In this document: positions 1 to 64,000 of the stretch, in pieces
Layout: every line of letters begins with the position of its first letter
How positions within the stretch are numbered: position 1 is the stretch's first letter
Source of the DNA: Dehalogenimonas sp. 4OHTPN
GTDB taxonomy: Bacteria > Chloroflexota > Dehalococcoidia > Dehalococcoidales > Dehalococcoidaceae
Direction: 5' to 3'
DNA: 64,000 bases
Assembly (NCBI RefSeq): GCF_040448695.1
Contig: NZ_CP159307.1
Span: 1,674,001-1,738,000 of the forward strand
Program-made: the position numbers and the translations under genes
The notes under the pieces: model-generated
Database searches by the model: none
Told to the model about the DNA's origin: nothing
What the model saw: the letters and a program-made list of their open reading frames with translations, nothing else

Positions 1-303
1 ATAGCTGAACGTGGAATGGTTGACGCTGCAGCACTTGAGTTTGCCTTCCCCGGGTACCGGGTCTATCTTGCGGTGGCCGTGAGTGCAGCTGTTTTCGTAA
101 GCGTAAAGCTTGTCATCGTCTCCGCGGACCACCAGGAACGGTTTAGCCAGTCCCTTGCCTCTCAAATAGACTCCCCCGCCTTTAATCGCTAGCTGCGGCG
201 CCGCCTTCAGATCTATCCAGACCTTACCGTCGCTTTTCTCCCAGGCCGCCACGGCCAGGGGTTTGGTTTCACAGATACCCAGAATAGCTTTAAAGATACT
301 CAC
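1..303 (-). CDS. Rieske-like [2Fe-2S] protein, C-terminus beyond window
   Basis: The reading frame opens at a GTG at 303 and stays open to base 1, so only the first 101 codons are seen. A GGAGGT ribosome site lies 4 bases before the GTG. Residues 73-77 read C-T-H-G-H and residues 91-96 read C-C-S-V-N-H, followed by S-T-F. This resembles the two cluster-binding loops of Rieske domains (C-x-H and C-x2-H), which hold a [2Fe-2S] cluster for electron transfer. The second loop is spaced C-x3-H or C-x4-H rather than the usual C-x2-H, so cluster binding is inferred. There is no signal peptide; the protein is probably a cytoplasmic ferredoxin-like Rieske. tRNA-Thr follows upstream on the same strand. 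Confidence 0.7.
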   Translation of the reverse strand, partial: MSIFKAILGICETKPLAVAAWEKSDGKVWIDLKAAPQLAIKGGGVYLRGKGLAKPFLVVRGDDDKLYAYENSCTHGHRKIDPVPGEGKLKCCSVNHSTFSY

Positions 304-319
304 GCGACCTCCGAATCGG

Positions 320-394
320 TGGAGCCAGCGAGAGGATTCGAACCTCCGGCCAGCGGTTTACGAAACCGCTGCTCTACCACTGAGCTACGCTGGC
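320..394 (-). tRNA. tRNA-Thr (CGT)
   Basis: A full cloverleaf of 75 nt including an encoded CCA end. The acceptor arm is GCCAGCG paired with CGCTGGC, the D arm is GCTCAGTGGTAGAGC, and the T loop carries GGTTCGAATCC. The anticodon stem GCGGT/ACCGC encloses the loop TTCGTAA, giving anticodon CGT, which reads ACG (Thr). Confidence 0.97.
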
Positions 395-451
395 GTGTAA
401 GCCGTAATTATAACTCAACAAAGGAAGCCCGAGCAATTGATGAAGGGCTGT

Positions 452-835
452 TCAAATGCTGGCCACCGCACGCTGCAACCTGGTCTCGACCTCATCGGCC
501 AGCGGTTTCAACGCCGGATTCCCGGTCATGCTCATGGCCAGGGTTGGCCGGATGGCCGACACAAAAACCGCCCCGCCGCCCTCGTAGACGATGACGTTGC
601 ACGGCATGAACAACCCTATGTCACGCTCGGCCAGGAGCGCTTTGTGGGCGAACGGCGGATTGCAGGCGCCCAGGATGATATAGTTATCGAAATCAGTCCC
701 CAGTTTTTCTTTAACCGTTTTTTTTACATCGATCTCAGTTATAACCCCAAAGCCTTCCTTCTTAAGTTCCGCCCTGACTTTAGAGACGACATCGTCAAAT
801 GCACCCGTCACTCGTCTTTTATATCCGTATTCCAT
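452..835 (-). CDS. DUF302 family protein
   Basis: A cytoplasmic protein of 127 residues in the DUF302 family: small alpha/beta proteins with a pattern of 'N(Y)xILGACNPPxA' followed by 'G(L)xMPCNVxVYE'. Both motifs are visible here. The family has no firmly known role. The start was placed at the ATG at 835 because GAGGAGGG lies 5 bases upstream. An ATG 15 bases further upstream (850) overlaps this ribosome site and is rejected. The gene stands alone between tRNA-Thr and the tRNA-Glu/Gln pair. The family call is confident; function is unknown. Confidence 0.85.
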   Translation of the reverse strand: MEYGYKRRVTGAFDDVVSKVRAELKKEGFGVITEIDVKKTVKEKLGTDFDNYIILGACNPPFAHKALLAERDIGLFMPCNVIVYEGGGAVFVSAIRPTLAMSMTGNPALKPLADEVETRLQRAVASI

Positions 836-1013
836 GTGAGCCCTCCTCAAGACAATAATACAGCGGCGGCGGCTGTATCAATAAATCTTAAGCGTTAAGG
901 GGAGTAAACCGAAGGTCCAGTTCGATGCGCAAGTTGAAACGCGGTCTGAATAGCGGCTTCTGTCGGAGGAAGAAAAAGAACCGGTTGGATACAGGATCTT
1001 GTCTTGGCTATAT

Positions 1014-1090
1014 TGGTAGCGCATACGGGATTCGAACCCGTGATCTCTGCCTTGAGAGGGCAGCGTCCTAGGCCGCTAGACGAATGCGCC
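1014..1090 (-). tRNA. tRNA-Glu (CTC)
   Basis: Cloverleaf of 77 nt with encoded CCA. The anticodon stem CTGCC/GGCAG encloses CTCTCAA, giving anticodon CTC for GAG. The T arm is ACGGG-TTCGAAT-CCCGT. The first acceptor pair is G-U. It lies 8 nt from tRNA-Gln on the same strand, so the two are probably cotranscribed. Confidence 0.95.
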
Positions 1091-1098
1091 CTGAAAAC

Positions 1099-1172
1099 TG
1101 GCTGGGGATCCAGGATTCGAACCTGGCCAAGCAGATCCAGAGTCTGCTGTCCTACCGCTAGACGAATCCCCA
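1099..1172 (-). tRNA. tRNA-Gln (CTG)
   Basis: Cloverleaf of 74 nt with encoded CCA. The acceptor arm is TGGGGAT/ATCCCCA and the anticodon stem GCAGA/TCTGC encloses CTCTGGA, giving anticodon CTG for CAG. It is upstream of tRNA-Glu in the same transcript. Confidence 0.95.
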
Positions 1173-1274
1173 GCGGTTCCGTGACGAGCGGAGGAGATTA
1201 TAGCCCAAATAGCTACACCACCGCAACCGCCCATACGGTCAACCGGTGGTGTAGACCCGATTAGATTGATGCCT

Positions 1275-1391
1275 TTAGGCGGGGTTATGATTCATGAAAC
1301 CCCAGAACAGGACATAGGAGATGCCGAAGGCCACGAAAGCCATACCGGCTATGACGGCAAGCGCTACCAGGTTATCAATCAAGCTTCGCAA
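1275..1391 (-). CDS. Small single-span membrane protein (38 aa)
   Basis: A 38-codon ORF from a TTG at 1391 to a TAA. It has a GGAGG site 6 bases before the TTG and a canonical promoter upstream: TTGACG, 17 bases, TATTAT at 1420-1448. The product has a short polar N-terminus (L-R-S-L-I-D-N) and one hydrophobic segment of about 25 residues ending F-W-G-F-M-N-H-N. It diverges from rnc across a shared intergenic region of about 130 bp. I do not recognise a family; it could be a small subunit of a membrane complex. Promoter, ribosome site and hydrophobic content together make it likely to be real. Confidence 0.6.
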   Translation of the reverse strand: MRSLIDNLVALAVIAGMAFVAFGISYVLFWGFMNHNPA

Positions 1392-1419
1392 GGTCCGCCT
1401 CCGAGACGTTAATGCCTAT

Positions 1420-1448
1420 ATAATACCCGCATCAGCCGTTATCGTCAA
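1420..1448 (-). promoter_or_regulatory. Promoter of the 38-aa membrane ORF
   Basis: On the minus strand TTGACG (1448-1443), a 17-base spacer and TATTAT (1425-1420) form a near-consensus sigma70 promoter, leaving a leader of about 20 bases before the ribosome site of the small ORF. Confidence 0.7.
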
Positions 1449-1483
1449 GGGTTTTAGACCTAAAGAATTAATACCATTTTCAA

Positions 1484-1512
1484 TTGACAACCGCCGGTCG
1501 CCCGTCTATCCT
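1484..1512 (+). promoter_or_regulatory. rnc promoter, leaderless
   Basis: TTGACA at 1484-1489, a 17-base spacer and TATCCT at 1507-1512. The rnc ATG begins 7 bases after the -10 box, where transcription should start, and no ribosome site fits between. The rnc mRNA should therefore be leaderless. Confidence 0.75.
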
Positions 1513-1518
1513 AGTTGA

Positions 1519-2247
1519 ATGGCCGACCTGGAACAAGTTCAATCCACCCTTGGCATCAAATTCAAAGATCCGGCACTTCTGGAACTGGCCTTGATCCACA
1601 GCTCCTTCATCAATGAACGCCCCGGCTCGGGACTGGTTTCCAACGAACGCCTGGAATTCCTGGGCGATGCCGTGCTTGGCCTGTACATCGCCGAAAAGCT
1701 TTACCTTGATTTCCCGAATGCCGATGAAGGCGAACTCACCCGGTTCCGCTCTCTCCTGGTGCGGCGGGAAACCCTGACCCGCCTGGCGGTCTCGCTGGAC
1801 CTGGGCGCTTTCCTTTATCTGGGCCGCGGCGAGGAGCAAAGCGGCGGCCGCGCCAAGCCGGCCAACCTGTCGCGGGCTTTGGAAGCGGTAATTGCGGCGG
1901 TATACCTTGACCAGGGTTGTGACCGCGCCGCCCGTTTCATCCATCGTCTGTTTGCCGGAGAACTCGAGCGCATCGAGACGCTGGCGAGCGTCGCCGACTC
2001 AAAAAGCAGGCTGCAGGAGATTATTCAAGCCAGGTTTCAGGCGACCCCGGCTTACACAGTCGTTGATGTTTCCGATGGCGACGAATCGGCGTTCAACGCC
2101 GAGGTCCGGGTTAAATCTTCATATCTGGGTTCCGGCCGGGGCCGCAGCAAAAAAGAAGCTGAAGCCCACGCCGCCCGCCAGGCGATTGCGGCGCTGGAAA
2201 ATTCTTTACACCCCGGCGGTCCTTTGTTAAACTTGGATTCGAAATAA
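1519..2247 (+). CDS. rnc: Ribonuclease III
   Basis: Endonuclease cutting double-stranded RNA, used in rRNA and mRNA processing in the cytoplasm. The 242 residues match the family length. The N-terminal catalytic domain carries the signature N-E-R-L-E-F-L-G-D-A-V-L-G (about residues 42-54) with the conserved acidic metal ligands, and E-A-V-I-A-A-V-Y near residue 115. The C-terminal part (about 160-230) is a double-stranded RNA-binding domain with a basic G-R-G-R-S-K-K-E-A-E end. The start is the ATG at 1519, immediately at the predicted transcription start. A 46-codon ORF follows. Confidence 0.97.
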   Translation: MADLEQVQSTLGIKFKDPALLELALIHSSFINERPGSGLVSNERLEFLGDAVLGLYIAEKLYLDFPNADEGELTRFRSLLVRRETLTRLAVSLDLGAFLYLGRGEEQSGGRAKPANLSRALEAVIAAVYLDQGCDRAARFIHRLFAGELERIETLASVADSKSRLQEIIQARFQATPAYTVVDVSDGDESAFNAEVRVKSSYLGSGRGRSKKEAEAHAARQAIAALENSLHPGGPLLNLDSK

Positions 2248-2269
2248 ACCATTATACGAGGCAAACGCC

Positions 2270-2410
2270 ATGGGACAGAGAGATAAAGGCGGCCGCGAAC
2301 AGAAAAAAGTCAGGAAGGACGCCTCCAAACCGGTCGTCAGCAGCCAGTTCACCCCTCCGCCGCCGCCGGTTGAAGTCATCAAAAAAGGCAAGAAACTCAA
2401 GGGCGAATAA
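2270..2410 (+). CDS. Small basic hypothetical protein (46 aa)
   Basis: ATG to TAA ORF of 46 codons with a GAGG site 8 bases upstream. The protein is rich in Lys/Arg (R-D-K-G-G-R-E-Q-K-K-V-R-K), with a run of five prolines in the middle and a basic C-terminus ending K-K-L-K-G-E. It lies 22 bases after rnc and 38 bases before the acylphosphatase gene, so it is probably in their operon. No family is recognised. The lysine-rich, disordered composition would suit a nucleic-acid-associated small protein, but that is inference. Confidence 0.6.
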   Translation: MGQRDKGGREQKKVRKDASKPVVSSQFTPPPPPVEVIKKGKKLKGE

Positions 2411-2448
2411 CCATCAATCGGCCGTTATCCGCATCCAAAGAAGCGGCA

Positions 2449-2712
2449 GTGCGCCTGATTTTCGGCGGACGGGTGCAGGGCGTGAACTTCCGGGATTTCA
2501 CCCGCCGTCAGGCTGAGGAACACCATCTGGTCGGTTGTGTCAGGAATCTGGAAGACGGCACCGTCCAGGTGATAGCCGAGGGCCAGCGCCCGGACATCCT
2601 GCACTTTATTGAGCAACTGATGTCGGGGCCACCCCATGCCGCCGTCAACTCGGTGGATACCCAGTGGATCAAGCCTTCAGGCGACTTTACCGATTTCTCT
2701 GTCCGCTACTGA
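2449..2712 (+). CDS. acyP: Acylphosphatase
   Basis: Hydrolyses acyl-phosphates to carboxylate and phosphate in the cytoplasm. The short ORF (87 residues) matches the family. The phosphate loop G-R-V-Q-G-V-N-F-R is at residues 7-15 (usual form GxVQGVxFR, with the substrate-binding Arg). The catalytic Asn lies in V-R-N-L-E-D-G-T-V. The start is taken as the GTG at 2449; upstream in frame there is no ATG, and the ribosome site is weak, so the N-terminus is a little uncertain. It is followed by a separate promoter for the acyltransferase gene. Confidence 0.92.
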   Translation: MRLIFGGRVQGVNFRDFTRRQAEEHHLVGCVRNLEDGTVQVIAEGQRPDILHFIEQLMSGPPHAAVNSVDTQWIKPSGDFTDFSVRY

Positions 2713-2790
2713 CCCGCCCGTCAGACCCTTTCAAGTTCCCTGTCATCCAATCCCTGGATTCAGCGTTTGTTCGCCAGTGATCTTAAACGC

Positions 2791-2796
2791 TATAAT
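2791..2796 (+). promoter_or_regulatory. -10 box of the plsC-like gene, near-leaderless
   Basis: A perfect TATAAT ends 8 bases before the ATG at 2805, with a weak TTGTTC 18 bases upstream as -35. No ribosome site is present between the -10 box and the ATG, so the transcript should start within a few bases of the start codon. Confidence 0.55.
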
Positions 2797-2804
2797 TTAA
2801 CGAC

Positions 2805-3452
2805 ATGAAGACCGCCTGGTTCTACCCGCTGGTGCGCCTGACCGCCCGGACCGCTTTCTTACTGACCAGAGTTAAAGTGACCGGCAGGGAATACTTCCCC
2901 AAAACCGGGCCGGTTATCGTCTGCGCCAATCATATCAATTCTGCTGACCCGCCTCTTTTAGGGCTGCAGGTGCCGCGCAACCCCGTCTTTTTCTTGGCAA
3001 AAAAAGAACTTTTTCACAACAAGTTTTTCGGCCGCGTCCTCAGAGGCTCGGGGGCTATTCCTCTCAACCGGGCCGGGGTTTCCGGCGGCAGCATTAAGCT
3101 GGCGCGTCAGGTCCTCGACCATGGCGGCGCCCTGATTATCTTTCCGGAAGGCAAGCGCAATCCCGACGGCCGGCTTTCCAGCGCCCAGCCCGGCGCCGCT
3201 TACCTCGCCGCCTCGTTCGGAGTGCCCATTGTTCCGGCTGCCATCACCGGGACGGAAACGGTCAGCGGCCGCTGGTGGTTTTTAAAAACACGCACGGTGA
3301 CCATTGCTTTCGGCCGGTCTTTCCGGCTCACCGAAGCGGATGTGCAGATTGAAAAAGACGATCTCGGCGGTCACGGGGACCGGATCATGGAGGCCGTCGC
3401 CGAACTTTTACCGCCGTCATACCGCGGAGTTTACGGTAACGTCCGGCAATGA
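2805..3452 (+). CDS. plsC: 1-acyl-sn-glycerol-3-phosphate acyltransferase family protein
   Basis: Transfers an acyl group to lysophosphatidate, giving phosphatidate for phospholipid synthesis at the inner membrane face. 215 residues. Block I is N-H-I-N-S-A-D-P (catalytic NHx4D; usual Ser is replaced by Asn), block III is F-P-E-G-K-R-N (about residues 108-114), and block IV has V-P-I-V-P-A-A-I-T-G. An N-terminal hydrophobic stretch could anchor it. Its stop overlaps the start of ispH by 4 bases (ATGA), so the two are translationally coupled. Acyl acceptor specificity cannot be read from sequence. Confidence 0.88.
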   Translation: MKTAWFYPLVRLTARTAFLLTRVKVTGREYFPKTGPVIVCANHINSADPPLLGLQVPRNPVFFLAKKELFHNKFFGRVLRGSGAIPLNRAGVSGGSIKLARQVLDHGGALIIFPEGKRNPDGRLSSAQPGAAYLAASFGVPIVPAAITGTETVSGRWWFLKTRTVTIAFGRSFRLTEADVQIEKDDLGGHGDRIMEAVAELLPPSYRGVYGNVRQ

Positions 3453-4297
3453 GGATTGAACGCGCCGAAGGCCTGGGTTTCTGCTTCGGCGTCAAGCGTG
3501 CCCTGGCGATCCTGGAGGACGTCGCCCGTCAAAAAGGCGGCGTGGAAACCCTTGGAGCCTTAGTCCATAACCAGCAGGTCATGTCCCGTCTAAACGGTCT
3601 GGGAGTCCGTGTCGTCAAAGACGTCGCCGAGATCGCCGGCGATACCGTCGTTATCAGTTCCCACGGAGTCGGGCCGAAAGTGTTGTCCGCCATTAAATCT
3701 AGAGGCATCGGCATCGTCGACACCACCTGCCCCTTCGTGCAGCGCGCCCAGACGGCAGCCCGCCGCCTGTCGGAGGCTGGTTTCTTTACCGTTATCTACG
3801 GAGATGTCAACCACCCGGAGGTAAAGGGTATCCTGGGCTGGGCCGAAGGCAAGGGCATCGCCACCCTGTCGGCTGGCGACCTCGATAAAATCGAGCTGCC
3901 GCGGCACATCGGCCTCCTGTCCCAGACCACCCAGGTGCCGGCGCGGTTCATCGACTTCGTTAAGACGATTACGGAACGGGCACTGGTTAAAGACGCTGAA
4001 CTCCGGCTGGTGGACACCGTCTGCCACGACATCCGGCAGCGCCAGGCCGCCGCCCTAGACCTTGCGCGCCGGGCTGACCTGATGCTGGTCATCGGCGGGC
4101 ACCACTCGGCCAACACCCGCCATCTGGTGGACCTGTGCTCGCCGCACACCGAGACCCACCTGATAGAGACCGCCGCCGAGATCAATTCGGGTTGGCTTGC
4201 GGGCAAAGACCTTATCGGCGTCACCGCCGGCGCCTCGACCGCGCCTGAGACTATCGATGCCGTGGTACGCCGGTTGGAAAAACCGGCTCCCCGGTAA
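3449..4297 (+). CDS. ispH: 4-hydroxy-3-methylbut-2-enyl diphosphate reductase (IspH/LytB)
   Basis: Last step of the MEP isoprenoid pathway: reduces HMBPP to IPP and DMAPP using a [4Fe-4S] cluster. The 282 residues match the short bacterial form. The three cluster cysteines are visible at C12 (G-F-C-F-G-V-K-R), C94 (D-T-T-C-P-F-V) and C192 (D-T-V-C-H-D-I). The active-site motif S-H-G-V-G-P and the substrate motif around H-H-S-A-N-T are also present. The start is the ATG inside the plsC stop overlap. The convergent flavodoxin gene lies 55 bases downstream. Confidence 0.97.
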   Translation: MRIERAEGLGFCFGVKRALAILEDVARQKGGVETLGALVHNQQVMSRLNGLGVRVVKDVAEIAGDTVVISSHGVGPKVLSAIKSRGIGIVDTTCPFVQRAQTAARRLSEAGFFTVIYGDVNHPEVKGILGWAEGKGIATLSAGDLDKIELPRHIGLLSQTTQVPARFIDFVKTITERALVKDAELRLVDTVCHDIRQRQAAALDLARRADLMLVIGGHHSANTRHLVDLCSPHTETHLIETAAEINSGWLAGKDLIGVTAGASTAPETIDAVVRRLEKPAPR

Positions 4298-4351
4298 TTG
4301 CTAGGAAACCTGAAAAACGGCTTTGCCTCGGTTCTTGATACCGAATCCGGC

Positions 4352-4786
4352 TCACCCGCCCTGAGCCACCGCGATTCCGAGTTGCCGGGCGCGTTCCTGT
4401 CTATCGGAAGAAGTCATGCTGGCCAGCAGCCAATCGCCGGCTTTCTTCCATCCGAAATACTTGGTGAACATATCCAGAGCAACGGCGCTCCCGGCGGCGT
4501 CCGTTCCGTGACAGATGACCGCGGCGAAAGGCAGGCCGGGCTGTATCTTGGCTCTCTCCGGCCACAGTCTCTCGAACATTGTTTTAGTCTCCCCGGCCAG
4601 TGACTGGAAAGGCTGGGGCGTCACCAGGATGAAGGCGTCGTGTCCGGCCAGGTCCGGCGCGGTCGTCTCAGCGACATTCTTGACATCAGCCTGACCGCCG
4701 GCCTCGGCGACTCCCCTGGCCGCCGCTTCAGCCAGGGCTTTGCAGTTGCCGGTGAAAGATTGGAAGGAAATCAGGACTTTACTCAT
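4352..4786 (-). CDS. Flavodoxin family protein
   Basis: 144 residues with a flavodoxin-like fold: the N-terminal beta strand V-L-I-S-F-Q-S-F-T-G-N is the FMN phosphate loop (usual T/S-x-T-G-N/x-T). It is followed by alternating alpha/beta segments and an FMN-isoalloxazine loop around V-T-P-Q-P-F-Q-S. It probably carries low-potential electrons or acts as a flavodoxin-type reductase in the cytoplasm. It lies 25 bases downstream of a MerR-type regulator on the same strand, so it is likely part of that regulator's operon. Confidence 0.8.
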   Translation of the reverse strand: MSKVLISFQSFTGNCKALAEAAARGVAEAGGQADVKNVAETTAPDLAGHDAFILVTPQPFQSLAGETKTMFERLWPERAKIQPGLPFAAVICHGTDAAGSAVALDMFTKYFGWKKAGDWLLASMTSSDRQERARQLGIAVAQGG

Positions 4787-4811
4787 TTTGATGCTTCCCC
4801 TTTCGATAAAT

Positions 4812-5234
4812 TCAGATCACGTGATGCTGCGGCGGGCAGTGGATCGGGCAGGATTCTACGGCGCACTCGCGGCATTTCGACACCATGCTGATGGCTTCTT
4901 CCCGTTCCAGGCATTCAGCCTGAAGCTGGGCTATTTTCTGCCGGCTGCGTTCCGCCTCAATGTTCAGGACTGATAAAGTCTTTTCCACTCTTTCCGCCCG
5001 AGACGCGTCTTCAGACACCCCGAGCAATCTCTTGATATCTTCAAGTCCCAGCCCGACATGGTGCAGGCGCCGGATGATCTTCACGCGGTTGACGTCCCGC
5101 TCGTCATAGAGTCGCATCCCGCCGGAGGTCCTGGCCGGCGCGCCCAGAAGCCCCTTTTCTTCGTAAAAACGGATGGTTCTGGTTGAAACGGCTGCCCTTT
5201 TCGCCAGGTCCCCTATCTGATACAGTTCCGTCAT
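4812..5234 (-). CDS. MerR family transcriptional regulator with Cys-rich tail
   Basis: A 140-residue MerR-type activator. The N-terminal winged helix reads Y-Q-I-G-D-L-A-K-R-A-A-V-S-T-R-T-I-R-F-Y (residues 5-24), followed by a long dimerisation helix. The C-terminus has a C-x2-C-x4-C-x3-C cluster ending in P-Q-H-H, which suggests metal or Fe-S sensing. The spacing differs from SoxR (C-x2-C-x-C-x5-C). The start at 5234 is chosen over upstream in-frame codons because an AAGGAG site lies 7 bases before it. It heads an operon with the flavodoxin and diverges from trpS. Confidence 0.88.
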   Translation of the reverse strand: MTELYQIGDLAKRAAVSTRTIRFYEEKGLLGAPARTSGGMRLYDERDVNRVKIIRRLHHVGLGLEDIKRLLGVSEDASRAERVEKTLSVLNIEAERSRQKIAQLQAECLEREEAISMVSKCRECAVESCPIHCPPQHHVI

Positions 5235-5272
5235 ACGATCTCCTTGTCCGGTGCGGAGTTTAATATAATTTA

Positions 5273-5302
5273 ACGTAACTGTCAATCAGTGACGTAACGT
5301 CA
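5273..5302. promoter_or_regulatory. Candidate operator repeats between merR and trpS
   Basis: TGACGTAACGTCA at 5290-5302 is a perfect palindrome with 6-base arms. The sequence ACGTAAC occurs twice, at 5273-5279 and 5292-5298, each followed closely by GTCAA. On the minus strand a TTGACA box for merR overlaps this region. It could bind the adjacent MerR protein or another dimeric regulator. Confidence 0.45.
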
Positions 5303-5312
5303 ATTTCCAGGT

Positions 5313-5341
5313 TTGAGGGCTTTTTGGCCCTGTGTTACAAT
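5313..5341 (+). promoter_or_regulatory. trpS promoter
   Basis: TTGAGG at 5313-5318, 17-base spacer, TACAAT at 5336-5341, giving a leader of about 20 bases with a GGAG site before the trpS ATG. Confidence 0.65.
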
Positions 5342-5369
5342 GACCTCTCGTTAAGGAGACTCATTCCCG

Positions 5370-6344
5370 ATGAAAAAGCGCGTCTTTTCCGGTATCCGGC
5401 CCACCGGCCGCATCCACCTGGGCAACTATCTCGGCGCGGTGCAGAACTACGTAGCCATGCAGGACGAGTTTGAATGCGTTTACTGCGTGGTGGACATCCA
5501 TGCCCTGACCACGCTGGAGGATACTCACCTGCTCAAAGACAACATCCGGGAGCAGATGATAGACCTCCTGGCCGCCGGCCTCGACCCTTCAAAATGCACT
5601 CTATTCGTCCAGTCCCACGTGCCGGAGGTAACCGAACTGTTCACCCTGCTGGGCATGGCGACGCCACTTTCATGGCTGTTGCGCGTCCCGACCTTTAAAG
5701 AAAAGGTCAAGCAGCAGCCGCAGAACGTCAACTACGGCCTGGTCGGCTACCCGGTGCTGATGACCGCCGATATCGTCCTCTATAAGGCCGAGGTCGTGCC
5801 CGTCGGCGAGGACCAGCTGCCGCACCTCGAGCTGGCGCGGGAGATCGTCCGGCGCTTCAACGACATCTTCGGCGAAACCTTCCCTGAGCCCAAAGGCCGC
5901 CTGACCAGCGTGCCGATGGTGGTCGGCCTGGATGGCCGCGATAAAATGAGCAAGTCCTTGAACAACCACATCGAGCTGGCGGCTACACCCGAGGAGACGA
6001 TGAAAAAGGTGATGAGCGCCGTCACCGATCCGGCCCGGATGAGACGCGCCGATCCCGGACACCCCGAGGTCTGCAACATCTATAAGCTGCATAAGACCTT
6101 TACGCCGTCCGCCGTGGATGAGATCGCCCAGGGCTGCCGCACTGCCTCGCGCGGCTGCGTCGAGTGCAAAAAAGAACTCGGAAATGCTATCAATGAATAT
6201 CTGGCGCCGTTGCGCGCCCGCCGCGCCGAGATCGCCAAGGACCAGGGCTATATCAACCGGGTGATTCAAGAAGGCGCCGAAAAAGCCCAGGCCATCGCCA
6301 AAGTGACCATGGTCGAGGTCAAACAGCGGATGGGACTTCTGTAG
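5370..6344 (+). CDS. trpS: Tryptophanyl-tRNA synthetase
   Basis: Charges tRNA-Trp with tryptophan using ATP in the cytoplasm. 324 residues, normal for the bacterial short form. The class I signatures are visible: P-T-G-R-I-H-L-G-N at residues 11-19 (HIGH-type) and K-M-S-K-S at about residue 192. The Rossmann segment G-Y-P-V-L-M-T-A-D-I-V-L-Y and G-E-D-Q-L-P-H-L-E are typical of TrpRS. A TTAAGGAG site precedes the ATG by about 11 bases. purU follows closely. Confidence 0.98.
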   Translation: MKKRVFSGIRPTGRIHLGNYLGAVQNYVAMQDEFECVYCVVDIHALTTLEDTHLLKDNIREQMIDLLAAGLDPSKCTLFVQSHVPEVTELFTLLGMATPLSWLLRVPTFKEKVKQQPQNVNYGLVGYPVLMTADIVLYKAEVVPVGEDQLPHLELAREIVRRFNDIFGETFPEPKGRLTSVPMVVGLDGRDKMSKSLNNHIELAATPEETMKKVMSAVTDPARMRRADPGHPEVCNIYKLHKTFTPSAVDEIAQGCRTASRGCVECKKELGNAINEYLAPLRARRAEIAKDQGYINRVIQEGAEKAQAIAKVTMVEVKQRMGLL

Positions 6345-6385
6345 GGCACGGCGCTCCGTGTCCTGCCGTGCACGATGGACTTAAC

Positions 6386-7240
6386 ATGACATCAGCTATA
6401 CTCAAGGTCACCTGTCAGGACAAAAAGGGGATCATCGCCGCGGTGTCCGGATTCATCTCCGAGCGCGGCGGCAACATCATCACCCTGGATGAGTTCGTCG
6501 ACCGCGCATCAAACACCTTTTTCATGCGCGTTGAATGGGACGTCCAGGATTTCTCTATCGAGCGTAAGGATATCGCCGCAACCCTCGAGGTCCTCGCCGC
6601 CGCCGGCAGCTTCAGCGGGAAGTGGGAATTATTCTTTTCCGATATCAGGCCGCGGATGGCCGTCTTCGTCTCCAGATACGACCACTGTCTGTGGGACCTG
6701 CTGCTCCGCCATCGGGCCGGGGAACTGCGCTGCGACATCCCGGTTGTCATCAGCAACCACGAAGACCTGAAGCCCGTCGCCGATTTCTTCGATATCCCTT
6801 ATCGAGTGGTACCGGTGACCGCCGACACCAAGGCTCAAGACGAGCGGCGGCAGATGGACATCCTCGGCGAATTCGCCATCGATTTCGTCGTCATGGCCCG
6901 CTACATGCAGGTCTTAAGCGAGGATTTCCTGTCGCGCTACCAGAACCGCGTCATCAACATTCACCACTCGTTCCTGCCGGCTTTCGAGGGAGCCAGGCCT
7001 TATCATCGCGCTTTCGAGCGGGGAGTGAAGGTCATCGGCGCCACGGCGCATTTTGCCACCGCCGACCTGGACAAGGGCCCCATCATCCACCAGGCGACGC
7101 TGCCGATTTCCCACCAGGACACTGTCGATGACCTCATCATCAAGGGCCGCGACATTGAAAAGCGGGTATTATGTGACGGCGTGAAACTCTATATCGCCCG
7201 CCGGGTCTTCGTCCACGGCAACCGGACTATTATTCTGTAG
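6386..7240 (+). CDS. purU: Formyltetrahydrofolate deformylase
   Basis: Hydrolyses 10-formyl-THF to formate and THF, balancing one-carbon pools. An N-terminal ACT domain (about residues 3-80) is followed by a formyltransferase-fold domain with S-N-H-E-D-L, H-H-S-F-L-P-A-F and the late D in T-A-D-L-D-K-G-P-I-I, the expected N-H-D catalytic set. Chosen start is the ATG at 6386 (284 aa), since the ACT domain begins right after it. An in-frame GTG at 6368 sits inside an inverted repeat and has no better ribosome site. Formate has special value in Dehalococcoidia with incomplete Wood-Ljungdahl pathways. Confidence 0.93.
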   Translation: MTSAILKVTCQDKKGIIAAVSGFISERGGNIITLDEFVDRASNTFFMRVEWDVQDFSIERKDIAATLEVLAAAGSFSGKWELFFSDIRPRMAVFVSRYDHCLWDLLLRHRAGELRCDIPVVISNHEDLKPVADFFDIPYRVVPVTADTKAQDERRQMDILGEFAIDFVVMARYMQVLSEDFLSRYQNRVINIHHSFLPAFEGARPYHRAFERGVKVIGATAHFATADLDKGPIIHQATLPISHQDTVDDLIIKGRDIEKRVLCDGVKLYIARRVFVHGNRTIIL

Positions 7241-7250
7241 CTAATGCGTA

Positions 7251-7283
7251 ACCGTTCGTGGTGAGCCTGTCGAACCATGAACC
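7251..7283. repeat. Dispersed intergenic repeat (REP-like)
   Basis: The short sequence beginning GTTCGTGGTGAGCC and ending GAACCATGAAC contains imperfect inverted arms (GTTCGTGGT and ACCATGAAC). It matches a REP-type motif I recall as common in many GC-rich genomes. It lies between the convergent purU and VOC genes. Confidence 0.5.
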
Positions 7284-7295
7284 TGCAGGCCGCAG

Positions 7296-8219
7296 CTACT
7301 TGCCTGCCGCCGCCTTGAGCGCCGCGACGTCTATCTTCTTCATCTGAAAGAAGGCTTTCATCACCCGCTCCCGCTTCACAAGGTCAGGATCCTGCAAAAC
7401 ATCTTTCATCCCGGATGGGACAATCTGCCAGGATACGCCGAATCTGTCTTTGAGCCAGCCACAGGGTTGTTCCTCGCCGTCTTCAATCAACCTATCCCAA
7501 TAGCGGTCGATCTCCGCTTGGTCCTTGCATTCCACCATGAGTGAAATTGCTTCGTTGAAGGTGAATTGATGCGGTCCGGCGCTGTCCATGGCGGCGAACC
7601 ATTGGTTCAAGATCATGAAGTCGGCAAACATGATCGTGCCTTGTTTGTCCGGCTCCTGGCCTTCGCCGTAGCGGGCGGTGGTCCCTCGCCTGGAATCGGG
7701 AAATACCGAGCAGTACAATTCGATAGCCTCTTCCGCCCGGCCGGCGACTTCGCCCACGAACAAGAGTGAAGGCACAATGAAAGGCCGTTCTTCCCCGCCG
7801 GGATTGGACATGATGAGCTGCCAGGAGACGCCGAACTTATCCTGTATCCAGCCGTAACGTTCGGAGAACGGATACTTGCCAAGGGACATGAGCGCCGAGC
7901 CGCCGGTCGAGAGTTTCTCCCACAAAGTATCCAGACGCTGCCTGGCTTCGGGATCTCTGGACGGATCGAAATTCAGGAAGAACGACACCGCCGGGGTGAA
8001 TTTGAATATCGGGCCGCCGTTTAAGGCGATGAATTTGAATCCCTCGATCTGGAACTCGACTGTCATCACCGAGCCTTCTGCCATTCCCGAGACCTTAGCC
8101 CCTTCTGCTCCGTAGCGAGTAAGGGCGCCGGCACTGGAGTTTCCGAAGACCGATGTGTAGAAGGCTGCGGCCTCCTCGGCATTATTATCGAACCACAGGT
8201 TGGGAGTTATTTTCTGCAT
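7296..8219 (-). CDS. VOC / PhnB-like two-domain protein
   Basis: 307 residues made of two glyoxalase-fold (VOC) halves, each of the PhnB / 3-demethylubiquinone methyltransferase-like type. Each half opens with an I-x-P-x-L-(W/L)-F-type strand (I-T-P-N-L-W-F near residue 4 and F-I-V-P-S-L-L-F near 145) and ends with K-F/R-F-G-V-S-W-Q-(L/I). No activity is known for most of this family; a metal-binding role is inferred from the fold. It lies 24 bases downstream of a DUF1428 gene; such pairs of small VOC and DUF1428 genes are common. Confidence 0.88.
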   Translation of the reverse strand: MQKITPNLWFDNNAEEAAAFYTSVFGNSSAGALTRYGAEGAKVSGMAEGSVMTVEFQIEGFKFIALNGGPIFKFTPAVSFFLNFDPSRDPEARQRLDTLWEKLSTGGSALMSLGKYPFSERYGWIQDKFGVSWQLIMSNPGGEERPFIVPSLLFVGEVAGRAEEAIELYCSVFPDSRRGTTARYGEGQEPDKQGTIMFADFMILNQWFAAMDSAGPHQFTFNEAISLMVECKDQAEIDRYWDRLIEDGEEQPCGWLKDRFGVSWQIVPSGMKDVLQDPDLVKRERVMKAFFQMKKIDVAALKAAAGK

Positions 8220-8243
8220 TCAGCTTCCCTCTAAGGACTAAAA

Positions 8244-8627
8244 TTACGCCTCGACGATAACCCGGAATCCGCCATAGGCCGCCCTTTTCATGTCGTAAGG
8301 CATCTGCTGCTGTTCTGGTGCGTTCATAAATGGGTCCTTCATGACCTTGGCGTTGACCTCGTCGCGGTCCTGCCTGGATTTGAAAACGATGTAGGAAAAG
8401 ACCACTGTGTCTCCAGGTTTGGCCCCTGCCATCTTAGGAAAAGTGATTCCAACCATCTCGGGCGGCGTACCCTCGGGTAGTTTCGGGTTAAGGTCATCAC
8501 CGATAGTTTCCACATATTCCAGCGCGCCGTATTTCTTCCAGACCTTGCCGGCTTCCTCGGCCATTTTCCGGTAAGCCGGTAGTTTCCCTTCGGGGACTAC
8601 AATAACAAATCCGTCTACGTACCTCAT
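8244..8627 (-). CDS. DUF1428 family protein
   Basis: 127 residues matching the DUF1428 (YbaA-like) family: an N-terminal Y-V-D-G-F-V-I-V-V-P, the F-K-S-R-Q-D-R-D-E-V-N segment, and a C-terminal K-R-A-A-Y-G-G-F end. This is a ferredoxin-like dimeric fold of unknown role. GGAGTCC lies 5 bases before the ATG. It is the first gene of a pair with the VOC gene. Confidence 0.87.
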   Translation of the reverse strand: MRYVDGFVIVVPEGKLPAYRKMAEEAGKVWKKYGALEYVETIGDDLNPKLPEGTPPEMVGITFPKMAGAKPGDTVVFSYIVFKSRQDRDEVNAKVMKDPFMNAPEQQQMPYDMKRAAYGGFRVIVEA

Positions 8628-8661
8628 CCAAGGACTCCTTCCTGCAACGAAATTCCGGGCG

Positions 8662-8781
8662 CTATTTGTCCTTTTCCATGTCCCACGGAGACATCAGCTG
8701 AAAATAGTTGCCGTCCGGGTCGGCGAAGGTGGCGATTTTTTCGCTTTCCCTCCTCGATTTGGGCAAAGGGACTTCCTCACA
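8662..8781 (-). pseudogene. Truncated VOC/glyoxalase family remnant
   Basis: About 40 codons ending at a TAG at 8664 read as the C-terminal end of a glyoxalase-type protein: E-K-I-A-T-F-A-D-P-D-G-N-Y-F-Q-L-M is the typical final strand. The frame remains open for some codons upstream but loses family likeness and has no plausible start or N-terminal half. It is probably the decayed end of a VOC gene next to an intact one. Confidence 0.6.
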
Positions 8782-8812
8782 TGGATTATATTGAGATGGA
8801 TGTGTTCTCGTT

Positions 8813-9052
8813 TTACCTGGAGCCCAGGTAGTAATGCCACTCGTCGGCTCTTTCGATTTCTGCTTGCGCCAGGGTGTTGGAATCTATGCCAGGCAGCGGT
8901 ATTTGGAAACCGCCGGCAACCGGCAATGTTAGGGTGAAATTGGAATACGCCTGAAGCTCGGAGGCAGGCTGGCTGCGCCTTTCGCTCACCGCGGTGGCGA
9001 TACTTTTTACCGGATGGCTGTCGTTCATCGGATTTCTCGTAATTTTATACAT
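8813..9052 (-). CDS. Hypothetical protein (79 aa or less)
   Basis: A short ORF with no recognised domain. It may begin at 9052 or at the second ATG at 9028 (M-N-D-S-H-P-V-K); neither has a strong ribosome site. Composition is mixed polar with no membrane segment. It lies between a VOC remnant and the Hyf-like operon, and may itself be part of decayed sequence. Low confidence. Confidence 0.3.
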   Translation of the reverse strand: MYKITRNPMNDSHPVKSIATAVSERRSQPASELQAYSNFTLTLPVAGGFQIPLPGIDSNTLAQAEIERADEWHYYLGSR

Positions 9053-9111
9053 CTGCTGGAAGACAAAATAAATAGGTATTTCTACGTAATTTCACCCGGA
9101 AATTCACCAAT

Positions 9112-9639
9112 TCAGAGTGAGCGCTTTTTGATGGCTCGCATAAACGCCAGCAGGCCTCGGATAATGTCGGTCGGTGTCGGCGGATTGCCTGGGATTTTGA
9201 AATCCACCGGAAGGATTTTGTCGGCTGCCCCCAGTACGGCATATGAATCTCTGACCAATCCGGTGCCGCAGGCGTCGTCGCCGACGGCGATAACCCAGCC
9301 CGGCTGGGGCATGGCCTCATAGGTCTTGCGCGCCGCTTCGGCTATGTTCAGGGTAACAGCCCCGGTGACGATGATGACATCGGCGTGGCGCGGCGAGGCG
9401 ACAAAACAGACGCCGAACCTTTCGACGTCGTAATACGGTGTGCCTAAATTGTTCAACTCGATTTCGGCGGCATTGTCCGACCCGGTATCCAGTTCCCTGA
9501 TTGCCAGGCTTCTGCCGAAGACCCGGTCGATCTCCCCCTTCAGCTCGAGTCCGATTTTTTCGAACTCCGACTCATTGAACACCAGCGCCGCCGCGCGTTT
9601 AGGTCCCAGGATGTTGCCGATAATTTGCGAAAGGCTCAT
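9112..9639 (-). CDS. HyfI/NuoB-like small subunit lacking the proximal Fe-S ligands
   Basis: 175 residues related to the small subunit (NuoB, HycG, HyfI) of complex I and group 4 hydrogenases, which normally holds the proximal [4Fe-4S] cluster. The fold motifs are kept: D-T-G-S, Y-D-V-E-R-F-G-V, S-P-R-H-A-D-V-I-I-V-T-G. However, the C-x2-C ligand pair (normally S-C-N-G-C-E) is S-D-N-A-A-E at residues 54-59, and the later G-D-C-A motif is G-D-D-A-C. The cluster is therefore unlikely to form. The ATG at 9639 overlaps the stop of the large subunit by 4 bases; the longer upstream frame is an antisense-free shadow of that gene. Last gene of the operon. Confidence 0.85.
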   Translation of the reverse strand: MSLSQIIGNILGPKRAAALVFNESEFEKIGLELKGEIDRVFGRSLAIRELDTGSDNAAEIELNNLGTPYYDVERFGVCFVASPRHADVIIVTGAVTLNIAEAARKTYEAMPQPGWVIAVGDDACGTGLVRDSYAVLGAADKILPVDFKIPGNPPTPTDIIRGLLAFMRAIKKRSL

Positions 9640-11210
9640 AGATCGTTCCCGGCGTATGACAGATTCATGCTCTTGTTGATCAGCGGAAAGTCCGGCACGA
9701 TGTTGCCGATGACCGCATGCTCCATCGCCAGCCAGTTGCTGAATGAAGCGGTGCGCGCCTTCCACCGGTCCAACCGGCCGTTTTTGAAAAAGACCCAGTG
9801 CAGGTTCTGGCCTCTGGCCGCTTCGACCGCCGCGGCGGCGTAACCGCTGCCGGGACGGCATTCAGCCCGCACCGGGCCGGTCTCCTCCAGGTTCACCGCA
9901 TCGCGGATGAGCCGCAGGGACTCCTCGATCTCGCCGGCCTTGACCTGGAAACGCCCCAGCACATCCCCCGCCTCGTCGGTCTGGATTTCCGGCTTCAGCT
10001 CCGAATACAGTCCGTAGGGGTGGTCAATCCGGTTGTCGATGCGGGCACCGGAAGCCCGGGCCACCGGCCCGGTCAGGTTCAACGGGGCTATCAGTTCCGG
10101 CTTGACTATCCCGGTCGTCTCCAGCCGGTCGATGACCCAAGCGGAGTTGTAAATGTCGTCGAGCGCGGCGTCGAAACGCGACAGGAAGCACTCGGCGTAT
10201 TCGTGGAGGTCTTCGAGGAAGTCCATCGGGATATCGCGGCTCACCCCGCCCGGGACGATAAATCCTTTAAGAAAGCGCGATCCAGTGAGTTCGGCGTTCC
10301 AGCGCAGTATCTCCTCCCGAAGGATGAAAAATGGGGCCGCGCCGGTCGGATAAGCTACGTCCACTACCATACCGGCCAGGTCGCCCAGGTGGCTGTAGAT
10401 GCGCTCCAGTTCAAGAGCCGCCGTCCGTAGCTCCCAGGCGCGCCGGGGTACAACGGTGCCAGCGACGCGTTCGATGGCCATAGCCAGGCCGCAGGCGTTG
10501 GCTGCGCTCTCGTCGCCGGAGACGCACTCCGCCAGCTGCACCGCCGCATTGGCCTCCCGGCCTTCGGCAAGTTTCTCAAGGCCGCGGTGCTTCCAGAAGT
10601 GGCGCGTCTCCAGGTTGAATATGGTCTCGCCGATGACGCTGAACCGGAAATGTCCCGGCTCGATGATGCCGGCGTGCACCGGCCCGACCGGTATCTGGTA
10701 GATGCCCTCACCCCCGAACTCCCTGAAGGCGTATTCGCGCTCCGGGGTGATCCTGGCCGGGACGACCTTGCCACCATCGAACGATTTCCGCAGCGGGTGG
10801 CAGCCGTCGGGATAAACCTCGTGCAGGAACAGCCGGCGGCGGTCGAAGGCGCCGTCGAACTCGATGCCGAAGCCGTCTGACACCTCCCGCTGGTAGTAGC
10901 TGGCAACAGGGAATTCGCTGGCGATGGACATACCGCGGTTGCCGGGCAGCCGCACCTCCAGGATGAATAACGCCGGGGCGCCCCGCTGCTCAAAGGCGTA
11001 GAAAAGGGTGAAACCCGGAGCCCCGAAAGCCTCGGCCGCCCACAGCCCGACAAGGACCACGCCGGGCTGCCTTTTCAGTTCCTCGGCCGCCTCGACCAGG
11101 GCTACGACGCTGATCGAAAGGTATCCCGTGCCGTCTACCCCGGTGCGGCTTCGCCCGTCGAAGCCTTTGGCGACAAGGTGGCTTTCAATGATTGTCATCA
11201 GTTCTGCCAT
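9636..11210 (-). CDS. HyfG/NuoCD-like large subunit lacking NiFe ligands
   Basis: 524 residues: an N-terminal NuoC-like (30 kDa) domain to about residue 165 fused to a NuoD-like (49 kDa) large-subunit domain, as in HycE/HyfG. H-R-G-L-E-K-L is present, but the following ligand motif E-R-V-C-G-I-C is E-C-V-S-G-D-E, and the C-terminal D-P-C-x2-C motif is replaced by N-K-S-M-N-L-S-Y-A. All four Ni-Fe cysteines are gone, so it cannot be a hydrogenase. It fits the group called energy-converting hydrogenase-related (Ehr) complexes. Starts 1 base after the upstream gene's stop. Confidence 0.88.
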   Translation of the reverse strand: MAELMTIIESHLVAKGFDGRSRTGVDGTGYLSISVVALVEAAEELKRQPGVVLVGLWAAEAFGAPGFTLFYAFEQRGAPALFILEVRLPGNRGMSIASEFPVASYYQREVSDGFGIEFDGAFDRRRLFLHEVYPDGCHPLRKSFDGGKVVPARITPEREYAFREFGGEGIYQIPVGPVHAGIIEPGHFRFSVIGETIFNLETRHFWKHRGLEKLAEGREANAAVQLAECVSGDESAANACGLAMAIERVAGTVVPRRAWELRTAALELERIYSHLGDLAGMVVDVAYPTGAAPFFILREEILRWNAELTGSRFLKGFIVPGGVSRDIPMDFLEDLHEYAECFLSRFDAALDDIYNSAWVIDRLETTGIVKPELIAPLNLTGPVARASGARIDNRIDHPYGLYSELKPEIQTDEAGDVLGRFQVKAGEIEESLRLIRDAVNLEETGPVRAECRPGSGYAAAAVEAARGQNLHWVFFKNGRLDRWKARTASFSNWLAMEHAVIGNIVPDFPLINKSMNLSYAGNDL

Positions 11211-11211
11211 A

Positions 11212-12690
11212 TTACCCCTGGAAGCCCAGATCGGCGATAATTACCTTCAAGGCATCACCCAGCCAGCCGGGCAGCCACACCCCCAGCGCCACCAGCAGTA
11301 CCAGAGAGGCGGCTATCGGCAGCCGCATCGCCGCGGGTGTGTCATAGCGTTCCATCCCGGCATCGCCGCCCTGGGTGAAAGCCCTGATCAGGTAGAAGCC
11401 AAAACCCGCCGCCGCCAGCAGGAACGCCGCCAGGACGGCAACGAACAGCGGCAGCGCCTGAGTCGCCGCAGCGACCAGGATGTTGAATTTGGCCAGGAAC
11501 ACTGGGGTGAGCGGCGCGCCGATGGCCGCCGCCGAACCGATGACCAGTCCCCAGGCCGCCAGCGGCTGCAGCCTGAATGGATCCTTAATGGCAAAAAACT
11601 TGTTGGAACCGTACTGCCGGTGGAAAATGCCGGCGGAGAAAAAGAGCAGCGCCTTGACCAGGGCGTTGCCCGCCTTGTGGAACAAGGCCCAGAAAAGGGC
11701 TGCCGGCGACCCGAGGCCGAAAGCCAGCAGGATCAGGCCTGACTGCTCTATGCCGGAGAAGGCAATCAGTTTCTTGGTATTCGTCCGGGAAATGAGAGCC
11801 AGGGCGGCCAGGAACAGGCTGGCGGTGCCGAAGGCTACCAGAAATGGATTAAGAAAGGCTTCGTCGCCGGCCCGGTGGCCCAGGGCCAGCAGCCGGAGGA
11901 TGGCGTACAGCCCCAGGTTTAAAACAGCGCCGGAAACCACGGCGACCACTGAAGGCGCCCGGACATAGACCGTCGGCAGCCAGGTATGGAACGGCGCGAT
12001 AGCCGCCTTGGCCCCGAAACCGATAAACAGAAAAACGAAGGCGAAGGTGTACATCCGGGGTTCGATGGAGGCCGCGGCGTCCATAAGGTCAGTCCAGTTG
12101 AGCGTGCCGCCGGGGACGACCTCCCTGGACAGGGCGAACAGGATGATGATGCCCACGAAGGCGAACAGCATCGCCGTGGACGTGACGAAGACATATTTCA
12201 GCGCCGCGGTGATGTTTTCCCGAGCTTTCAGGGTTACCACCAGCACCACCGAAAAGAGGGTGGACAGCTCGGCAAAGATCCACAGCAGCGCCAGGTTATT
12301 GGACAGAAAACCCATGACAATGACCAGCGGCAATAAAGCGAAAGCCCCGTAGAACAGACCCAGCAGGGAGCGCTCGATCTCACCCCGCTCCAGAAGCGAG
12401 CCGACATAACCCCGGGCGTATGTTGAGGCCAGTAAAAACAGCGCCGAAGTAATGACCGCCTCGTAAGCGCCCAGGGTATCGGCCATAAGATAGCCGTTAT
12501 CCATGAAGAAGCGCGGCAAGCCGGAAGCCGCCAGCCAGATTGATAACCCGAGATAAATCACCGCTTCGCCGAGGATCAGGCTGTTGAGCCGCCGGCCGTC
12601 GCCTCCGGGCTGAAACCGGCCGATCAAGAAGGCCGCGGCGGCGGCGATCACCGCCGGGACGGCATAGCCGAATATAATCAAGCTGTCCAT
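11212..12690 (-). CDS. HyfF/NuoN-like proton-channel subunit
   Basis: 492-residue polytopic membrane protein of the Mrp/NuoLMN antiporter family, closest to HyfF or NuoM/N in length. About 14 hydrophobic segments; conserved features include the F-H-T-W-L-P-T-V-Y-V-R-A-P-S helix-break region and K-K-L-I-A-F-S-G-I-E-Q-S. It would move protons or sodium across the inner membrane in the membrane arm. The ATG at 12690 shares a base with the stop of the upstream gene. The downstream large subunit starts 1 base after its stop. Confidence 0.9.
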   Translation of the reverse strand: MDSLIIFGYAVPAVIAAAAAFLIGRFQPGGDGRRLNSLILGEAVIYLGLSIWLAASGLPRFFMDNGYLMADTLGAYEAVITSALFLLASTYARGYVGSLLERGEIERSLLGLFYGAFALLPLVIVMGFLSNNLALLWIFAELSTLFSVVLVVTLKARENITAALKYVFVTSTAMLFAFVGIIILFALSREVVPGGTLNWTDLMDAAASIEPRMYTFAFVFLFIGFGAKAAIAPFHTWLPTVYVRAPSVVAVVSGAVLNLGLYAILRLLALGHRAGDEAFLNPFLVAFGTASLFLAALALISRTNTKKLIAFSGIEQSGLILLAFGLGSPAALFWALFHKAGNALVKALLFFSAGIFHRQYGSNKFFAIKDPFRLQPLAAWGLVIGSAAAIGAPLTPVFLAKFNILVAAATQALPLFVAVLAAFLLAAAGFGFYLIRAFTQGGDAGMERYDTPAAMRLPIAASLVLLVALGVWLPGWLGDALKVIIADLGFQG

Positions 12691-13367
12691 CAGTCTTCGA
12701 AGTCCAGACCCAGCTGGTTCAGGCGCTTGTGGAAAGCCTCGACGGATGAGTCGATGCCGAAAGCCAGCACCGCCGAAAGGACGATGATCATCAACAGGTC
12801 AATGATGATAAGAACTTCGATGATAAAGGGCATTTCGGCGATGAACATGGAAAACAGCAGCACGCCGTTTTCCATCGACAGGTAGCCGATAATCTTGGTG
12901 ATCACCTTGCGCCGGCTCATGATCACCATCATGCCCATGAGCGCCAGCGACACACCGATAACCGCGCCCAGGATGAACAGGCGGGATACCTCAAGCGCCG
13001 GCGAAAGGGCGCTGAACGCCTGATAGACCACGAAGAAAAGCCCGGTCGAAAGGATAATCGATCCGATGGGCGTCAGGTAATGAAACTCCAGGTCGCGCTT
13101 GATCGGCATGACCGCCAGCAGCCGCCTCAGGAAAAAGGGAATAATTATCACCTTCGAGGCGACGGTAAGTACCGCCATGAACAGCAGGCTGGCTGTACCC
13201 TCCCGGGTAAAGAGCGCCAGCGCTACCGCCGCCAGAATAGCCGACTGGGCGGCGTAGATTGAAAACAGCGAGACTAAAGAACGCTGGGTGATGATCAGAG
13301 CGGCCGAGCCCAGCACCAGCACCAGCAGTATTTTTATAAAGTCGTCGCCGATGATGAGTTCGTTCAT
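12690..13367 (-). CDS. HyfE-like membrane subunit
   Basis: 225 residues with about 7 hydrophobic segments, matching HyfE, the hydrogenase-4 membrane subunit distantly related to NuoK plus part of NuoJ. Typical features are the short N-terminal helix followed by charged loops such as R-R-L-L-A-V-M-P-I-K-R-D, and acidic residues inside membrane segments (F-I-I-E-V-L-I-I-I-D-L-L-M-I). It is a membrane-arm component. It overlaps the upstream NuoH-like gene by 4 bases. Confidence 0.88.
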   Translation of the reverse strand: MNELIIGDDFIKILLVLVLGSAALIITQRSLVSLFSIYAAQSAILAAVALALFTREGTASLLFMAVLTVASKVIIIPFFLRRLLAVMPIKRDLEFHYLTPIGSIILSTGLFFVVYQAFSALSPALEVSRLFILGAVIGVSLALMGMMVIMSRRKVITKIIGYLSMENGVLLFSMFIAEMPFIIEVLIIIDLLMIIVLSAVLAFGIDSSVEAFHKRLNQLGLDFED

Positions 13368-14311
13368 GCTAAAAGCTCGAAGACGATAGTCACAAAAGAG
13401 AAAAACAACGCCAGCATGAAGAAGCTGGGCAGCCGGAATAAGCGGATCTTAGCCATTAGCGACTCGAAAACGCCGATGACCGCCGCCAGCGCCAGGGCTT
13501 TAAGTCCGAAACTAAGCATTGAAACGGCGATGGCCGGCAAGGTCGCCTCGGCTGCCAGGCCCCAGGGGAAAATAATATTGATCAGGATAGCCATCAGCAC
13601 CGTTTGCTTGACGCCGTAGGAAAGTTCCATCAAAGCCAATTTCGGTCCGGTCTGTTCCAGGAGCATCGCTTCATGGATCATCGTCAGCTCCAAGTGAGTC
13701 TCGGGGTTGTCCACCGGGATCCGCGCCGTCTCGACGATGAGAACGATGAACAGGGACATGCCGATAAGGATAAGCGTCGGGTACTGCGCCAGCGAGGCGC
13801 CCAGAACAGCGGCGAACATCTCGGGAATGTCGGTCGTTTTGAGTACAAACGCCAGGGCTGCCGCAGAAGTGATGGTCACCGGCTCGATAATGGCCGAAAG
13901 GCTCATCTCGCGTGATGAACCCATGCCCCCGAAGGTGGAGCCGGCGTCGAGGCCGGCCAGCGCCATGAAGAATTTGGCCGAGACCAGAAGATATAAAAAC
14001 AGGATGACGTTGCCCGGGGCGCCCTCAGCGGACGGCAGGAACACCACCGGCACCATCGCCGCCGCCGCCAGCAGGAAACCGATATTGAGGTACGGCGCCA
14101 GGCGCATGATGAATGAAGTGTTCTGGGAGTAGATGATTTCTTTCTTCAGAAGTTTGGCCAGGTTGTAGTAGCCCTGGAGCAGCGGCGGGCCGACGCGCCC
14201 CTGGCTCAGCGCCTTGACCTTCTTGATCGCCCCGAGCAGCAGGGGAGAAATGGCGGTGATGAAGCCGATATTCAGGACGGCATACAGCAGGTATTCCGCC
14301 ATTACAGCCAC
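13364..14311 (-). CDS. HyfC/NuoH-like membrane subunit
   Basis: 315 residues, 8 predicted spans, matching the NuoH/HyfC/EchB subunit that joins the membrane arm to the peripheral arm. Conserved loops are visible: Q-G-R-V-G-P-P-L-L-Q-G near residue 36, and E-T-A-R-I-P-V-D-N-P-E-T-H-L-E-L-T-M-I-H-E about residue 205 (canonical R-x-P-x-D-x-P-E). The interface chemistry is thus kept even though the partner subunits lost their metal ligands. Overlaps the upstream gene by 10 bases and the downstream one by 4. Confidence 0.93.
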   Translation of the reverse strand: MAVMAEYLLYAVLNIGFITAISPLLLGAIKKVKALSQGRVGPPLLQGYYNLAKLLKKEIIYSQNTSFIMRLAPYLNIGFLLAAAAMVPVVFLPSAEGAPGNVILFLYLLVSAKFFMALAGLDAGSTFGGMGSSREMSLSAIIEPVTITSAAALAFVLKTTDIPEMFAAVLGASLAQYPTLILIGMSLFIVLIVETARIPVDNPETHLELTMIHEAMLLEQTGPKLALMELSYGVKQTVLMAILINIIFPWGLAAEATLPAIAVSMLSFGLKALALAAVIGVFESLMAKIRLFRLPSFFMLALFFSFVTIVFELLA

Positions 14312-16239
14312 CTCCCTACCGCCAGCAGCAGGATGACAATGACCACGAAAGCATAGAGGACGAAGGCGTCAAGGTCTACGTTATGCAGCCGGGAAACAAA
14401 TCCGGACAACCGCTGGACCAGCCTGGCAGCCGGTAGATAAATGCGCTCTTCGAAGAACTGCAGCGTGTGGATCTCGCCCGAACCCCCGGTGACGATGGAT
14501 TTGTCCCTGTCGGCATACTCCCGGCGCAGCGACTTTCTGGTTCTGAAGATCGGGCTGAATATGGTGACGATCGGCTCGGAAAAGCCGGAGGCGGTATATT
14601 CCATCTTGCTGTTCTGACGGTGGATGCCGCAGCCCCAGGTCTCAGAGAGGCGCACTCTCGACCCGGAACGCCGCACCAGGAAGACCGCCAGGCCGAAGAT
14701 CGCGCCGGTGACGGCGGTCACCGGCAGCAGGTCGATCAGCGGCAGGTCGAAGCCGGCGGCTCTGAATATCTGGGCGCTGAAGATACCCAGGACCACGCAG
14801 GCGGCGGCCAGTATCCCCGGGCCGATGAGCATCGCCCGGGGCGCCTCGACGGCTTGCTCCGCTTCTTTGGACCGCGGCAGCGCCAGAAATACGGCGCCGA
14901 AAGCTTTCACGAAACAGGCGGCGGCCAGGGCGCTCATCAGGGCAAAGGCGGCCAGGGCGGTGAATAAAAGCACCGCCGTCAGCGGGCTGGGCACCTGGAA
15001 AGCCCCCAGATAAGCCTGGAATAGCATCACTTCGGAAGCGAAGCCGTTTAAAGGCGGCAGGGCGGAGATGGCGGCGGCGCCGATAAGGAAGATGACCGCT
15101 GTGGCCGGCATCCGCTTCACCAGCCCGCCCATTTCTTCGATGTTGCGGCTGTGGGTGGCGGCCACCACCGAACCGGCGGTCATGAACAGCAGGCTCTTGA
15201 AGACGGCGTGGTTCAGGGTGTGGAATAATGCCCCGAAAAGCGAAAGGTCAGCCAGGGCGGCAAGCGAGTAGTGGCTGAAGATGACGTATAGCCCCAGCCC
15301 GATGACAATGATGCCGATGTTCTCGATGGAGTGGTAGGCCAGCAGCTTTTTGAGGTCGTGCTCTTTCAGAGCATAGATGACTCCCAGAACCGCCGACACG
15401 ATGCCGAAGACCAGCAGCACCGTACCCCACCACAGTTCGGGCGAGAGCACGTCCAGGAGTATCCGAACCAGGCCGTAGACCGCCACCTTTATCATCACCC
15501 CGGACATCAGCGCCGATATATTCGAAGGCGCCGCGGCGTGGGCGAAAGGCAGCCATTTGTGGAAGGGCATGACCCCGGCTTTGGTACCGAAGCCGATGAA
15601 AAAGGCGCCGAAGATGAGTCCGGCGGCGGCTGGAGAAAGGTCGGCGGCGCCGATGTTGAAGGTTCCCGTATATCGATGCAGCAGGAGAGCGCCCAGGAGC
15701 AGAAAGAGCGTCGAAAACTGGGTCATCACCAGATAATAGACCCCGGCTTTGGCCGTCTCGGCTCGGTCGCGCTCGTAGAGGACGAGGAGGAGCGAAGATA
15801 GAGACATCATTTCCCAGAAAAAAATGAGGGCGAAGAAGTTAGCCGAAGCCGCGACCAGCCCCATCGAAAGGATGAACACCGCCATGGCGGCGGTTAAAAA
15901 ATCCCGCTGGCGGCCGCCGGCGCCGTGCTCGATGTACTTCAGGGAATAAACGGCGGTGCACAAAGCCACCGCGGCAATGATCAAGCAGAAGAAAGCCGAC
16001 AGCCGGTCCAGGTGGAAAGCGAAAGCCAGATCCGGCGCCAGGCGGTAGAGGGTGAAATCAACCGCGGCGCCGTCGGCCAGGACACCCGCCGAGGCCGCCA
16101 TCCAGGCGACCGTGCCGGCGATGACCAGCGCCAGCGCTGCCTTCCGCCGCCCGGCGCCGGAGTCCCCGCCGCCGATGACGCCCGCCGCCGCCGCCAGCAG
16201 CATGAGCCCTGCCCCGCCGAGAAAGAGCGCCTGTATCAC
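14302..16239 (-). CDS. HyfB/NuoL-like proton-channel subunit
   Basis: 645 residues, first gene of the operon, a NuoL/MrpA-type antiporter subunit like HyfB. Motifs: F-H-K-W-L-P-F-A-H-A-A-A-P-S-N-I-S-A-L-M near residue 225, K-K-L-L-A-Y-H-S-I-E-N-I-G-I near 295, and the HyfB-specific tail with T-W-G-C-G followed by M-E-Y-T-A-S-G-F-S. The start is a GTG at 16239; it has only a weak ribosome site (ACAAGG adjoining the start), so initiation may be inefficient. The whole operon (HyfB, C, E, F, G, I order) lacks ferredoxin-type HyfA/HyfH subunits and HypA-F maturation genes nearby. Confidence 0.92.
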   Translation of the reverse strand: MIQALFLGGAGLMLLAAAAGVIGGGDSGAGRRKAALALVIAGTVAWMAASAGVLADGAAVDFTLYRLAPDLAFAFHLDRLSAFFCLIIAAVALCTAVYSLKYIEHGAGGRQRDFLTAAMAVFILSMGLVAASANFFALIFFWEMMSLSSLLLVLYERDRAETAKAGVYYLVMTQFSTLFLLLGALLLHRYTGTFNIGAADLSPAAAGLIFGAFFIGFGTKAGVMPFHKWLPFAHAAAPSNISALMSGVMIKVAVYGLVRILLDVLSPELWWGTVLLVFGIVSAVLGVIYALKEHDLKKLLAYHSIENIGIIVIGLGLYVIFSHYSLAALADLSLFGALFHTLNHAVFKSLLFMTAGSVVAATHSRNIEEMGGLVKRMPATAVIFLIGAAAISALPPLNGFASEVMLFQAYLGAFQVPSPLTAVLLFTALAAFALMSALAAACFVKAFGAVFLALPRSKEAEQAVEAPRAMLIGPGILAAACVVLGIFSAQIFRAAGFDLPLIDLLPVTAVTGAIFGLAVFLVRRSGSRVRLSETWGCGIHRQNSKMEYTASGFSEPIVTIFSPIFRTRKSLRREYADRDKSIVTGGSGEIHTLQFFEERIYLPAARLVQRLSGFVSRLHNVDLDAFVLYAFVVIVILLLAVGRWL

Positions 16240-16261
16240 CTTGTTTTAATGTCCATTGGGC

Positions 16262-16293
16262 AGAAAAGCAAAAGGAAGTCCCGCGGGACTTCC
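16262..16293 (-). terminator. Intrinsic terminator in the leader of the Hyf-like operon
   Basis: On the minus strand an 8-base-pair stem GGAAGTCC with CGCG loop is followed by TTTTGCTTTT, about 22 bases before the HyfB-like GTG. It lies between the predicted promoter and the first gene, so it may act as an attenuator. Confidence 0.65.
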
Positions 16294-16346
16294 CCTCCGT
16301 TCTCCCCGGTCAGCCGGCCGGTATGTCGTCGCTGTTGATGGGAATT

Positions 16347-16376
16347 ATTCTATTCGCCCCGGCCGTGAAGTGTCAA
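16347..16376 (-). promoter_or_regulatory. Promoter of the Hyf-like operon
   Basis: Minus strand TTGACA (16376-16371), 18-base spacer, TAGAAT (16352-16347). The predicted leader of about 100 bases contains the terminator hairpin and a GC-rich segment with CCGGCCGG and ACCGGGG blocks that could pair alternatively. Confidence 0.55.
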
Positions 16377-16444
16377 GGACATCGAGCCGAAAAACCCCGA
16401 AAGCAACCGACCGTTTCTGAACCCTTCGTCGAGGGGTGAAGTCG

Positions 16445-16485
16445 CAAAAAGAGAGGGCGGCCCCTCGGATGAAGGGCCGCCCTCT
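16445..16485 (-). terminator. Terminator of the SIMPL gene
   Basis: On the minus strand the stem AGAGGGCGGCCC pairs with GGGCCGCCCTCT, followed by CTTTTTGC. It lies just after the SIMPL gene stop and isolates it from the Hyf-like operon. Confidence 0.9.
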
Positions 16486-16503
16486 GCCTGAAGGGAGGAG
16501 GCG

Positions 16504-17250
16504 CTAATTGATGTTGTAGATGACCTGCACGGTGACCACGATCTCGCTCTCTCCGGCCAGGACAGGGGTGACTGAACTCTCAGCGCCGGCCTTGGAATCA
16601 ATGGCCATCGGCGGGGTGACCCGGCCGCCGCCGTAGGTTGAATCTGATACGAAGCTGACCGAACCCAGGGACACGCCGGTGACTCTGGCGATCTGCTCCG
16701 CCTTCGCCTTGGCATCCAGAAGAGCCAACTCGCGGGCCTGATCCATCGCCGCGGCGGTATTGTCGACTGAGAAGTAGATGGTGTTGACCCTGACCGCGTT
16801 GCCGGCCGCCGCCACCGCGGCGTCAATGACCTTGCCGGCGTTGGCAACCACCCGCACCTTGACCTCTACGGTATTGGTTACCTGGTAGGCGCGGATGGTG
16901 CTGCGCCCGGTCTCTTTGTCATAATCGTAAACCGGGTAGATGTTGAAACCCTGGGTCTTGATGTCCTTTTCAGCCACGCCCTGCGCCTTGAGCGCGGCCA
17001 CCAGGGCATCCATAGCGGAGGCGGCTTTCTGGTTGGCCGCCGCCAGGGTGGCATCCTCAACCTGAACGCCGAGCGACAGGTTGGCGGTGTCCGGGGTGAC
17101 GGTAACCTTGCCTTCGCCGTTGACCCAGATGCCCACCTGCTGGGTGGTGTTGATCAGATTGCCGGACTGGGCCGCGGTAAAGCCCATCGCCCCGATGCCG
17201 AGCGCGATCACCATGATCGCCGAGACAGCTATGATAGCTCCCTTTTTCAT
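16504..17250 (-). CDS. SIMPL domain (DUF541) secreted protein
   Basis: 248 residues: an N-terminal Lys-Lys plus hydrophobic segment (about residues 6-28) acts as signal peptide or membrane anchor, then a DUF541/SIMPL domain typified by G-x-G-x-V-x-V-x-P-D-x-A (here G-E-G-K-V-T-V-T-P-D-T-A near residue 46) and the repeated alpha/beta pattern ending in V-T-V-Q-V-I-Y. The family is extracytoplasmic with unclear role. A strong AAGGAG site is present before the ATG. Monocistronic, with its own terminator. Confidence 0.9.
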   Translation of the reverse strand: MKKGAIIAVSAIMVIALGIGAMGFTAAQSGNLINTTQQVGIWVNGEGKVTVTPDTANLSLGVQVEDATLAAANQKAASAMDALVAALKAQGVAEKDIKTQGFNIYPVYDYDKETGRSTIRAYQVTNTVEVKVRVVANAGKVIDAAVAAAGNAVRVNTIYFSVDNTAAAMDQARELALLDAKAKAEQIARVTGVSLGSVSFVSDSTYGGGRVTPPMAIDSKAGAESSVTPVLAGESEIVVTVQVIYNIN

Positions 17251-17343
17251 CTTTCTTTCTCCTTGTCTGTTTTCACTGGTTTCAATAAGGTATAACGGCA
17301 GCGCCGTGCAAAGGTTAGCAGTACCGTTTTCGGCAGCCTCCTG

Positions 17344-17350
17344 ATACTAT
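17344..17350 (+). promoter_or_regulatory. Extended -10 box of the GIY-YIG gene, leaderless
   Basis: TGATACTAT contains a TG-n-TACTAT extended -10 whose last base (17350) is 8 bases before the ATG at 17358. No ribosome site is visible, so a leaderless transcript is likely. Confidence 0.5.
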
Positions 17351-17357
17351 TGGTTTA

Positions 17358-17810
17358 ATGAAGGGACTCTACATCATCCTCCTGGAACTTCCACAGTCCG
17401 CCGCCGTCCGCGCCCGTCGCCGCGCCTTCGCCCTGGAACCAGGCTTTTACGCCTACGTCGGCTCCGCCATGAACAGCCTGGAAGCCCGGATCGCCCGCCA
17501 CCTGTCGCCGGACAAAAAACGGCACTGGCACATTGACTACCTGCTTGAACATGCCATTGTCCGTTATGTGCTGTCAGCCGAGTCGGATGCCGATCTTGAG
17601 TGCCTGCTCGCCGGCGGTCTGGCCGATGCCGCGGTCATATCCGGATTCGGCTGCTCCGACTGCCGCTGCCGGTCGCACCTCTTCTTCAGCCCCGACCTCA
17701 ATGATTTGACATCTCGGGCCTCCGGAGCATTCCGGGCGGCGGGTCTCGATCCTCGAACGGTGAGGATAAGTGATACTCAGCTTCAACGATCGCGTGCTCA
17801 GGGCATCTGA
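17358..17810 (+). CDS. GIY-YIG nuclease family protein (DUF123)
   Basis: 150 residues of the DUF123 group of GIY-YIG-like nucleases: K-G-L-Y-I-I-L-L-E-L (G-x-Y strand), F-Y-A-Y-V-G-S-A (the 'YVGSA' core), R-I-A-R-H-L and H-W-H-I-D-Y-L-L. The conserved Cys-rich segment G-F-G-C-S-D-C-R-C-R-S-H-L-F lies near the end. This group is widespread in archaea and some bacteria; its substrate is not established. Start is the ATG at 17358, consistent with leaderless expression. lepB follows from its own promoter. Confidence 0.88.
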   Translation: MKGLYIILLELPQSAAVRARRRAFALEPGFYAYVGSAMNSLEARIARHLSPDKKRHWHIDYLLEHAIVRYVLSAESDADLECLLAGGLADAAVISGFGCSDCRCRSHLFFSPDLNDLTSRASGAFRAAGLDPRTVRISDTQLQRSRAQGI

Positions 17811-17815
17811 GGTTG

Positions 17816-17843
17816 TTGACCGGTAGGCCTCGGCTGTTATAAT
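17816..17843 (+). promoter_or_regulatory. lepB promoter
   Basis: TTGACC at 17816-17821, 16-base spacer ending TG-T, and TATAAT at 17838-17843 (extended -10). A CAGGAG ribosome site follows before the TTG start of lepB. Confidence 0.8.
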
Positions 17844-17864
17844 AGTGCGGGTTCAGGAGACATT

Positions 17865-18464
17865 TTGAAAACACTCAAAGCCGCTGTTATCGAAATCGCC
17901 TACATCCTCGGCGGCGCGCTTATCATCTTCGTTCTTTTCCAGTTCACCTTGCAGAACTCCATTGTTGACGGCACCTCAATGGAGCCGAACCTGATGGACG
18001 AGGACCGGCTGCTGGTCAGCAAAGTCAGCTATGCTTTCGGCGAGCCCCAGCGCGGCGATATCATCGTCTTCCCTTCGCCTTACGAAGACGGGCGTGAGTT
18101 CATCAAGCGCATCATCGGCCTGCCCGGCGAGACGGTGCACATCGTCTCCGGCACCGTTTACATTGACGGCACCGCCATTGAAGAGCCTTATCTGGTCAAC
18201 CGCGACCAGCGCAGCTACCCGGCCGTCACCATCCCCGAAGGCCAGTATTTCGTCCTCGGCGACAACCGGCCGGTCAGCCTGGACTCGCGTCAGGGCTGGA
18301 CGGTCAGCCGCGACGACGTCCACGGCAAAGCCTGGGTCGTTTTCTGGCCCCTCGGCAGCTTCGGCGGCGCCCCGAATTACGGCTTCCCGGAGACCGCTGC
18401 CCTGCTGTTGCCGCTGGCGTGCATCCCCCGCCGGTTGAAAGGAAGCGAACCATCGAAAACGTAG
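17865..18464 (+). CDS. lepB: Signal peptidase I
   Basis: Membrane protease removing Sec/Tat signal peptides outside the membrane. 199 residues: one N-terminal membrane span (about residues 11-28), catalytic Ser38 in D-G-T-S-M-E-P-N, catalytic Lys81 in R-E-F-I-K-R-I-I-G-L-P-G-E, and the box E motif G-D-N-R-x4-D-S-R. The start is a TTG at 17865, 6 bases after a GGAG site. The gene's last 45 bases overlap the proposed pyrE start. A second hydrophobic patch near the end (A-A-L-L-L-P-L-A) may be a C-terminal anchor. Confidence 0.95.
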   Translation: MKTLKAAVIEIAYILGGALIIFVLFQFTLQNSIVDGTSMEPNLMDEDRLLVSKVSYAFGEPQRGDIIVFPSPYEDGREFIKRIIGLPGETVHIVSGTVYIDGTAIEEPYLVNRDQRSYPAVTIPEGQYFVLGDNRPVSLDSRQGWTVSRDDVHGKAWVVFWPLGSFGGAPNYGFPETAALLLPLACIPRRLKGSEPSKT

Positions 18465-19015
18465 AAGAGTTATTCATCAGTTCCGGCGCCGTGCTCAAGG
18501 GGCACTTTTTGCTTACTTCCGGCCTGCATTCGCCGGTCTACTGGGAGAAATTCCGTATTATCGAAAATCCCGCGGCCGCCGTACCCCTGTGCCGTATGAT
18601 CGCCGATCACTTCAAGGGCCGGGGCATCGAACTGGTCGTCGGACCCACCACCGGCGGCATTATCCTGGCATTTGAGGTCGCCCGCCAGATGGGTTTACCG
18701 GCGGCCTTCGCTGAAAAAGTCCCTTCCGGCGAGCGGGAGTTCCGCCGCGGCTTCAAGATCGCCCCCGGCCGGAAGATACTGGTTGTCGACGACATCCTGA
18801 CCACCGGCAAGAGCATCCGGGAGGTCTTTGAGGCGGTTAAGAAGCATCGGGGTGACATCGTCGGCGTCGGCGTGCTGGTTGACCGCTCGGAAGTCCCGCT
18901 GGACTTCGGCACCCAGTTGTACTCCTGCCTCCGCGCCGCCACGCCGGCGTTCCAGCCTGAGGCTTGCCCGCTATGCCGGGCCGGGCTGCCGCTGATCAAG
19001 CCCGGGAGCAGCTAG
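18419..19015 (+). CDS. pyrE: Orotate phosphoribosyltransferase
   Basis: Converts orotate and PRPP to OMP in pyrimidine synthesis. The PRPP-binding loop V-V-D-D-I-L-T-T-G-K-S is at about residues 124-134, and the catalytic loop region with K-V-P-S-G-E-R-E-F-R-R-G-F is present. The start is doubtful: a GTG at 18419 lies inside lepB without a ribosome site. A GGAAG site close to position 18440 sits just before an ATC codon in the same frame, so a shorter protein is possible. The C-terminus has two extra Cys (C-P-L-C). A GTG overlap couples it to the next gene. Confidence 0.93.
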   Translation: MHPPPVERKRTIENVEELFISSGAVLKGHFLLTSGLHSPVYWEKFRIIENPAAAVPLCRMIADHFKGRGIELVVGPTTGGIILAFEVARQMGLPAAFAEKVPSGEREFRRGFKIAPGRKILVVDDILTTGKSIREVFEAVKKHRGDIVGVGVLVDRSEVPLDFGTQLYSCLRAATPAFQPEACPLCRAGLPLIKPGSS

Positions 19016-19479
19016 TGGACACGGCGCTGGTCATTGCCGCCGCCGTCCTCGGTGCCTTTGCCGTCATCTATCTAAACTATTATGTCATCCGGAGGCGATT
19101 TGAGTCGCGCTTCCGTGAGTGGCAGGTCCAGGAACAGGCTTACTGGAAGTCGGAAGTGCTCCGCGCCTCCAGACAGGCGGTAACTCAGAGCCGGGCGGTT
19201 CTGGGAGGTAAATTCACTGAACAAATGGCGCCGTTTCTGCCGGAGTTCAAATACGACCCCACCGAGGCCCGCTTCATCGGCAGCCCTATCGACTTCGTCG
19301 TCTTTCCCGGCTTGTCGGCCGGCGACCCCAGAGAGGTAGTTATTCTCGAGGTTAAAGGCGGCGTCAACTGCCAGCTCACTCCATCGGAACGGAAGATCCG
19401 GCAGCTGGTTGAGGACGGCATGGTCCGCTGGGAACTGATTGAACGTCCCTGTCCGCCGGATTCAGGAAACCCGGTTTAA
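19015..19479 (+). CDS. Predicted endonuclease related to Holliday junction resolvase, membrane-anchored
   Basis: 154 residues. An N-terminal hydrophobic span (about residues 4-22) precedes basic R-R-R-F-E-S-R, then a restriction-like core with F-I-G-S-P-I-D-F-V-V-F-P and V-V-I-L-E-V-K-G-G (D...E-x-K motif). This matches the family described as secreted endonuclease distantly related to archaeal resolvases (COG4741). The GTG start overlaps the pyrE TAG by one base and has a GGGAG site. Function is inferred from the E-x-K core only. Confidence 0.8.
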   Translation: MDTALVIAAAVLGAFAVIYLNYYVIRRRFESRFREWQVQEQAYWKSEVLRASRQAVTQSRAVLGGKFTEQMAPFLPEFKYDPTEARFIGSPIDFVVFPGLSAGDPREVVILEVKGGVNCQLTPSERKIRQLVEDGMVRWELIERPCPPDSGNPV

Positions 19480-19483
19480 CTGA

Positions 19484-19514
19484 AGCGGGAGGGAACATCC
19501 GCCCCTCCCGCTTT
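19484..19514. terminator. Bidirectional hairpin between convergent genes
   Basis: AGCGGGAGG pairs with CCTCCCGCT around an 11-12 base loop, followed by TTT. It lies between the convergent endonuclease and cytochrome genes. Confidence 0.6.
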
Positions 19515-19527
19515 CCGATCCTGATGA

Positions 19528-19872
19528 CTAGTGAGTTTCCTGGAACAGGTAGGCCGCCAACTGCCGCTGGGCATCCGGTCCAAGGTCCTGGGCGGGATAG
19601 TGATCAGCGATGCGGTCGTACAATGACGGCGCGCTGCTGAAAGCCTTGATCGTGTCGGAGTTCGGCCGGATATCCGGGCCCAGACCGCCCTCGCGGTTCG
19701 CCCCGTGGCAGAAGGCGCACTGGTCAGCGTAAAGCTGAGCCGTGCTGGCCACGGTCGTGAACGGGGGGTTGCTGGTGGTCGTGCCGCCGCCGTTGGTGGT
19801 GCAGGCAGAAAGCCCGATTGCGCCGATGATGACCAGAACCAGGAGTGCCGGGATCATTTTCTTGCTGTTCAT
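19528..19872 (-). CDS. Mono-haem c-type cytochrome lipoprotein
   Basis: 114 residues. A signal peptide with lipobox L-S-A-C (about residues 22-25) is followed by a Thr/Gly/Ser-rich linker and one haem c motif, C-A-F-C-H, in a cytochrome c class I-like domain (G-A-N-R-E-G-G-L-G-P-D-I). No Met follows the haem motif, so the usual sixth ligand is missing; H-Y-P in the later helix is a candidate. The ATG at 19872 has an AAGGAG site 6 bases upstream, which overlaps an upstream ATG at 19887 and rules that one out. c-type cytochromes are not typical of Dehalococcoidia, so this is notable. Confidence 0.85.
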   Translation of the reverse strand: MNSKKMIPALLVLVIIGAIGLSACTTNGGGTTTSNPPFTTVASTAQLYADQCAFCHGANREGGLGPDIRPNSDTIKAFSSAPSLYDRIADHYPAQDLGPDAQRQLAAYLFQETH

Positions 19873-19992
19873 CTTCTGCTCCTTCATTTTCGGGAACTAA
19901 CCCCATTGTATAACAGCATTTTGGGAAGTCGTTAAAACCGGCGCAGCCAGCTGTAAAGGAGCTGGTCAGGAGCGATGAGAAAAGAAGTAATT

Positions 19993-20066
19993 GGTGCCAT
20001 CGGGTAGATTTGAACTACCGACCAAGGGCTTATGAGTCCCCTGCTCTGCCGCTGAGCTACGATGGC
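19993..20066 (-). tRNA. tRNA with CAT anticodon (tRNA-Met, or Ile2)
   Basis: 74 nt with encoded CCA. Acceptor GCCATCG/CGATGGC, D arm GCTCAGCGGCAGAGC, anticodon loop CTCATAA giving CAT, and T arm CGGTAG-TTCAAAT-CTACC(C)G-like. An elongator methionine tRNA is the default. The stretch GCAG..GACTCATAA..TTGGTCG also resembles bacterial tRNA-Ile2, whose C34 is modified to lysidine, so identity is open between the two. It is not an initiator, since the acceptor is fully paired. Confidence 0.88.
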
Positions 20067-20159
20067 ATACAGATTGCGATAACCGGGAAATCATTCTATA
20101 ATCCGCCGCCTCAGCCTGTCAATCCGAGGCTCTTACTAGTTCCAAAGTCCTAGTTCTTT

Positions 20160-20188
20160 TTGACCTCGAGCGGCGGCCGGCGTATAAT
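20160..20188 (+). promoter_or_regulatory. Promoter of the double-cubane operon leader
   Basis: TTGACC at 20160-20165, exactly 17 bases, TATAAT at 20183-20188. It drives a leader of roughly 340 bases before the first structural gene. Confidence 0.85.
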
Positions 20189-20234
20189 TCGGCGGTAATC
20201 ATTTGAAAATCCCCGCTAAAAGGAGGTGATAAGC

Positions 20235-20267
20235 ATGTCCAGGACGCCCTTCCACCGCCGCACCTGA
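20235..20267 (+). CDS. Leader peptide uORF (MSRTPFHRRT)
   Basis: A ten-codon ORF from ATG to TGA. Its ribosome site AAAGGAGGTGAT (20219-20230) is an almost full-length match to the 16S anti-SD, far stronger than that of neighbouring genes. Arg codons make up three of ten, with Pro-Phe-His in the middle. It is followed by hairpins and an intrinsic terminator, as in translation-controlled attenuators. Function is inferred from layout. Confidence 0.5.
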   Translation: MSRTPFHRRT

Positions 20268-20400
20268 CGGAACCTTTTCGGCGCGGGTGCCGCGCCCGGG
20301 ACTGCTTACGCCTCCATTCCGTCGGTGTTTTTGGCTAACTAGCCGGACACTTCCTCAGTTGCATTACGACGTGCGGAGGCAAATCCGCCGTTTTTCTTTT
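20268..20400 (+). promoter_or_regulatory. Structured leader with attenuator-like terminator
   Basis: After the uORF, ACGGAA/TTCCGT can close a helix around a strong inner hairpin (GGCGCGG-GTG-CCGCGCC, 20279-20295). A second hairpin uses GGCT/AGCC with flanking GTGT/ACAC (20325-20350). A third, GCGGA/TCCGC at 20373-20388, is followed by CG-TTTTTCTTTTT and looks like an intrinsic terminator. The first gene lies 130 bases further down. Confidence 0.6.
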
Positions 20401-20533
20401 TACGGGCTTCTCAGCCGCGATTGGAATCTTCGGCCGCAGTCCCTCGAATGTGAGTTTGTCCTTGCGAGTTTGGTTTGCCGTTACGGCCAACCGCGGCAAT
20501 CTACCAGGTTAGAAAACATTGAGAGGATTTGAC

Positions 20534-21808
20534 ATGGTTTTAACCGAAAACGAACAGATGTGGTCTGAACTGGGCATCGACCTGGCCTCCCACGGCCAGT
20601 TAATGAACGCCCTGGGACCGATCTACCAGGAAATTTACCTCGGCCAGAAGAACCGCCCAAAGGGCATGGGCTTCTACGACTTCGTCGTCGGCGACATCCA
20701 CGGAATAAGGGTCAAGGAACTGCGGGAGCACGCCAAATCCGGCGGCAAAGTCGTCGCCACCTATTGCGTTTTCGTGCCGGAGGAGTTCTGCTGGGCATCT
20801 GGCGCCATCCCCATCAGCCTGTGTGCCGGCACTGCCTTCTCCATCCCCGCCGCCGAGGAAGTGCTGCCCAGAAACACCTGCGCCCTCATTAAATCTTCCT
20901 TCGGCTTCAAGCTGGGCAGGCTCTGCCCCTACGTCCAGGTTTCGCATCTCATCGTCGGCGAGACCACCTGCGACGGCAAGAAGAAAATGTTTGAACTTCT
21001 CGCCGAGCACCAGCCGGTCTACGTCATGGAAGTGCCCAACAAGCGCGGGCCAGCCGGCCGCGCCCTGTGGCAGCAGGAAGTCCGCGACTTCAAAGCTAAG
21101 ATCGAGGAACTGACCGGCAACCGGATCACCGCCGAAAACCTCGGCGAGGCCATCAAGAAGGTCAATGCCCGCCGCCGCGAGTTCAAGCGTTTGTCGATGC
21201 TTCGCGCCGCCGACCCCGCCCCCATCTCCGGCAAGGACGCCCTCCTCGCCACTCAGGTATCGATGTACGACGACGTCGAACGCGAGACCCAGATCATGAA
21301 AGCCCTGAACGAGGAACTAGAGGAACGGGTGAAAAACGGCGAGGGCGTCTTCCCCAAGGGCGCCAAGCGCATCCTCATCTCCGGATCGCCTATGGCCATC
21401 CCCAACTGGAAGCTGCACCACATCATCGAGAGCGCCGGGGCGGTGGTCGTCGGCGAGGAGTCCTGCACCGGCAGCCGATTCTTCAACGAGCTGGCGCCCG
21501 AGGGCATTACCGACCTCGACGAGATGGTGACCGCTCTGGCCGACCGCTACTTAAAAACCAACTGCGCCTGCTTCACTCCCAACTGCGAGCGCCTGGACGA
21601 CATTATCGGCATGGCCAAGACGCTCATGGCTGACGGCGTCATCCACTACAACCTGCAGTTCTGCCATACCTACGCCAACGAAGCCATCCAGGTGGACAAA
21701 GCCCTGGAAAAGGCCGGCATCCCGCTGCTGCGCATCGAGACCGACTACTCCGACGAGGACGCAGGCCAGCTTAAAACCCGCATCGACGCGTTCCTGGAAA
21801 CGTTGTAG
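20534..21808 (+). CDS. Double-cubane cluster / 2-hydroxyacyl-CoA dehydratase-like protein
   Basis: 424 residues of the 2-hydroxyglutaryl-CoA dehydratase D-component superfamily; a single-subunit relative of this type binds a [8Fe-9S] double-cubane cluster and does ATP-dependent low-potential reductions. Cysteines lie in C-V-F-V-P-E-E-F-C-W, G-R-L-C-P-Y, E-T-T-C-D-G, E-E-S-C-T-G-S-R and N-C-A-C-F-T-P-N-C-E-R. The ATG at 20534 has an AGAGG site 8 bases before it; an in-frame TTG at 20519 is less likely. The next gene encodes the matching ATPase activase. The native substrate is unknown. Confidence 0.87.
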   Translation: MVLTENEQMWSELGIDLASHGQLMNALGPIYQEIYLGQKNRPKGMGFYDFVVGDIHGIRVKELREHAKSGGKVVATYCVFVPEEFCWASGAIPISLCAGTAFSIPAAEEVLPRNTCALIKSSFGFKLGRLCPYVQVSHLIVGETTCDGKKKMFELLAEHQPVYVMEVPNKRGPAGRALWQQEVRDFKAKIEELTGNRITAENLGEAIKKVNARRREFKRLSMLRAADPAPISGKDALLATQVSMYDDVERETQIMKALNEELEERVKNGEGVFPKGAKRILISGSPMAIPNWKLHHIIESAGAVVVGEESCTGSRFFNELAPEGITDLDEMVTALADRYLKTNCACFTPNCERLDDIIGMAKTLMADGVIHYNLQFCHTYANEAIQVDKALEKAGIPLLRIETDYSDEDAGQLKTRIDAFLETL

Positions 21809-21882
21809 TGTTTCTTCCCTTTTGAAAATGGGGACTAAGGGGGATCTAGAATGCCGGGATGCAGAAATCGAGGTCGTGTTAG

Positions 21883-22671
21883 ATGATCACCGCCGGCCTT
21901 GACGTCGGGTCCCGCACCATCAAGCTGGTGCTGTTCGCCGATGGACACATTGTCCACTCCGCCGTCGCCGACAGCGGCCTGAAGCCCGTCGACCGCTGCC
22001 GCCGGCTGCTCGACAGCCGCTCGTTCGATAAACTGATGGTGACCGGCTACGGCCGTGATTTGGTGGCGCCGGGGCTTTCCGGCGCCACCATTTCTGAGAT
22101 CTCCGCGCAGGCGGCCGCTGTCCGTTTCCTCTACCCGGACGCCTCAAGCGTCATCGACATCGGCGGCCAGGACTCCAAGGTCATCCGGCTGTCGCCAAAC
22201 GGGGTCCAGAAGTTCGAGATGAACGACCGCTGCGCCGCCGGCACTGGCAAGTTTTTGGAGATCATGGCCCGCGCTCTCGAACTCTCGATCGACGATTTCG
22301 CCCGTACCGCCCTCAACGCCCAGCGCTCGGTAACCCTCAACTCGCTCTGTACCGTGTTCGCCGAATCCGAGGTCGTATCGCTCATCAACAAAGGGGAGGA
22401 CGCCCACGCCATAGCCCTCGGCCTGCACCAGGCCGTCGCTTCCCGTGTCGGCTCGATGGCAAAAAGGGTGGGCATGGCCGACAGGCTAATATTCTCCGGC
22501 GGCGGCGCTAAGAATCCCTGCCTGGTCAGGTTGCTGGAGGAGAAACTAAGCCTTAAAATCACCGTGCCGGAGGAGCCGCAAACCACCGCCGCCCTCGGCG
22601 CCGCCATAATCGCCTCTCTCCAACCTCCCTCTCCCTCGACGGGAGAGAGACCAGGGGTGAGGGTGCCGTAG
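21883..22671 (+). CDS. BadF/BadG/HgdC-type ATPase activator
   Basis: 262 residues of the ASKHA-fold activase family that drives an electron into the double-cubane or dehydratase partner with ATP hydrolysis. D-V-G-S-R-T-I-K-L-V (residues 6-15) and D-I-G-G-Q-D-S-K near 93 are the two phosphate motifs. The cluster-binding motif is N-D-R-C-A-A-G-T-G with a second Cys in N-S-L-C-T-V-F-A-E-S-E, the expected pair for a [4Fe-4S] cluster at the dimer interface. The last 15 or so residues (P-P-S-P-S-T-G-E-R-P-G-V-R-V-P) are encoded by a dispersed repeat, so the native end was probably near residue 245. Confidence 0.92.
   Translation: MITAGLDVGSRTIKLVLFADGHIVHSAVADSGLKPVDRCRRLLDSRSFDKLMVTGYGRDLVAPGLSGATISEISAQAAAVRFLYPDASSVIDIGGQDSKVIRLSPNGVQKFEMNDRCAAGTGKFLEIMARALELSIDDFARTALNAQRSVTLNSLCTVFAESEVVSLINKGEDAHAIALGLHQAVASRVGSMAKRVGMADRLIFSGGGAKNPCLVRLLEEKLSLKITVPEEPQTTAALGAAIIASLQPPSPSTGERPGVRVP
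22620..22669 (+). repeat. Dispersed repeat fused to the activase 3' end
   Basis: CCTCCCTCTCCCTCGACGGG followed by AGAGAGACCAGGGGTGAGGG resembles a widespread short intergenic repeat. It overlaps the end of the activase ORF and supplies its last codons. A related copy lies at 23297-23338. Confidence 0.6.
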
Positions 22672-22713
22672 CCAAACGATCCAGGACGATACGAAAACAG
22701 GAGATAGAAAATT

Positions 22714-23292
22714 ATGCCCGAAGTAATCGACGCCCGCGCCAAGCCCTGCCCGCAGCCCGTTCTGCTGGCCGCCGAGGCTCTCAAACGATCGGATGACGTG
22801 ACCGTCATTGTAGATAACGCCGGTTCACAGCATAACGTCGTCAAGTTCGGTAAAACCCAGGGCTGCGGCGTCTCGGCGGAGATCAAACCCGACGGTATCT
22901 ACGTCCGTCTGACCAAAACGGCCGCCACTCCGAAACCCGAACCGGCGAATGCTACGGGAATCGTCATCTTCATCGGTTCGGACGTCATCGGCCGCGGCGA
23001 GAATACTGAACTCGGCAGCCTCTTGATGCAGAGCTTCCTTAACACCCTCCAGTCCCTGCCCGGCCGCCCCGAAACCATCATTTTTATGAACAACGGCGTT
23101 AAGCTGGTGACCCAAGGCTCCCACGTTTTGGGCGAACTCAAGCAGCTTGCCGACTCCGGCATCGAACTGCTGGCCTGCGGCACCTGCCTGTCACGGCTGG
23201 GACTGGCTGACAAAATTGCGGTGGGGCAGGTCTCCAACATGTTCACCATCGCCGACACCATGCTTCGGGCGGCGAAAGTTGTCAGCCTGTAA
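22714..23292 (+). CDS. yedF: YedF-like sulfurtransferase-fold protein (TusA plus DsrE-like domains)
   Basis: 192 residues. The N-terminal TusA/SirA domain has A-R-A-K-P-C-P-Q-P-V-L (CPxP motif, residues 7-17, active Cys at 12). The C-terminal domain (about 80-192) is DsrE-like, with G-S-D-V-I-G-R-G and a C-G-T-C-L Cys pair near residue 157. This domain pair defines the protein named YedF in selenium-linked loci. It could handle persulfide or selenium. It follows the double-cubane and activase genes on the same strand and has a GGAGATAG site. Confidence 0.88.
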   Translation: MPEVIDARAKPCPQPVLLAAEALKRSDDVTVIVDNAGSQHNVVKFGKTQGCGVSAEIKPDGIYVRLTKTAATPKPEPANATGIVIFIGSDVIGRGENTELGSLLMQSFLNTLQSLPGRPETIIFMNNGVKLVTQGSHVLGELKQLADSGIELLACGTCLSRLGLADKIAVGQVSNMFTIADTMLRAAKVVSL

Positions 23293-23296
23293 TATC

Positions 23297-23338
23297 TCCT
23301 CTCCCGCGGCCTCGCGGGAAAGGACTAAGGTGAGGGCT
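23297..23338 (+). repeat. Dispersed intergenic repeat copy
   Basis: CTCCTCTCCCGCGGCCTCGC followed by GGGAAAGGACTAAGGTGAGGG has the same CTCTCCC / GGGA / GGTGAGGG layout as the copy at 22620, with an internal hairpin (CCCGCG-gcct-CGCGGG). Confidence 0.55.
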
Positions 23339-23348
23339 GCAGCTTGCC

Positions 23349-23377
23349 TTGACCCGCTATCCCTCGCCTGTTACAAT
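23349..23377 (+). promoter_or_regulatory. Promoter of the crotonase operon
   Basis: TTGACC at 23349-23354, 17-base spacer, TACAAT at 23372-23377. Confidence 0.75.
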
Positions 23378-23386
23378 GCCGCCGTC

Positions 23387-23400
23387 TGAACGCTCGTTCA
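23387..23400. promoter_or_regulatory. TetR-type operator candidate
   Basis: TGAACGCTCGTTCA has 6-base inverted arms and a 2-base centre. It begins 9 bases after the -10 box, so a bound repressor would block transcription. This form (TGAACG-nn-CGTTCA) is often used by TetR-family repressors of fatty-acid or acyl-CoA genes. No TetR gene is in the window. Confidence 0.6.
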
Positions 23401-23410
23401 ACGGAATTAC

Positions 23411-24172
23411 ATGACGATAGATTTCACCACCGACGGCGCCATTGCCGTCATCACCCTGAACCGCCCCGAGGCTTATAACGCCCTTGATCTGGCGCACCTC
23501 CGCGCCCTTTCCGATGCCGTCGCCCGCTTCGAGGCGGATCCCAGCCTCCGGGTCGCCGTCATCACCGGCACCGGCAAAGCCTTCTGCGCCGGCGCCGACA
23601 TCGGCGAAACCCTGCCCTTGATGAAGGAAAATGGCACTAAAAGCCTGCCGCCGACCATCATGCGCGGTCAAACCTGTTCCAAACCCCTTATCGCCGCCAT
23701 TAACGGTCTTGCCCTGGGCGGAGGGTTGGAACTGGCTTTAGCCTGTGACCTGCGCGTCGCTGGCTCGCAGGCCAAGCTCGGCCTGCCCGAAATCGGCCTG
23801 GGGCTCATTCCGGGTTGGGGCGGCACCCAGCGCCTGCCGCGGCTCATCGGCGGCGGCCGGGCGGTGGAGATGATCCTCACCGGACGTGCCATCGACGCCG
23901 CAGAGGCCGAGCGCATCGGCCTGGTCAATAAGGTTGTCCCGGACGGCGAGGTATTGGCCGCCGCCCTGGACACAGCCCGCCTCATCTCCGAGAAATCGGC
24001 GGACGCGGTCCGCTTCGCCAGAGAAGCAATGCAAAAAGGCTTCGACATACCCCTCGCTGAGGCGCTCGACCTGGAAGCGGCCCTCGAAGACGCCGCCCTC
24101 CAAACACCGGGCTTCAACGATGGTCTCAACGCCTACCGGGAAAAACGTCGAGCGCACAAAAACAAATCCTGA
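23411..24172 (+). CDS. Enoyl-CoA hydratase/isomerase (crotonase family)
   Basis: Hydrates or isomerises an enoyl-CoA in the cytoplasm. 253 residues, typical. Oxyanion-hole loops are G-K-A-F-C-A-G-A-D-I (about 57-66) and N-G-L-A-L-G-G-G-L-E-L (about 99-109); the catalytic Glu pair maps to L-E-L-A and L-P-E-I-G-L-G-L-I-P-G. Followed 63 bases on by 3-hydroxyacyl-CoA dehydrogenase, forming a two-step acyl-CoA module of the crotonate/3-hydroxybutyrate type. Regulated by the promoter and palindrome just upstream. Confidence 0.93.
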   Translation: MTIDFTTDGAIAVITLNRPEAYNALDLAHLRALSDAVARFEADPSLRVAVITGTGKAFCAGADIGETLPLMKENGTKSLPPTIMRGQTCSKPLIAAINGLALGGGLELALACDLRVAGSQAKLGLPEIGLGLIPGWGGTQRLPRLIGGGRAVEMILTGRAIDAAEAERIGLVNKVVPDGEVLAAALDTARLISEKSADAVRFAREAMQKGFDIPLAEALDLEAALEDAALQTPGFNDGLNAYREKRRAHKNKS

Positions 24173-24235
24173 TACAAAAATATCGAAAAAGCCTGTCGAA
24201 TCCATGAACGGCAGATATCCGGGTAAGGAGAATAA

Positions 24236-25090
24236 ATGCCAATCAAAAAAGTGGGCGTGGTTGGTTTCACCGGGGTCATGGGTGCCGGCATCGTCCAGCT
24301 CTGCGCCCAGTCCGGCTACCAGGTTGTCGGTTTCAGCCGCAGCCCCGAACGGATGAAAAAAGCTTTGGCCACCATTGAAAAACACCTCTCCCGGCTGGTG
24401 GAAAAAGAGAAGATCACCGCCGATGAGCGCCAGGCTGTCCTTGCGCGCATCGCCACCGCCGATACCATGACTGCCTTGGGCGACTGCGACCTGGTCATCG
24501 AAAGCGCCGTCGAGAACATGGAACTCAAAAAAAGCATCTTTGCCGAGATGGATGCCGTCTGCCGCCCCGATGCCATCCTGGCCACCAACACCTCGTCGCT
24601 GTCGATCATTGACCTGGCCATGGCGACGCGGCGCCCCAATCAGGTCCTCGGCCTGCATTTCTTCAACCCGGCGCCCCTGATGCCGCTGCTGGAGGTGGTC
24701 AAGACCATCGCCACCTCCGACGAGACGCTGGCGGCCGGCAAGGCCTTCGGCGAAAGCCTGGGCAAGACCATCATCGTCGCCCGCGACGCTCCCGGCTATA
24801 TCGTCAACACCCTGCTGATTCCATACCTGTTGAACGCTATCCGCATGCTGGACCGCGGCCAGGCCGCCCGCGAGGATATCGATACCGCTATTAAGGCAGG
24901 CCTGAATTACCCCATGGGTCCGCTGCAGGTGGCGGATTACATTGGCCTCGATGCGCTCCTCTTCATCGCCAATATCATGTACGAGGAGTCCAAGGAGCCG
25001 CAGTACGCCGCGCCGCCCCTTCTAAAGAAGATGGTCACTGCCGGCTGGCTGGGGCGCAAGTCCGGCAAGGGCTTTTACGAGTACCGGTAA
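24236..25090 (+). CDS. 3-hydroxyacyl-CoA dehydrogenase (3-hydroxybutyryl-CoA type)
   Basis: 284 residues, matching the short single-function HBD form. N-terminal Rossmann domain, catalytic H-F-F-N-P-A-P-L-M-P-L-L-E-V near residue 141, then a C-terminal helical domain with N-Y-P-M-G-P-L and K-S-G-K-G-F-Y-E-Y at the end. The NAD-binding loop reads V-V-G-F-T-G-V-M-G-A-G-I, one residue longer than the common G-A-G-T-M-G-S-G-I and lacking its second Gly, which might change cofactor affinity. AAGGAG lies before the ATG. Works with the adjacent crotonase. Confidence 0.92.
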   Translation: MPIKKVGVVGFTGVMGAGIVQLCAQSGYQVVGFSRSPERMKKALATIEKHLSRLVEKEKITADERQAVLARIATADTMTALGDCDLVIESAVENMELKKSIFAEMDAVCRPDAILATNTSSLSIIDLAMATRRPNQVLGLHFFNPAPLMPLLEVVKTIATSDETLAAGKAFGESLGKTIIVARDAPGYIVNTLLIPYLLNAIRMLDRGQAAREDIDTAIKAGLNYPMGPLQVADYIGLDALLFIANIMYEESKEPQYAAPPLLKKMVTAGWLGRKSGKGFYEYR

Positions 25091-25127
25091 CATCAGCAAT
25101 TTGGTTAACGACCATTTTTCGGTTGAT

Positions 25128-26393
25128 TTATACGATGGAGTCATTCCATGGCAACGGCTTATGATCAACCTCCTCGCTAGTAATATTGTAGCTTTTCATA
25201 AGGTCCTGCGTTTCACTATCGAGTTTGGTCGCCAAAGCTTTTAGAGCAAGCAGTGAACTCGTATCAGCGGAAACTCTATCAGTTACGTTCGACTCGATCG
25301 CTTTTTTCATCGAATCCAACCTTGTGATGATCTCCCCGAGGAAAATAAAGCTTGCCCTGATTTGTGCTCGGAAGATCGAGAGTTTATGCAAATACCAGAG
25401 CTTTTGGAGATCTTCTTGCGTCGCTTTCAACTTGGCGACAGCAGTTGGGAAACTCTGTGCGAAAGTTTGAACCTCAACCAATCTAGTCTCGGTATTGAAC
25501 TTTGGCATCGAGGAGAGTAAAGAATGTAATATTCCGTACAGATCAATTGAATTGAGGTCTCTTAGGGCATTCACGACGACCGGTTTTATAACCTCCTCAG
25601 GCATGGTAAAGGTATCCTGGTAATGGAATAGATAACGCCGGGAGATCGTGCCTTCGGTTTTGAATTCAAGATAAGGCAAGCTCATGGGATCAATATCGAG
25701 TTCATAAATTAATGATTGCCCGGGGAAAAGTACTTCCCCATATTCGCTTTCTCTCGGCGTAATGTCTGGGAAAATTACTTTATCCGTTCGGGTAAATGTT
25801 TTGTTTAAAAGTCCCCTTCTTTTTGAATCGTTCTGCCAAGGGGTTTCAACCGATGAAGGGGTATGATCCTTAAAAGTTTCGGGGATTCTCTTTATTCGAA
25901 CTTTCGGGCTTGAAGGACGATAGATTGAAGCCCCATCGCTGCCCGTAATTGCGATGGATAATCCGACCCCGGTGAAAACAACACGTGGTTTCTTTGATTC
26001 CTCAGGCGCTGAGTTGGTAATCTGAATTTTGATAGTTGGTTCGGACTCTACACCGAGAATCTCGATTTGAGTGGTCAGATACGCATGTAAAGCTTCAAAA
26101 CACGATAGGGGATCAACAATTGGATTTGTGCTCGTACTCCCCGCTGTTACGTTCAGGGGTATCCTCCTCAGGTTGAAAAAGATCGGTGAAATTCCTTTTT
26201 CTTTAGCTAGCGAGTATATAGAAGCCAATGATTCTGCATCCGGTACCGTGACTCCTGTCTCCCAACGAGAGAGTGTGTTCGGAGGTACATCGAGCATCTC
26301 AGCCATCTTTGTCTGCGTGATTCCTAGCCCTTTACGAATCTCGACCAGGGCGTCGCCACTGAACTCGTATTTACCTTGCTTGGTTGGTGTCAT
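25128..26393 (-). CDS. XRE-family transcriptional regulator with large C-terminal domain
   Basis: 421 residues. The helix-turn-helix is at the N-terminus: I-R-K-G-L-G-I-T-Q-T-K-M-A-E-M-L-D-V-P-P (residues 16-35), continuing N-T-L-S-R-W-E-T-G. The rest is a large unrecognised domain, beta-rich to about residue 280 and then helical (Q-E-D-L-Q-K-L-W and D-S-M-K-K-A-I-E-S). It may sense a ligand. The start at 26393 has an AAAGGG site and not the upstream frame. Base composition is clearly more AT-rich than neighbours, suggesting recent acquisition. It is separated from hbd by 37 bases, convergent. Confidence 0.75.
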   Translation of the reverse strand: MTPTKQGKYEFSGDALVEIRKGLGITQTKMAEMLDVPPNTLSRWETGVTVPDAESLASIYSLAKEKGISPIFFNLRRIPLNVTAGSTSTNPIVDPLSCFEALHAYLTTQIEILGVESEPTIKIQITNSAPEESKKPRVVFTGVGLSIAITGSDGASIYRPSSPKVRIKRIPETFKDHTPSSVETPWQNDSKRRGLLNKTFTRTDKVIFPDITPRESEYGEVLFPGQSLIYELDIDPMSLPYLEFKTEGTISRRYLFHYQDTFTMPEEVIKPVVVNALRDLNSIDLYGILHSLLSSMPKFNTETRLVEVQTFAQSFPTAVAKLKATQEDLQKLWYLHKLSIFRAQIRASFIFLGEIITRLDSMKKAIESNVTDRVSADTSSLLALKALATKLDSETQDLMKSYNITSEEVDHKPLPWNDSIV

Positions 26394-26425
26394 TCCCTTT
26401 CTCCTTCTAACACTGATCGTGGAGA

Positions 26426-26454
26426 ATATTAGCACTATATGGAATTATTGTCAA
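26426..26454 (-). promoter_or_regulatory. Promoter of the XRE gene
   Basis: Minus strand TTGACA (26454-26449), 17-base spacer and TAATAT (26431-26426). Confidence 0.8.
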
Positions 26455-26472
26455 CATATTAAGTTATTTGCT

Positions 26473-26486
26473 CATCATATATGATG
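26473..26486. promoter_or_regulatory. Palindrome upstream of the XRE promoter
   Basis: CATCATATATGATG is a perfect 14-base palindrome about 20 bases upstream of the -35 box, a candidate site for autoregulation. Confidence 0.45.
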
Positions 26487-26632
26487 ATATTTAGGACTGC
26501 CTATTTCACTTTTACACACTATCCACAATCGTCGAGCGCCAAGGTCATCGTCAGCGGTAAAGCCGTTATCGAGGTTATCCCGGATCCGTCTGGTCAAACC
26601 GGGTAACCCCGTTCTATACTGTCTCCAGCCTT

Positions 26633-27421
26633 ATGGGAGAATCGATACTGGATGGCGGCGGCCTGCTGCCTTTCGTCCTGGCCGCGCTCGGCCTGCTGGT
26701 CGGCGCCTACGGGACGCTTATCGGCGTCGGCGGCGCTCTGGTGCTGGTGCCAGCCCTGCTGTTCCTGTACCCCGATGCCGACCCGCTGGTCATCACCGCC
26801 GTATCGCTGGCCGTCGTCCTCATCAACGGTCTCGGCGCCGCCTACGCTTACGGCCGGCAGAAACGCGTTGACTATAAAACCGGCCTGCTCTTCGCCGCCG
26901 GTACCCTTCCGGGACTGCTGCTCGGCATCTGGACACTGCACCAGGTAAGCCGGCCGTCGTTCAGCCTCATTTTCGGCCTGGTGATGCTGCTTATCTCCGC
27001 CGTCCTGATCCTGAAACCGCACCCTGAAAGCCTGCCGTCGGATGCCGGCGGCCGCCGCCGGTACAACCGTCCGCTCGGTTTTTCGTTGAGCGCGGCTGCC
27101 GGGTATTTGGCCGGTCTGCTCGGCATCGGCGGGGGCATCATCCATGTCCCGGTGATGACCCACATCCTGCGCTTTCCCGCCCATGTCGCTACCGCCACCT
27201 CCAGCTTTATCCTGGTCTTCACCGCCCTGGCGGGCAGCCTGATTCACCTGAGCGCTGGGCGGTACGGCGATGACTGGAGCATCATCATCTGGCTGGCGGC
27301 CGGCGTGATCTTCGGGTCTCAGATCGGCGCCCGGTTATCCCGGAGATTGCGCGGCAGCGTCCTCATCCGGCTGCTGGCCGTCGCCCTGGCGCTGACCGGC
27401 CTCAGGCTTATATTGGCTTAG
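26633..27421 (+). CDS. Sulfite exporter TauE/SafE family permease
   Basis: 262 residues, about 8 membrane spans. Two related halves each contain the family pattern: G-A-Y-G-T-L-I-G-V-G-G-A-L-V-L-V-P near residue 23 and G-Y-L-A-G-L-L-G-I-G-G-G-I-I-H-V-P near 162. Likely exports sulfite, sulfoacetate or another small anion, or carries H+; substrate not predictable. A TATACT box lies 12 bases before the ATG, so the leader is very short. Stands alone; corA follows from its own promoter. Confidence 0.9.
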   Translation: MGESILDGGGLLPFVLAALGLLVGAYGTLIGVGGALVLVPALLFLYPDADPLVITAVSLAVVLINGLGAAYAYGRQKRVDYKTGLLFAAGTLPGLLLGIWTLHQVSRPSFSLIFGLVMLLISAVLILKPHPESLPSDAGGRRRYNRPLGFSLSAAAGYLAGLLGIGGGIIHVPVMTHILRFPAHVATATSSFILVFTALAGSLIHLSAGRYGDDWSIIIWLAAGVIFGSQIGARLSRRLRGSVLIRLLAVALALTGLRLILA

Positions 27422-27503
27422 CGTCCGACATAGCGAATGTGTACTCTCCGGCTGGTAGTTTGTGCTACAATTAGCCCCAAAACTGGAGTAAGGCAGTAGG
27501 CCC

Positions 27504-28454
27504 ATGGCGGTTGTTCAGAACTCAAAAATCCCAAAGCTCCGCATGGAAAGCGTCGAGTTCGGCGGCCTGGTATGGTACGACGTCGAGCGCCCCACCGAGA
27601 CCGAAACCCTGCATTTGTCGCAGAATTTCTCTTTTCACCCGCTGGACCTGGATGATGTCCTGTCCAAGCGCCAGCGCCCCAAAATAGATGAATACAAGGA
27701 CTATCTCTTTTTCGTTTTCCATTTCCCGGCTTACAACAAAGCTGAACGCCTGCTGATGCCCTCACAGCTTTCGGTCTTCATCGGCCAGGGCTACCTCATC
27801 ACCCTCCACTCCGGCAACCTGAAACCGTTGATGAAGCTCTTCAGGGAGTGCGAACTGGACGAGGAATCCCGCAAGGAATACATGCGCCACGGGCCCGGCT
27901 ACCTCCTCTATCGCATCGTGGACCGCCTGGTGGACTACTGCCAGCCTATCGTCAATAAAATCCTGGACAGCATGGACGCCATCGAGGACGAGATATTCGC
28001 CCGCCGGCGCCGCAGCGGCACGGTACGCGACATCTCCATGCTGCGCCGCGACATCATCACCTTCCGCCGCACCATTTGGCCGATGCGGGCGGTCATCGCC
28101 GGCCTGGAACCCAAGATCAAGCGTTATATCGACACCGACCTGAACGTCTACTTCGGCGACCTTATAGACCATGTGGATAAAATCTGGGACGGTCTTGACG
28201 AAACCAAAGAAGTCATCGAAGGGCTGTCTTCAACCTTCGATTCTATGTCTATCAACAACTACAACGAAGGCATCCGCATCCTCACCATATTCGCTACCAT
28301 CTCTCTGCCGACCCTGCTTGTCGCCAGCATTTACGGCATGAACATCGACCTGCCGTTCCAGCACACGGAGCACACCATCATCATCGTCGGCCTGCTGACC
28401 CTGGCGGCGACTACCATCACCGCCGCCGTCCTGCGCTGGCTTAAGATCATCTGA
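27504..28454 (+). CDS. corA: CorA family Mg2+/Co2+ transporter
   Basis: Pentameric channel for divalent metal entry. 316 residues: large cytoplasmic N-terminal domain, long helix with H-G-P-G-Y-L-L-Y-R-I-V-D near residue 130, then two C-terminal membrane spans with the family filter Y-G-M-N (here S-I-Y-G-M-N-I-D) at about residue 278 before the last span. A TG-C-TACAAT extended -10 and a GGAG site lie upstream. It is followed 21 bases on by the queuosine precursor transporter gene. Confidence 0.95.
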   Translation: MAVVQNSKIPKLRMESVEFGGLVWYDVERPTETETLHLSQNFSFHPLDLDDVLSKRQRPKIDEYKDYLFFVFHFPAYNKAERLLMPSQLSVFIGQGYLITLHSGNLKPLMKLFRECELDEESRKEYMRHGPGYLLYRIVDRLVDYCQPIVNKILDSMDAIEDEIFARRRRSGTVRDISMLRRDIITFRRTIWPMRAVIAGLEPKIKRYIDTDLNVYFGDLIDHVDKIWDGLDETKEVIEGLSSTFDSMSINNYNEGIRILTIFATISLPTLLVASIYGMNIDLPFQHTEHTIIIVGLLTLAATTITAAVLRWLKII

Positions 28455-28475
28455 ACCCTGAAAGGAAAGAATCCT

Positions 28476-29153
28476 TTGCACGTTTCCCAGCGCCTTATCG
28501 TGGTGGCCGCCCTGTTCGTCACCTGCCTCATCACCGCTAATATCATCGCCGTCAAACTCATCTCCGTCGGGGCGGACATCGTTCTGCCAGCCGCCATTCT
28601 GGTCTTCCCCCTGTCTTATCTCATCGGCGATGTCCTGACTGAAGTCTACGGCTTCGCCTGGGCCCGCCGGGTAATCTGGCTCGGTTTTTTATGTAACCTT
28701 ATCTTCGTCGGATTCGCCTGGCTCGGTGGCTTGCTGCCGGGCGCCTCGTTCTGGCAGGGACAGGCGGCTTATGAGGCGATACTGGGCTATACCCCTCGCC
28801 TGCTGCTGGCTTCGTTTTCCGGTTATCTTATCGGCAGCTTCGCCAACGCCGCCGTCATGTCGAAGATGAAGCTCTTAACCCGCGGCCGGCACCTGTGGAG
28901 CCGCACTATCGGCTCGACCGTCGTCGGCGAAGGGCTGGATTCGATGGTCTTCATCACCATCGCCTTCATCGGCACCCCGGCTTTCGCCCCTGTTTTCATT
29001 CTTTACCACTGGGCGGCCAAGACGCTTATCGAGGTGGCGGCGACACCGCTGACCTACGCCGTGGTCAATTACCTGAAAGGCGCGGAGAAAATTGACGTCT
29101 ACGACGCCGGTATCAGCCTCAATCCCTTCACCCTGAAGGAAGCCCGGCGTTGA
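28476..29153 (+). CDS. Queuosine precursor transporter (YhhQ/VUT family)
   Basis: 225 residues with about 6 membrane spans. The family marks are the N-terminal N-I-I-A-V-K-L, F-P-L-S-Y-L-I-G-D-V-L-T-E-V-Y-G near residue 44 and R-T-I-G-S-T-V-V-G-E-G-L-D-S near 145. It imports preQ0/preQ1 or queuine for tRNA modification. The TTG start at 28476 has an AAAGGA site. Its stop overlaps the next start (TTGA), so the downstream hydrolase is translated with it. Confidence 0.92.
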   Translation: MHVSQRLIVVAALFVTCLITANIIAVKLISVGADIVLPAAILVFPLSYLIGDVLTEVYGFAWARRVIWLGFLCNLIFVGFAWLGGLLPGASFWQGQAAYEAILGYTPRLLLASFSGYLIGSFANAAVMSKMKLLTRGRHLWSRTIGSTVVGEGLDSMVFITIAFIGTPAFAPVFILYHWAAKTLIEVAATPLTYAVVNYLKGAEKIDVYDAGISLNPFTLKEARR

Positions 29154-29923
29154 AAGTGCGCTTCCTGGGTGCCCACAACTGCGAGACCGACGCCGCCGGC
29201 ATGATGTGCCTGCTCGTTGACAGCCGGATCGTGCTTGACGCCGGCGCCCTGACCCGCAACCTGCCGCTTGATGCCCAGTTCGGCATCCAGGCGGTGCTCC
29301 TGACCCACGGCCACTACGACCACTTCCGGGACATCCCGATGCTCGGCATGAACCTCTTCCTCAACGGCCGGAGCGTGGACGTCTATGGGTCTGATGACGC
29401 CCGGCGCGCCCTGGCGGAGCACGTCCTGAACGGCGGCATTTATTCCCGTTTTTTTGACCATCCGGAGGGCAGCCCGACGCTTCGGTATCATGTCGTCGAA
29501 CCCGGAACCTCTTTCCAGCTGGGTGATTATGAAATCCTGCCGGTAGCTTTACCGCACCCGGTGCCGGTGCTCGGCTACCAGCTGACCGACGCTTCCGGGC
29601 GCAGGTTCTTTTATTCCGGCGACACCGGAGCCGGCCTTTCCGCATGTTTCGGCGATATTGACCCTCACCTCATGGCCATCGACGTCACCGCGCCCTCGCG
29701 CTATACCGCCTTTTTTGCCGCCCGGAATCAGCACCTGACCCCGGAGACCCTGGCCGCTGAGCTCGAAGCCTTCAAAAAGCTGAAAGGTCATTTGCCCCCC
29801 GTGGTTTGCGTACACATGAACCCCCACGGCGAGGCCGAAATAGCCGCTGAGATTGAACGCCTCTCCGCTGAGCTGGGCTCGCCCGTCTATCTCGCTCACG
29901 AGGGGCTGACGCTCTCGGTCTAG
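29150..29923 (+). CDS. Metallo-beta-lactamase fold hydrolase
   Basis: 257 residues. The signature T-H-G-H-Y-D-H (residues 43-49) is the two-zinc HxHxDH motif, and a later Y-S-G-D-T-G-A (about 160) provides the bridging Asp. The C-terminal V-C-V-H-M-N-P holds the last His. It resembles cyclic nucleotide phosphodiesterase-type lactamase-fold enzymes; the real substrate is unknown. It starts at a TTG overlapping the transporter stop. Confidence 0.88.
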   Translation: MKVRFLGAHNCETDAAGMMCLLVDSRIVLDAGALTRNLPLDAQFGIQAVLLTHGHYDHFRDIPMLGMNLFLNGRSVDVYGSDDARRALAEHVLNGGIYSRFFDHPEGSPTLRYHVVEPGTSFQLGDYEILPVALPHPVPVLGYQLTDASGRRFFYSGDTGAGLSACFGDIDPHLMAIDVTAPSRYTAFFAARNQHLTPETLAAELEAFKKLKGHLPPVVCVHMNPHGEAEIAAEIERLSAELGSPVYLAHEGLTLSV

Positions 29924-29932
29924 ACGCGGGCG

Positions 29933-29961
29933 TTGACCGCCGACTTTGGCGCTGTTACACT
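29933..29961 (+). promoter_or_regulatory. nnr promoter, leaderless
   Basis: TTGACC at 29933-29938, 17-base spacer, TACACT at 29956-29961; only six bases (CATCCC) separate it from the ATG at 29968, with no ribosome site. Confidence 0.7.
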
Positions 29962-29967
29962 CATCCC

Positions 29968-31557
29968 ATGAAACTCGTCACCGCCGCCGAAATGCGCCGG
30001 CTTGAACAGGAGGCCGCCGCCGGGGGTGTCTCCGCAGCCGAACTGATGCAGCGCGCCGGCCGGGAAGCGGCCGATAAGATCGCCGCGCTTTTCGAGCCTG
30101 CCGCCGGCAAACGGGTCGTCGTCCTGGTCGGTCCGGGCAACAACGGCGGCGACGGTCTGGTCGCCGCTCGCCATCTAAAAACCGCCGGCGTTCTGACCGA
30201 TATTTACCTGCTGTCTCCCCGCGGCTCGGACGACATTGTCCTGCGGGAGGCCGTGACCGCCGGCCTGTCGCCGCTTGAAGCCCGTTATGATGTTGGCTTC
30301 GAGCGCTTGAGAGCCGCTCTTGAGGAAGCGGATGTTGTCCTGGATGCCGTTTTCGGCACCGGGCTGGGCAGAAGCATCAGCGGCGCCCCGGCGGCCGCTC
30401 TGGCGCTGGTCGCGGAAGCCTGCGCCCGCCGCCCGGAGATAACCGTCGTCGCCCTCGACCTGCCGTCCGGCCTCGATGCCGACACCGGAGCTATTGACCC
30501 GTCGGCTGTCCGGGCGGATTTCACTATCACCCTGGGATACGCCAAGCGCGGTTTCTTCCTGTTTCCCGGCGCCGGTTACACCGGCGAGGTTCTGGTCGCC
30601 GATATCGGGCTGCCGGAAGAATCCGGCGCCGCCCTCAATACTGAAGTCCTCGACGAGCATCTGATTCTTGATCTACTCCCCGACCGGCCGGCCGATGCCC
30701 ACAAAGGCACCTTCGGTAAAGTGCTGGTGGCCGCCGGTTCGCCGGAGTATGCCGGCGCTGCCGTCCTGGCCTGCCAGGCGGCCGGCCGGGCTGGCGCCGG
30801 CCTGGTAACTCTGGCCGCCGGTAAAAGCCTGTACCCCGTCCTGGCTTCCCGGCTGACCGAAACCACTCACCTAATCCTGCCGCAGACAGCGGATGGCGGC
30901 CTGGCGCCAGGCGCTGAAGAATTGATCGCCGGCCGGTTGAAAGAATTCCCCGCCGCCGTCATCGGGCCCGGCCTGGGGCAGTCGCTATCTGCCGCCGCTT
31001 TTACCCGTGCCCTGCTGGCGGCGCTGTCCCGGCCTGAAAACCGCGCTTTACGCTTCGCCGCCGTCCTGGACGCCGACGCCTTAAATATATTGTCGCTGGA
31101 ATCCGAGTGGTGGCAGAAAGTGGATTTCCCGGCCGTGCTTACCCCCCATCCGGGCGAAATGGCCCGCCTGGCCGGGCTGGCCGCCGCCCGGGTGCAAAGC
31201 GACCGGATCGAGCTGGCGCGCCGCTGCGCCGGGCTGTGGCGGCAGGTCGTCGTCCTGAAAGGGGCTCATACCGTCATCGCTTCACCCGACGGCCGGGTGG
31301 CGGTGGCTCCCAACGCCAACCCCGCTTTAGCCACCGCCGGCACCGGCGATGTCCTGACAGGCATCATCGGCGGGCTGCTGGCCCAGGGGCTGGCGCCGTT
31401 CGATGCCGCCCGCGCCGGGGTATACATCCATGCCATGGCCGCTGAGTCGGTCCGCGCCGCGCTGGGTGACTGCGGCGCCGTCGCCTCGGACCTGCTGCCC
31501 CACATCCCCCGGTCATTCAAAGCGCTCAAGGAGCACGACCATGCTGCTTGTCATTGA
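29968..31557 (+). CDS. nnr: Bifunctional NAD(P)H-hydrate repair enzyme
   Basis: 529 residues combining an epimerase domain (about 1-215, with G-P-G-N-N-G-G-D-G-L-V near 52) and an ADP-dependent dehydratase domain (about 230-520) with T-P-H-P-G-E-M, N-A-N-P-A-L-A-T-A-G-T-G-D-V-L-T-G-I-I near 448. It repairs hydrated NADH/NADPH. Its end overlaps coaX by 17 bases, so the two are coupled; both support cofactor maintenance. Expressed from a leaderless promoter. Confidence 0.95.
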   Translation: MKLVTAAEMRRLEQEAAAGGVSAAELMQRAGREAADKIAALFEPAAGKRVVVLVGPGNNGGDGLVAARHLKTAGVLTDIYLLSPRGSDDIVLREAVTAGLSPLEARYDVGFERLRAALEEADVVLDAVFGTGLGRSISGAPAAALALVAEACARRPEITVVALDLPSGLDADTGAIDPSAVRADFTITLGYAKRGFFLFPGAGYTGEVLVADIGLPEESGAALNTEVLDEHLILDLLPDRPADAHKGTFGKVLVAAGSPEYAGAAVLACQAAGRAGAGLVTLAAGKSLYPVLASRLTETTHLILPQTADGGLAPGAEELIAGRLKEFPAAVIGPGLGQSLSAAAFTRALLAALSRPENRALRFAAVLDADALNILSLESEWWQKVDFPAVLTPHPGEMARLAGLAAARVQSDRIELARRCAGLWRQVVVLKGAHTVIASPDGRVAVAPNANPALATAGTGDVLTGIIGGLLAQGLAPFDAARAGVYIHAMAAESVRAALGDCGAVASDLLPHIPRSFKALKEHDHAACH

Positions 31558-32308
31558 CATAGGCAACACCACTATTTCGCTCGGGGTGTTTGACGGCGAC
31601 CGGCTGGCCGCCAGCCTGAGGGTGGCCACCGTGCTGCAGAAATTGCCGGATGAATACGCCTCGCTGCTGCTCCACCTGCTGCAGCTTAACGGCATCGACC
31701 CCAAATCGGTTGATAAGGTCGCCGTCTGTTCGGTAGTCCCGCCGCTGACCGGCGCTTTTGAGGAACTCTGTAACAAATATTTCCATACCGAACCTCTGAC
31801 CATCGGCACCGGCACCCGGACCGGCGTCAAGATCCGAATGGACAACCCGCGGGAAGTCGGCGCCGACCGCATCGTCAACGCCGCCGCCGCTTTCCAGCTT
31901 TATAAAACCGCCTGCATCGTCGTCGACCTGGGCACCGGCACCACCTTCGACACCGTTTCGGCCAGCGGCGAGTTTATCGGCGGCGCCATCGCCCCGGGCA
32001 TCGGCATCGCCGCCGAAGCCCTGACCGCCCGGACCTCGATGCTGCCGCGCATTGAGCTTCAGCGGCCGGAGCGGGCCATCGGCACCTCCACTGTGAAAGC
32101 GATGCAGTCCGGCATGGTCTTCGGCTACCTCGGGCTGGTGGAAAGCATTGTAAGCCGCATTCAGGCCGAACTGCCGTCCAAAGCCCTGGTCATCGCCACC
32201 GGCGGCTACGCCGGCCTCCTCGCCGCCGAAACGGGCATCTTCGACGCCGTCGCCCCTGACCTCACTCTGTACGGCCTGCGGCTGATCTATTACATGAACC
32301 GGGCTTGA
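31541..32308 (+). CDS. coaX: Type III pantothenate kinase
   Basis: First step of CoA synthesis: phosphorylates pantothenate. 255 residues of the CoaX (ASKHA) type. D-I-G-N-T-T-I-S-L-G-V-F (residues 5-16), G-A-D-R-I-V-N-A-A-A near 107 and V-D-L-G-T-G-T-T-F-D near 128 are the phosphate and catalytic motifs. The ATG at 31541 lies inside the nnr end and has an AAGGAG site 7 bases upstream; the longer upstream frame is nnr's shadow. Confidence 0.97.
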   Translation: MLLVIDIGNTTISLGVFDGDRLAASLRVATVLQKLPDEYASLLLHLLQLNGIDPKSVDKVAVCSVVPPLTGAFEELCNKYFHTEPLTIGTGTRTGVKIRMDNPREVGADRIVNAAAAFQLYKTACIVVDLGTGTTFDTVSASGEFIGGAIAPGIGIAAEALTARTSMLPRIELQRPERAIGTSTVKAMQSGMVFGYLGLVESIVSRIQAELPSKALVIATGGYAGLLAAETGIFDAVAPDLTLYGLRLIYYMNRA

Positions 32309-32328
32309 CGCGTTTCAGGTTGGGCGCA

Positions 32329-32346
32329 GGCCGATGCGGCTTTTTC
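32329..32346 (+). terminator. Weak terminator after coaX
   Basis: A short GCCG/CGGC stem followed by TTTTT. Confidence 0.35.
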
Positions 32347-32392
32347 AGAATACTGCGAACGGCGAGAAAAATATAAGGGTTGGGATTTCACT

Positions 32393-32743
32393 TTGATTCT
32401 TATTATTGACGACTACCTCTTTCTGGCCGGGGGCCTCATCGCCGTAGCCTGGGGTATGGCCCATTTTTTCCTGAGACGCCCGACGGTCTCGCGTTTTTGG
32501 GTTGTCGAAGGCTTATTCCTGGCAACCGCTGGCGCCGCCGTCATCTTCACCGTCTCCCAATACGGGACGGAGAATACCGGTGTCAGGGTCGTCACCTGGC
32601 TGGCCGCGTCGGTGACGCTGGCGTTCGGCGCCTTCAACCTGATGAACAGCCTCAGGACTGGCGCGCTTCAAGCCAGGCTGGGCGGGGTCCTCGGCCTGGT
32701 GTCAGGAGCCTTATTGGTCGCCGGCAGCATCATCAATTCCTGA
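32393..32743 (+). CDS. Small membrane protein (116 aa), unknown
   Basis: Four hydrophobic segments separated by short charged loops (for example L-R-R-P-T-V-S-R-F near 28). No family recognised. The start is a TTG at 32393 with only a loose GGGAT site upstream, so it could be a few codons off. The following membrane gene has its own promoter. Confidence 0.6.
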   Translation: MILIIDDYLFLAGGLIAVAWGMAHFFLRRPTVSRFWVVEGLFLATAGAAVIFTVSQYGTENTGVRVVTWLAASVTLAFGAFNLMNSLRTGALQARLGGVLGLVSGALLVAGSIINS

Positions 32744-32750
32744 CGCTGAT

Positions 32751-32778
32751 TTGACAATTCCGAGATTTGTAGTATTTT
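32751..32778 (+). promoter_or_regulatory. Promoter of the 108-aa membrane gene
   Basis: TTGACA at 32751-32756, 16-base spacer, TATTTT at 32773-32778. It starts 8 bases after the previous stop. Confidence 0.6.
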
Positions 32779-32808
32779 AATATCGCTTACTCCGGAATTG
32801 GAGGCAGG

Positions 32809-33135
32809 ATGATCATCACTTTGGCCGCCGCCGTGCTGTCCATCGCCTGGGGATTACTCCGGGTCATGAAAAGGACGGCGTCGGCAACCCAGCAGGGCAT
32901 CGGCCTGACCGCCATTATCATCGGCATGATCGTCGCCCTGATCGCCAACCTGACCGATCTCAGTCCCTCAGCCGTCACCGCCGTCGCCCTGATCGCCGCC
33001 GCTGGCATGCTGGTGCTGGCGGTGTTTGCCGTCCGGGCCATGAAACGGCCGGAAGGCGGCGCCACCAATATTGACCTGGCGGTGATCATGGTCATCATCT
33101 TCAGTTTCATTGTCGGCGGCGTTTTCCACGGCTGA
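32809..33135 (+). CDS. Small membrane protein (108 aa), unknown
   Basis: Four hydrophobic spans with short basic turns (R-V-M-K-R-T near 18, A-M-K-R-P-E near 78). Resembles the preceding membrane protein in size and layout but not clearly in sequence. ATTGGAGG lies before the ATG. No function assigned. Confidence 0.68.
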   Translation: MIITLAAAVLSIAWGLLRVMKRTASATQQGIGLTAIIIGMIVALIANLTDLSPSAVTAVALIAAAGMLVLAVFAVRAMKRPEGGATNIDLAVIMVIIFSFIVGGVFHG

Positions 33136-33197
33136 CCGCCTGACTTTCCTTTTGCTCGGTGGGGGGGCGGGAGGTTCAGGAGTCTGTAATCTAAACT

Positions 33198-34379
33198 ATG
33201 TTCAAAGAAAAGACCATCGTTCTGGGCATCACCGGCTCGGTAGCCGCCTATAAGGCCGCCGACCTGGCTTCCAGGCTGGTCCAGGCCGGCGCGGCGGTTG
33301 AAGTCATCATGACCGAATCGGCCCAAAAGTTCATCGCCCCCCTCACTCTGCGGGCCCTGACCAACCGTCAGCCGGTGACTTCGATGTGGCAGGACGCCAA
33401 TAAGTTCTCCATCGAGCATGTCTCCCTGGCCGATGCCGCTGACGCTGTCCTCATCGCCCCGGCTACCGCCAACACCATCGCCAGACTAGCCTGCGGCCTG
33501 GCGGACGATATTCTGTCTTCGACCGTACTGGCAACCAGGGCGCCGGTCATCATCGCCCCGGCCATGAACTGCAACATGTATGAGAACGCGGCCACCCAGG
33601 CCAATATCGCGGCGCTGAAGTCCAGGGGCTTCACCTTCGTCGAACCCGAATCCGGCCGTCTGGCCTGCGGCGCCGAGGGCAAAGGCAGATTGGCTGCCGC
33701 CGAGGTAATCCTCGCGGCGCTCGATGCCGTTCTTAATCGGAAAAATGACCTTGCCGGCCGGTCAATCGTCGTCACCGCCGGCGGCACCCGGGAGCCGCTC
33801 GACCCCGTCCGCTACGTCGGCAACCGCTCCTCGGGCAAGATGGGTTACGCCCTGGCCGCCGCCGCCCGCGACCGCGGCGCCTCGGTAAGACTCGTCTCCA
33901 CGGTCGATATGCCCGATTCGTCCGGCCTGAGCGTTATCCGCGTCGAGACCGCCGCCCAGATGCTTGAAGCCGTCCGGGACGCCGTCAAGGGCGCCGATGC
34001 CCTCATAATGGCCGCAGCTGTAGCCGATTTCCGGCCTTCGACGGTTGCGGGTGATAAAATCAAGAAAGGCGCCACCTCGCTCGACCTCAAGCTGGAGCCG
34101 ACGCCTGACATCCTCTCCGAGGTTAAAGGCGATTTCGTCCGCGTCGGTTTCGCCGCCGAGACCGTCGACCTGATCGGGAACGCCAAAAAGAAGCTGGCGG
34201 GAAAAAACCTCGACCTCATCGTCGCCAACGACGTGACCGCCCCCGATTCCAGCTTCGGCGCCGAGACCAACATGGTGACCCTCCTCTTCAAGGACGGCCA
34301 TGCCGAGGATCTGCCCCTTATGCCCAAACGCGCCGTCGCCGAAAAAATCCTGGACTACCTCGCCGTCAGGCTAAGTTAA
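33198..34379 (+). CDS. coaBC: Phosphopantothenoylcysteine decarboxylase / phosphopantothenate-cysteine ligase
   Basis: Bifunctional CoA biosynthesis enzyme, 393 residues. N-terminal CoaC flavoprotein domain: G-S-V-A-A-Y-K-A-A-D-L near 11, catalytic His in I-E-H-V-S-L near 72, and P-A-M-N-C-N-M-Y near 119. C-terminal CoaB domain: A-G-G-T-R-E-P-L-D-P-V-R-Y-V-G-N-R-S-S-G near 193 and the K-I-K-K motif near 288. It lies close to coaX, so two CoA genes are within 3 kb. Confidence 0.96.
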   Translation: MFKEKTIVLGITGSVAAYKAADLASRLVQAGAAVEVIMTESAQKFIAPLTLRALTNRQPVTSMWQDANKFSIEHVSLADAADAVLIAPATANTIARLACGLADDILSSTVLATRAPVIIAPAMNCNMYENAATQANIAALKSRGFTFVEPESGRLACGAEGKGRLAAAEVILAALDAVLNRKNDLAGRSIVVTAGGTREPLDPVRYVGNRSSGKMGYALAAAARDRGASVRLVSTVDMPDSSGLSVIRVETAAQMLEAVRDAVKGADALIMAAAVADFRPSTVAGDKIKKGATSLDLKLEPTPDILSEVKGDFVRVGFAAETVDLIGNAKKKLAGKNLDLIVANDVTAPDSSFGAETNMVTLLFKDGHAEDLPLMPKRAVAEKILDYLAVRLS

Positions 34380-34389
34380 TGCTCTTTTG

Positions 34390-34414
34390 TCATTCCCCGC
34401 GCAGGCGGGGAATC
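34390..34414. repeat. Dispersed palindromic repeat
   Basis: CATTCCCCGC..GCGGGGAATCC forms a hairpin with 8-base arms. It is of a type commonly scattered between genes in bacterial genomes. Confidence 0.5.
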
Positions 34415-34438
34415 CATAATTCTCACACGAGGTGAATA

Positions 34439-34681
34439 ACGGCAAACACCATCGATATCACTCTCCAACCCGTCTACATCAAGGATAACTACATTTACGT
34501 CCCGGCGCGGCTGAGGTCGTTCTTCCCGGCTGGCCAACCGTTCACCTCGTCTCCGATTGTCATCGAATCCGCCGCCGGCAGCTTCCATTTTTGTTTGCCC
34601 GTTACTATAATCCGAACCTTGGGAGACGGCATCAGGCAAAAGACCAGATTATACCTCGACTTTGGGATAGTATTTAAGTAA
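34439..34681 (+). CDS. Small protein without a normal start codon (about 80 aa)
   Basis: A convincing coding frame (T-I-D-I-T-L-Q-P-V-Y-I-K-D-N-Y-I-Y-V-P to L-Y-L-D-F-G-I-V-F-K) runs to a TAA at 34681, with an AGGTGA ribosome site just before it. The only in-frame codons near that site are ATA and ACG; an in-frame TGA closes the upstream side. A GTG lies right after the site but is one base out of frame. Either ACG starts translation or a one-base change has broken the gene. No family recognised; beta-rich, soluble. Confidence 0.45.
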   Translation, partial: TANTIDITLQPVYIKDNYIYVPARLRSFFPAGQPFTSSPIVIESAAGSFHFCLPVTIIRTLGDGIRQKTRLYLDFGIVFK

Positions 34682-34798
34682 CCGCAGTCAAGTGTACGTC
34701 TTGAACGCAGAGAAAAGAGTCAAGTCGCCTAACGTTTGTTTCACGCAGAGTTCGACTCTCTAAGAGGAGGACGGCCCTGAGACAACTCAGCTCTGATT

Positions 34799-35563
34799 CT
34801 ATCGCGTAGGGGGTATCGGCGTGTCGCGGTCCGGTGCCGTCGGGACTGTACTGGCGCCTGAGTCAACGGTAAACTGCTGACTCTGCCCGTTAACCCGCAG
34901 TGTGTATTGCTGCCCGGCAATAAAATTTGATCCGAGGGGGATGGCAACATCGAAATACGAAACAATCTGGATGCAGACAGCGTCTCTCGGCCTCTGAGTG
35001 GTGACAGCAATATCAATCAAGTTGCCTTGCCGCTGAACGTCCGTCCCTTTTAAAGTCGTACAGCCATCGGTCAAAACTCCCTTAATATCGACAAATACCT
35101 GAGGAGGGAATGACTCAGCAATGCGCACTTTGGCACTTACAATTGGTGCCGGCTTGACCAAGACATCTCCCTGATTGGAACTCTGATCTGGAATTGTGAT
35201 GCGGCGCTCTACGCCGTTGACACGAATAGTTATATTCTGTCCCGGTTGAAATGACCGGCCAAGTTCGATGGAGGTAGATTCGGTTCGATATATTTCCGTA
35301 CATGCCTGGGCGCTTTTCGGTTTTTTGAGCCAGATGCCGATATCAAAGCCATCGCTGATCTCTACCACACGAACGCCCTCAAATGAGTAACAACCGTCCG
35401 GTAGTCCATAAGTGACATTCACTTTCACTCGCGACATGGGATCGGGATCAGAAATTTCAATTTCCACATTTTCAATTGGCGCCAGTTCCCGATCGAATTG
35501 CTGGCAACCCGCTATTGGAACAAGCAATCCGATAATTACGATTGAAAAAAGAAATGCCTTCAT
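34799..35563 (-). CDS. Putative lipoprotein with two related halves
   Basis: 254 residues. The signal peptide ends in V-P-I-A-G-C (Cys about residue 20), an acceptable lipobox. The mature part contains two related units, each with a D-G-C-(Y/T)-(S/T)-(F/L)-(E/K)-G turn, a later conserved Cys (A-C-T-E, V-C-I-Q), and G-Q-x-(I/Y)-T-(I/L)-R-V-N-G at its end (near residues 118 and 225). An extracytoplasmic beta protein of unknown role. The ATG at 35563 sits 6 bases after TATAAT, so the mRNA may be leaderless. The tail is Pro/Thr-rich. Confidence 0.78.
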   Translation of the reverse strand: MKAFLFSIVIIGLLVPIAGCQQFDRELAPIENVEIEISDPDPMSRVKVNVTYGLPDGCYSFEGVRVVEISDGFDIGIWLKKPKSAQACTEIYRTESTSIELGRSFQPGQNITIRVNGVERRITIPDQSSNQGDVLVKPAPIVSAKVRIAESFPPQVFVDIKGVLTDGCTTLKGTDVQRQGNLIDIAVTTQRPRDAVCIQIVSYFDVAIPLGSNFIAGQQYTLRVNGQSQQFTVDSGASTVPTAPDRDTPIPPTR

Positions 35564-35569
35564 ATAACC

Positions 35570-35575
35570 ATTATA
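35570..35575 (-). promoter_or_regulatory. -10 box of the lipoprotein gene, leaderless
   Basis: Minus strand TATAAT (35575-35570), six bases before the ATG at 35563; no good -35 box is seen. Confidence 0.45.
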
Positions 35576-35841
35576 ACGCGGCACGTTGTTTCGAGTTAGT
35601 CGTCCTGGCCTGCCCTTTAAACTGAGACCAGGGTTTTTACATCGAAGAGCTAGGTTCTAATAGCACCCGAGGTGCCTCACCATCCCCTCGGTCATTTCTC
35701 TAGATACCCGCTCCAAGGTCTCCCTCGTTTTAGGGATAGTTAGCCCCGGCGCATTTTACCAGACTCTTGTATAATGGCTCTTGAACTTACAGGTGATTCC
35801 TTTAACCCCAACTACTCAAGATTACTAGCGGGAGCTTACGG

Positions 35842-36519
35842 ATGGTCAACGATTACTACGAAATCAATAATCTCAACAAAGACGAGTCTTGGCGTCTTTT
35901 CAGGATCATTGGAGAGTTTGTTACCGGCTTTGATCGGCTTGAAAGTATCGAACCCGCAGTAACCATCTTTGGCTCTGCAAGAGTAAAACAAGATGATCCT
36001 GTGTATTTACAGGCTGAGGATATCGCTTTAAAGCTAGGGCAAAATGGCTTCAATATTATCACTGGCGGCGGACCAGGGGTAATGGAAGCGGCCAATAAAG
36101 GGGCGGTAAAAGCTGGAGTCAGTTCAGTGGGTATCAGTATCACCCTGCCAGGCGAACCGCATAATGAATATGCTACTAAGTCTTTGTTGTTTGATCACTT
36201 CTTTACCAGAAAGGTCATGCTGGTAAAATACGCGACTGCCTTCGTTATCATGCCAGGCGGGCTTGGGACCATGGATGAGCTCACAGAGTTACTCACCTTG
36301 ATGCAGACAGAAAAAATAAGACCCTTCCCGGTAATCTTGTTCGGCAGTGCGTTCTGGGAAGGCTTGCTGAAATGGTTACGCGATGTAGTTCATCCGCTTG
36401 GATACATCTCTGAAGGCGATTTTGATCTCCTCCGCATCACTGACAGCACAGATGAGATTTTAAGAATAATCAATAAATGGCGCGAGTATCACGAGTGCGT
36501 CGGCAACAGAGCACTCTAA
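35842..36519 (+). CDS. LOG family protein (lysine decarboxylase-like Rossmann)
   Basis: 225 residues of the LOG/TIGR00730 family with G-G-G-P-G-V-M-E-A-A-N-K-G near residue 74 and P-G-G-L-G-T-M-D-E-L-T-E near 141, the nucleotide-binding motifs of cytokinin riboside 5'-phosphate phosphoribohydrolases. Bacterial members release base and ribose phosphate from nucleotides; the substrate here is unknown. GGGAG lies 7 bases before the ATG; a TATAAT box lies at about 35771. Confidence 0.9.
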   Translation: MVNDYYEINNLNKDESWRLFRIIGEFVTGFDRLESIEPAVTIFGSARVKQDDPVYLQAEDIALKLGQNGFNIITGGGPGVMEAANKGAVKAGVSSVGISITLPGEPHNEYATKSLLFDHFFTRKVMLVKYATAFVIMPGGLGTMDELTELLTLMQTEKIRPFPVILFGSAFWEGLLKWLRDVVHPLGYISEGDFDLLRITDSTDEILRIINKWREYHECVGNRAL

Positions 36520-36717
36520 TTCTATGAGTCCTACTTGGGGGTTTATTCGGGCAATGCTTTTATAACCATCGTCTGGGTGAGGCGGCCAGGCATCCTTTGG
36601 AGGGGTAGTATCCAATACCACTGAAATCATTTCCAAATCCTCTCCATTGTGTCAGGCAGAGTCCAACTCGACGAGGAAGACGAAAACGGCCGGAAATACA
36701 CTACAGAAAAATCCACA

Positions 36718-37050
36718 TCATGCCTCGCCTTCGACAACTCCGTAGCCGAAGGCTTCGTGCATCGTGGCGAAGAAACCGTTGAAGATTCCTACATTGGCAA
36801 CGGTACCCCGGATGACATCGTGAACCATAGCGCCCTTAGGGCCATTGAATACGCAAGAACCGAAACACCTCAAGCAAGGATCTACCGCCTTGCGGTAACC
36901 GGCGCAGGTGATCATGTCGGTCCAATAGGTTTTCCGGCCTGTTTTACAGTAGTCTGACTCACCGGGTGTCGGCTTGTCCCATCCCAGGCCCGGCAGCGCC
37001 GGGTCTTTCGAGGTGATGGATGACGGGTAATGCATTGTTCTCACGTAATG
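36718..37050 (-). pseudogene. Reductive dehalogenase (rdhA) C-terminal remnant
   Basis: About 105 codons homologous to the end of the intact rdhA beside it: P-S-S-I-T (intact P-S-S-V-T), P-G-L-G-W-D, T-G-R-K-T-Y-W-T-D-M-I, C-L-R-C-F-G-S-C-V-F-N, and I-F-N-G-F-F-A-T-M-H-E-A-F-G-Y-G. The N-terminal three quarters, the first ferredoxin motif and the last 30 residues are missing, and the frame stops at E-G-E-A. A second dehalogenase gene was once present and has decayed; it is not identical, so it is not a simple duplication end. Confidence 0.85.
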
Positions 37051-37110
37051 ATTAACAATTATTAATCTTTTTGTGGCATGGTCAGACCAGCCAATAAACG
37101 ACTGCGTGAT

Positions 37111-37143
37111 AAAACAAAGGGAGAGCCTCAAAAAGGCTCTCCC
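37111..37143 (-). terminator. rdhA terminator
   Basis: Minus strand GGGAGAGCC/GGCTCTCCC stem with a T-rich loop, followed by TTTGTTTT. It lies about 25 bases after the rdhA stop, closing a one-gene transcript. Confidence 0.9.
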
Positions 37144-37166
37144 TTATTATCTCGCCTAAGAAGGAA

Positions 37167-38741
37167 CTAAGCAGGCCGTTCTCGATTATAGCCGCCGTGT
37201 TTGGAGTAGAAGCCGGTGCTGTAGCCATAAGCAGGCAGCACCATATCCCACCATTCTTCTTTCTTCTCTCCTTCTTTCAGGCCATAACCGAAGGTTTCAC
37301 CGGCAGTGGCAAAGACGCCGTTAAAAATTGAAGTTACCGAAACAGTCTGCCTTACCAGGTCATGGATCATCGCGCCATACTGGTTGTTGAAGACACAGAC
37401 ACCGAAGCATAGCTGGCAGCGGTTAGGCAGTCCGCGGGCAAACAGCTGGCAGCTGATCATATCGGTCCAGTATGTCTTGCGGCCGGCTTTGAAGAATTCT
37501 GGCTCTGTGTCAAAGCCCAATCCCGGGATCTGACCGAATTTCGGAGTTACCGAGGAAGGCCTGGTCTCCCAAGACGGTTCGCTTTCGCCCTTCTTCTCGA
37601 TTGCTTCAGGCGGGCAGTGCTTGGCGCAGATACCGCAACTCTGGCAGAAGCGCCAGATACCGGCATCAATCGCGGGAGTATGAGCAATCGGCAGGTCGGT
37701 CAATACTTCGTACAGGCCGACGGTGTTGCCGTGCTCAGGGCTGATACCCATGATGGTATGGCGTGAGTTTTCTACCAGGCCAGTCAACGTGGCACCGGCG
37801 ATGCTCGGAATGCCTCTGTACGGCTCGTCATACATCATCTGGTAGCCAAGCATTCGCACAAAGCCCTGGGTGGAGATACGCATATTCTCGCGCAGGCGGT
37901 ACCTGGTGATGTTGGCTGCGGCAAAAAGCGCCGATGAGGGTGTCGTCCGGAACATCTCATGCGATTGAGGGATCGTGTAGCTGATGCTGAAGATCGGGAT
38001 GTTGGAAGGGATCTTTGTTAAACCGGTGGCGTTATCAAATGAAAAGGTAGACTGATTAGCGAACTCAATAGGCTGTGTAACTGTCGTCGGGGGCGGCCAT
38101 TTCGGAGCTGAACCAAATGGCCAGTATGATTCGGCGATGTTATCGCCATACAGACCAACCAATTTCTTATGATCGGCATCGAGTTCGGATGCGCCAATAT
38201 GCGAGGCGCCGAAAAAGACCATCGCCGCCCTCATCATCCGGAAGTTCTCCTCCGGTGTTCCCTGCCACTTGGGGACTCCAAATTGCTCCGGTGTTTTAAC
38301 GCCAACCAGGCGCGTGTCAGCGAATTTGTCAGTCCGCGCGGCTGTGAAACCCAGGCCTCTGGCAACTGTTCCAAGAGCGTTGTCCCTCAACGTTAAACCA
38401 GGGGTGTTGTTTTTAATGCCGTCAGTAACCCCTTTATCCCCGGCGGCTAAAATAGCTTGATACTCCGCCGGACCGCCAGCGTAACGGGCGAGGATGACGC
38501 CGGATTGTGTGCTATGGAAACCATGATGACGTTTCATCAGGTTCCAATCGATATCTACAGTCGGGTGTTCGGTATTTTTGATCCACCAGGCTCGTTTAAT
38601 CTGGGCTGATTCAGAAGCCATCAACTCATCAAGGTCATGAAAAACTGGTGCTACCAGGCTGGCGCCGCCTACTCCGGCACCCAAGAGACCAAGGCTTTTC
38701 ATGTATTCCCTGCGGCTCATCGTGCTATGGAAAATCGACAT
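37167..38741 (-). CDS. rdhA: Reductive dehalogenase catalytic subunit
   Basis: Corrinoid and Fe-S enzyme that removes halogen from organohalides as terminal respiratory acceptor, exported by Tat to the outer face of the membrane. 524 residues from the ATG at 38741, chosen for its AGGAGG site 6 bases upstream. The Tat signal S-R-R-E-Y-M-K-S-L-G is at about residues 9-18 followed by G-A-G-V-G-G-A. The first cluster motif is C-Q-S-C-G-I-C-A-K-H-C-P near 364; the second is C-Q-L-C-F-G-V-C near 445 with C-Q-L-F upstream. No rdhB anchor gene is found on either side. Substrate cannot be predicted. Confidence 0.96.
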   Translation of the reverse strand: MSIFHSTMSRREYMKSLGLLGAGVGGASLVAPVFHDLDELMASESAQIKRAWWIKNTEHPTVDIDWNLMKRHHGFHSTQSGVILARYAGGPAEYQAILAAGDKGVTDGIKNNTPGLTLRDNALGTVARGLGFTAARTDKFADTRLVGVKTPEQFGVPKWQGTPEENFRMMRAAMVFFGASHIGASELDADHKKLVGLYGDNIAESYWPFGSAPKWPPPTTVTQPIEFANQSTFSFDNATGLTKIPSNIPIFSISYTIPQSHEMFRTTPSSALFAAANITRYRLRENMRISTQGFVRMLGYQMMYDEPYRGIPSIAGATLTGLVENSRHTIMGISPEHGNTVGLYEVLTDLPIAHTPAIDAGIWRFCQSCGICAKHCPPEAIEKKGESEPSWETRPSSVTPKFGQIPGLGFDTEPEFFKAGRKTYWTDMISCQLFARGLPNRCQLCFGVCVFNNQYGAMIHDLVRQTVSVTSIFNGVFATAGETFGYGLKEGEKKEEWWDMVLPAYGYSTGFYSKHGGYNRERPA

Positions 38742-39047
38742 ATCTTTCCTCCTGTTACGGTTAGTAGTGAAAGGCTCTGAACTTCTGGTCTCTCCCAGAT
38801 GCCAAAATGTTGTTGGCACCTCCTTATCAATCTTTGCTTTTGGCAGCATCTTAAAACTGCGAGAAATATCTGTAAATACGTATTTATACTGATTATTTTC
38901 CGTTAATGTGACCACAAATTGAATAATAAATAAACGCTAATCTCCCTAATAAAATTACAGAATCGAAACGACAACATGTCTCGTTAATTATCCAACCACG
39001 CCTGGATGTCTGCCGAAAAAAATCGCACCAAAAACGTCAAAAGTCCC
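38742..39047 (-). promoter_or_regulatory. rdhA upstream region with palindromic operator candidate
   Basis: No gene. TAAATACGTATTTA at 38873-38886 is a perfect 14-base palindrome that overlaps a TATAAA -10-like box on the minus strand, about 140 bases before the rdhA start. The leader contains a second GGAGG at about 38825 with no matching start. A dimeric regulator (MarR-like or TetR-like) could act here, since rdhA genes in this group are substrate-regulated. Confidence 0.5.
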
Positions 39048-39079
39048 TTGACACCCGTGAGTAACCGGTGTGTTATAAT
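39048..39079 (+). promoter_or_regulatory. Promoter with 20-base spacer and dyad, MerR-like architecture
   Basis: TTGACA at 39048-39053 and TATAAT at 39074-39079 are both consensus but 20 bases apart. The spacer carries an inverted repeat ACACCcGT..ACcGGTGT (39051-39071), as in promoters activated by MerR-family proteins, which need such a long spacer. Confidence 0.55.
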
Positions 39080-39080
39080 A

Positions 39081-39250
39081 GCCGCCTTGAATAGCACAAG
39101 TGTGCCGATTATTCGGCGTATTGACAGGATTGGGCTAAAGTGTTGACCCGACGCATGATTCACCAGGCTCATAAGGCGGTTTCGTTTGGAACGCATCACC
39201 GGTGGTGCCGCGCTAGCAATGGCCGGTTGCCTTTCCGGCGGCAGATGAAT
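39081..39250 (+). ncRNA. Structured leader RNA, possibly T-box-like
   Basis: Downstream of the 20-base-spacer promoter. CCGCCTT (39082-39088) pairs with AAGGCGG (39173-39179), enclosing about 90 bases with internal hairpins (GCCGA-TTAT-TCGGC). Then come a small hairpin (CGTT-TGG-AACG) and GGTGGTGCCGCG (39201-39212), which is close to the T-box core GGGTGGNACCGCG with its tRNA-binding TGGT. A competing hairpin GCCGG/CCGGC follows over a GGCGGC ribosome-site-like stretch. A standard specifier loop was not located, so the T-box reading is tentative. Confidence 0.35.
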
Positions 39251-39452
39251 ACGGCCTTCGTTCCCAAATCCGACGATTATCGTTTCGCACGTTCAGCCCA
39301 TCGCGGGATTTCGGCTTCGTTTCCCCCAAAGGTACTTATTTCGCTGATGAACAAATACCAATCGCCGGTGCCGGATGCCCGGCGTCTCGGCTCGAAGCCA
39401 TGCCGTACGGCAGACTGTGATATACTTATACATTATGGTTTTACGGTGACTT

Positions 39453-40388
39453 ATGAAGTCTAAAGACTTGCTCTCCATAACCGACCTGGCGCCCCATGAG
39501 ATTCGGCTGCTTCTGTCCGATGCCGCCTCCATGAAAGCCCAGGGCTGGCAGACGACTCTCTCCGGCAAGACGCTGGCCCTCGTCTTCGAGAAACCATCGC
39601 TGCGCACCCGCCTAAGCTTCGAACTGGCCATGAAGCAGCTCGGCGGCGAGGCCATCTACCTGTCGCCCGCCGAGGTCGGCCTGGGCAAGCGGGAGAGCAT
39701 CGCCGACGTCGCCCGGGTGCTTTCGCGCTACGTGGATGCTATCGCCGTGCGCACTTTCGCCCAATCCACCGTCGAGGAACTGGCCCGCTGGGCTGGCGTG
39801 CCGGTGGTGAATGCCCTGTCGGACGCCGAGCATCCCTGTCAGGCGCTGGCTGACCTGCTCACCATCTTCGAACACAAAGGCGAATTCCCCGGTCTGAAAC
39901 TGGCTTTCATCGGCGACGGCAACAACGTGGCGGTGAGCCTGGCGCTGGCCGCCGCCTCGGTAGGCCTGTCGTTCACCATGGCTTCGCCGAAAGGTTATGA
40001 ACTGCCGGCGGAAGCGGTACACAGGGCTCTAGAGCTGGCGGCCCGGAGCGAGAGCGTATTCAGCTTCACCGATGACCCCGGGGAGGCGGCGTTCGGCGCC
40101 GACATCATCTACACCGACACCTGGACCTCGATGGGCCAGGAGGCTGACGCCGAGGCGCGCCGCAAGGCTTTCGAAGGTTATCAGGTGAACGAAAGGCTGG
40201 TCTCTCTGGCCAAGCCGGATGCCATCATCATGCACTGCCTGCCGGCCCATCACGGCGAGGAGGTCGCCGCCGGGCTGCTGGACAGCCCGCAATCAGTCGT
40301 CTTCGACCAGGCGGAGAACCGCCTCCACGTTCAGAAGGCGCTCCTCGCCGATATGCTGGGCGGCTTATGCTTCCCATGGCCGGGTTGA
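39453..40388 (+). CDS. argF: Ornithine carbamoyltransferase
   Basis: Makes citrulline from ornithine and carbamoyl phosphate for arginine synthesis. 311 residues. Carbamoyl-phosphate loop S-L-R-T-R-L-S-F-E near residue 49, H-P-C-Q-A-L-A-D near 129, and ornithine-binding H-C-L-P-A-H-H near 257. A TG-A-TATACT extended -10 lies at 39418-39426, giving a short leader with GGTGA before the ATG. An upstream ORF ends inside the start of argF. Followed directly by a small ORF and der. Confidence 0.96.
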   Translation: MKSKDLLSITDLAPHEIRLLLSDAASMKAQGWQTTLSGKTLALVFEKPSLRTRLSFELAMKQLGGEAIYLSPAEVGLGKRESIADVARVLSRYVDAIAVRTFAQSTVEELARWAGVPVVNALSDAEHPCQALADLLTIFEHKGEFPGLKLAFIGDGNNVAVSLALAAASVGLSFTMASPKGYELPAEAVHRALELAARSESVFSFTDDPGEAAFGADIIYTDTWTSMGQEADAEARRKAFEGYQVNERLVSLAKPDAIIMHCLPAHHGEEVAAGLLDSPQSVVFDQAENRLHVQKALLADMLGGLCFPWPG

Positions 40389-40392
40389 CGAC

Positions 40393-40512
40393 ATGGAATT
40401 TAGATTAACAGTGCAATGCAGCCCCGAGACAGATGACGCGATGGCTGCCGCGTTTTTCCTTGCCTCTCTCGGGAGAGGCGCTACAGTAGAGGAGTATCCG
40501 GACGCCCGATGA
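40393..40512 (+). CDS. Small ORF (39 aa) between argF and der
   Basis: ATG at 40393, five bases after the argF stop, to a TGA that overlaps the der ATG (ATGA). The peptide begins M-E-F-R-L-T-V-Q-C-S-P-E-T-D-D-A and ends E-E-Y-P-D-A-R; it looks like an alpha/beta fragment. No ribosome site of its own, so it would be translated by coupling from argF and may pass ribosomes to der. No family recognised. Confidence 0.4.
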   Translation: MEFRLTVQCSPETDDAMAAAFFLASLGRGATVEEYPDAR

Positions 40513-41822
40513 AATTACTCCCTTCTGTTGCTATCGTCGGCCGCCAGAATGTCGGCAAGTCTACCCTCCTCAACCGGCTGACCGGCAAGCGGACGGCTAT
40601 CACCGAGGACCTGCCAGGCACCACCCGGGACCGGCTGCACGTCCCCATGAATCACGCCGGCCGCGATTTCATCTTGGTGGACACCGGCGGCATGGAAAAC
40701 TTACCGCAGGAAGCCATCGCCCGCTCGGTCAATGACCAGGCGCGCGCCGCCATGAAAGAAGCGGCGGTGATAGTCTTCCTGGTCGACGCTCAGTCCGGGC
40801 TGGCGCCGCTAGACTACGATATCGCTGATGAGATCAGGCGAGCCGGCAAGCCGGTGGTAATCGCCGTCAACAAGGCGGACAATCCCAGGCTGGCTCTCCA
40901 CGGCGCGGAGTTCCACGCCCTGGGCTTCGGTGAACCGATGCCCATTTCGGCCTACCACGGCCGGGGAGTCGAAGACCTGCTGGACCGGATCTTCGAACTC
41001 CTGCCCGAACCTGAGGCGGCGGTCGCGGTGAAACCCGGCCTGCGCATCGCTATCGCCGGTCGAGCCAACGTCGGCAAGTCGTCTTTACTGAACGCCCTGA
41101 CGGGGGAGGAGAGGACTATCGTTTCTCCCATTCCTGGGACAACCAGGGACTCAATCGACACTGCTATTGACACGCCGCAGGGTTCTGTGGTACTTATAGA
41201 CACCGCTGGAATCAGGCGGCGCGGCCGGGTAGAACCTGGCGTCGAAGAGTACAGCGTCATCCGCTCTTTGAACGCCATTGACCGCGCCGATATCGTCCTC
41301 GTGGTATTGGACGCCATTGAACCGGCTACTTCTCAAGACACTCATATCGCCGGTTACGCCAGGGACCAAGACCGGGGTCTCATACTTGTCGTCAACAAGA
41401 TCGACCTGTTGGAAAACAAAGATATGACCGAATTCGACCGGAATATGGCGGCGCGGTTCAAGTTTATCCCCTATGCCCAGCGCCTTTACCTTTCCGCCCG
41501 CACCGGCGACGGCATTGACCGCGTCATCCCTGCCGCGTTCGACATCCAAGCCCAACGCAGCCACCGCATCCCTACGCCTGAACTCAACAGCCTGGTCCGC
41601 CAGGCGCTGGCCAAACATTCCCCTCCCAGTGCCGGCGGCAAGCTTTTAAAAGTGTTGTACGCCACCCAGGTGGGTGTTTGTCCGCCTGAGATCGTCTTCT
41701 TCGTTAACGATCCTAAACTGGTTCATTTCTCTTTTCAGCGTTTCCTGGAGAACCGGCTGAGAGAAGTCTTCGGTTTCTCAGGTACGCCGATCAAGTTCAC
41801 GTTCAAATCCAGAGGTGAATAA
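40509..41822 (+). CDS. der: GTPase Der (EngA)
   Basis: Double GTPase for 50S ribosome assembly. 437 residues. Domain 1: G-R-Q-N-V-G-K-S-T (residues 11-19), D-T-G-G, N-K-A-D near 121. Domain 2: G-R-A-N-V-G-K-S-S near 184, D-T-A-G-I near 231, N-K-I-D near 297. C-terminal KH-like domain ends with G-T-P-I-K-F. Overlaps the preceding small ORF by 4 bases; plsY starts 3 bases after its stop. Confidence 0.97.
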   Translation: MKLLPSVAIVGRQNVGKSTLLNRLTGKRTAITEDLPGTTRDRLHVPMNHAGRDFILVDTGGMENLPQEAIARSVNDQARAAMKEAAVIVFLVDAQSGLAPLDYDIADEIRRAGKPVVIAVNKADNPRLALHGAEFHALGFGEPMPISAYHGRGVEDLLDRIFELLPEPEAAVAVKPGLRIAIAGRANVGKSSLLNALTGEERTIVSPIPGTTRDSIDTAIDTPQGSVVLIDTAGIRRRGRVEPGVEEYSVIRSLNAIDRADIVLVVLDAIEPATSQDTHIAGYARDQDRGLILVVNKIDLLENKDMTEFDRNMAARFKFIPYAQRLYLSARTGDGIDRVIPAAFDIQAQRSHRIPTPELNSLVRQALAKHSPPSAGGKLLKVLYATQVGVCPPEIVFFVNDPKLVHFSFQRFLENRLREVFGFSGTPIKFTFKSRGE

Positions 41823-41825
41823 TCA

Positions 41826-42476
41826 ATGCTGGTGACTGAACTCGTCCTTGTGACCATGGCCGCCTATCTCATCGGCAGCATCCCGTTCGGCTACCTCATC
41901 GCTCGCCGCAAGGCTAAGATTGACATCACCTCTTTCGGCAGCGGCCGCATCGGCGCCACCAACGTCCTGCGAACCCTTGGCCGTAAAATGGCAGCCCTCG
42001 TAGCCTTGCTCGATGTACTGAAAGGAGTCGCCGCCGTCCTCCTGGCCGGAGCCGTAATCGGGCACGATTACGTCCTGGTAGGCGATTATCACCTGGGCAT
42101 CCTGGCCGCCCAGGTAGCCGCCGCCCTGGCAGCGGTTGCCGGTCATATCTTTCCGGTCTTCAATCACTTCAAAGGCGGCCGCGGCGTGGCCACCTTCTTC
42201 GGGGGTTTCATCGCCCTCTATCCTCTGGCGGCCGTTTTCGGCGGGGAGGTTTTCATAATCAGCGTCGGATTGACCGGATTTGCCTCCCTGGGCAGTATAG
42301 CCGGCGTTGCCGGCGCCTATGCCATGATGATCCCCTTGTCGCTTCACTCCGGCATCCCTATGGAGTACCTGGTCTACTCACTTATCGGCTCAACAGTCGT
42401 CATCTTCATGCACCGCGACAATATCCAGAGACTGATCGCCGGTAAAGAGCGCCGCATCAACGAAAAAGCTCACTAG
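41826..42476 (+). CDS. plsY: Acyl-phosphate glycerol-3-phosphate acyltransferase PlsY
   Basis: Membrane enzyme transferring acyl from acyl-phosphate to glycerol-3-phosphate. 216 residues, about 5 spans. Family motifs: G-S-I-P-F-G-Y-L-I near 16, S-G-R-I-G-A-T-N-V-L-R near 41 (usual SGNxGATN), and G-H-I-F-P-V-F-N-H-F-K-G-G-R-G-V-A near 105. gpsA, which makes its G3P substrate, follows 37 bases later. Confidence 0.95.
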   Translation: MLVTELVLVTMAAYLIGSIPFGYLIARRKAKIDITSFGSGRIGATNVLRTLGRKMAALVALLDVLKGVAAVLLAGAVIGHDYVLVGDYHLGILAAQVAAALAAVAGHIFPVFNHFKGGRGVATFFGGFIALYPLAAVFGGEVFIISVGLTGFASLGSIAGVAGAYAMMIPLSLHSGIPMEYLVYSLIGSTVVIFMHRDNIQRLIAGKERRINEKAH

Positions 42477-42513
42477 ATGCGCTGTAGTTCGACCCCTCCG
42501 GGATGGTTAAAAT

Positions 42514-43581
42514 ATGACTAGAATCGCCGTTGTCGGCGCAACCACCTGGGGCATTACTCTCGCCTCGGTACTGGCGCGCAAGGACGTCGACCTCAGGATA
42601 CTAGCCCGCACCGAGGACGAAGCGGCTATGACCAGCGCCAGCGTCTTCCGGGCTCCCAGGCTGCCAGAGGGCTTTGTTCTGCCTAAAGGCATTTCGGTCA
42701 CCGCCAATAGCGCAGAGGCTCTCCAGAACACTGACGCCATCATCGTAGCTGTTCCGTCTCAGTCGATGCGCCGCAATATGAAGTTGATTGCCCCGCACAT
42801 CGGCAAGCGTACCCTGATCATCAGCGCCGCCAAAGGCCTCGAGGTTGAGACTGGCAAGCGCATGTCAGAGATCATCGCCGAAGAAACCAGGAAAGATATC
42901 CATGACAACATCACCGTGCTGTCCGGTCCGAACCTGGCATGGGAAATACTGGCCGGCCGGCCGGCGGTGACAGTGATCGCCGCTGAAAAAGAATCGCGGG
43001 CCCGACGCGGCGCTAAGCTCATGACAGTGCCGAATTTCTGCGCCTTCACCAACACCGATATGATCGGGGTTGAGTTGGGTGGAGCCTTAAAAAACATCAT
43101 CGCCCTTGGGGCCGGTATTGTCGACGGACTCGGCTACGGCGACAATACAAAGGCAGCCCTAATGACCAGAGGTTTAACTGAGATCACCGCCCTCGGTACC
43201 GCCCTTGGCGCCAACCCGCTGACCCTGGCCGGGCTGGCAGGACAGGGTGACCTGATCGCTACCTGTTCCAGCAATCTGTCGCGGAATCATCAGGTCGGCG
43301 CACGCCTGACCCGGGGCGAATCGCTGGAGCATATCCAAGCAACCATGAACGGCATCGCCGAAGGGGTGACGACGACCCTCGTCGCCTGGAAACTGGCGCA
43401 GCAGTTGGGCATCGAGATGCCGATTACCGAGAGGCTATACCGGGTGCTTTACCACGGCGATGACGTTCAGGCCACGGCTAAGGAGTTGATGGCGGCAGCC
43501 GCCACCCACGAACTCGCCGGCCGGAAATGGGGCTTGTTCAGCCTCTTTCGCCGCCGGAAGAAGCCGGAAATAGCCTTCTGA
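42514..43581 (+). CDS. gpsA: NAD(P)-dependent glycerol-3-phosphate dehydrogenase
   Basis: Reduces dihydroxyacetone phosphate to sn-glycerol-3-phosphate for phospholipids. 355 residues. The N-terminal loop V-V-G-A-T-T-W-G-I-T-L replaces the second Gly of the usual G-A-G-x-W-G with Thr. G-P-N-L-A-W-E-I near 136, and the catalytic Lys in G-A-L-K-N-I-I-A-L-G near 196 are intact. Extra basic tail at the end (F-R-R-R-K-K-P). GGATGG precedes the ATG. Forms a phospholipid pair with plsY. Confidence 0.94.
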   Translation: MTRIAVVGATTWGITLASVLARKDVDLRILARTEDEAAMTSASVFRAPRLPEGFVLPKGISVTANSAEALQNTDAIIVAVPSQSMRRNMKLIAPHIGKRTLIISAAKGLEVETGKRMSEIIAEETRKDIHDNITVLSGPNLAWEILAGRPAVTVIAAEKESRARRGAKLMTVPNFCAFTNTDMIGVELGGALKNIIALGAGIVDGLGYGDNTKAALMTRGLTEITALGTALGANPLTLAGLAGQGDLIATCSSNLSRNHQVGARLTRGESLEHIQATMNGIAEGVTTTLVAWKLAQQLGIEMPITERLYRVLYHGDDVQATAKELMAAAATHELAGRKWGLFSLFRRRKKPEIAF

Positions 43582-43608
43582 CATATCCTCCGAATACCGC
43601 AGAGGCTG

Positions 43609-44715
43609 TTACTTCGCAGCCTCGTCAGCCGTTTCGACAGACGTACCCAGCGTAACGCCGAGCTCTTCCAGCAACTGCTTTTGGCGCCGCGTCAGCTTCT
43701 CCGGAGTAACCACTTTAATCTCCACCCATTCATCGCCCTGGGCCGATGGTCGGTTCAGCAGCGGCATGCCTTTGCCCTTCAGGCGGATGACCTTGCCGGT
43801 TTGTGTCCCGGACGGCACTTTGAGCTTGGCCGGGCCGAAGAGTGTCGGAACGTCAAGTTCAGTACCCAGCGCCGCCTGGGAAAAATTAAGTGGTAGTTCA
43901 TATATGATATTATCGCCATCCCTGCGGAACAGCTTGTGCGGCATCAGCGCAACGGTAACGTACAGGTCACCGGCTCCGCCGCCCCGGTCGCCGAGATTGC
44001 CCGCCCCGGAAATGCGGATCTGGTTGCCGTTATCGATGCCCGGTGGTATCTTGACGCTGATAGTGCGTGAATTGCGTTCTCGACCGATCCCCTTGCACTT
44101 GGGACAGGGGTCGTTGATGACTTGACCTTCGCCGCGGCAACGGGTGCAGGTGACAACGTTGGTGAACCTTCCGAAAACACTGCGCTGCACCTGATAAACT
44201 TTTCCCTGGCCGCCGCATTCGGGACATTTGGTCGGCGAAGAACCTTCCTTGGCGCCTGTGCCCTTGCACACTTCACAAGCTTCTATACGCTGAATATTGA
44301 TCTCTTTCTCTATCCCAGTAGAAGCCTCCTCCAGCGTAACAGACACCCTGTAATTAAGATCGGTGCCACGCCTGGGCGATTGGCGCCCCTGCCCGCCCAT
44401 ACCGCCGAAAAAGGTTTCAAAGATTTCCCCCAGACCTCCGAAACCGGCAAAGTCCTCAAAGCCCCCCGCCCCTCCACCAAACGGGCCGCCAGCGGCTCCG
44501 GCATGACCGAAGCGGTCGTAGGCAGCGCGCTTATTGCCGTCGCAAAGCACTGAATAAGCCTCATTAATCTCTTTAAACTTAGCCTCTGCATCGGCCTCTT
44601 TGTTGCGATCCGGATGGTACTGAAAAGCAAGCTTGCGGAAAGCCTTTTTGATATCTTCATCGGAAGCGCCGTGAGCCACTCCCAGCACTTCATAATAGTC
44701 ACGCTTTGCAGCCAT
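43609..44715 (-). CDS. dnaJ: Chaperone DnaJ
   Basis: DnaK co-chaperone, 368 residues. J domain with Y-H-P-D-R-N near residue 31 (HPD), a Gly/Phe region around 75-110, four Cx2CxGxG zinc repeats ([32 protein letters not shown]) between about 145 and 210, and a C-terminal substrate domain. GAGGGG precedes the ATG. No dnaK or grpE neighbour here; dnaE2 lies upstream by 84 bases on the same strand. Confidence 0.96.
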
Positions 44716-44799
44716 AAACGGTGCCCCTCAAACTGGCAGATTAACAAACTATTGTATCGCGTTTCAGCGAAAAATGCCATTGACAAACGCAGCCGGAAC

Positions 44800-47700
44800 C
44801 TAATGCCAGTCCTTGGACGGCGGCGCCTTCTCCAGAGCGGAAAATGACCTGACCTCTGCCACCACCACATTGTGAGCGCCATCCCGCCGCGACACCCTGC
44901 CTCTGACCAGCAGGAAAGGGGATTTAAATCTCTGCTCCGCTCGCTCATAGACTCCCGGAAAAACCATGAGCGGCACGTGGCCGAACTCGTCCTCCAGAGT
45001 GATGAAGACCACCCTCCGGTGCGGGCGCTGACGCCGGATGACCATGCCGGCAACGGTAACCTCCGACCCATCGACAAGTTGGGCGATATCGCGGCTGGTA
45101 GCCACCTGGTTAGTGAACCGCGGCCGCAGACAGGCCATGATATGCCCCGAAGGGAAGAGTCCCATGGTGCCGTATTCCTCCTGCATCTGCTCCCAGGCGG
45201 TCATAGCCGATAGTTCGGTCATATCCTGGGCCGCTGGCAGCGGCAGGAAAAGCTGCGAGTTTACCGGCCGGTATTTCAGACCGACTTCCCATTTTACCTT
45301 ACGCCTGTTCGATTCAAGACCGTCAAAGGCCCCCGCGGCCGCCAGCGCCAGCGCCGCTTCCTCAAGCACGGCGCTGCGCGCCAGGAAATCCCCGACATCC
45401 GCATAATACCCGCCCCTGGCACGTTCATCGAGGATCGCCCTGGCAGATGACTCCCCCACCCCGCCAACATGAAGCAAACCCAGCCGGAGGGCATCGTTTT
45501 CAACGACGCTGAGGGCCTCGCTGCGGTTGATGTCGGGATTGAGCACCGCCACGCTGTGCCGCCGGGCATCTTCCTTTAAGGTCTCGAGGTTATAGAAGCC
45601 CATAGGCTGCTGGTTGAATATAGCAGCAAAGAACTCCAGCGGGTAATAGAGTTTCAGCCAGGCCGCCTGAAAGGCGGTCACTCCGAAGGCAAAGGCATGC
45701 GACTCCGGAAACATATACTGGCCGTTGAATTTTTGCCACACTTTTTCGGCGGAAGTTTCATCAACGCCACGCTTGGCGGCACCTGAGATGAACTTTTCAT
45801 GATAGCGATCCAGCATCGCCTCATTGTGGCGGCGTCCGAAGGCGCGTCTGAGCTGGTCGGCCGCCGCCGGGGAAAAGCCGGCGACATCCACGGCTAACTG
45901 ATTCACCTGATCCTGAAACAGGACAACCCCCAGGGTGCGTCCCAGCGCCCGCCTCTCCAGCCCGTGGTCAAAGACAACCGGCTTCTTTTTGCTCCTCCGA
46001 GCCAGGTATTCCTGGACCCCTCCGTTGACGCCGACGCCGGGGCGTACCGCACCCACTTCATGAGCCATATCCGTCAGATTGCGTGGCCTGAGCCGGATGA
46101 TAGTCTGCATCTGAGCGGCGGACTCCACCTGGAAGATGCCGACGGTATCGCCGGCGCACAGCATGTCGTAAACGGCCTGATCGTCGAAGTCGATGCGCGA
46201 CATGTCGATGCGCTGCCCGGTTCGCGCTCTGATGATCTCCACCGCCTCCTGCATCTGGGACAGCGCCCCCAGGGCCAGAAAGTCGATCTTGACAAAGCCA
46301 GCGTCGTCGATAGAGTCCTTGTCCCACTGGCACACATAGCGGCCGTCAATAGCGCCGCGCTGTACCGGCACGATATCGGTCAGCGGCCCTGAGGAGATAA
46401 TCATCCCTCCCGAGTGCTGTCCCATGTATTTAGGGAAACCGTCAAGTTCGGCCGCCAGCGAAATCAGGTCTCGCCATACCGGCTGGTCAATCAAATGGCG
46501 GAAGCCGGGATGCTTCTCCATCTGCGATGCAAGCTTCCGGGCGCTGCCCCAATCGACGAATTTTGAAAGCCGAGCGACCTCCTCAAGCGGCAAACCTAGA
46601 GCCTTCCCCAGGTCCCGCACCGCTCCTTTGATCTGGTATGTGGCAATGGTGCCGGCCAGGGCGGCGTTGCGCCAGCCCCACCTCCGGTGGACGCGCAGTA
46701 TGAGTTCCTCACGGATGCGACGCGGAAAATCCAGATCAATATCCGGCACGCAGCCCAGCGCATCCTCAGGTAAAAAGCGTTCCAGCGACAACCGGTATTT
46801 TAGGGGGTCAATATGAGACAGCCCAATCAGGTAGCCGATCAGCAAGGCCACTGAGGAGCCGCGGCCGCGTCCCGGGGGATTGTCTTCAATAAATTGCGAC
46901 GGATCGGACAGCCCCTGATCAATCATCACCTGCCGGCCCAGTGCGATAACGTCGCGATAGAGCAGCAGGAAGCCGGCCAGCCCGTGCTTTTTGATCAGCC
47001 GGAACTCATCGTCGAGCCGCGCCCTGACCTCGGAGGTAACGGCACCGTAACGCCTGATCGCCGCTTCGAGACATAACTGCTCGAGGTAATCATCGGGGCT
47101 CAGGCCGCCTGGGGGACAGTAGTCAGGAAAGGTATAGCCCAGATCGCTAGCCAAATCAAAACGGCAGCGTTCAGCTATCTTGACCGTGTTAGTCACCGCC
47201 TCCGGGCAGCCACTGAAAAGACCTTCAATCTGGGCCGCCGGCCGCAGATAGAATTCCGAATTCGGCCGCCGTTCCCGATGGCTGTCCTCCAGGCTCTTGC
47301 AGGCGCTGACCGCCGCCAGGCAGTCCTGCAGGCGGTGGCGCTCTTGCATATGGTAATGGACATTTCCGGTGGCGACCACCTGAGCTCCGGCCTCCCGGGC
47401 GATGGCCAGGAGCGCTCTATTGCGGGCGGCGTCGCCATAGGCCAGGTTGTGCTGCAGTTCGATAAAGTAATTATCAGCGCCGAACCAGTCGAGGTACAGA
47501 CGCACCAGCGTCCTCGCCTCGTTGACGCGCCCCGCCGCGGCGAGCCGGGATAATTCGCTTTTTGGGCATCCCGACAGGCAGATGAGCCCCGCGGCATGAG
47601 CGCCGATAACCTCCGGCGGCAGTTCCGGTTCGGCACGATCCGGCGCCTCGCGGGCGGCGGTAATAAGGCGGCACAGGTTGCGATAGCCGTCCCGGTCTTT

Positions 47701-47946
47701 AGCCAGGAGCGTCAGGTGGTAACCGCCCCTCAGGGTCAGCTCGGTGCCGACGATTCCCGGGAGCTCCAGTGATTTAGACAGGTGAGCAAAGCGCATGGCG
47801 CCGCAGAGATTGTCGTGATCCGTCACCGCGAGGGCAGAGTAACCAAGCTCCTTCGATCGGGCAAGCAACTCCTCCAGCGATGATGCGCCGTCTTGGAAAG
47901 AATAGTAACTGTGGCAATGAAGTTCAGCGTAAGGCATAGAACTCAA
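44800..47946 (-). CDS. dnaE2: Error-prone DNA polymerase III alpha subunit DnaE2
   Basis: C-family polymerase for translesion synthesis, 1048 residues, in the DnaE2 (ImuC) size class. N-terminal PHP domain with E-L-H-C-H-S-Y-Y-S-F-Q-D-G and V-T-D-H-D-N near 40; catalytic Asp pair in P-D-I-D-L-D-F-P near 395; C-terminal OB fold. Two genes upstream on the same strand is imuB, its usual partner. The operon is preceded by a strong palindromic operator, fitting damage induction. Confidence 0.92.
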   Translation of the reverse strand: MSSMPYAELHCHSYYSFQDGASSLEELLARSKELGYSALAVTDHDNLCGAMRFAHLSKSLELPGIVGTELTLRGGYHLTLLAKDRDGYRNLCRLITAAREAPDRAEPELPPEVIGAHAAGLICLSGCPKSELSRLAAAGRVNEARTLVRLYLDWFGADNYFIELQHNLAYGDAARNRALLAIAREAGAQVVATGNVHYHMQERHRLQDCLAAVSACKSLEDSHRERRPNSEFYLRPAAQIEGLFSGCPEAVTNTVKIAERCRFDLASDLGYTFPDYCPPGGLSPDDYLEQLCLEAAIRRYGAVTSEVRARLDDEFRLIKKHGLAGFLLLYRDVIALGRQVMIDQGLSDPSQFIEDNPPGRGRGSSVALLIGYLIGLSHIDPLKYRLSLERFLPEDALGCVPDIDLDFPRRIREELILRVHRRWGWRNAALAGTIATYQIKGAVRDLGKALGLPLEEVARLSKFVDWGSARKLASQMEKHPGFRHLIDQPVWRDLISLAAELDGFPKYMGQHSGGMIISSGPLTDIVPVQRGAIDGRYVCQWDKDSIDDAGFVKIDFLALGALSQMQEAVEIIRARTGQRIDMSRIDFDDQAVYDMLCAGDTVGIFQVESAAQMQTIIRLRPRNLTDMAHEVGAVRPGVGVNGGVQEYLARRSKKKPVVFDHGLERRALGRTLGVVLFQDQVNQLAVDVAGFSPAAADQLRRAFGRRHNEAMLDRYHEKFISGAAKRGVDETSAEKVWQKFNGQYMFPESHAFAFGVTAFQAAWLKLYYPLEFFAAIFNQQPMGFYNLETLKEDARRHSVAVLNPDINRSEALSVVENDALRLGLLHVGGVGESSARAILDERARGGYYADVGDFLARSAVLEEAALALAAAGAFDGLESNRRKVKWEVGLKYRPVNSQLFLPLPAAQDMTELSAMTAWEQMQEEYGTMGLFPSGHIMACLRPRFTNQVATSRDIAQLVDGSEVTVAGMVIRRQRPHRRVVFITLEDEFGHVPLMVFPGVYERAEQRFKSPFLLVRGRVSRRDGAHNVVVAEVRSFSALEKAPPSKDWH

Positions 47947-48064
47947 ATATTTTTAGGAAACGAATCCTCCCCTGCCAACTTCAACCCAACGAGGGATTCG
48001 TTTTACAGAACGAAGGGTTTCCATTAGCAATCGTGTAAAAACCGAACCCTGCCGACCGGCATCA

Positions 48065-48349
48065 TTAGTAGCTCTGGTGATACCATTTACCGTCTATCAG
48101 GTCCTTGAAAACCGTCACCCGCCGCCCGCTGCCAAGGATGACAGCATAGTACATCCGGGACAGCGCCCGCGCCCGCCACCATTCGTCGTCCACCCGCCAG
48201 AGGTCTTCGATGGCGGCGACCGGAAGGCGGCGGCCGAGAGCCACCATCAATGGGCGGCCGGCAGCATCCTCCTCGACGGCGACCGGTTCCGGCAGGTTTA
48301 CCGGCCTAATGGTGTCAGCACGTAGCGTCTTTCCGGTATCCGGGACCAC
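48065..48349 (-). CDS. DUF6504-like protein of the imuB/dnaE2 cassette
   Basis: 94 residues from a GTG at 48349 that overlaps the end of imuB by 52 bases. W-R-V-D-D-E-W-W-R (near residue 52) and Y-Y-A-V-I-L-G-S-G-R-R-V-T-V-F-K-D-L near 67 fit the small domain found next to mutasome polymerase genes. A clear ribosome site is lacking, so translation is likely coupled to imuB. Role unknown; it may assist the ImuB-DnaE2 complex. Confidence 0.75.
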   Translation of the reverse strand: MVPDTGKTLRADTIRPVNLPEPVAVEEDAAGRPLMVALGRRLPVAAIEDLWRVDDEWWRARALSRMYYAVILGSGRRVTVFKDLIDGKWYHQSY

Positions 48350-49473
48350 GGTTCGACCTCCTTCATCTTGTAAAGCTGCGGCGCGCCCATTTTGAGCTCC
48401 AGCTGGCGGATATCATCCAGCAGCTTCTCATCCGACCTGACGTCGGTGAAAATGTTGTCCTGTTGTCCCGCCGGCCGGCCGATACGAACAAGTCTAATGC
48501 CCAGTTCCTCAACCGGGCCGGGCTGCAGGCAGCATTCCATGACCTGCCTGACCCGCACCATCGCAGAGCGGCAATTCATGGCCGGCTCCTTGAAATGAAC
48601 AAGCTTCTGCCAATGCTCATCGAGGCTGGTGCGGCTCCATAATTCAACGCTTCTCATGCCGAGGCCCTGATGATTGAAGCGGGCGAAAGCGCGATAGAGC
48701 AGCGATTCAACGGCCATGAGAATAACGTCAAGCGATGCCGAAGGGGAAGGCAGGCTGGTGCTTTCTTCAATTATTTCCTCCGATTGCCGCGGACAAAGCG
48801 GCGTGCTGTCGCATCCGGCTGCCAGTTCACCGAGGCGCCGGCCCTCCGGCCCGAATTGGGCCTCCAGCTTAAACAGCGGAATCTCAGCCACTTTGCCCAT
48901 GGTATGAAGCCCAAAATCGTGCAGCCGGGCCTTGATCTTAGGCGACACCGGCAGCAAATCACAGGAAAGGTCCCTGAGCCAATCCGTCTCATTGCCGATG
49001 GCGCGGCAGCCGCCGCTCGGACCAGTCGCAGCCGCCAGGCAGGCCGGGAATTTCCCCCCGGCGATGCCGATGCCAGCCTCAAACCCGGGAGGCACCGCCT
49101 CCCTGACCATAGCGGTAAGGGCGTCGTCATCTGGGTAAAGCAACCCGAGGCCGTCGCAGCCAAGGTAAGCCTCTCCCAGCACAGTTCCCTCAACCAGCGG
49201 GCTGACCTTCTCCAGAGCGTCCAGCACCCCGTTCCAAATCCGCCAATAATGCGGCATGTCAGCGTGCAGTATCTCCAATCCGCCGTGCCGCGAAAGTGCC
49301 TGCGGCAGGGGCATATCCCGTTCCAGTCCTTCCAGTCCAGGGGTGAAATCGAGCAGGCGGCGCCGCGAGCCGAGCGAATAGGCCACCGCCACCGCGCGTC
49401 CGGCAAGGTCATGACGGCGCAGCACTTCGCAGCGAAGCGGAAAATGGGGCAGCAGAACACACAGCAGCTTCAC
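48298..49473 (-). CDS. imuB: ImuB-like Y-family polymerase homologue, catalytically inactive
   Basis: 391 residues with the Y-family layout, but the catalytic carboxylates are missing: the first motif, normally H-V-D-M-D-x-F-F, is C-V-L-L-P-H-F-P (residues 5-12), and the S-I-D-E-A-Y motif is V-L-G-E-A-Y-L-G. This pattern is typical of ImuB, a scaffold that recruits DnaE2 to the beta clamp. First gene of the cassette. No imuA/sulA-like or lexA gene is next to it. Confidence 0.87.
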   Translation of the reverse strand: MKLLCVLLPHFPLRCEVLRRHDLAGRAVAVAYSLGSRRRLLDFTPGLEGLERDMPLPQALSRHGGLEILHADMPHYWRIWNGVLDALEKVSPLVEGTVLGEAYLGCDGLGLLYPDDDALTAMVREAVPPGFEAGIGIAGGKFPACLAAATGPSGGCRAIGNETDWLRDLSCDLLPVSPKIKARLHDFGLHTMGKVAEIPLFKLEAQFGPEGRRLGELAAGCDSTPLCPRQSEEIIEESTSLPSPSASLDVILMAVESLLYRAFARFNHQGLGMRSVELWSRTSLDEHWQKLVHFKEPAMNCRSAMVRVRQVMECCLQPGPVEELGIRLVRIGRPAGQQDNIFTDVRSDEKLLDDIRQLELKMGAPQLYKMKEVEPWSRIPERRYVLTPLGR

Positions 49474-49589
49474 TCAACCACCACCAGACTTATTCTTCTC
49501 CTGAAAGAACCACTTCTAGCTTGACGCCGACCGCTGGCAGGAAGAAGAGATAAAAGAAAAATCATACACCGCCTCGCAGCATACTAGTT

Positions 49590-49631
49590 CAAGTGTTCTA
49601 TCATTGTAATAGAACACTTGTACGTTGTCAA
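49590..49631 (-). promoter_or_regulatory. Promoter and palindromic operator of the imuB-dnaE2 cassette
   Basis: Minus strand TTGACA (49631-49626), 17 bases, TACAAT (49608-49603). The -10 is the centre of a perfect inverted repeat CAAGTGTTCTAT / ATAGAACACTTG (49590-49601 and 49609-49620). A repressor bound there would block the promoter. The arms contain GTTC/GAAC, the core bases of LexA sites in Gram-positive bacteria, but in a different spacing. Confidence 0.75.
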
Positions 49632-49693
49632 GGGGATCCCGATGATTGTTATTGGGCGCGCCGCAGCGCATAATGATGCGAGCAGTTGCCAGC

Positions 49694-50575
49694 ATGGAAA
49701 ACCATCACGAATATTCTGAAAAGCAGCGGATTCTCGTCGGCACCTCCGGCTGGAGCTACCCGCGCGGCGAGGGTAGCTGGAATGGTCACTTCTATCCGCC
49801 CGGGACCAAAAATGAGCTCGGCTATTTCAGCCAATTCTTTAGTTGCGTCGAGATCAACTCCTCGTTCTACTCCCCGGTAAATCCCGCCTGGGCCTCCGCC
49901 TGGGCCAGCAAGACGCCGGATGGCTTTGTGTTCACCGCCAAGCTGTGGCAAAAATTCACTCACCCTAAAATGTTCGAAACGGCCACCGGCGAGGCGGCGG
50001 CCATCTCCCGTGATGACGTAGACCTCTTCCTTAAAGGCATCGAGCCCCTGGCTGCGGCCGGTAAACTGGGGGCGATACTCGCCCAGTTCCCGCCCAGCTT
50101 CGAGAACACCGGCGGCGGGCGACAGACCCTCGAAGCGGTGCTGAAGACATTCGGCGACTTACCCATCGCAGTCGAGCTGCGGCACAGGAGCTGGAGCGAT
50201 GACCCGGCGACAGCCGAATTACTTTCGGCGTACGACGCCGCCTGGGTGCAGACAGACGAGCCCAGGTTCAGTTTTTCCATCGCCCGGGAGCTGCCGGCGA
50301 CATCCGAGCGGCTGGCTTACTTCCGCTTCCACGGCCGCAACGCCGCGGACTGGTGGACGGGCAACAATGAGACCCGCTATCGCTACCTCTATTCACAGCA
50401 AGAGATAGAAGAGCTGGCCGGCAGGGTCAAAACCTCCGCGGCTGCGGCTGAGAAGACATTCGTCTTTTTCAACAACCATTGGAAAGCCTACGCCCCGCGG
50501 AACGCCGGCGATCTGATCAAGGCGCTCCAGCTACCGTTTGCCGGATTGCCGTTATTAATGCCATCCCAGAAATAA
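49694..50575 (+). CDS. DUF72 family protein
   Basis: 293 residues of the DUF72 TIM-barrel-like family: V-G-T-S-G-W-S-Y-P-R near residue 15, G-H-F-Y-P-P-G-T-K near 32, E-I-N-S-S-F-Y near 54, A-V-E-L-R-H-R-S-W near 160, and N-N-H-W-K-A-Y-A-P near the end. Function unknown. The start is uncertain: ATG at 49694 or 49676, neither with a good ribosome site; an in-frame TTG at 49646 is less likely. It diverges from imuB across the operator, so may be co-regulated. Confidence 0.85.
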   Translation: MENHHEYSEKQRILVGTSGWSYPRGEGSWNGHFYPPGTKNELGYFSQFFSCVEINSSFYSPVNPAWASAWASKTPDGFVFTAKLWQKFTHPKMFETATGEAAAISRDDVDLFLKGIEPLAAAGKLGAILAQFPPSFENTGGGRQTLEAVLKTFGDLPIAVELRHRSWSDDPATAELLSAYDAAWVQTDEPRFSFSIARELPATSERLAYFRFHGRNAADWWTGNNETRYRYLYSQQEIEELAGRVKTSAAAAEKTFVFFNNHWKAYAPRNAGDLIKALQLPFAGLPLLMPSQK

Positions 50576-50671
50576 GTACATTGACACCGCCACAGTGCCG
50601 ACCTATGATACACGCGAACTCGACGAATGGTCTTTCGTGACCAATCTATCCTGCGGTGTTAGCGGAGAGCT

Positions 50672-51832
50672 ATGGAGGTTTCCTCCCCGGTACTTCAGGC
50701 CAGGCGGTTCGGCGGGCGCCTAAGGTTATATCTGGGCGTCTACCGGGCGCTGGCGCTGGCCGTAGCCGTGAGCCAGCTGGCAGTTAACGGAGACAGCATG
50801 CCCGTTGCCGCCGGAATCCTTATCCCGACGGCGACTGGTTATACCCTCCTCAAATTCCTGATTCCGGTGTCGCCCCGGAGCAACATACTGGGACAGGTCA
50901 TCCTTGCACTGGACCTAATCGTGTGTGCCGTGCTGGTATGGTTGACCGGCGGCATCAACAGCCCTTTCCTGCTGTATACCCTGTCTCCGGTGCTCTCGTC
51001 GTCTTTCTTCTACGACTCACACATGACGGCGATGGTCGGCATCGCTTCGACTTTGAATGTTCTACTAGTCCAGCTGGCCAATCCGTTCTATGATTTCAGC
51101 CCAGGGCCGCTGGAGCTGGGTTACTACCTGATTTACATCGTAGCGGTTGCTTTATCGGCGTCGCTGCCATATTTAGTCAACATCAACCTCCACCAGAGAC
51201 TGCGCGGAGAGTTCATCGCTGAAGAACGTGGGAGGCTGTCGCGAGAAATCCACGATGGGACAGTTCAAACGCTTTCAGCGCTCAAGTGGCAGGGGCAGGT
51301 CATCGAGCGGGAACTCAAGCGGCGGAGTATCGAAATGCCCGAAGTGGGCAAGCTGCTCAGTCTGGTGGATGAAGCCAGAGTGGAAGCGCTGGAATCACTG
51401 GAACTGTTGAGGCGCTACACCGGCTGCGGCCAGCTGGTATCCCATCTAAAGAATTACCTTCATCATTTGAAACAGGACTCCGGCATCGACTACCACATTG
51501 ACCTGCCGGGTGAAGAACCGTCACTGCCGCCCTATACTGAACTCCAGCTGCTGCGGATATGCCAGGAAGCGGTCACCAATATCAGGAAGCATGCCGCGGC
51601 CAGTGCCATCTCGCTGGCGATGACCCAGAACAACGGCCATCTGTTAATCACCATCGCCGACGACGGCCAGGGTTTCGATTTTGATTCGCAATCTCGCGCC
51701 GCAGGTCCGCAGGGTCACGGTCTAAGCGTGATGAAAGAACGGGCAGAAGCTACCGGCGGCAGCATGACAATCATCAGCGCCCCTGGGCAGGGTACCACAG
51801 TCAAAATAGATGTGCCGATCGGCAGGAGATAA
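50672..51832 (+). CDS. Sensor histidine kinase (NarL/HisKA_3 type)
   Basis: 386 residues: five to six membrane spans (about residues 20-175) form the sensor, then a HisKA_3 dimer domain with R-E-I-H-D-G-T-V-Q-T (phosphorylated His194), and a C-terminal ATPase domain with E-A-V-T-N-I-R-K-H-A and D-D-G-Q-G-F. No large external loop, so it may sense membrane or redox state. Its response regulator starts 4 bases after the stop. GCGGAG precedes the ATG. Confidence 0.93.
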   Translation: MEVSSPVLQARRFGGRLRLYLGVYRALALAVAVSQLAVNGDSMPVAAGILIPTATGYTLLKFLIPVSPRSNILGQVILALDLIVCAVLVWLTGGINSPFLLYTLSPVLSSSFFYDSHMTAMVGIASTLNVLLVQLANPFYDFSPGPLELGYYLIYIVAVALSASLPYLVNINLHQRLRGEFIAEERGRLSREIHDGTVQTLSALKWQGQVIERELKRRSIEMPEVGKLLSLVDEARVEALESLELLRRYTGCGQLVSHLKNYLHHLKQDSGIDYHIDLPGEEPSLPPYTELQLLRICQEAVTNIRKHAAASAISLAMTQNNGHLLITIADDGQGFDFDSQSRAAGPQGHGLSVMKERAEATGGSMTIISAPGQGTTVKIDVPIGRR

Positions 51833-51836
51833 CGGG

Positions 51837-52481
51837 ATGTCAGAAACCACCAGAGTATTAGTTGTCGACGACCACGCCATCGTCAGGAGCGGCCTATCCA
51901 GCATATTGGCCGGTGAATCAGCGATTAAAATCGTTGGTGAGGCGACAGACGGCAAAGAGGCCATCGCCAAGGCCTCGGCGCTTCAACCGGACGTAATCCT
52001 CCTGGATATTCTAATGCCGCGATGTACCGGGCTTGAGGCGCTGCCGCTGATACGGGAGAAAGCTCCTGAGGCGAAAGTGCTCATGCTGACGGTGTCCAAC
52101 GAAGAAAAAGACCTGTTCACAGCGCTGAAATACGGAGCCCAGGGCTATGTGCTTAAAGGCGCGGGTATTGCTGAAGTGGTCAACGCCATCAAGAGGATTG
52201 CGGCTGGAGAGGTCATCCTTTCGCCTCAAATGGCCGGCAGTTTGGTATCCGAATTCCGTCAGCGCCAGAATTCCAAGGAAGAGATGGACCTGTCCCCCCG
52301 AGAGCTTGAGGTGTTAAAACTGGTCGGGGAAGGGCTGACTAACGCCGAAATAGCAGAAAAACTATTTCTGGGCGAAAGCACAGTGCGAACATACCTTTCC
52401 AGGCTTCTTGATAAGCTGCACCTGCGCAACCGCGCCGCCGCCGTAGCCTATGCCACCAGACGCGGCATGACCAGCGCCTGA
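51837..52481 (+). CDS. NarL/FixJ-family response regulator
   Basis: 214 residues: receiver domain with V-V-D-D-H and phospho-acceptor Asp57 in L-L-D-I-L-M-P, Lys in Y-V-L-K-G-A, and a C-terminal LuxR-type helix-turn-helix (L-S-P-R-E-L-E-V-L-K-L then G-L-T-N-A-E-I-A-E-K-L). Start at 51837 chosen because AGGAG lies 9 bases before it; the GTG upstream overlaps the kinase. Targets unknown; the next gene, an alpha-2-macroglobulin, is a candidate. Confidence 0.94.
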   Translation: MSETTRVLVVDDHAIVRSGLSSILAGESAIKIVGEATDGKEAIAKASALQPDVILLDILMPRCTGLEALPLIREKAPEAKVLMLTVSNEEKDLFTALKYGAQGYVLKGAGIAEVVNAIKRIAAGEVILSPQMAGSLVSEFRQRQNSKEEMDLSPRELEVLKLVGEGLTNAEIAEKLFLGESTVRTYLSRLLDKLHLRNRAAAVAYATRRGMTSA

Positions 52482-52530
52482 TTTCTTCCGCCCTACAGGA
52501 AGGCTATCCGACCGGCCGTTTCGCCGTTAT

Positions 52531-52555
52531 TACTGTATGAGCAGTAAATTTTCGG
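52531..52555 (+). terminator. Weak hairpin after the response regulator
   Basis: TTACTG-tatgag-CAGTAA followed by ATTTTC, between the regulator and the macroglobulin gene. Confidence 0.35.
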
Positions 52556-52570
52556 CATAGGCGGTGGAAT

Positions 52571-55500
52571 ATGAAATCAAAACGGTTCGCCCTGTCTGGA
52601 TTCTTCCTGGCATTAGCAATACTGGCCACCTCGGCGCCGGCTTGCAACCCGGTCTTTTCCACCGAAAGTCACGTTGCCATCGTGCCACGGGTCCTATATT
52701 CCGGCCAAACAGCGGAACTTTCGGTAGCTCTGCTGAAGGGAGACTCCTTTACCTCCGGAGATGTCAAGGTCGAACTCCTTAAAGAAGATGAAGTCGTCGC
52801 CAGTTCAAAAAGCCGAATCGGCGGCAAAGGCCTCATCCAACTCCAGGTGCCCCAACTCCCTTCCGGCGACTATCAGCTCCAGGTCAAGGGGCCAGGCTTT
52901 ACCGAGAAGGCTTCTATCAAGCTTGAAAGCTCCTTCCTGCTCTTCCTGGAGACTGATAAACCCATCTACAAGCCCGGCCAGACCATCCGGATAAGCCTGA
53001 TCAGCCTGAACTCCGAGCTGCGGCCGGTGAGCCAGGAGGTTACCGTCGAGGCTCAGGACGCCAAAGGTATCAAGGTCTTTAAGAAAGAAGTCTCTACCGA
53101 TAAATACGGCATGGCCGAATTGGATCTGCCGCTGTCCGAAGAGCCTAATCTCGGCACCTGGAAACTGACCGCCGCCGCTGAAGATTCCAGAGCTCAGCTC
53201 GACATCAAAGTCGAAAGATATGTCCTCCCCAAATACGAGGTCAAGGTGACCTTGCCCAAGGATTGGTTCCTGGCCTCTGACCGCATCGCCGGGAAGGTTG
53301 AAGGAATATACTCCTTCGGCAAACCAGTTCAGGGAGAACTTGAGATTATCGCCAAGCGCTACGTCGGCACTTGGCAGGAGTATGCCAGGGTGGTTCTCAG
53401 TATCGACGGCGAGACGACTTTCGAACTCCCGGCAGTGGGTTATGTCGCCGGGGTGCCGGCTTCGGGCGGTCTGGGCAACGTCGATATCGAATTCGTCCTC
53501 CGCGAGCAGTCCACCGGCTATGAGGAAAAGACTACCAGGCTCCTGACCATCGCTGAAACGCCTCTTGTCCTCCGGATCGTACCCGAGGGCAACGTCTTCC
53601 AGCCGGGCTTGCCCTTCAAAATCCTGCTCCTGTCCGAAGACCCCGGCGGCAAACCGCTGCCGGCCATGGTCAATGTCACCGCCAGCTACCTCGGCGCTGA
53701 CTACCAGCAGATCAGCCAGGAGTCCGTAAAGGCCGTAGATACCGGCAATGGCCTGACTACGATAATGCTGTCCCCGCCGAACAAAGCGATAGCCATGATC
53801 ATCGAAGCGCGAAGCGGCGGTTCAAATGCCAGCCAGACGCTGCTGGCGGGCTATTCCCCGTCTGGTAACTTCATCCATTTGGAGATGACCTCCGCCGCCT
53901 CCCTTAAGGTCGGCGACACCGCCAAATTCCGGGTCCATGCCACCAAAGAAGCATCGAATTTTTATTACGAGGTCATCAGCGGCGGCCGGGTCGTCTTTTC
54001 AGATTTCAGCCGCAGCCGGGACATCGCTTTCCAGGTAACGCCGCAGATGGCCGGCTCCTGCCGCCTGCTGGTTTACCAGGTGCTGCCCAACTCCGAGATC
54101 GCCGCTGACTACCTGCCGTTTGGGATCGAGGCAGCTTACCCTAACCAACTGGCGGTTCAATTCAGCTCCGATGAAGCTAAACCGGGCGACAGTGTCGAGA
54201 TCAATATCCAGTCCCAAGGCCAATCACGAGTCGGCGTTGTCGTCGTGGATAAGTCGGTCTTCATCCTGGCTGAGAACCGAATGAACCTGGACCAGGTGTT
54301 CGCCGAACTGGAACGGCTATATATGACTCCGCAAGCAGAACTGCATAACGTTACTATTTACCCTTCCATCTTGACTAAAGGCGCCGCCGATATTATCAAA
54401 GAGGCCGGCGTCATCATCCTTTCCGACAACAAAGTACCCGAAGGTAAAGAATATAGTTCGCCCTGGAACGACTTGCTGGCCGAACGCGGCGGGGTTGTCT
54501 TCGGCGGGGCGGAAAAGGCAGGCGCCGTACCGCCGGGACTCGCCCCCCTGCCGTCTCAGGGCAACCAGGCTATTGATACCTCCGCTCTGGCTCAAGTGGA
54601 GCGCATCCGCCAGTATTTCCCCGAGACCTGGGTGTGGCAGCAGGTGGTGACCGACGCCGACGGCAAATCCAAAATCAAGCTGACGGTGCCCGACTCCATC
54701 ACCACCTGGATGCTGCGGGCGGTGGCAGTGTCCGAAGAAAGGGGACTGGGCATAGCCGAGGCGGAACTTAAGGCTTTCCAGCCGTTCTTTATCAAACTGG
54801 ACCTGCCCTACTCTGCCGTCCGCGGCGAGGAATTCCCGGTAAAAGTGGCTGTCTACAACTACCTCGACATGCCGCAGGACATCGTCGTCGAGCTAACGCC
54901 CGCCGGCTGGTTCGACCTCCTCGACAATTCCCAAAAGATCGTCAGCGTCGGTCCGGGCGATGTCGGTTCGGCCTCCTTTACCATTCGGCCAAAAGGCCTG
55001 GGGTTCAACGACCTAAAGGTCACCTCCCGTTCGACCGCGGCAGCTGACGCTGTGGCGCAGCCGCTCCTAATAGAACCCGAGGGCGTGCCGCGCGAGTTTG
55101 TCGAGAACCTCATCCTCAAAGATGGGGCAACCAGAACGATCAGCACGCAAATCCCTGAAGGAGCTGTCGAGGGCTCCGGCAAGGTGTTTCTCAGCGTCAC
55201 CGGCAGCTACCTGACTCAAACAATTTCCGGGCTGGAACAGCTCATCCAGATGCCCTTCGGCTGCGGCGAGCAGAACATGATCGTCTTCGCCCCTGACGTT
55301 TTCATCACCAAGTATCTCCGCGATTCCGGCCAGCTCAAGGCGGAGGTTATGGCCAAGGCTGAAAAGCTGATGATCACCGGCTACCAGCGTGAACTGACCT
55401 ACCGCCGCGCCGACGGCAGTTTCTCCGCTTTCGGCAACCAGGACAAGGAAGGCAGCTTATGGCTCACCTCCTTCGTGTTGAAGAGCTTTGCCCAGGCCAG

Positions 55501-56734
55501 GGACATCATCTTCATCGACCAGAAGGTGCTTGATGACGCCGCGGCTTGGATCATCAAGACCCAGAATGCCGACGGCAGTTTTGAGGCGGTGGGTTTCGTC
55601 CACCACCAGGAGATGCTGGGCGGGCTGTCCGGCAAGGACGCCCTTACCGCCTATGTCGCCAGCGCCTTACTGGAGGCAGGTGAGAAGACCGCCTCGGCCC
55701 GAGCCATCAAATACCTCGAAAGCAGACTAAGCGGCATGGATGATCCGTACACTCTGGCGCTGACTGCCTACACCTTGGCGCTCGGGGGCAGCCCGCAAAA
55801 GAACGCCGCCCATGACAAACTCATGGCCATGGCTATCGAGGACGAGAACGGACTGCACTGGGGCAGCATCGGTTTCGCCGAACCGCTACCGCAGCAGCCC
55901 GCTGGCGGCGTTGGTAAACCCGGCGTCGGTGTCCCGTTCATGCCGCCGCGGGAGAACCGCACCGCCGTCGTTGAGACTACGGCCTATGCCATGCTGGCTC
56001 TGACCAGCCAAGGCGACGTGCTCAACGCCGGCCGCGCCGGCAAGTGGTTGACTTCACAGCGTAACAGCCTGGGCGGTTACGGCTCCACCCAGGACACCGT
56101 CGTCGCCCTGCAAGCCCTGACCGCATACGCCGGTAACATCCGCGCCGATGTTGACCTCACGGTCCGTGTCAACGGTCCAGGCATCGACCGCACCCTGCGC
56201 GTCACCCCGGAAAACTTCGACGTGCTTCAGGTCATCGAGCTGCCGCTCGGCGCGGAGGTTCAGATCACTGCCAGCGGCAAGGGCGAGGTCATGGCCCAGG
56301 CCGTCACCCGGTTCAATATCCCCCGGCCGGAAGAAACCGAACCTATCCTCACGGTCGACGTCGATTACGACTCGACAAATGTCGCAGTTAATGATCTGGT
56401 TCAAGTCACCGCCACCGTCAGTTTCAACCCACCGGAGTTCATCGCCTCCGGCATGGTGGTGCTGGACATCTCGGTGCCTACGGGCTTCACCCCCGTCGTC
56501 GAGTCTATCGATGCCGCAATAAAGAGTATACCCATCATAAAGCGCTACGACATCTCCGGGCGCAAGGTTATCTTCTACCTGGACGAGATCAAAGCCGGCG
56601 AGACCATCACCATCAAATTCCAGGTCAAGGCGACCTACCCGGTGAAAGCCAAAGGCGCGGTGTCACAGGTATATGCTTACTACCAGCCTGACCTCAAAGG
56701 CGAAACGCTCGGGGAGGATATGGTAATTCATTAA
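52571..56734 (+). CDS. Alpha-2-macroglobulin family protein, metazoan-like thioester form
   Basis: 1387-residue extracytoplasmic protein that would trap proteases. The signal peptide ends in S-A-P-A-C (probable lipobox, about residue 25). Macroglobulin domains run to about residue 600, a bait-like variable stretch follows, then I-R-Q-Y-F-P-E-T-W-V-W near 678. The thioester site is G-C-G-E-Q-N-M at Cys898-Gln901, in the animal form rather than the C-L-E-Q common in bacterial proteins, and a C-terminal receptor-binding-like domain (about 1255-1387) with V-D-V-D-Y and G-E-T-I-T-I-K-F is present. No peptidoglycan synthase gene (pbpC) is adjacent, unlike typical bacterial pairs. Confidence 0.93.
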   Translation: MKSKRFALSGFFLALAILATSAPACNPVFSTESHVAIVPRVLYSGQTAELSVALLKGDSFTSGDVKVELLKEDEVVASSKSRIGGKGLIQLQVPQLPSGDYQLQVKGPGFTEKASIKLESSFLLFLETDKPIYKPGQTIRISLISLNSELRPVSQEVTVEAQDAKGIKVFKKEVSTDKYGMAELDLPLSEEPNLGTWKLTAAAEDSRAQLDIKVERYVLPKYEVKVTLPKDWFLASDRIAGKVEGIYSFGKPVQGELEIIAKRYVGTWQEYARVVLSIDGETTFELPAVGYVAGVPASGGLGNVDIEFVLREQSTGYEEKTTRLLTIAETPLVLRIVPEGNVFQPGLPFKILLLSEDPGGKPLPAMVNVTASYLGADYQQISQESVKAVDTGNGLTTIMLSPPNKAIAMIIEARSGGSNASQTLLAGYSPSGNFIHLEMTSAASLKVGDTAKFRVHATKEASNFYYEVISGGRVVFSDFSRSRDIAFQVTPQMAGSCRLLVYQVLPNSEIAADYLPFGIEAAYPNQLAVQFSSDEAKPGDSVEINIQSQGQSRVGVVVVDKSVFILAENRMNLDQVFAELERLYMTPQAELHNVTIYPSILTKGAADIIKEAGVIILSDNKVPEGKEYSSPWNDLLAERGGVVFGGAEKAGAVPPGLAPLPSQGNQAIDTSALAQVERIRQYFPETWVWQQVVTDADGKSKIKLTVPDSITTWMLRAVAVSEERGLGIAEAELKAFQPFFIKLDLPYSAVRGEEFPVKVAVYNYLDMPQDIVVELTPAGWFDLLDNSQKIVSVGPGDVGSASFTIRPKGLGFNDLKVTSRSTAAADAVAQPLLIEPEGVPREFVENLILKDGATRTISTQIPEGAVEGSGKVFLSVTGSYLTQTISGLEQLIQMPFGCGEQNMIVFAPDVFITKYLRDSGQLKAEVMAKAEKLMITGYQRELTYRRADGSFSAFGNQDKEGSLWLTSFVLKSFAQARDIIFIDQKVLDDAAAWIIKTQNADGSFEAVGFVHHQEMLGGLSGKDALTAYVASALLEAGEKTASARAIKYLESRLSGMDDPYTLALTAYTLALGGSPQKNAAHDKLMAMAIEDENGLHWGSIGFAEPLPQQPAGGVGKPGVGVPFMPPRENRTAVVETTAYAMLALTSQGDVLNAGRAGKWLTSQRNSLGGYGSTQDTVVALQALTAYAGNIRADVDLTVRVNGPGIDRTLRVTPENFDVLQVIELPLGAEVQITASGKGEVMAQAVTRFNIPRPEETEPILTVDVDYDSTNVAVNDLVQVTATVSFNPPEFIASGMVVLDISVPTGFTPVVESIDAAIKSIPIIKRYDISGRKVIFYLDEIKAGETITIKFQVKATYPVKAKGAVSQVYAYYQPDLKGETLGEDMVIH

Positions 56735-56749
56735 GCCCATTAGAGGAAA

Positions 56750-56787
56750 ATACGAAAGGGGCGGCTATCTAGCCGCCCCTTTCGTAT
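56750..56787. terminator. Bidirectional terminator
   Basis: Seventeen-base arms ATACGAAAGGGGCGGCT and AGCCGCCCCTTTCGTAT around ATCT, between the convergent macroglobulin and MMPL genes. Confidence 0.92.
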
Positions 56788-56809
56788 TGGGAAGGGAGGA
56801 ACGCTATTT

Positions 56810-59128
56810 CTAACGGTTGTCTATCACCTGGTCATCGATGCGAACCAGTGCCGGTGAAGGCACCGGGCCGAATCCGGGCAGAACCGGCAGGCGGTGAGGA
56901 GCATGGTAAGCAGAAGCCGCCGGGGTCTCGTCAGTTTCGCCGAGTGAGATGTTAGGCAGCCAGTTGAGCCATTTAGGCAGGTACCAGTTGGCCTTGCCGA
57001 GGAGAGTCATGGTAGCCGGCACCAGGACGCAGCGCACCAGAGTGGCGTCAACCAGTACCGCGACGGCGAGGCCGAAGCCCATTTGCTGGAACATCACCAT
57101 ATCTCCCAGAGCGAAGCCGCCGAAGACAGCTACCATGATCAGAGCGGCGCCGGTGATGAGCTTGCCGGTGGAGGACAGGCCGAAGGCTACTGCGTCGGCT
57201 GTATTGCCGGTCTTGAGGTAGCGCTCGCGGATGCGGGACAGCAGGAACACCTGATAGTCCATAGACAGGCCGAACAGCAAGGCAAAAAGCATGAGCGGCA
57301 GCCAGCTTTCTATTACCTCAACCTGGATGAATCCGAAGAGGCTGGCGCCCACGCCCTGCTGGAAGACCAGCACCAGCAGACCATAAGCGGCGCCGACCGA
57401 CAGCAGGTTCATCAGGATAGCGGTGGCCGGGATCACCACCGAGCGGAAAGCAACCGTCAGGATGACGAAGGACAACGCCAGGACAAAGGCGAAGATTATA
57501 GGCGTGTATTGATCCGTAGTAGCATTGAAATCCAGAGTACCGGCGGTGGCCCCGGTGACCATGGCGCGGGCGGGGGCGCCGGCGAAGGCCGCAGGTATGT
57601 AGTCAGTCCTTAATGCGGCAACCGCGTTCATCGAGTCCAGGCTCTGGGGATCGCCAGCCAGGGCGGCGTAAATGATCGCCAGGTCTTTGTCGGCATAGGG
57701 GACGACGCTGGCGCCGGAGAAGGCGCTGTTGGATTCAATATCCTCCAGGAGGCGGGCGATAGCGGCTTGAGTCGCCGCGGCATCGATGTCGCCGTCCACG
57801 GCGATGATAGCCGGGGCGTCCATGCCGATATGGAATTCCTCGACAAGTACCATAAAGCCGGCTTTGGCGCGCAGGTCATCCGGAAGGCCGGAAATGCCCG
57901 ACATACCGGTGTTCTTATCGAAGTACGGAGCCATGGCTGCCACCAGGATGCCGGCGACGATGACCATGCTGATGATCGGTTTATGGGTGACTACTTTGAC
58001 CATTCCAGCCCAAAAACCGGTGACCGCTTCCGATTCTTTCCTGTCGGCGCGGGCGCTGAAGGGCACGTGCACCTTGTTGATGCGGTCGCCCAGGAGGCTG
58101 ATAATCGCCGGCAGGAGAGTCATTGAAGCGACGATAGCGGTGACGACTACCAGGATCGAGCCGATGCCCATGCTCTTGAAGATGGACAGCGGGAAGACAA
58201 GCAGGCCGACCAGGGCGAGAACGACGGTAATGCCGGAGAAGAAGATAGCTTTGTTGGCGGTCCTGCTGGTTACGGCGATAGCTTCAACCTTGTCAAGACC
58301 CTTCCGGCGTTCCTCACGGTAGCGGGAGACAATGAATAAAGAGTAGTCGATGCCGACCGCCAGACCCATCATGGTCACCATATTGGTGACGAAAAAGCTG
58401 AGATCCATCGCCTGGCCGACCAGCGAGGTCAAGCCCAGCGCGGCGACGATGGCTACAATACCGAGGGCTATAGGCAGGGTGGCGGCTACCAGGGCGCCGA
58501 AGACCACGGCCAGAACAACCAGGGCTACCAGGATGCCGATAGTCTCGCCTTTGCTCATCGTCTCTTCCGCCAGTTTGGTGGTGTCGGCGTCGAAGGAAGC
58601 GGTGCCTGTATAAAAGATCTCGAAGTCCACGTTGGCGGCGGCAAACGCGTCGCCAACGGCGTAAACTTGGTCGACGTAGTCCGAACCATTCTCCGGCATC
58701 AACAGCGGGATCATCATGCTGTGGCGGTCAGCCGAGACCAGTGATTCATCCTGAGTCATGTAGTAATTGACGCCGCCCTTGATGACGCCGTCGCCCAGGG
58801 CGGTGAGATCGGCGAAGAGCTTTTCGACCCCCGCACGGTAGGCGGCGCTGTCGACGGTATAGGTTGCCGAGCGAACGATGATCATCTCATCGTCAGTGGA
58901 CTCAGCTTCAGGATCAATCGGTTGAGCCAGCCGGTCGGTGATCAGGGTATCAGCCTGCCGGGACTCGGGATTATCCATCACCTCGACCTCGGTGACCAGG
59001 ACGCTGCCCAGAAGAGTCACGATGAGGCCGATGGATACCGCCAGGGATGCCAGCCACAGCCCGATGGTGACCCAGGGACGCCGGGCGGAGGCTCTTGCCA
59101 GTGATGAAATGCCGTTGTTCAGATTCAT
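56810..59128 (-). CDS. MMPL/RND family transporter
   Basis: 772 residues, about 12 spans in two halves with two large outer loops. Sequence marks are G-I-D-Y-S-L-F-I-V-S-R-Y-R-E-E near 270 and G-L-S-M-D-Y-Q-V-F-L-L-S-R-I-R-E near 625, the proton-relay Asp/Tyr pairs of MMPL proteins. Probably exports lipids or hydrophobic compounds by proton antiport. Start at 59128 has GGGAGG upstream; the longer frame from 59161 is less likely. It lies 137 bases after the SHOCT-like gene. Confidence 0.92.
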   Translation of the reverse strand: MNLNNGISSLARASARRPWVTIGLWLASLAVSIGLIVTLLGSVLVTEVEVMDNPESRQADTLITDRLAQPIDPEAESTDDEMIIVRSATYTVDSAAYRAGVEKLFADLTALGDGVIKGGVNYYMTQDESLVSADRHSMMIPLLMPENGSDYVDQVYAVGDAFAAANVDFEIFYTGTASFDADTTKLAEETMSKGETIGILVALVVLAVVFGALVAATLPIALGIVAIVAALGLTSLVGQAMDLSFFVTNMVTMMGLAVGIDYSLFIVSRYREERRKGLDKVEAIAVTSRTANKAIFFSGITVVLALVGLLVFPLSIFKSMGIGSILVVVTAIVASMTLLPAIISLLGDRINKVHVPFSARADRKESEAVTGFWAGMVKVVTHKPIISMVIVAGILVAAMAPYFDKNTGMSGISGLPDDLRAKAGFMVLVEEFHIGMDAPAIIAVDGDIDAAATQAAIARLLEDIESNSAFSGASVVPYADKDLAIIYAALAGDPQSLDSMNAVAALRTDYIPAAFAGAPARAMVTGATAGTLDFNATTDQYTPIIFAFVLALSFVILTVAFRSVVIPATAILMNLLSVGAAYGLLVLVFQQGVGASLFGFIQVEVIESWLPLMLFALLFGLSMDYQVFLLSRIRERYLKTGNTADAVAFGLSSTGKLITGAALIMVAVFGGFALGDMVMFQQMGFGLAVAVLVDATLVRCVLVPATMTLLGKANWYLPKWLNWLPNISLGETDETPAASAYHAPHRLPVLPGFGPVPSPALVRIDDQVIDNR

Positions 59129-59264
59129 GGTGTTCCTCCCTTTTTTGTCTGCCATAATCATATCCGGGCAAAGCTCCGCCTTTAACCGCCGGTAGGACGG
59201 ATTTAAACTGGATTGTGTGGGGGTTTTCAGACTGCCTGAACGGGCAGGTCGGCGCTAACGGGGT

Positions 59265-59705
59265 TTATTCAACGAAGACTTTAACCTTGCCGTCCCCGCC
59301 GTCGATATCCACTTCAAGTTCGGCCAGGGCTTCGATCAACTGGTCTATATCTTCATCTTTAATATTCTTGAGGTTAAGGTTGACGCCGCGGCTGTGCAAT
59401 TCCGCTTCGATCTTATCCCCGGCTTCGTGGGGAATCAGTGAAGTGAATTTCATGCCAGCCCGGATGAGCGCCACCGGTACGCGCACGTTGACCCGCTCCG
59501 GAGCCCCGGCACCGCGGCTGCCGGGGCTGTCAACCAGCACTCTAAGGTACTTGATCTTGCGGCTGATACGGTCAGTCAGAACTTCGATCGGTTTATCACC
59601 GGATGCTTTCTCACCCCGGTCCACAGCTCCGAGGAGGCGCATAGCCTCATCAACAGTGATCTTCTTCGTGTCCAGCATCTCCAGTATCTTCTTGCGGCTA
59701 TCCAT
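59265..59705 (-). CDS. SHOCT-like domain protein (YvlB/LiaX type)
   Basis: 146 residues. The N-terminal helix pair R-K-K-I-L-E-M-L-D-T-K-K-I-T-V-D-E-A-M-R-L-L (residues 4-25) is the short SHOCT-like motif; a beta-rich part with V-N-V-R-V-P-V-A-L-I-R-A-G-M follows, then a helical end. Such proteins act in cell-envelope stress responses in Gram-positives. GGAG precedes the ATG. Last gene of a four-gene operon led by a DUF2089 regulator with the same helix motif. Confidence 0.78.
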   Translation of the reverse strand: MDSRKKILEMLDTKKITVDEAMRLLGAVDRGEKASGDKPIEVLTDRISRKIKYLRVLVDSPGSRGAGAPERVNVRVPVALIRAGMKFTSLIPHEAGDKIEAELHSRGVNLNLKNIKDEDIDQLIEALAELEVDIDGGDGKVKVFVE

Positions 59706-59729
59706 TGTTCTTTCTCCTTGTTCTTTAGA

Positions 59730-60008
59730 CTAAATAAAATCAAACATCATCTTGCGGTTGCCGGTCTGGATATCCAGCTTCAAGCCACGCATGGCAAAAA
59801 GCAGCCGCCACACATAAGGCCCGGCCATCATCAGCGGCTTTGCCCTGCCTGCCGGTACCAGTATTATCGCCATGATTATCACCACCGGCAGGGCGATCAG
59901 CATTAGGAGCAGCAACACCGGGTAAATCAGGAACCAGGGCAGCCACAGCCCGATGAAACCGTCTCCGGAAGGTACTTTCAGATGCAGCAGCAGCGGCGGC
60001 CAATTCAT
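59730..60008 (-). CDS. Small membrane protein (92 aa)
   Basis: Hydrophobic segments at about residues 17-34 and 35-53, with a more polar C-terminus (A-M-R-G-L-K-L-D-I-Q-T-G-N-R-K). An AGGAG site lies 7 bases before the ATG. In an operon between a 36-aa membrane peptide and the SHOCT-like gene. No family recognised. Confidence 0.7.
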   Translation of the reverse strand: MNWPPLLLHLKVPSGDGFIGLWLPWFLIYPVLLLLMLIALPVVIIMAIILVPAGRAKPLMMAGPYVWRLLFAMRGLKLDIQTGNRKMMFDFI

Positions 60009-60017
60009 TCTTTTCTC

Positions 60018-60128
60018 CTAGGCAAACAGGCTTTCCAGCCAGTTCCAGATCTCGGAAATGTGGGTTAACACAAAAACCAGCAAAATAATCGACAGGATAA
60101 ACCCTACGCAGCCGATAACACCTTTCAC
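60018..60128 (-). CDS. Very small membrane protein (36 aa)
   Basis: GTG at 60128 to TAG at 60018. The peptide begins M-K-G-V-I-G-C-V-G-F-I-L-S-I-I-L-L and ends E-I-W-N-W-L-E-S-L-F-A: one membrane span with an amphipathic Trp-rich tail. A GGAG site lies 6 bases upstream, and the start overlaps the DUF2089 stop by 3 bases. Placement inside a tight operon supports it being real. Confidence 0.65.
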   Translation of the reverse strand: MKGVIGCVGFILSIILLVFVLTHISEIWNWLESLFA

Positions 60129-60499
60129 TCCAGTCTCCTAACCGCCTCGTCAGCAGAAATTTCACCCCGCTCCAGCATCTCCAGGACGTCTTTGCTTGAG
60201 TCTGCAGCCGGGCGGGGCATTGCTTCGAATTCAACCATCTTAAGCCGGCTTGCCAGCTTATCCAACCGGTTTTTTACGGTGGGATAGCTGATACCGAAAA
60301 GCCGCTCCATGTCTTTAATGGAGCCGTGGGCGCCGATGAAAGCCATGATGAAAACCTGATCCTCGGCGGACAGCGTAGCTAAAACTGGCGGAGCGAATTC
60401 CCCCTCGATAGCGATGCCGCTTTCGGTCAGCCTGACCCGCTCGACCACCAGGGCCGCTCCACCGGTTAACCGGGTCAATTCATTCCATTCTTTAATCAA
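60125..60499 (-). CDS. DUF2089 family regulator
   Basis: 124 residues. A helix-turn-helix-like core (E-D-Q-V-F-I-M-A-F-I then M-E-R-L-F-G-I-S-Y-P-T-V-K-N-R-L-D-K-L) near residues 46-80 is followed by a C-terminal SHOCT-like helix pair (D-V-L-E-M-L-E-R-G-E-I-S-A-D-E-A). The TTG start at 60499 has a GGAGG site 7 bases upstream and a consensus promoter. It probably controls its own operon, which encodes small membrane proteins and a SHOCT-like protein. Confidence 0.85.
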   Translation of the reverse strand: MIKEWNELTRLTGGAALVVERVRLTESGIAIEGEFAPPVLATLSAEDQVFIMAFIGAHGSIKDMERLFGISYPTVKNRLDKLASRLKMVEFEAMPRPAADSSKDVLEMLERGEISADEAVRRLE

Positions 60500-60529
60500 T
60501 TTGAACCTCCACCTTGACTTTCTGAAACT

Positions 60530-60557
60530 ATTATACCGTATTATTTGATTTTGTCAA
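60530..60557 (-). promoter_or_regulatory. Promoter of the DUF2089 operon
   Basis: Minus strand TTGACA (60557-60552), 16-base spacer and TATAAT (60535-60530), both perfect, in an AT-rich stretch. Confidence 0.85.
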
Positions 60558-60672
60558 TAGTTATTTTAAATATTTTCATATATTACTCAGGCATCAATGA
60601 CAATTCTGGAGTTTCACGAGACGTTTCAATGGGGGGGGTTAGAATCTGATCGGCGGCGCGCCATCGATCGGA

Positions 60673-61065
60673 TTACCGGCTGGGGCAGTCTGCGGGCTTC
60701 CGGCCGGCCAGTCTACCGAGAGAATTGAGGAGGATGCAGGGGTTGTCGTTCTTGCTGAAAAATCGGTCGGCGCCGCCGTTCAGGGCAGCCTGTCGGGCTT
60801 CCGGGCGGGCGCTCATAGCGATGACCGCGGCGCCGGGACATAATCTCCTGAGCTCATGTATGAAACCGCCGCCGCTGGATTTGCAGGCTAATTGCCAGTC
60901 AAGCAGGATGATGTCCTGGGTGCTACCGGCGGCAAGGTTGACGGCTTCATCGGCGCGGCCGGCGACGGAAACCAAGGTGTCCGGCTGCTGCTCTAAAAAC
61001 AGCTTGAGCGCCGAACATACCTGAGGGTCGCCGTCGGCTACCAGCACTCTCAGACTGTTATTCAT
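60673..61065 (-). CDS. Single-domain response regulator receiver protein
   Basis: 130 residues, CheY-like, with no output domain. V-L-V-A-D-G-D-P-Q-V replaces the usual V-D-D pair partly (A-D-G-D); phospho-acceptor Asp in I-I-L-L-D-W-Q-L; Thr/Ser switch in I-A-M-S-A-R; Lys in F-F-S-K-N-D. Partner kinase is not here; the sensor protein at 63410 is a candidate. It follows a 50-aa ORF by 12 bases. Confidence 0.85.
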   Translation of the reverse strand: MNNSLRVLVADGDPQVCSALKLFLEQQPDTLVSVAGRADEAVNLAAGSTQDIILLDWQLACKSSGGGFIHELRRLCPGAAVIAMSARPEARQAALNGGADRFFSKNDNPCILLNSLGRLAGRKPADCPSR

Positions 61066-61077
61066 TCTACGTTGTCC

Positions 61078-61230
61078 CTATCGGTCCAGCAGGCGGCTAA
61101 TGCCGCCGCCGCTGGCGCTGTCGGGATAGACATCCACCCGGCGCTCTTCCCTGATTGGAATGCGCGACGCGTGAAGATCAGCCAGCCAGGCGGCGGTGCT
61201 GATAGCGGCGGCTAATAACACTAACCACAT
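61078..61230 (-). CDS. Small protein (50 aa) with N-terminal hydrophobic segment
   Basis: ATG at 61230 with AGGAG 7 bases upstream, to TAG. Begins M-W-L-V-L-L-A-A-A-I-S-T-A-A-W-L-A-D (signal or anchor) and continues basic and polar, ending S-G-G-G-I-S-R-L-L-D-R. In an operon with the receiver protein downstream. No family recognised. Confidence 0.6.
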   Translation of the reverse strand: MWLVLLAAAISTAAWLADLHASRIPIREERRVDVYPDSASGGGISRLLDR

Positions 61231-61416
61231 ATCTTTTCTCCTTTGTTTATTTGATTGAATAATACGCCGGTCAAGTGCCGGGGTAATCTGCTGTTGGATC
61301 GGATTTCAGATAGCCGCAGGGCGGGTTTTTATTTAGCCGTTAGGCTAGGCGAGGGCTTCTTGCCGTTGCCCCGGCGTTTGCCTATACTTACGCCGTAACA
61401 TACGTGAGGTGCTGCG

Positions 61417-62187
61417 ATGGATTTTGGCATGGCAAACCGGCTGTCAAAGATATTCCGTAATGATGACAGGACCGTCATGCTGGCAGTGGACCACGGCTAC
61501 TTTCAGGGGCCGACCACCGGCTTGGCCGAGTTCGGCGCCTGCATCCCGCCGCTCGCCGCTGAAGCCGACTGCCTGTTCATCACCCGCGGCATGCTCCGCA
61601 GCTGCATTGACCCGGGGTTGAACGCCTCCATCTGCCTCCGCGTTTCCGGCGGACCATCCATCCTGGGCGAGCTATCACGGGAAGACGTGGTGGTGTCGAT
61701 CGAAGAAGCCCTCCGGCTCAACGCCGCCGCCGTGGGCATGTCCATCTTCGTCGGCGCCCCGGACGAAGAAAGAACCGTCGCCTCTCTGGGGCGTTTGGTC
61801 AGCGAGGCCGAGCGTTACGGCCTGCCGGTGATGGCGGTGACCGCCGTGGGCAAGGATATGGCCCGCGACGCCCGCTACCTCGGCCTGGCCTGCCGCATGG
61901 CCGCCGAAGCCGGGGTGCGTATTGTAAAAACCTACTACTGCGATAATTTCGAGAAAGTGGTCTCCGGCTGCCCGGTGCCCGTCGTCATCGCAGGCGGCAA
62001 GAAAATGCCTGAAATGGCGGCCTTGCAGATGACCGTCGAGGCTCTTAAAGCCGGGGCTAAAGGCGTAGACATGGGCCGCAATATCTTTCAGTCGGATAAC
62101 CCGGCCGGTATGCTCCGCGCCGTGAAGGCCATAGTGCATGACCAGGCGACTGCCGAGCAAGCTTTCGCCATTTACCGGGACGGGTAA
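61417..62187 (+). CDS. Class I aldolase of the DeoC/LsrF type
   Basis: 256 residues, TIM barrel. M-L-A-V-D-H-G-Y near residue 22 and the Schiff-base Lys in I-V-K-T-Y-Y-C-D-N-F near 170, with the phosphate motif I-A-G-G-K-K and G-A-K-G-V-D-M-G-R-N-I near 220. Related to LsrF, archaeal class I fructose-bisphosphate aldolase and ADH synthase; exact substrate not decided. GAGGTG precedes the ATG. A zinc dehydrogenase follows 24 bases later, so the two may act on one sugar or phosphosugar route. Confidence 0.87.
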   Translation: MDFGMANRLSKIFRNDDRTVMLAVDHGYFQGPTTGLAEFGACIPPLAAEADCLFITRGMLRSCIDPGLNASICLRVSGGPSILGELSREDVVVSIEEALRLNAAAVGMSIFVGAPDEERTVASLGRLVSEAERYGLPVMAVTAVGKDMARDARYLGLACRMAAEAGVRIVKTYYCDNFEKVVSGCPVPVVIAGGKKMPEMAALQMTVEALKAGAKGVDMGRNIFQSDNPAGMLRAVKAIVHDQATAEQAFAIYRDG

Positions 62188-62211
62188 AACCGGCTCCCGG
62201 TGGAGGACCTC

Positions 62212-63225
62212 GTGAAAGTCGCCGTTTATTATTCCAACGCGGACATCCGCATTGAAGACCGGCCGGTGCCCGAAATCGGTCCAGGCGAATTACTCATCGC
62301 CATGAAAGCCTGCGGTATCTGCGGCACCGACGTCATGGAATGGTACCGCAAACCCAGGGCGCCCCGGGTGCTCGGCCATGAGATGGCAGGAGAGATCGTC
62401 CAGATCGGCGATGGCGTGACCGGTTTTCGCGTCGGCGACCGGGTATTCGTCTCCCACCACGTGCCCTGCTTCAACTGCCGTTACTGTGAAACCGGCCGGG
62501 AGTCCGCCTGCCAGACGCTGCACGCCGGCAATTACGACCCGGGCGGTTTCGCTGAATTCATCTGCATACCGGAGTTAAACGTGCGCCACGGTACCTTCAC
62601 CTTGCCCAACAACATCAGCTTCGAGGAAGCGGCGATGATCGAGCCCCTGGCCTGCGCCGTCGCCGGGCAAAAGCGCTTAAACGTTGCTGAAGGACAAACT
62701 ATCCTGGTCATCGGCGCCGGCATCTCCGGCCTGTGCCACATCCGCCTGTCCGTACTCTCCGGAGCGAAAGTCATCGCCTCGGACATCAACCCTGCCCGGT
62801 TAGAGAAGGCCTCCCGGATGGGCGCCGCGCATGTTCTGGACGCCGCCGCCTTTTCGACGGACCGGTTGAAAGAACTTAACGGCGGCCGCCTGGCAGACAC
62901 GGTCATCGTTTGCGCCGGCGCCGAAAAAGCCGCCACCGATGCTTTTGATTCCGTCGACAAGCGCGGGGCAATCCTCTTCTTCGCCGTGCCGCCGCGGCCG
63001 CTGGAGCTGCCTTCAGTCCGTTTCTGGCGGGAGGAAATCTCCGTTCTGTTCTCCTACGGCGCCGCCACGGCTGAAATCAAGGAGGCGTTGGATCTCATCG
63101 CCGGCGGGCGTTTCGCCGCCCGGGACATGATCAGCCATGTCCTGCCGCTGTCCCGGATAACCGAGGGCTTCAAACTGGTAGCCGAGGCAAAAGACTCTCT
63201 AAAAGTAGTCGTCGTGCCGGATTGA
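62212..63225 (+). CDS. Zinc-dependent medium-chain alcohol dehydrogenase
   Basis: 337 residues, MDR family. Catalytic zinc motif C-G-I-C-G-T-D near 34 and G-H-E-M-A-G-E near 58; structural zinc motif C-x2-C-x2-C-x7-C (C-F-N-C-R-Y-C..C) near 85-100; NAD loop I-G-A-G-I-S-G-L near 168. Closest in look to threonine/sorbitol dehydrogenases. Start at 62212 has GGAGG 5 bases upstream; an in-frame GTG at 62200 overlaps that site. Paired with the aldolase. Confidence 0.92.
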   Translation: MKVAVYYSNADIRIEDRPVPEIGPGELLIAMKACGICGTDVMEWYRKPRAPRVLGHEMAGEIVQIGDGVTGFRVGDRVFVSHHVPCFNCRYCETGRESACQTLHAGNYDPGGFAEFICIPELNVRHGTFTLPNNISFEEAAMIEPLACAVAGQKRLNVAEGQTILVIGAGISGLCHIRLSVLSGAKVIASDINPARLEKASRMGAAHVLDAAAFSTDRLKELNGGRLADTVIVCAGAEKAATDAFDSVDKRGAILFFAVPPRPLELPSVRFWREEISVLFSYGAATAEIKEALDLIAGGRFAARDMISHVLPLSRITEGFKLVAEAKDSLKVVVVPD

Positions 63226-63256
63226 GCTGATTTTGTAAATTATCGTACTAAACCTA

Positions 63257-63262
63257 TTGACT
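63257..63262 (+). promoter_or_regulatory. Possible -35 box of the sensor gene
   Basis: TTGACT with TAGTTT 17 bases downstream, about 120 bases before the ATG at 63410; weak. Confidence 0.3.
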
Positions 63263-63409
63263 TTGTATAACAGTGGTGTTAGTTTTTAACATTAAGAAAT
63301 CCTGCGCTTTGTTTAGGGGAATCTGCCGTGATCCGCAGGCCTTTGCTGGTGAGGTATCGAACTCTTCTCGTATTCTATAGCGACCTGACCCCTCCGGAGG
63401 CAGCCTAAA

Positions 63410-64000
63410 ATGGCTTCCCCCGGCACAGGCTGGGGCGCTAGGCGCAGCGTACTGGCGCCGTATTTCGTCTTCAATTTCGTGGCTATTGCTGTCGCTCTTT
63501 CGCTGCTGTCATTCGCCGCCATCACCATCGGCCGCGGTGCCATTGAGCGGAACGTGAAAGCCCAGATGGAAAGCGTAGCCGCCCTCAAAGAGCAGCACAT
63601 ACACGAGTGGATAACCCACCTCAGCCATACCTCTTTCTGGATCTCGGGAGATCCGGAAATCCGCAGCGGCGCGCTGGTGCTGACCGGCAGTGAAATTACG
63701 CCGGAACAGCGTCTGGAGATCAGTTCGTTCCTCCGTGATGAGTTCCAGCGCGCCGTGAACCTCGGTGACATCAGCCATATCGCCTTGATGGATCTATCAG
63801 GGAAAATCATAGTCGCCACGGATCCTGGCTGGGAAGGCTTAAACCGGGCCTCGCAGCCCTATTTTACCGGTGGAAAGCTGCGGCTTTTTGTCTCTGATGT
63901 TTTTCAGAGCTCTTTGCTGGGACAACCGGCAATAGTAATCTCATCTCCGATGCAGGACTCTGACGGGGTCGCTTCGGCCGTCCTGGCGATGTACGTTGAC
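63410..64000 (+). CDS. Membrane sensor protein with Cache-like domain, cut by window end
   Basis: Open from an ATG at 63410 (GGAGG 9 bases upstream) to the last base. The visible 197 residues begin with a membrane span (about 18-43), followed by an extracellular sensory region with an N-terminal helix and D-x-S-G-K-I-I-V-A-T-D near 133, typical of dCache domains. The remainder is probably a histidine kinase, guanylate cyclase or chemoreceptor, beyond the window. In Dehalococcoidia such membrane sensors often accompany rdhA regulation, but no link is visible. Confidence 0.75.
   Translation, partial: MASPGTGWGARRSVLAPYFVFNFVAIAVALSLLSFAAITIGRGAIERNVKAQMESVAALKEQHIHEWITHLSHTSFWISGDPEIRSGALVLTGSEITPEQRLEISSFLRDEFQRAVNLGDISHIALMDLSGKIIVATDPGWEGLNRASQPYFTGGKLRLFVSDVFQSSLLGQPAIVISSPMQDSDGVASAVLAMYVD

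Follow-up and report, generated by a model that had tools for sequence, protein, structure and literature searches.

The window, a stretch of 64,000 nucleotides from Dehalogenimonas sp. 4OHTPN (contig NZ_CP159307.1), carries an operon on its reverse strand between positions 9112 and 16239. Six overlapping or abutting genes encode HyfB-, HyfC-, HyfE-, HyfF-, HyfG- and HyfI-like subunits, and the coordinates, strand and gene set given in the initial annotation all hold. The genes are listed in the order B-C-E-F-G-I, which is constant across the orthologous loci that hold all six.

14302..16239, reverse strand: HyfB/HycC-like antiporter-type subunit, 645 amino acids, GTG start; NCBIfam NF006418, 848 bits over cut-off
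13364..14311, reverse strand: HyfC/HycD/NuoH-like subunit, 315 amino acids; PF00146, 9e-33; PDB 7z0s_D, 2e-35
12690..13367, reverse strand: HyfE-like membrane subunit, 225 amino acids; NCBIfam NF008556, 2.7e-13, below cut-off
11212..12690, reverse strand: HyfF-like second antiporter-type subunit, 492 amino acids; NCBIfam NF006427, 511 bits, at cut-off
9636..11210, reverse strand: HyfG/HycE-like large subunit, 524 amino acids, NuoC+NuoD fold; PF00346 and PF00329; PDB 7z0s_E, 2e-64
9112..9639, reverse strand: HyfI/NuoB-like small subunit, 175 amino acids; PF01058, 3e-22

Five of the six subunits are assigned by Pfam (PF01058, PF00329 with PF00346, PF00361 twice, and PF00146). The HyfE-like subunit has only the weak NCBIfam match listed above and gave no match in a sequence search of the PDB; its position and conserved residues fit HyfE. 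Among solved structures, the E. coli formate hydrogenlyase (FHL) supplies the closest chains for subunits B, C and G, with HycC (7z0s_C, 9e-70) as the top chain for the HyfB-like subunit. The HyfF-like subunit is nearest to the antiporter-type chains of MBS and Mrp, and the small subunit to NuoB, HycG and MbhJ-type chains. The small subunit was taken to start at 9639, in agreement with its orthologues, and not at the longer open reading frame start of 9861. The operon holds no gene for a ferredoxin subunit, as had been stated from the outset, and no redox gene was found among its conserved neighbours.

The two subunits of the peripheral arm were aligned with their E. coli counterparts and with orthologues. 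The ligandless small subunit was scanned for across the genomes of 84,980 species, and 80 of the 103 confirmed loci were taken. Together with loci from further genomes, these gave alignments of 93 small and 84 large subunits, in which a few genomes are duplicated. The former metal sites are as follows:

10509..10520, reverse strand: SGDE in place of C-G-I-C, first Ni-Fe ligand pair of the large subunit (alignment with orthologues)
9639..9665, reverse strand: C-terminus NLSYAGNDL in place of DPCYSCTDR, second Ni-Fe ligand pair of the large subunit; no cleavable extension
9463..9483, reverse strand: GSDNAAE in place of G-x-C-N-x-C-E, ligands 1 and 2 of the small subunit (alignment with orthologues)
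9268..9282, reverse strand: GDDAC in place of G-x-C, ligand 3 of the small subunit (alignment with orthologues)
9178..9192, reverse strand: PGNPP in place of PGCPP, ligand 4 of the small subunit (alignment with orthologues)

In the large subunit, the four cysteines of E. coli HyfG/HycE are replaced by S231, E234, S518 and G521. This confirms that E-R-V-C-G-I-C has become E-C-V-S-G-D-E, as the initial annotation read it. G232, D233 and E234 are found in 84/84 orthologues and S231 in 81/84. The initial annotation also held that the C-terminal D-P-C-x2-C motif is absent. Both of its cysteines are indeed gone (S518 in 83/84 orthologues, G521 in 84/84), but the motif itself survives as a conserved remnant free of metal ligands, NLSYAG[N/T]DL, which forms the last residues of the protein. 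The cysteine near the first motif, C229, is not conserved among orthologues. His38 and Tyr87 of Thermus Nqo4, its quinone ligands, align to I183 and G232, and this argues against quinone chemistry at that site.

All four ligands of the small subunit are replaced as well (relative to E. coli HyfI, by D55, A58, D122 and N152), in line with the earlier reading of S-D-N-A-A-E for S-C-N-G-C-E. D55 is found in 93/93 small subunits, while position 58 is Thr, Ala, Pro or Val and never Cys. D121 is present in 91/93 (Asn in 2), D122 in 90/93 (Glu in 3, so that Asp or Glu fills 93/93) and N152 in 91/93 (Asp in 2, so that Asn or Asp fills 93/93). The protein has two cysteines in total, Cys78 and Cys124. 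C124, a Val in HyfI, is the sole invariant cysteine of both arm subunits (93/93) and, being single, cannot hold a [4Fe-4S] cluster. A replacement of the lost ligands by other cysteines such as C78 was considered and rejected, since C78 is not conserved and C124 alone is insufficient. By alignment, then, all eight canonical metal-ligand positions are replaced and the canonical metal sites are absent, and the former cluster site of the small subunit reads as an Asp/Asp/Asn site. The suspicion that the proximal cluster has been lost too, leaving no visible redox centre, is upheld in that no canonical metal site is left in either subunit.

The complex thus lacks both features of a group 4 [NiFe] hydrogenase, the two Ni-Fe-binding CxxC motifs and the ferredoxin-like HyfA/HyfH subunit, which is absent from the operon and its conserved neighbours. 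It lacks those of complex I (Nuo) as well: the quinone His/Tyr pair of the NuoD site is missing, as are the ligands of cluster N2.

The peripheral and membrane arms keep both their fold and their set of subunits. The predicted structures of the two peripheral-arm subunits are confident. The model of the large subunit (pLDDT 86.2) superposes on HycE of FHL with a Z of 43.7 and an rmsd of 2.5 over 499 residues. The model of the small subunit (pLDDT 87.5) superposes on NuoB and MbhJ chains with a Z of 17-18 and an rmsd of about 1.9. Across chains of complex I, Mbh and FHL, Z is 16-18 for the small and 40-44 for the large subunit. Among the least certain parts of the models are the ligand-1/2 loop of the small subunit, with a mean of 63 over residues 51-60, and, in the large subunit, residues 168-204.

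In the membrane arm, the antiporter-type Lys and Glu residues are conserved in 72-79 orthologues, and the description of the proton-channel subunits as intact is therefore sound. E143, K220, K251, K348 and E403 of the HyfB-like subunit are each kept in at least 95% of 72 orthologues. The HyfF-like subunit keeps E141, K228, K306 and K346 among its orthologues, and its K401 is Lys in 71/79 rows and Glu in 8/79. K72, E166, E184 and D190 of the HyfE-like subunit are conserved (77 rows). The HyfC-like subunit holds the remaining feature:

13655..13732, reverse strand: NuoH-like E-channel motif ETARIPVDNPETHLELTMIHEAMLLE; acidic residues retained, one Glu replaced by H206

E194, R197, D201, H206, E208 and E214 are found here in 73/73 rows and E219 in 72/73. 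The NuoH interface motif had also been called intact. This stands for the carboxylates but not for one Glu, which is fixed as His. H206 is peculiar to the clade (73/73 relatives), lies in the coupling path and takes the place of the Glu found in HyfC, HycD and NuoH.

At least 80 other genomes, drawn from both bacteria and archaea, share these replacements, and all six genes have a dN/dS of 0.02-0.14 when near relatives are compared. The replacements are kept in the Dehalococcoidales relatives, which answers the initial call to check other Dehalococcoidia. Within Dehalococcoidales, 15 of the 27 genomes searched carry the complex; in the rest of the class, of which 294 genomes were searched, it is present in two poor metagenome-assembled genomes (MAGs) only. 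It is absent from a complete genome of the window's own genus (G074) and from 11 other of the 27 Dehalococcoidales genomes, and is dispensable there. Among archaea, it is carried by 19 of the 31 Methanosarcina genomes searched (isolates among the loci include KYL-1, 2.H.T.1A.6 and DH2), by Methanoregula (including one complete genome, L150) and by Methanospirillum (including the isolate M. stamsii, L158). It is also found in Methanocella-like, Bathyarchaeota, Altiarchaeota, Aenigmatarchaeota, Woesearchaeota and Thermoplasmatota MAGs, some contigs of which may be mis-binned.

The ligandless group of Dehalococcoidales, methanogens and other archaea forms one clade with 100% support. The Dehalococcoidales sequences nest inside the archaeal ones, and at least one inter-domain transfer is therefore likely; the nesting under a distant root points to the direction from archaea to bacteria. 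Several separate transfers into Dehalococcoidales were not upheld, since a single clade is not rejected (p 0.19). One Woesearchaeota MAG contig (L121) is placed beside or inside Dehalococcoidales, through transfer or mis-binning.

Clustering of the flanks of about 90 loci gave no conserved partner gene and only lineage-specific synteny; across the lineages of this set, the operon is accompanied by no conserved ferredoxin, flavin or other redox gene. Nothing in these flanks could thus serve as the non-redox partner suggested in the initial annotation, and its idea of an antiporter or a regulatory arm is a proposal. In 13 Methanomicrobiales loci (L104, L122, L131 and L135 included), an alpha/beta-hydrolase-like gene lies directly downstream on the same strand, at about 60-80 bases; this neighbour is lineage-specific.

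Our best explanation, to which we give a probability of roughly 0.45, is that the window complex belongs to the Ehr branch of the complex I/group 4 hydrogenase superfamily and is free of metal. It would act as a redox-free secondary ion translocator, in which the former redox arm has become a carboxylate-lined structural or regulatory domain. With no visible electron path or carriers, it would be unable to pump by redox chemistry. The two antiporter-like subunits and the NuoH-like E-channel may instead provide ion exchange (H+/Na+ or H+/K+) or a gated H+ path. The arm would then serve as a cap. Its carboxylates would stand in for the negative charge once supplied by the cluster and would set the state of the E-channel or gate it, perhaps by taking up and releasing protons next to it or by binding a cation or small ligand. 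A [4Fe-4S](Cys)4 cluster in the 2+ state has a charge of about -2, which the replacing Asp residues would match, and we count this in favour of the cap role. The fixation of the replacements in 93 small and 84 large subunits under the low dN/dS, the constant gene order, the intact ion-path residues, the missing quinone ligands, the modelling of the arm subunits as FHL/complex I folds and the lack of a linked redox gene all speak for a redox-free translocator.

Methanosarcina genomes with the complex also have MrpA/MrpD-sized antiporter genes, possibly of other complexes; these apparent Mrp-type subunits would make a plain antiporter partly redundant, and we count them against an exchanger. Mrp-type PF00361 genes are missing from the window genome, which has another Na+/H+ exchanger; its three other antiporter-family genes all lie near its NuoD gene. 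A role as a simple stand-in for Mrp was rejected on account of the Methanosarcina subunits and this exchanger.

Stated more broadly, we think it fairly probable that this is a complex I-type machine, present in two domains, that operates without electron transfer and in which the coupling of arm and antiporters has been re-used for a non-redox trigger such as protonation, a cation or a metabolite. The complex could still depend on an unlinked redox partner or on a cofactor that is invisible in the sequence.

The arm pocket (D55, D121, D122, C124 and N152; S231-E234 and S518-D523) is very highly conserved, which points to some specific chemistry or binding in addition to its part as a cap. The complex might thus be a ligand- or metal-gated transducer, in which a hard cation or a small molecule is held by the Asp/Asn/Glu/Ser pockets and thereby drives or gates ion flow in the membrane arm. 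We regard this as a rather doubtful alternative with some substance. The replacements are specific (Asp; Asp/Glu; Asn/Asp; D-E in the large subunit) and almost totally conserved across two domains, and in other lineages whose small subunit has lost its ligands the same Asp and Asp/Glu recur, while the fourth position is Asp or Ser. However, no ligand or homologous binding site is known, and a structural filling of the cavity fits equally well.

It is unlikely that the complex is still a redox enzyme working through an unrecognised cofactor or partner. Ferredoxin reduction has been proposed for the ehrABCDLS cluster of M. hungatei (PMC4704411), and in Dehalococcoides mccartyi 195 the transcript of DET1570 ('hydrogenase, group 4, HycG subunit') has an edge to electron-donor supply (PMC5102406). 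The M. hungatei proposal appears to be based on homology only, and the arm subunits have no canonical ligands and a sole invariant cysteine, C124, with neither a ferredoxin subunit nor a linked redox gene.

Less probable still is an assembly or regulatory partner that has no transport of its own and binds Nuo, Fpo, Ech or a reductive dehalogenase complex. Nuo is the only other complex of the window genome with the same antiporter family, which would suit such a role, but the protonatable residues of both antiporter subunits and the E-channel would then be kept needlessly, and hosts from Woesearchaeota MAGs to Methanosarcina offer no obvious single partner. Decay of a hydrogenase operon or an error, for which the absence of the operon from the close relative G074 might speak, is refuted by the orthologues, with their low dN/dS and identical replacements in at least 80 further genomes; the frames of the window operon are all open. 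A sequencing error in the window, a caveat raised at the outset, is rejected on the same grounds.

It has long been asked how the arm of complex I drives ion pumping at a distance in the membrane. A natural complex with an arm, an E-channel and antiporters but no visible redox site would offer a clean control for the role that the arm plays without electrons. Because Methanosarcina has genetic tools and carries the complex in so many of its genomes, a functional test is practical.

The Mrp Na+/H+ antiporters are redox-free and have antiporter-like subunits from the same family as those of the window complex. In the window complex these subunits have intact Lys/Glu and may exchange Na+ for H+. 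Mrp has, to our knowledge, no NuoB/NuoD-like arm and no NuoH-like subunit, whereas the window complex keeps both. Its arm folds are shared with E. coli FHL-1 (PDB 7Z0S/7Z0T) and hydrogenase 4 (Hyf), but these contain Ni-Fe and several [4Fe-4S] clusters as well as ferredoxin-like subunits, and the window complex has none.

The name hydrogenase is probably a misnomer for this complex. A genome taken to be that of D. mccartyi strain 195 has three 49-kDa-type genes, one of which is the orthologue at 1.41 Mb, and the Hyc of this species (DET1570 being HycG) is almost certainly the same locus. Hyc was detected in the proteome of strain CBDB1 (PMC6113397) and is counted among the five hydrogenases of Dehalococcoides in reviews and models (PMC2930330, PMC8516407), yet it is without any hydrogenase ligand. 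One of the five would thus drop out of models of organohalide respiration.

Ehr is defined by the lost Ni-Fe ligands of its large subunit, and electron transfer is expected of it (PMC6349859, PMC10284858, PMC10432482, PMC4704411). The Ehr operons (ehrABCDLS; Geobacter, Nitrospira, M. hungatei Mhun_1817-1822) likewise have six genes and a large subunit without Ni-Fe ligands. The window complex shares both features: its large subunit is of the group 4-like type without Ni-Fe CxxC pairs, S231/E234 and S518/G521 standing in for the four Cys in nearly all of 84 rows, and its set B-C-E-F-G-I, matching ABCDLS, lies in one operon of conserved order. In the large-subunit tree, the window clade has the ordinary Ehr type as its sister (97/92). 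These Ehr-like neighbours retain SCNGC/GACA/PGCPP in the small subunit, whereas the N2-like [4Fe-4S] ligands are replaced in 93/93 of the window clade; such ligands are not stated to define Ehr. The M. hungatei ehr operon is the named orthologue of the window operon, as the ligandless small subunit of an M. hungatei MAG (L156) indicates, and this calls the ferredoxin-reducing role proposed for Methanospirillum Ehr into question.

Operons of the same type in other Chloroflexota vary. Both sites have Cys in L057 and L058. In L056, L059, L066 and L069 the large-subunit ligands are lost and the small-subunit ones kept, which fits ordinary Ehr. The reverse is seen in L050-L055, from other Chloroflexota classes, where the small subunit is ligandless (SDN, GTDAC/GDEAC, PGDPP or PGSPP) and the large subunit retains both CxxC-type pairs (e.g. 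CGAC, CYAC). A single loss of the small-subunit cluster across Chloroflexota is favoured by the small-subunit tree, which groups the losers (81/93), and rejected by the large-subunit tree (p 0.015). A divergent Ehr-like operon (L070, G001:C94) has lost both sites differently (SDGAV, GTAAC, PGTPP; VSGTA, LTQAG) and is possibly an independent case of double loss.

The Ni-Fe ligand loss in methanogen operons was known before: in 2009, the large subunit of the orthologous archaeal Pmh operon (Methanospirillum/Methanosarcina) was noted to miss its Ni-Fe cysteines (PMC2686161), and the available text of that report does not mention the cluster loss in the small subunit. Our search of the literature outside the main Ehr paper (doi 10.1016/j.bbabio.2012.09.012) found no published notice of this second loss. 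Because the complex is widespread, conserved and currently misannotated, it carries unusual weight as an Ehr variant.
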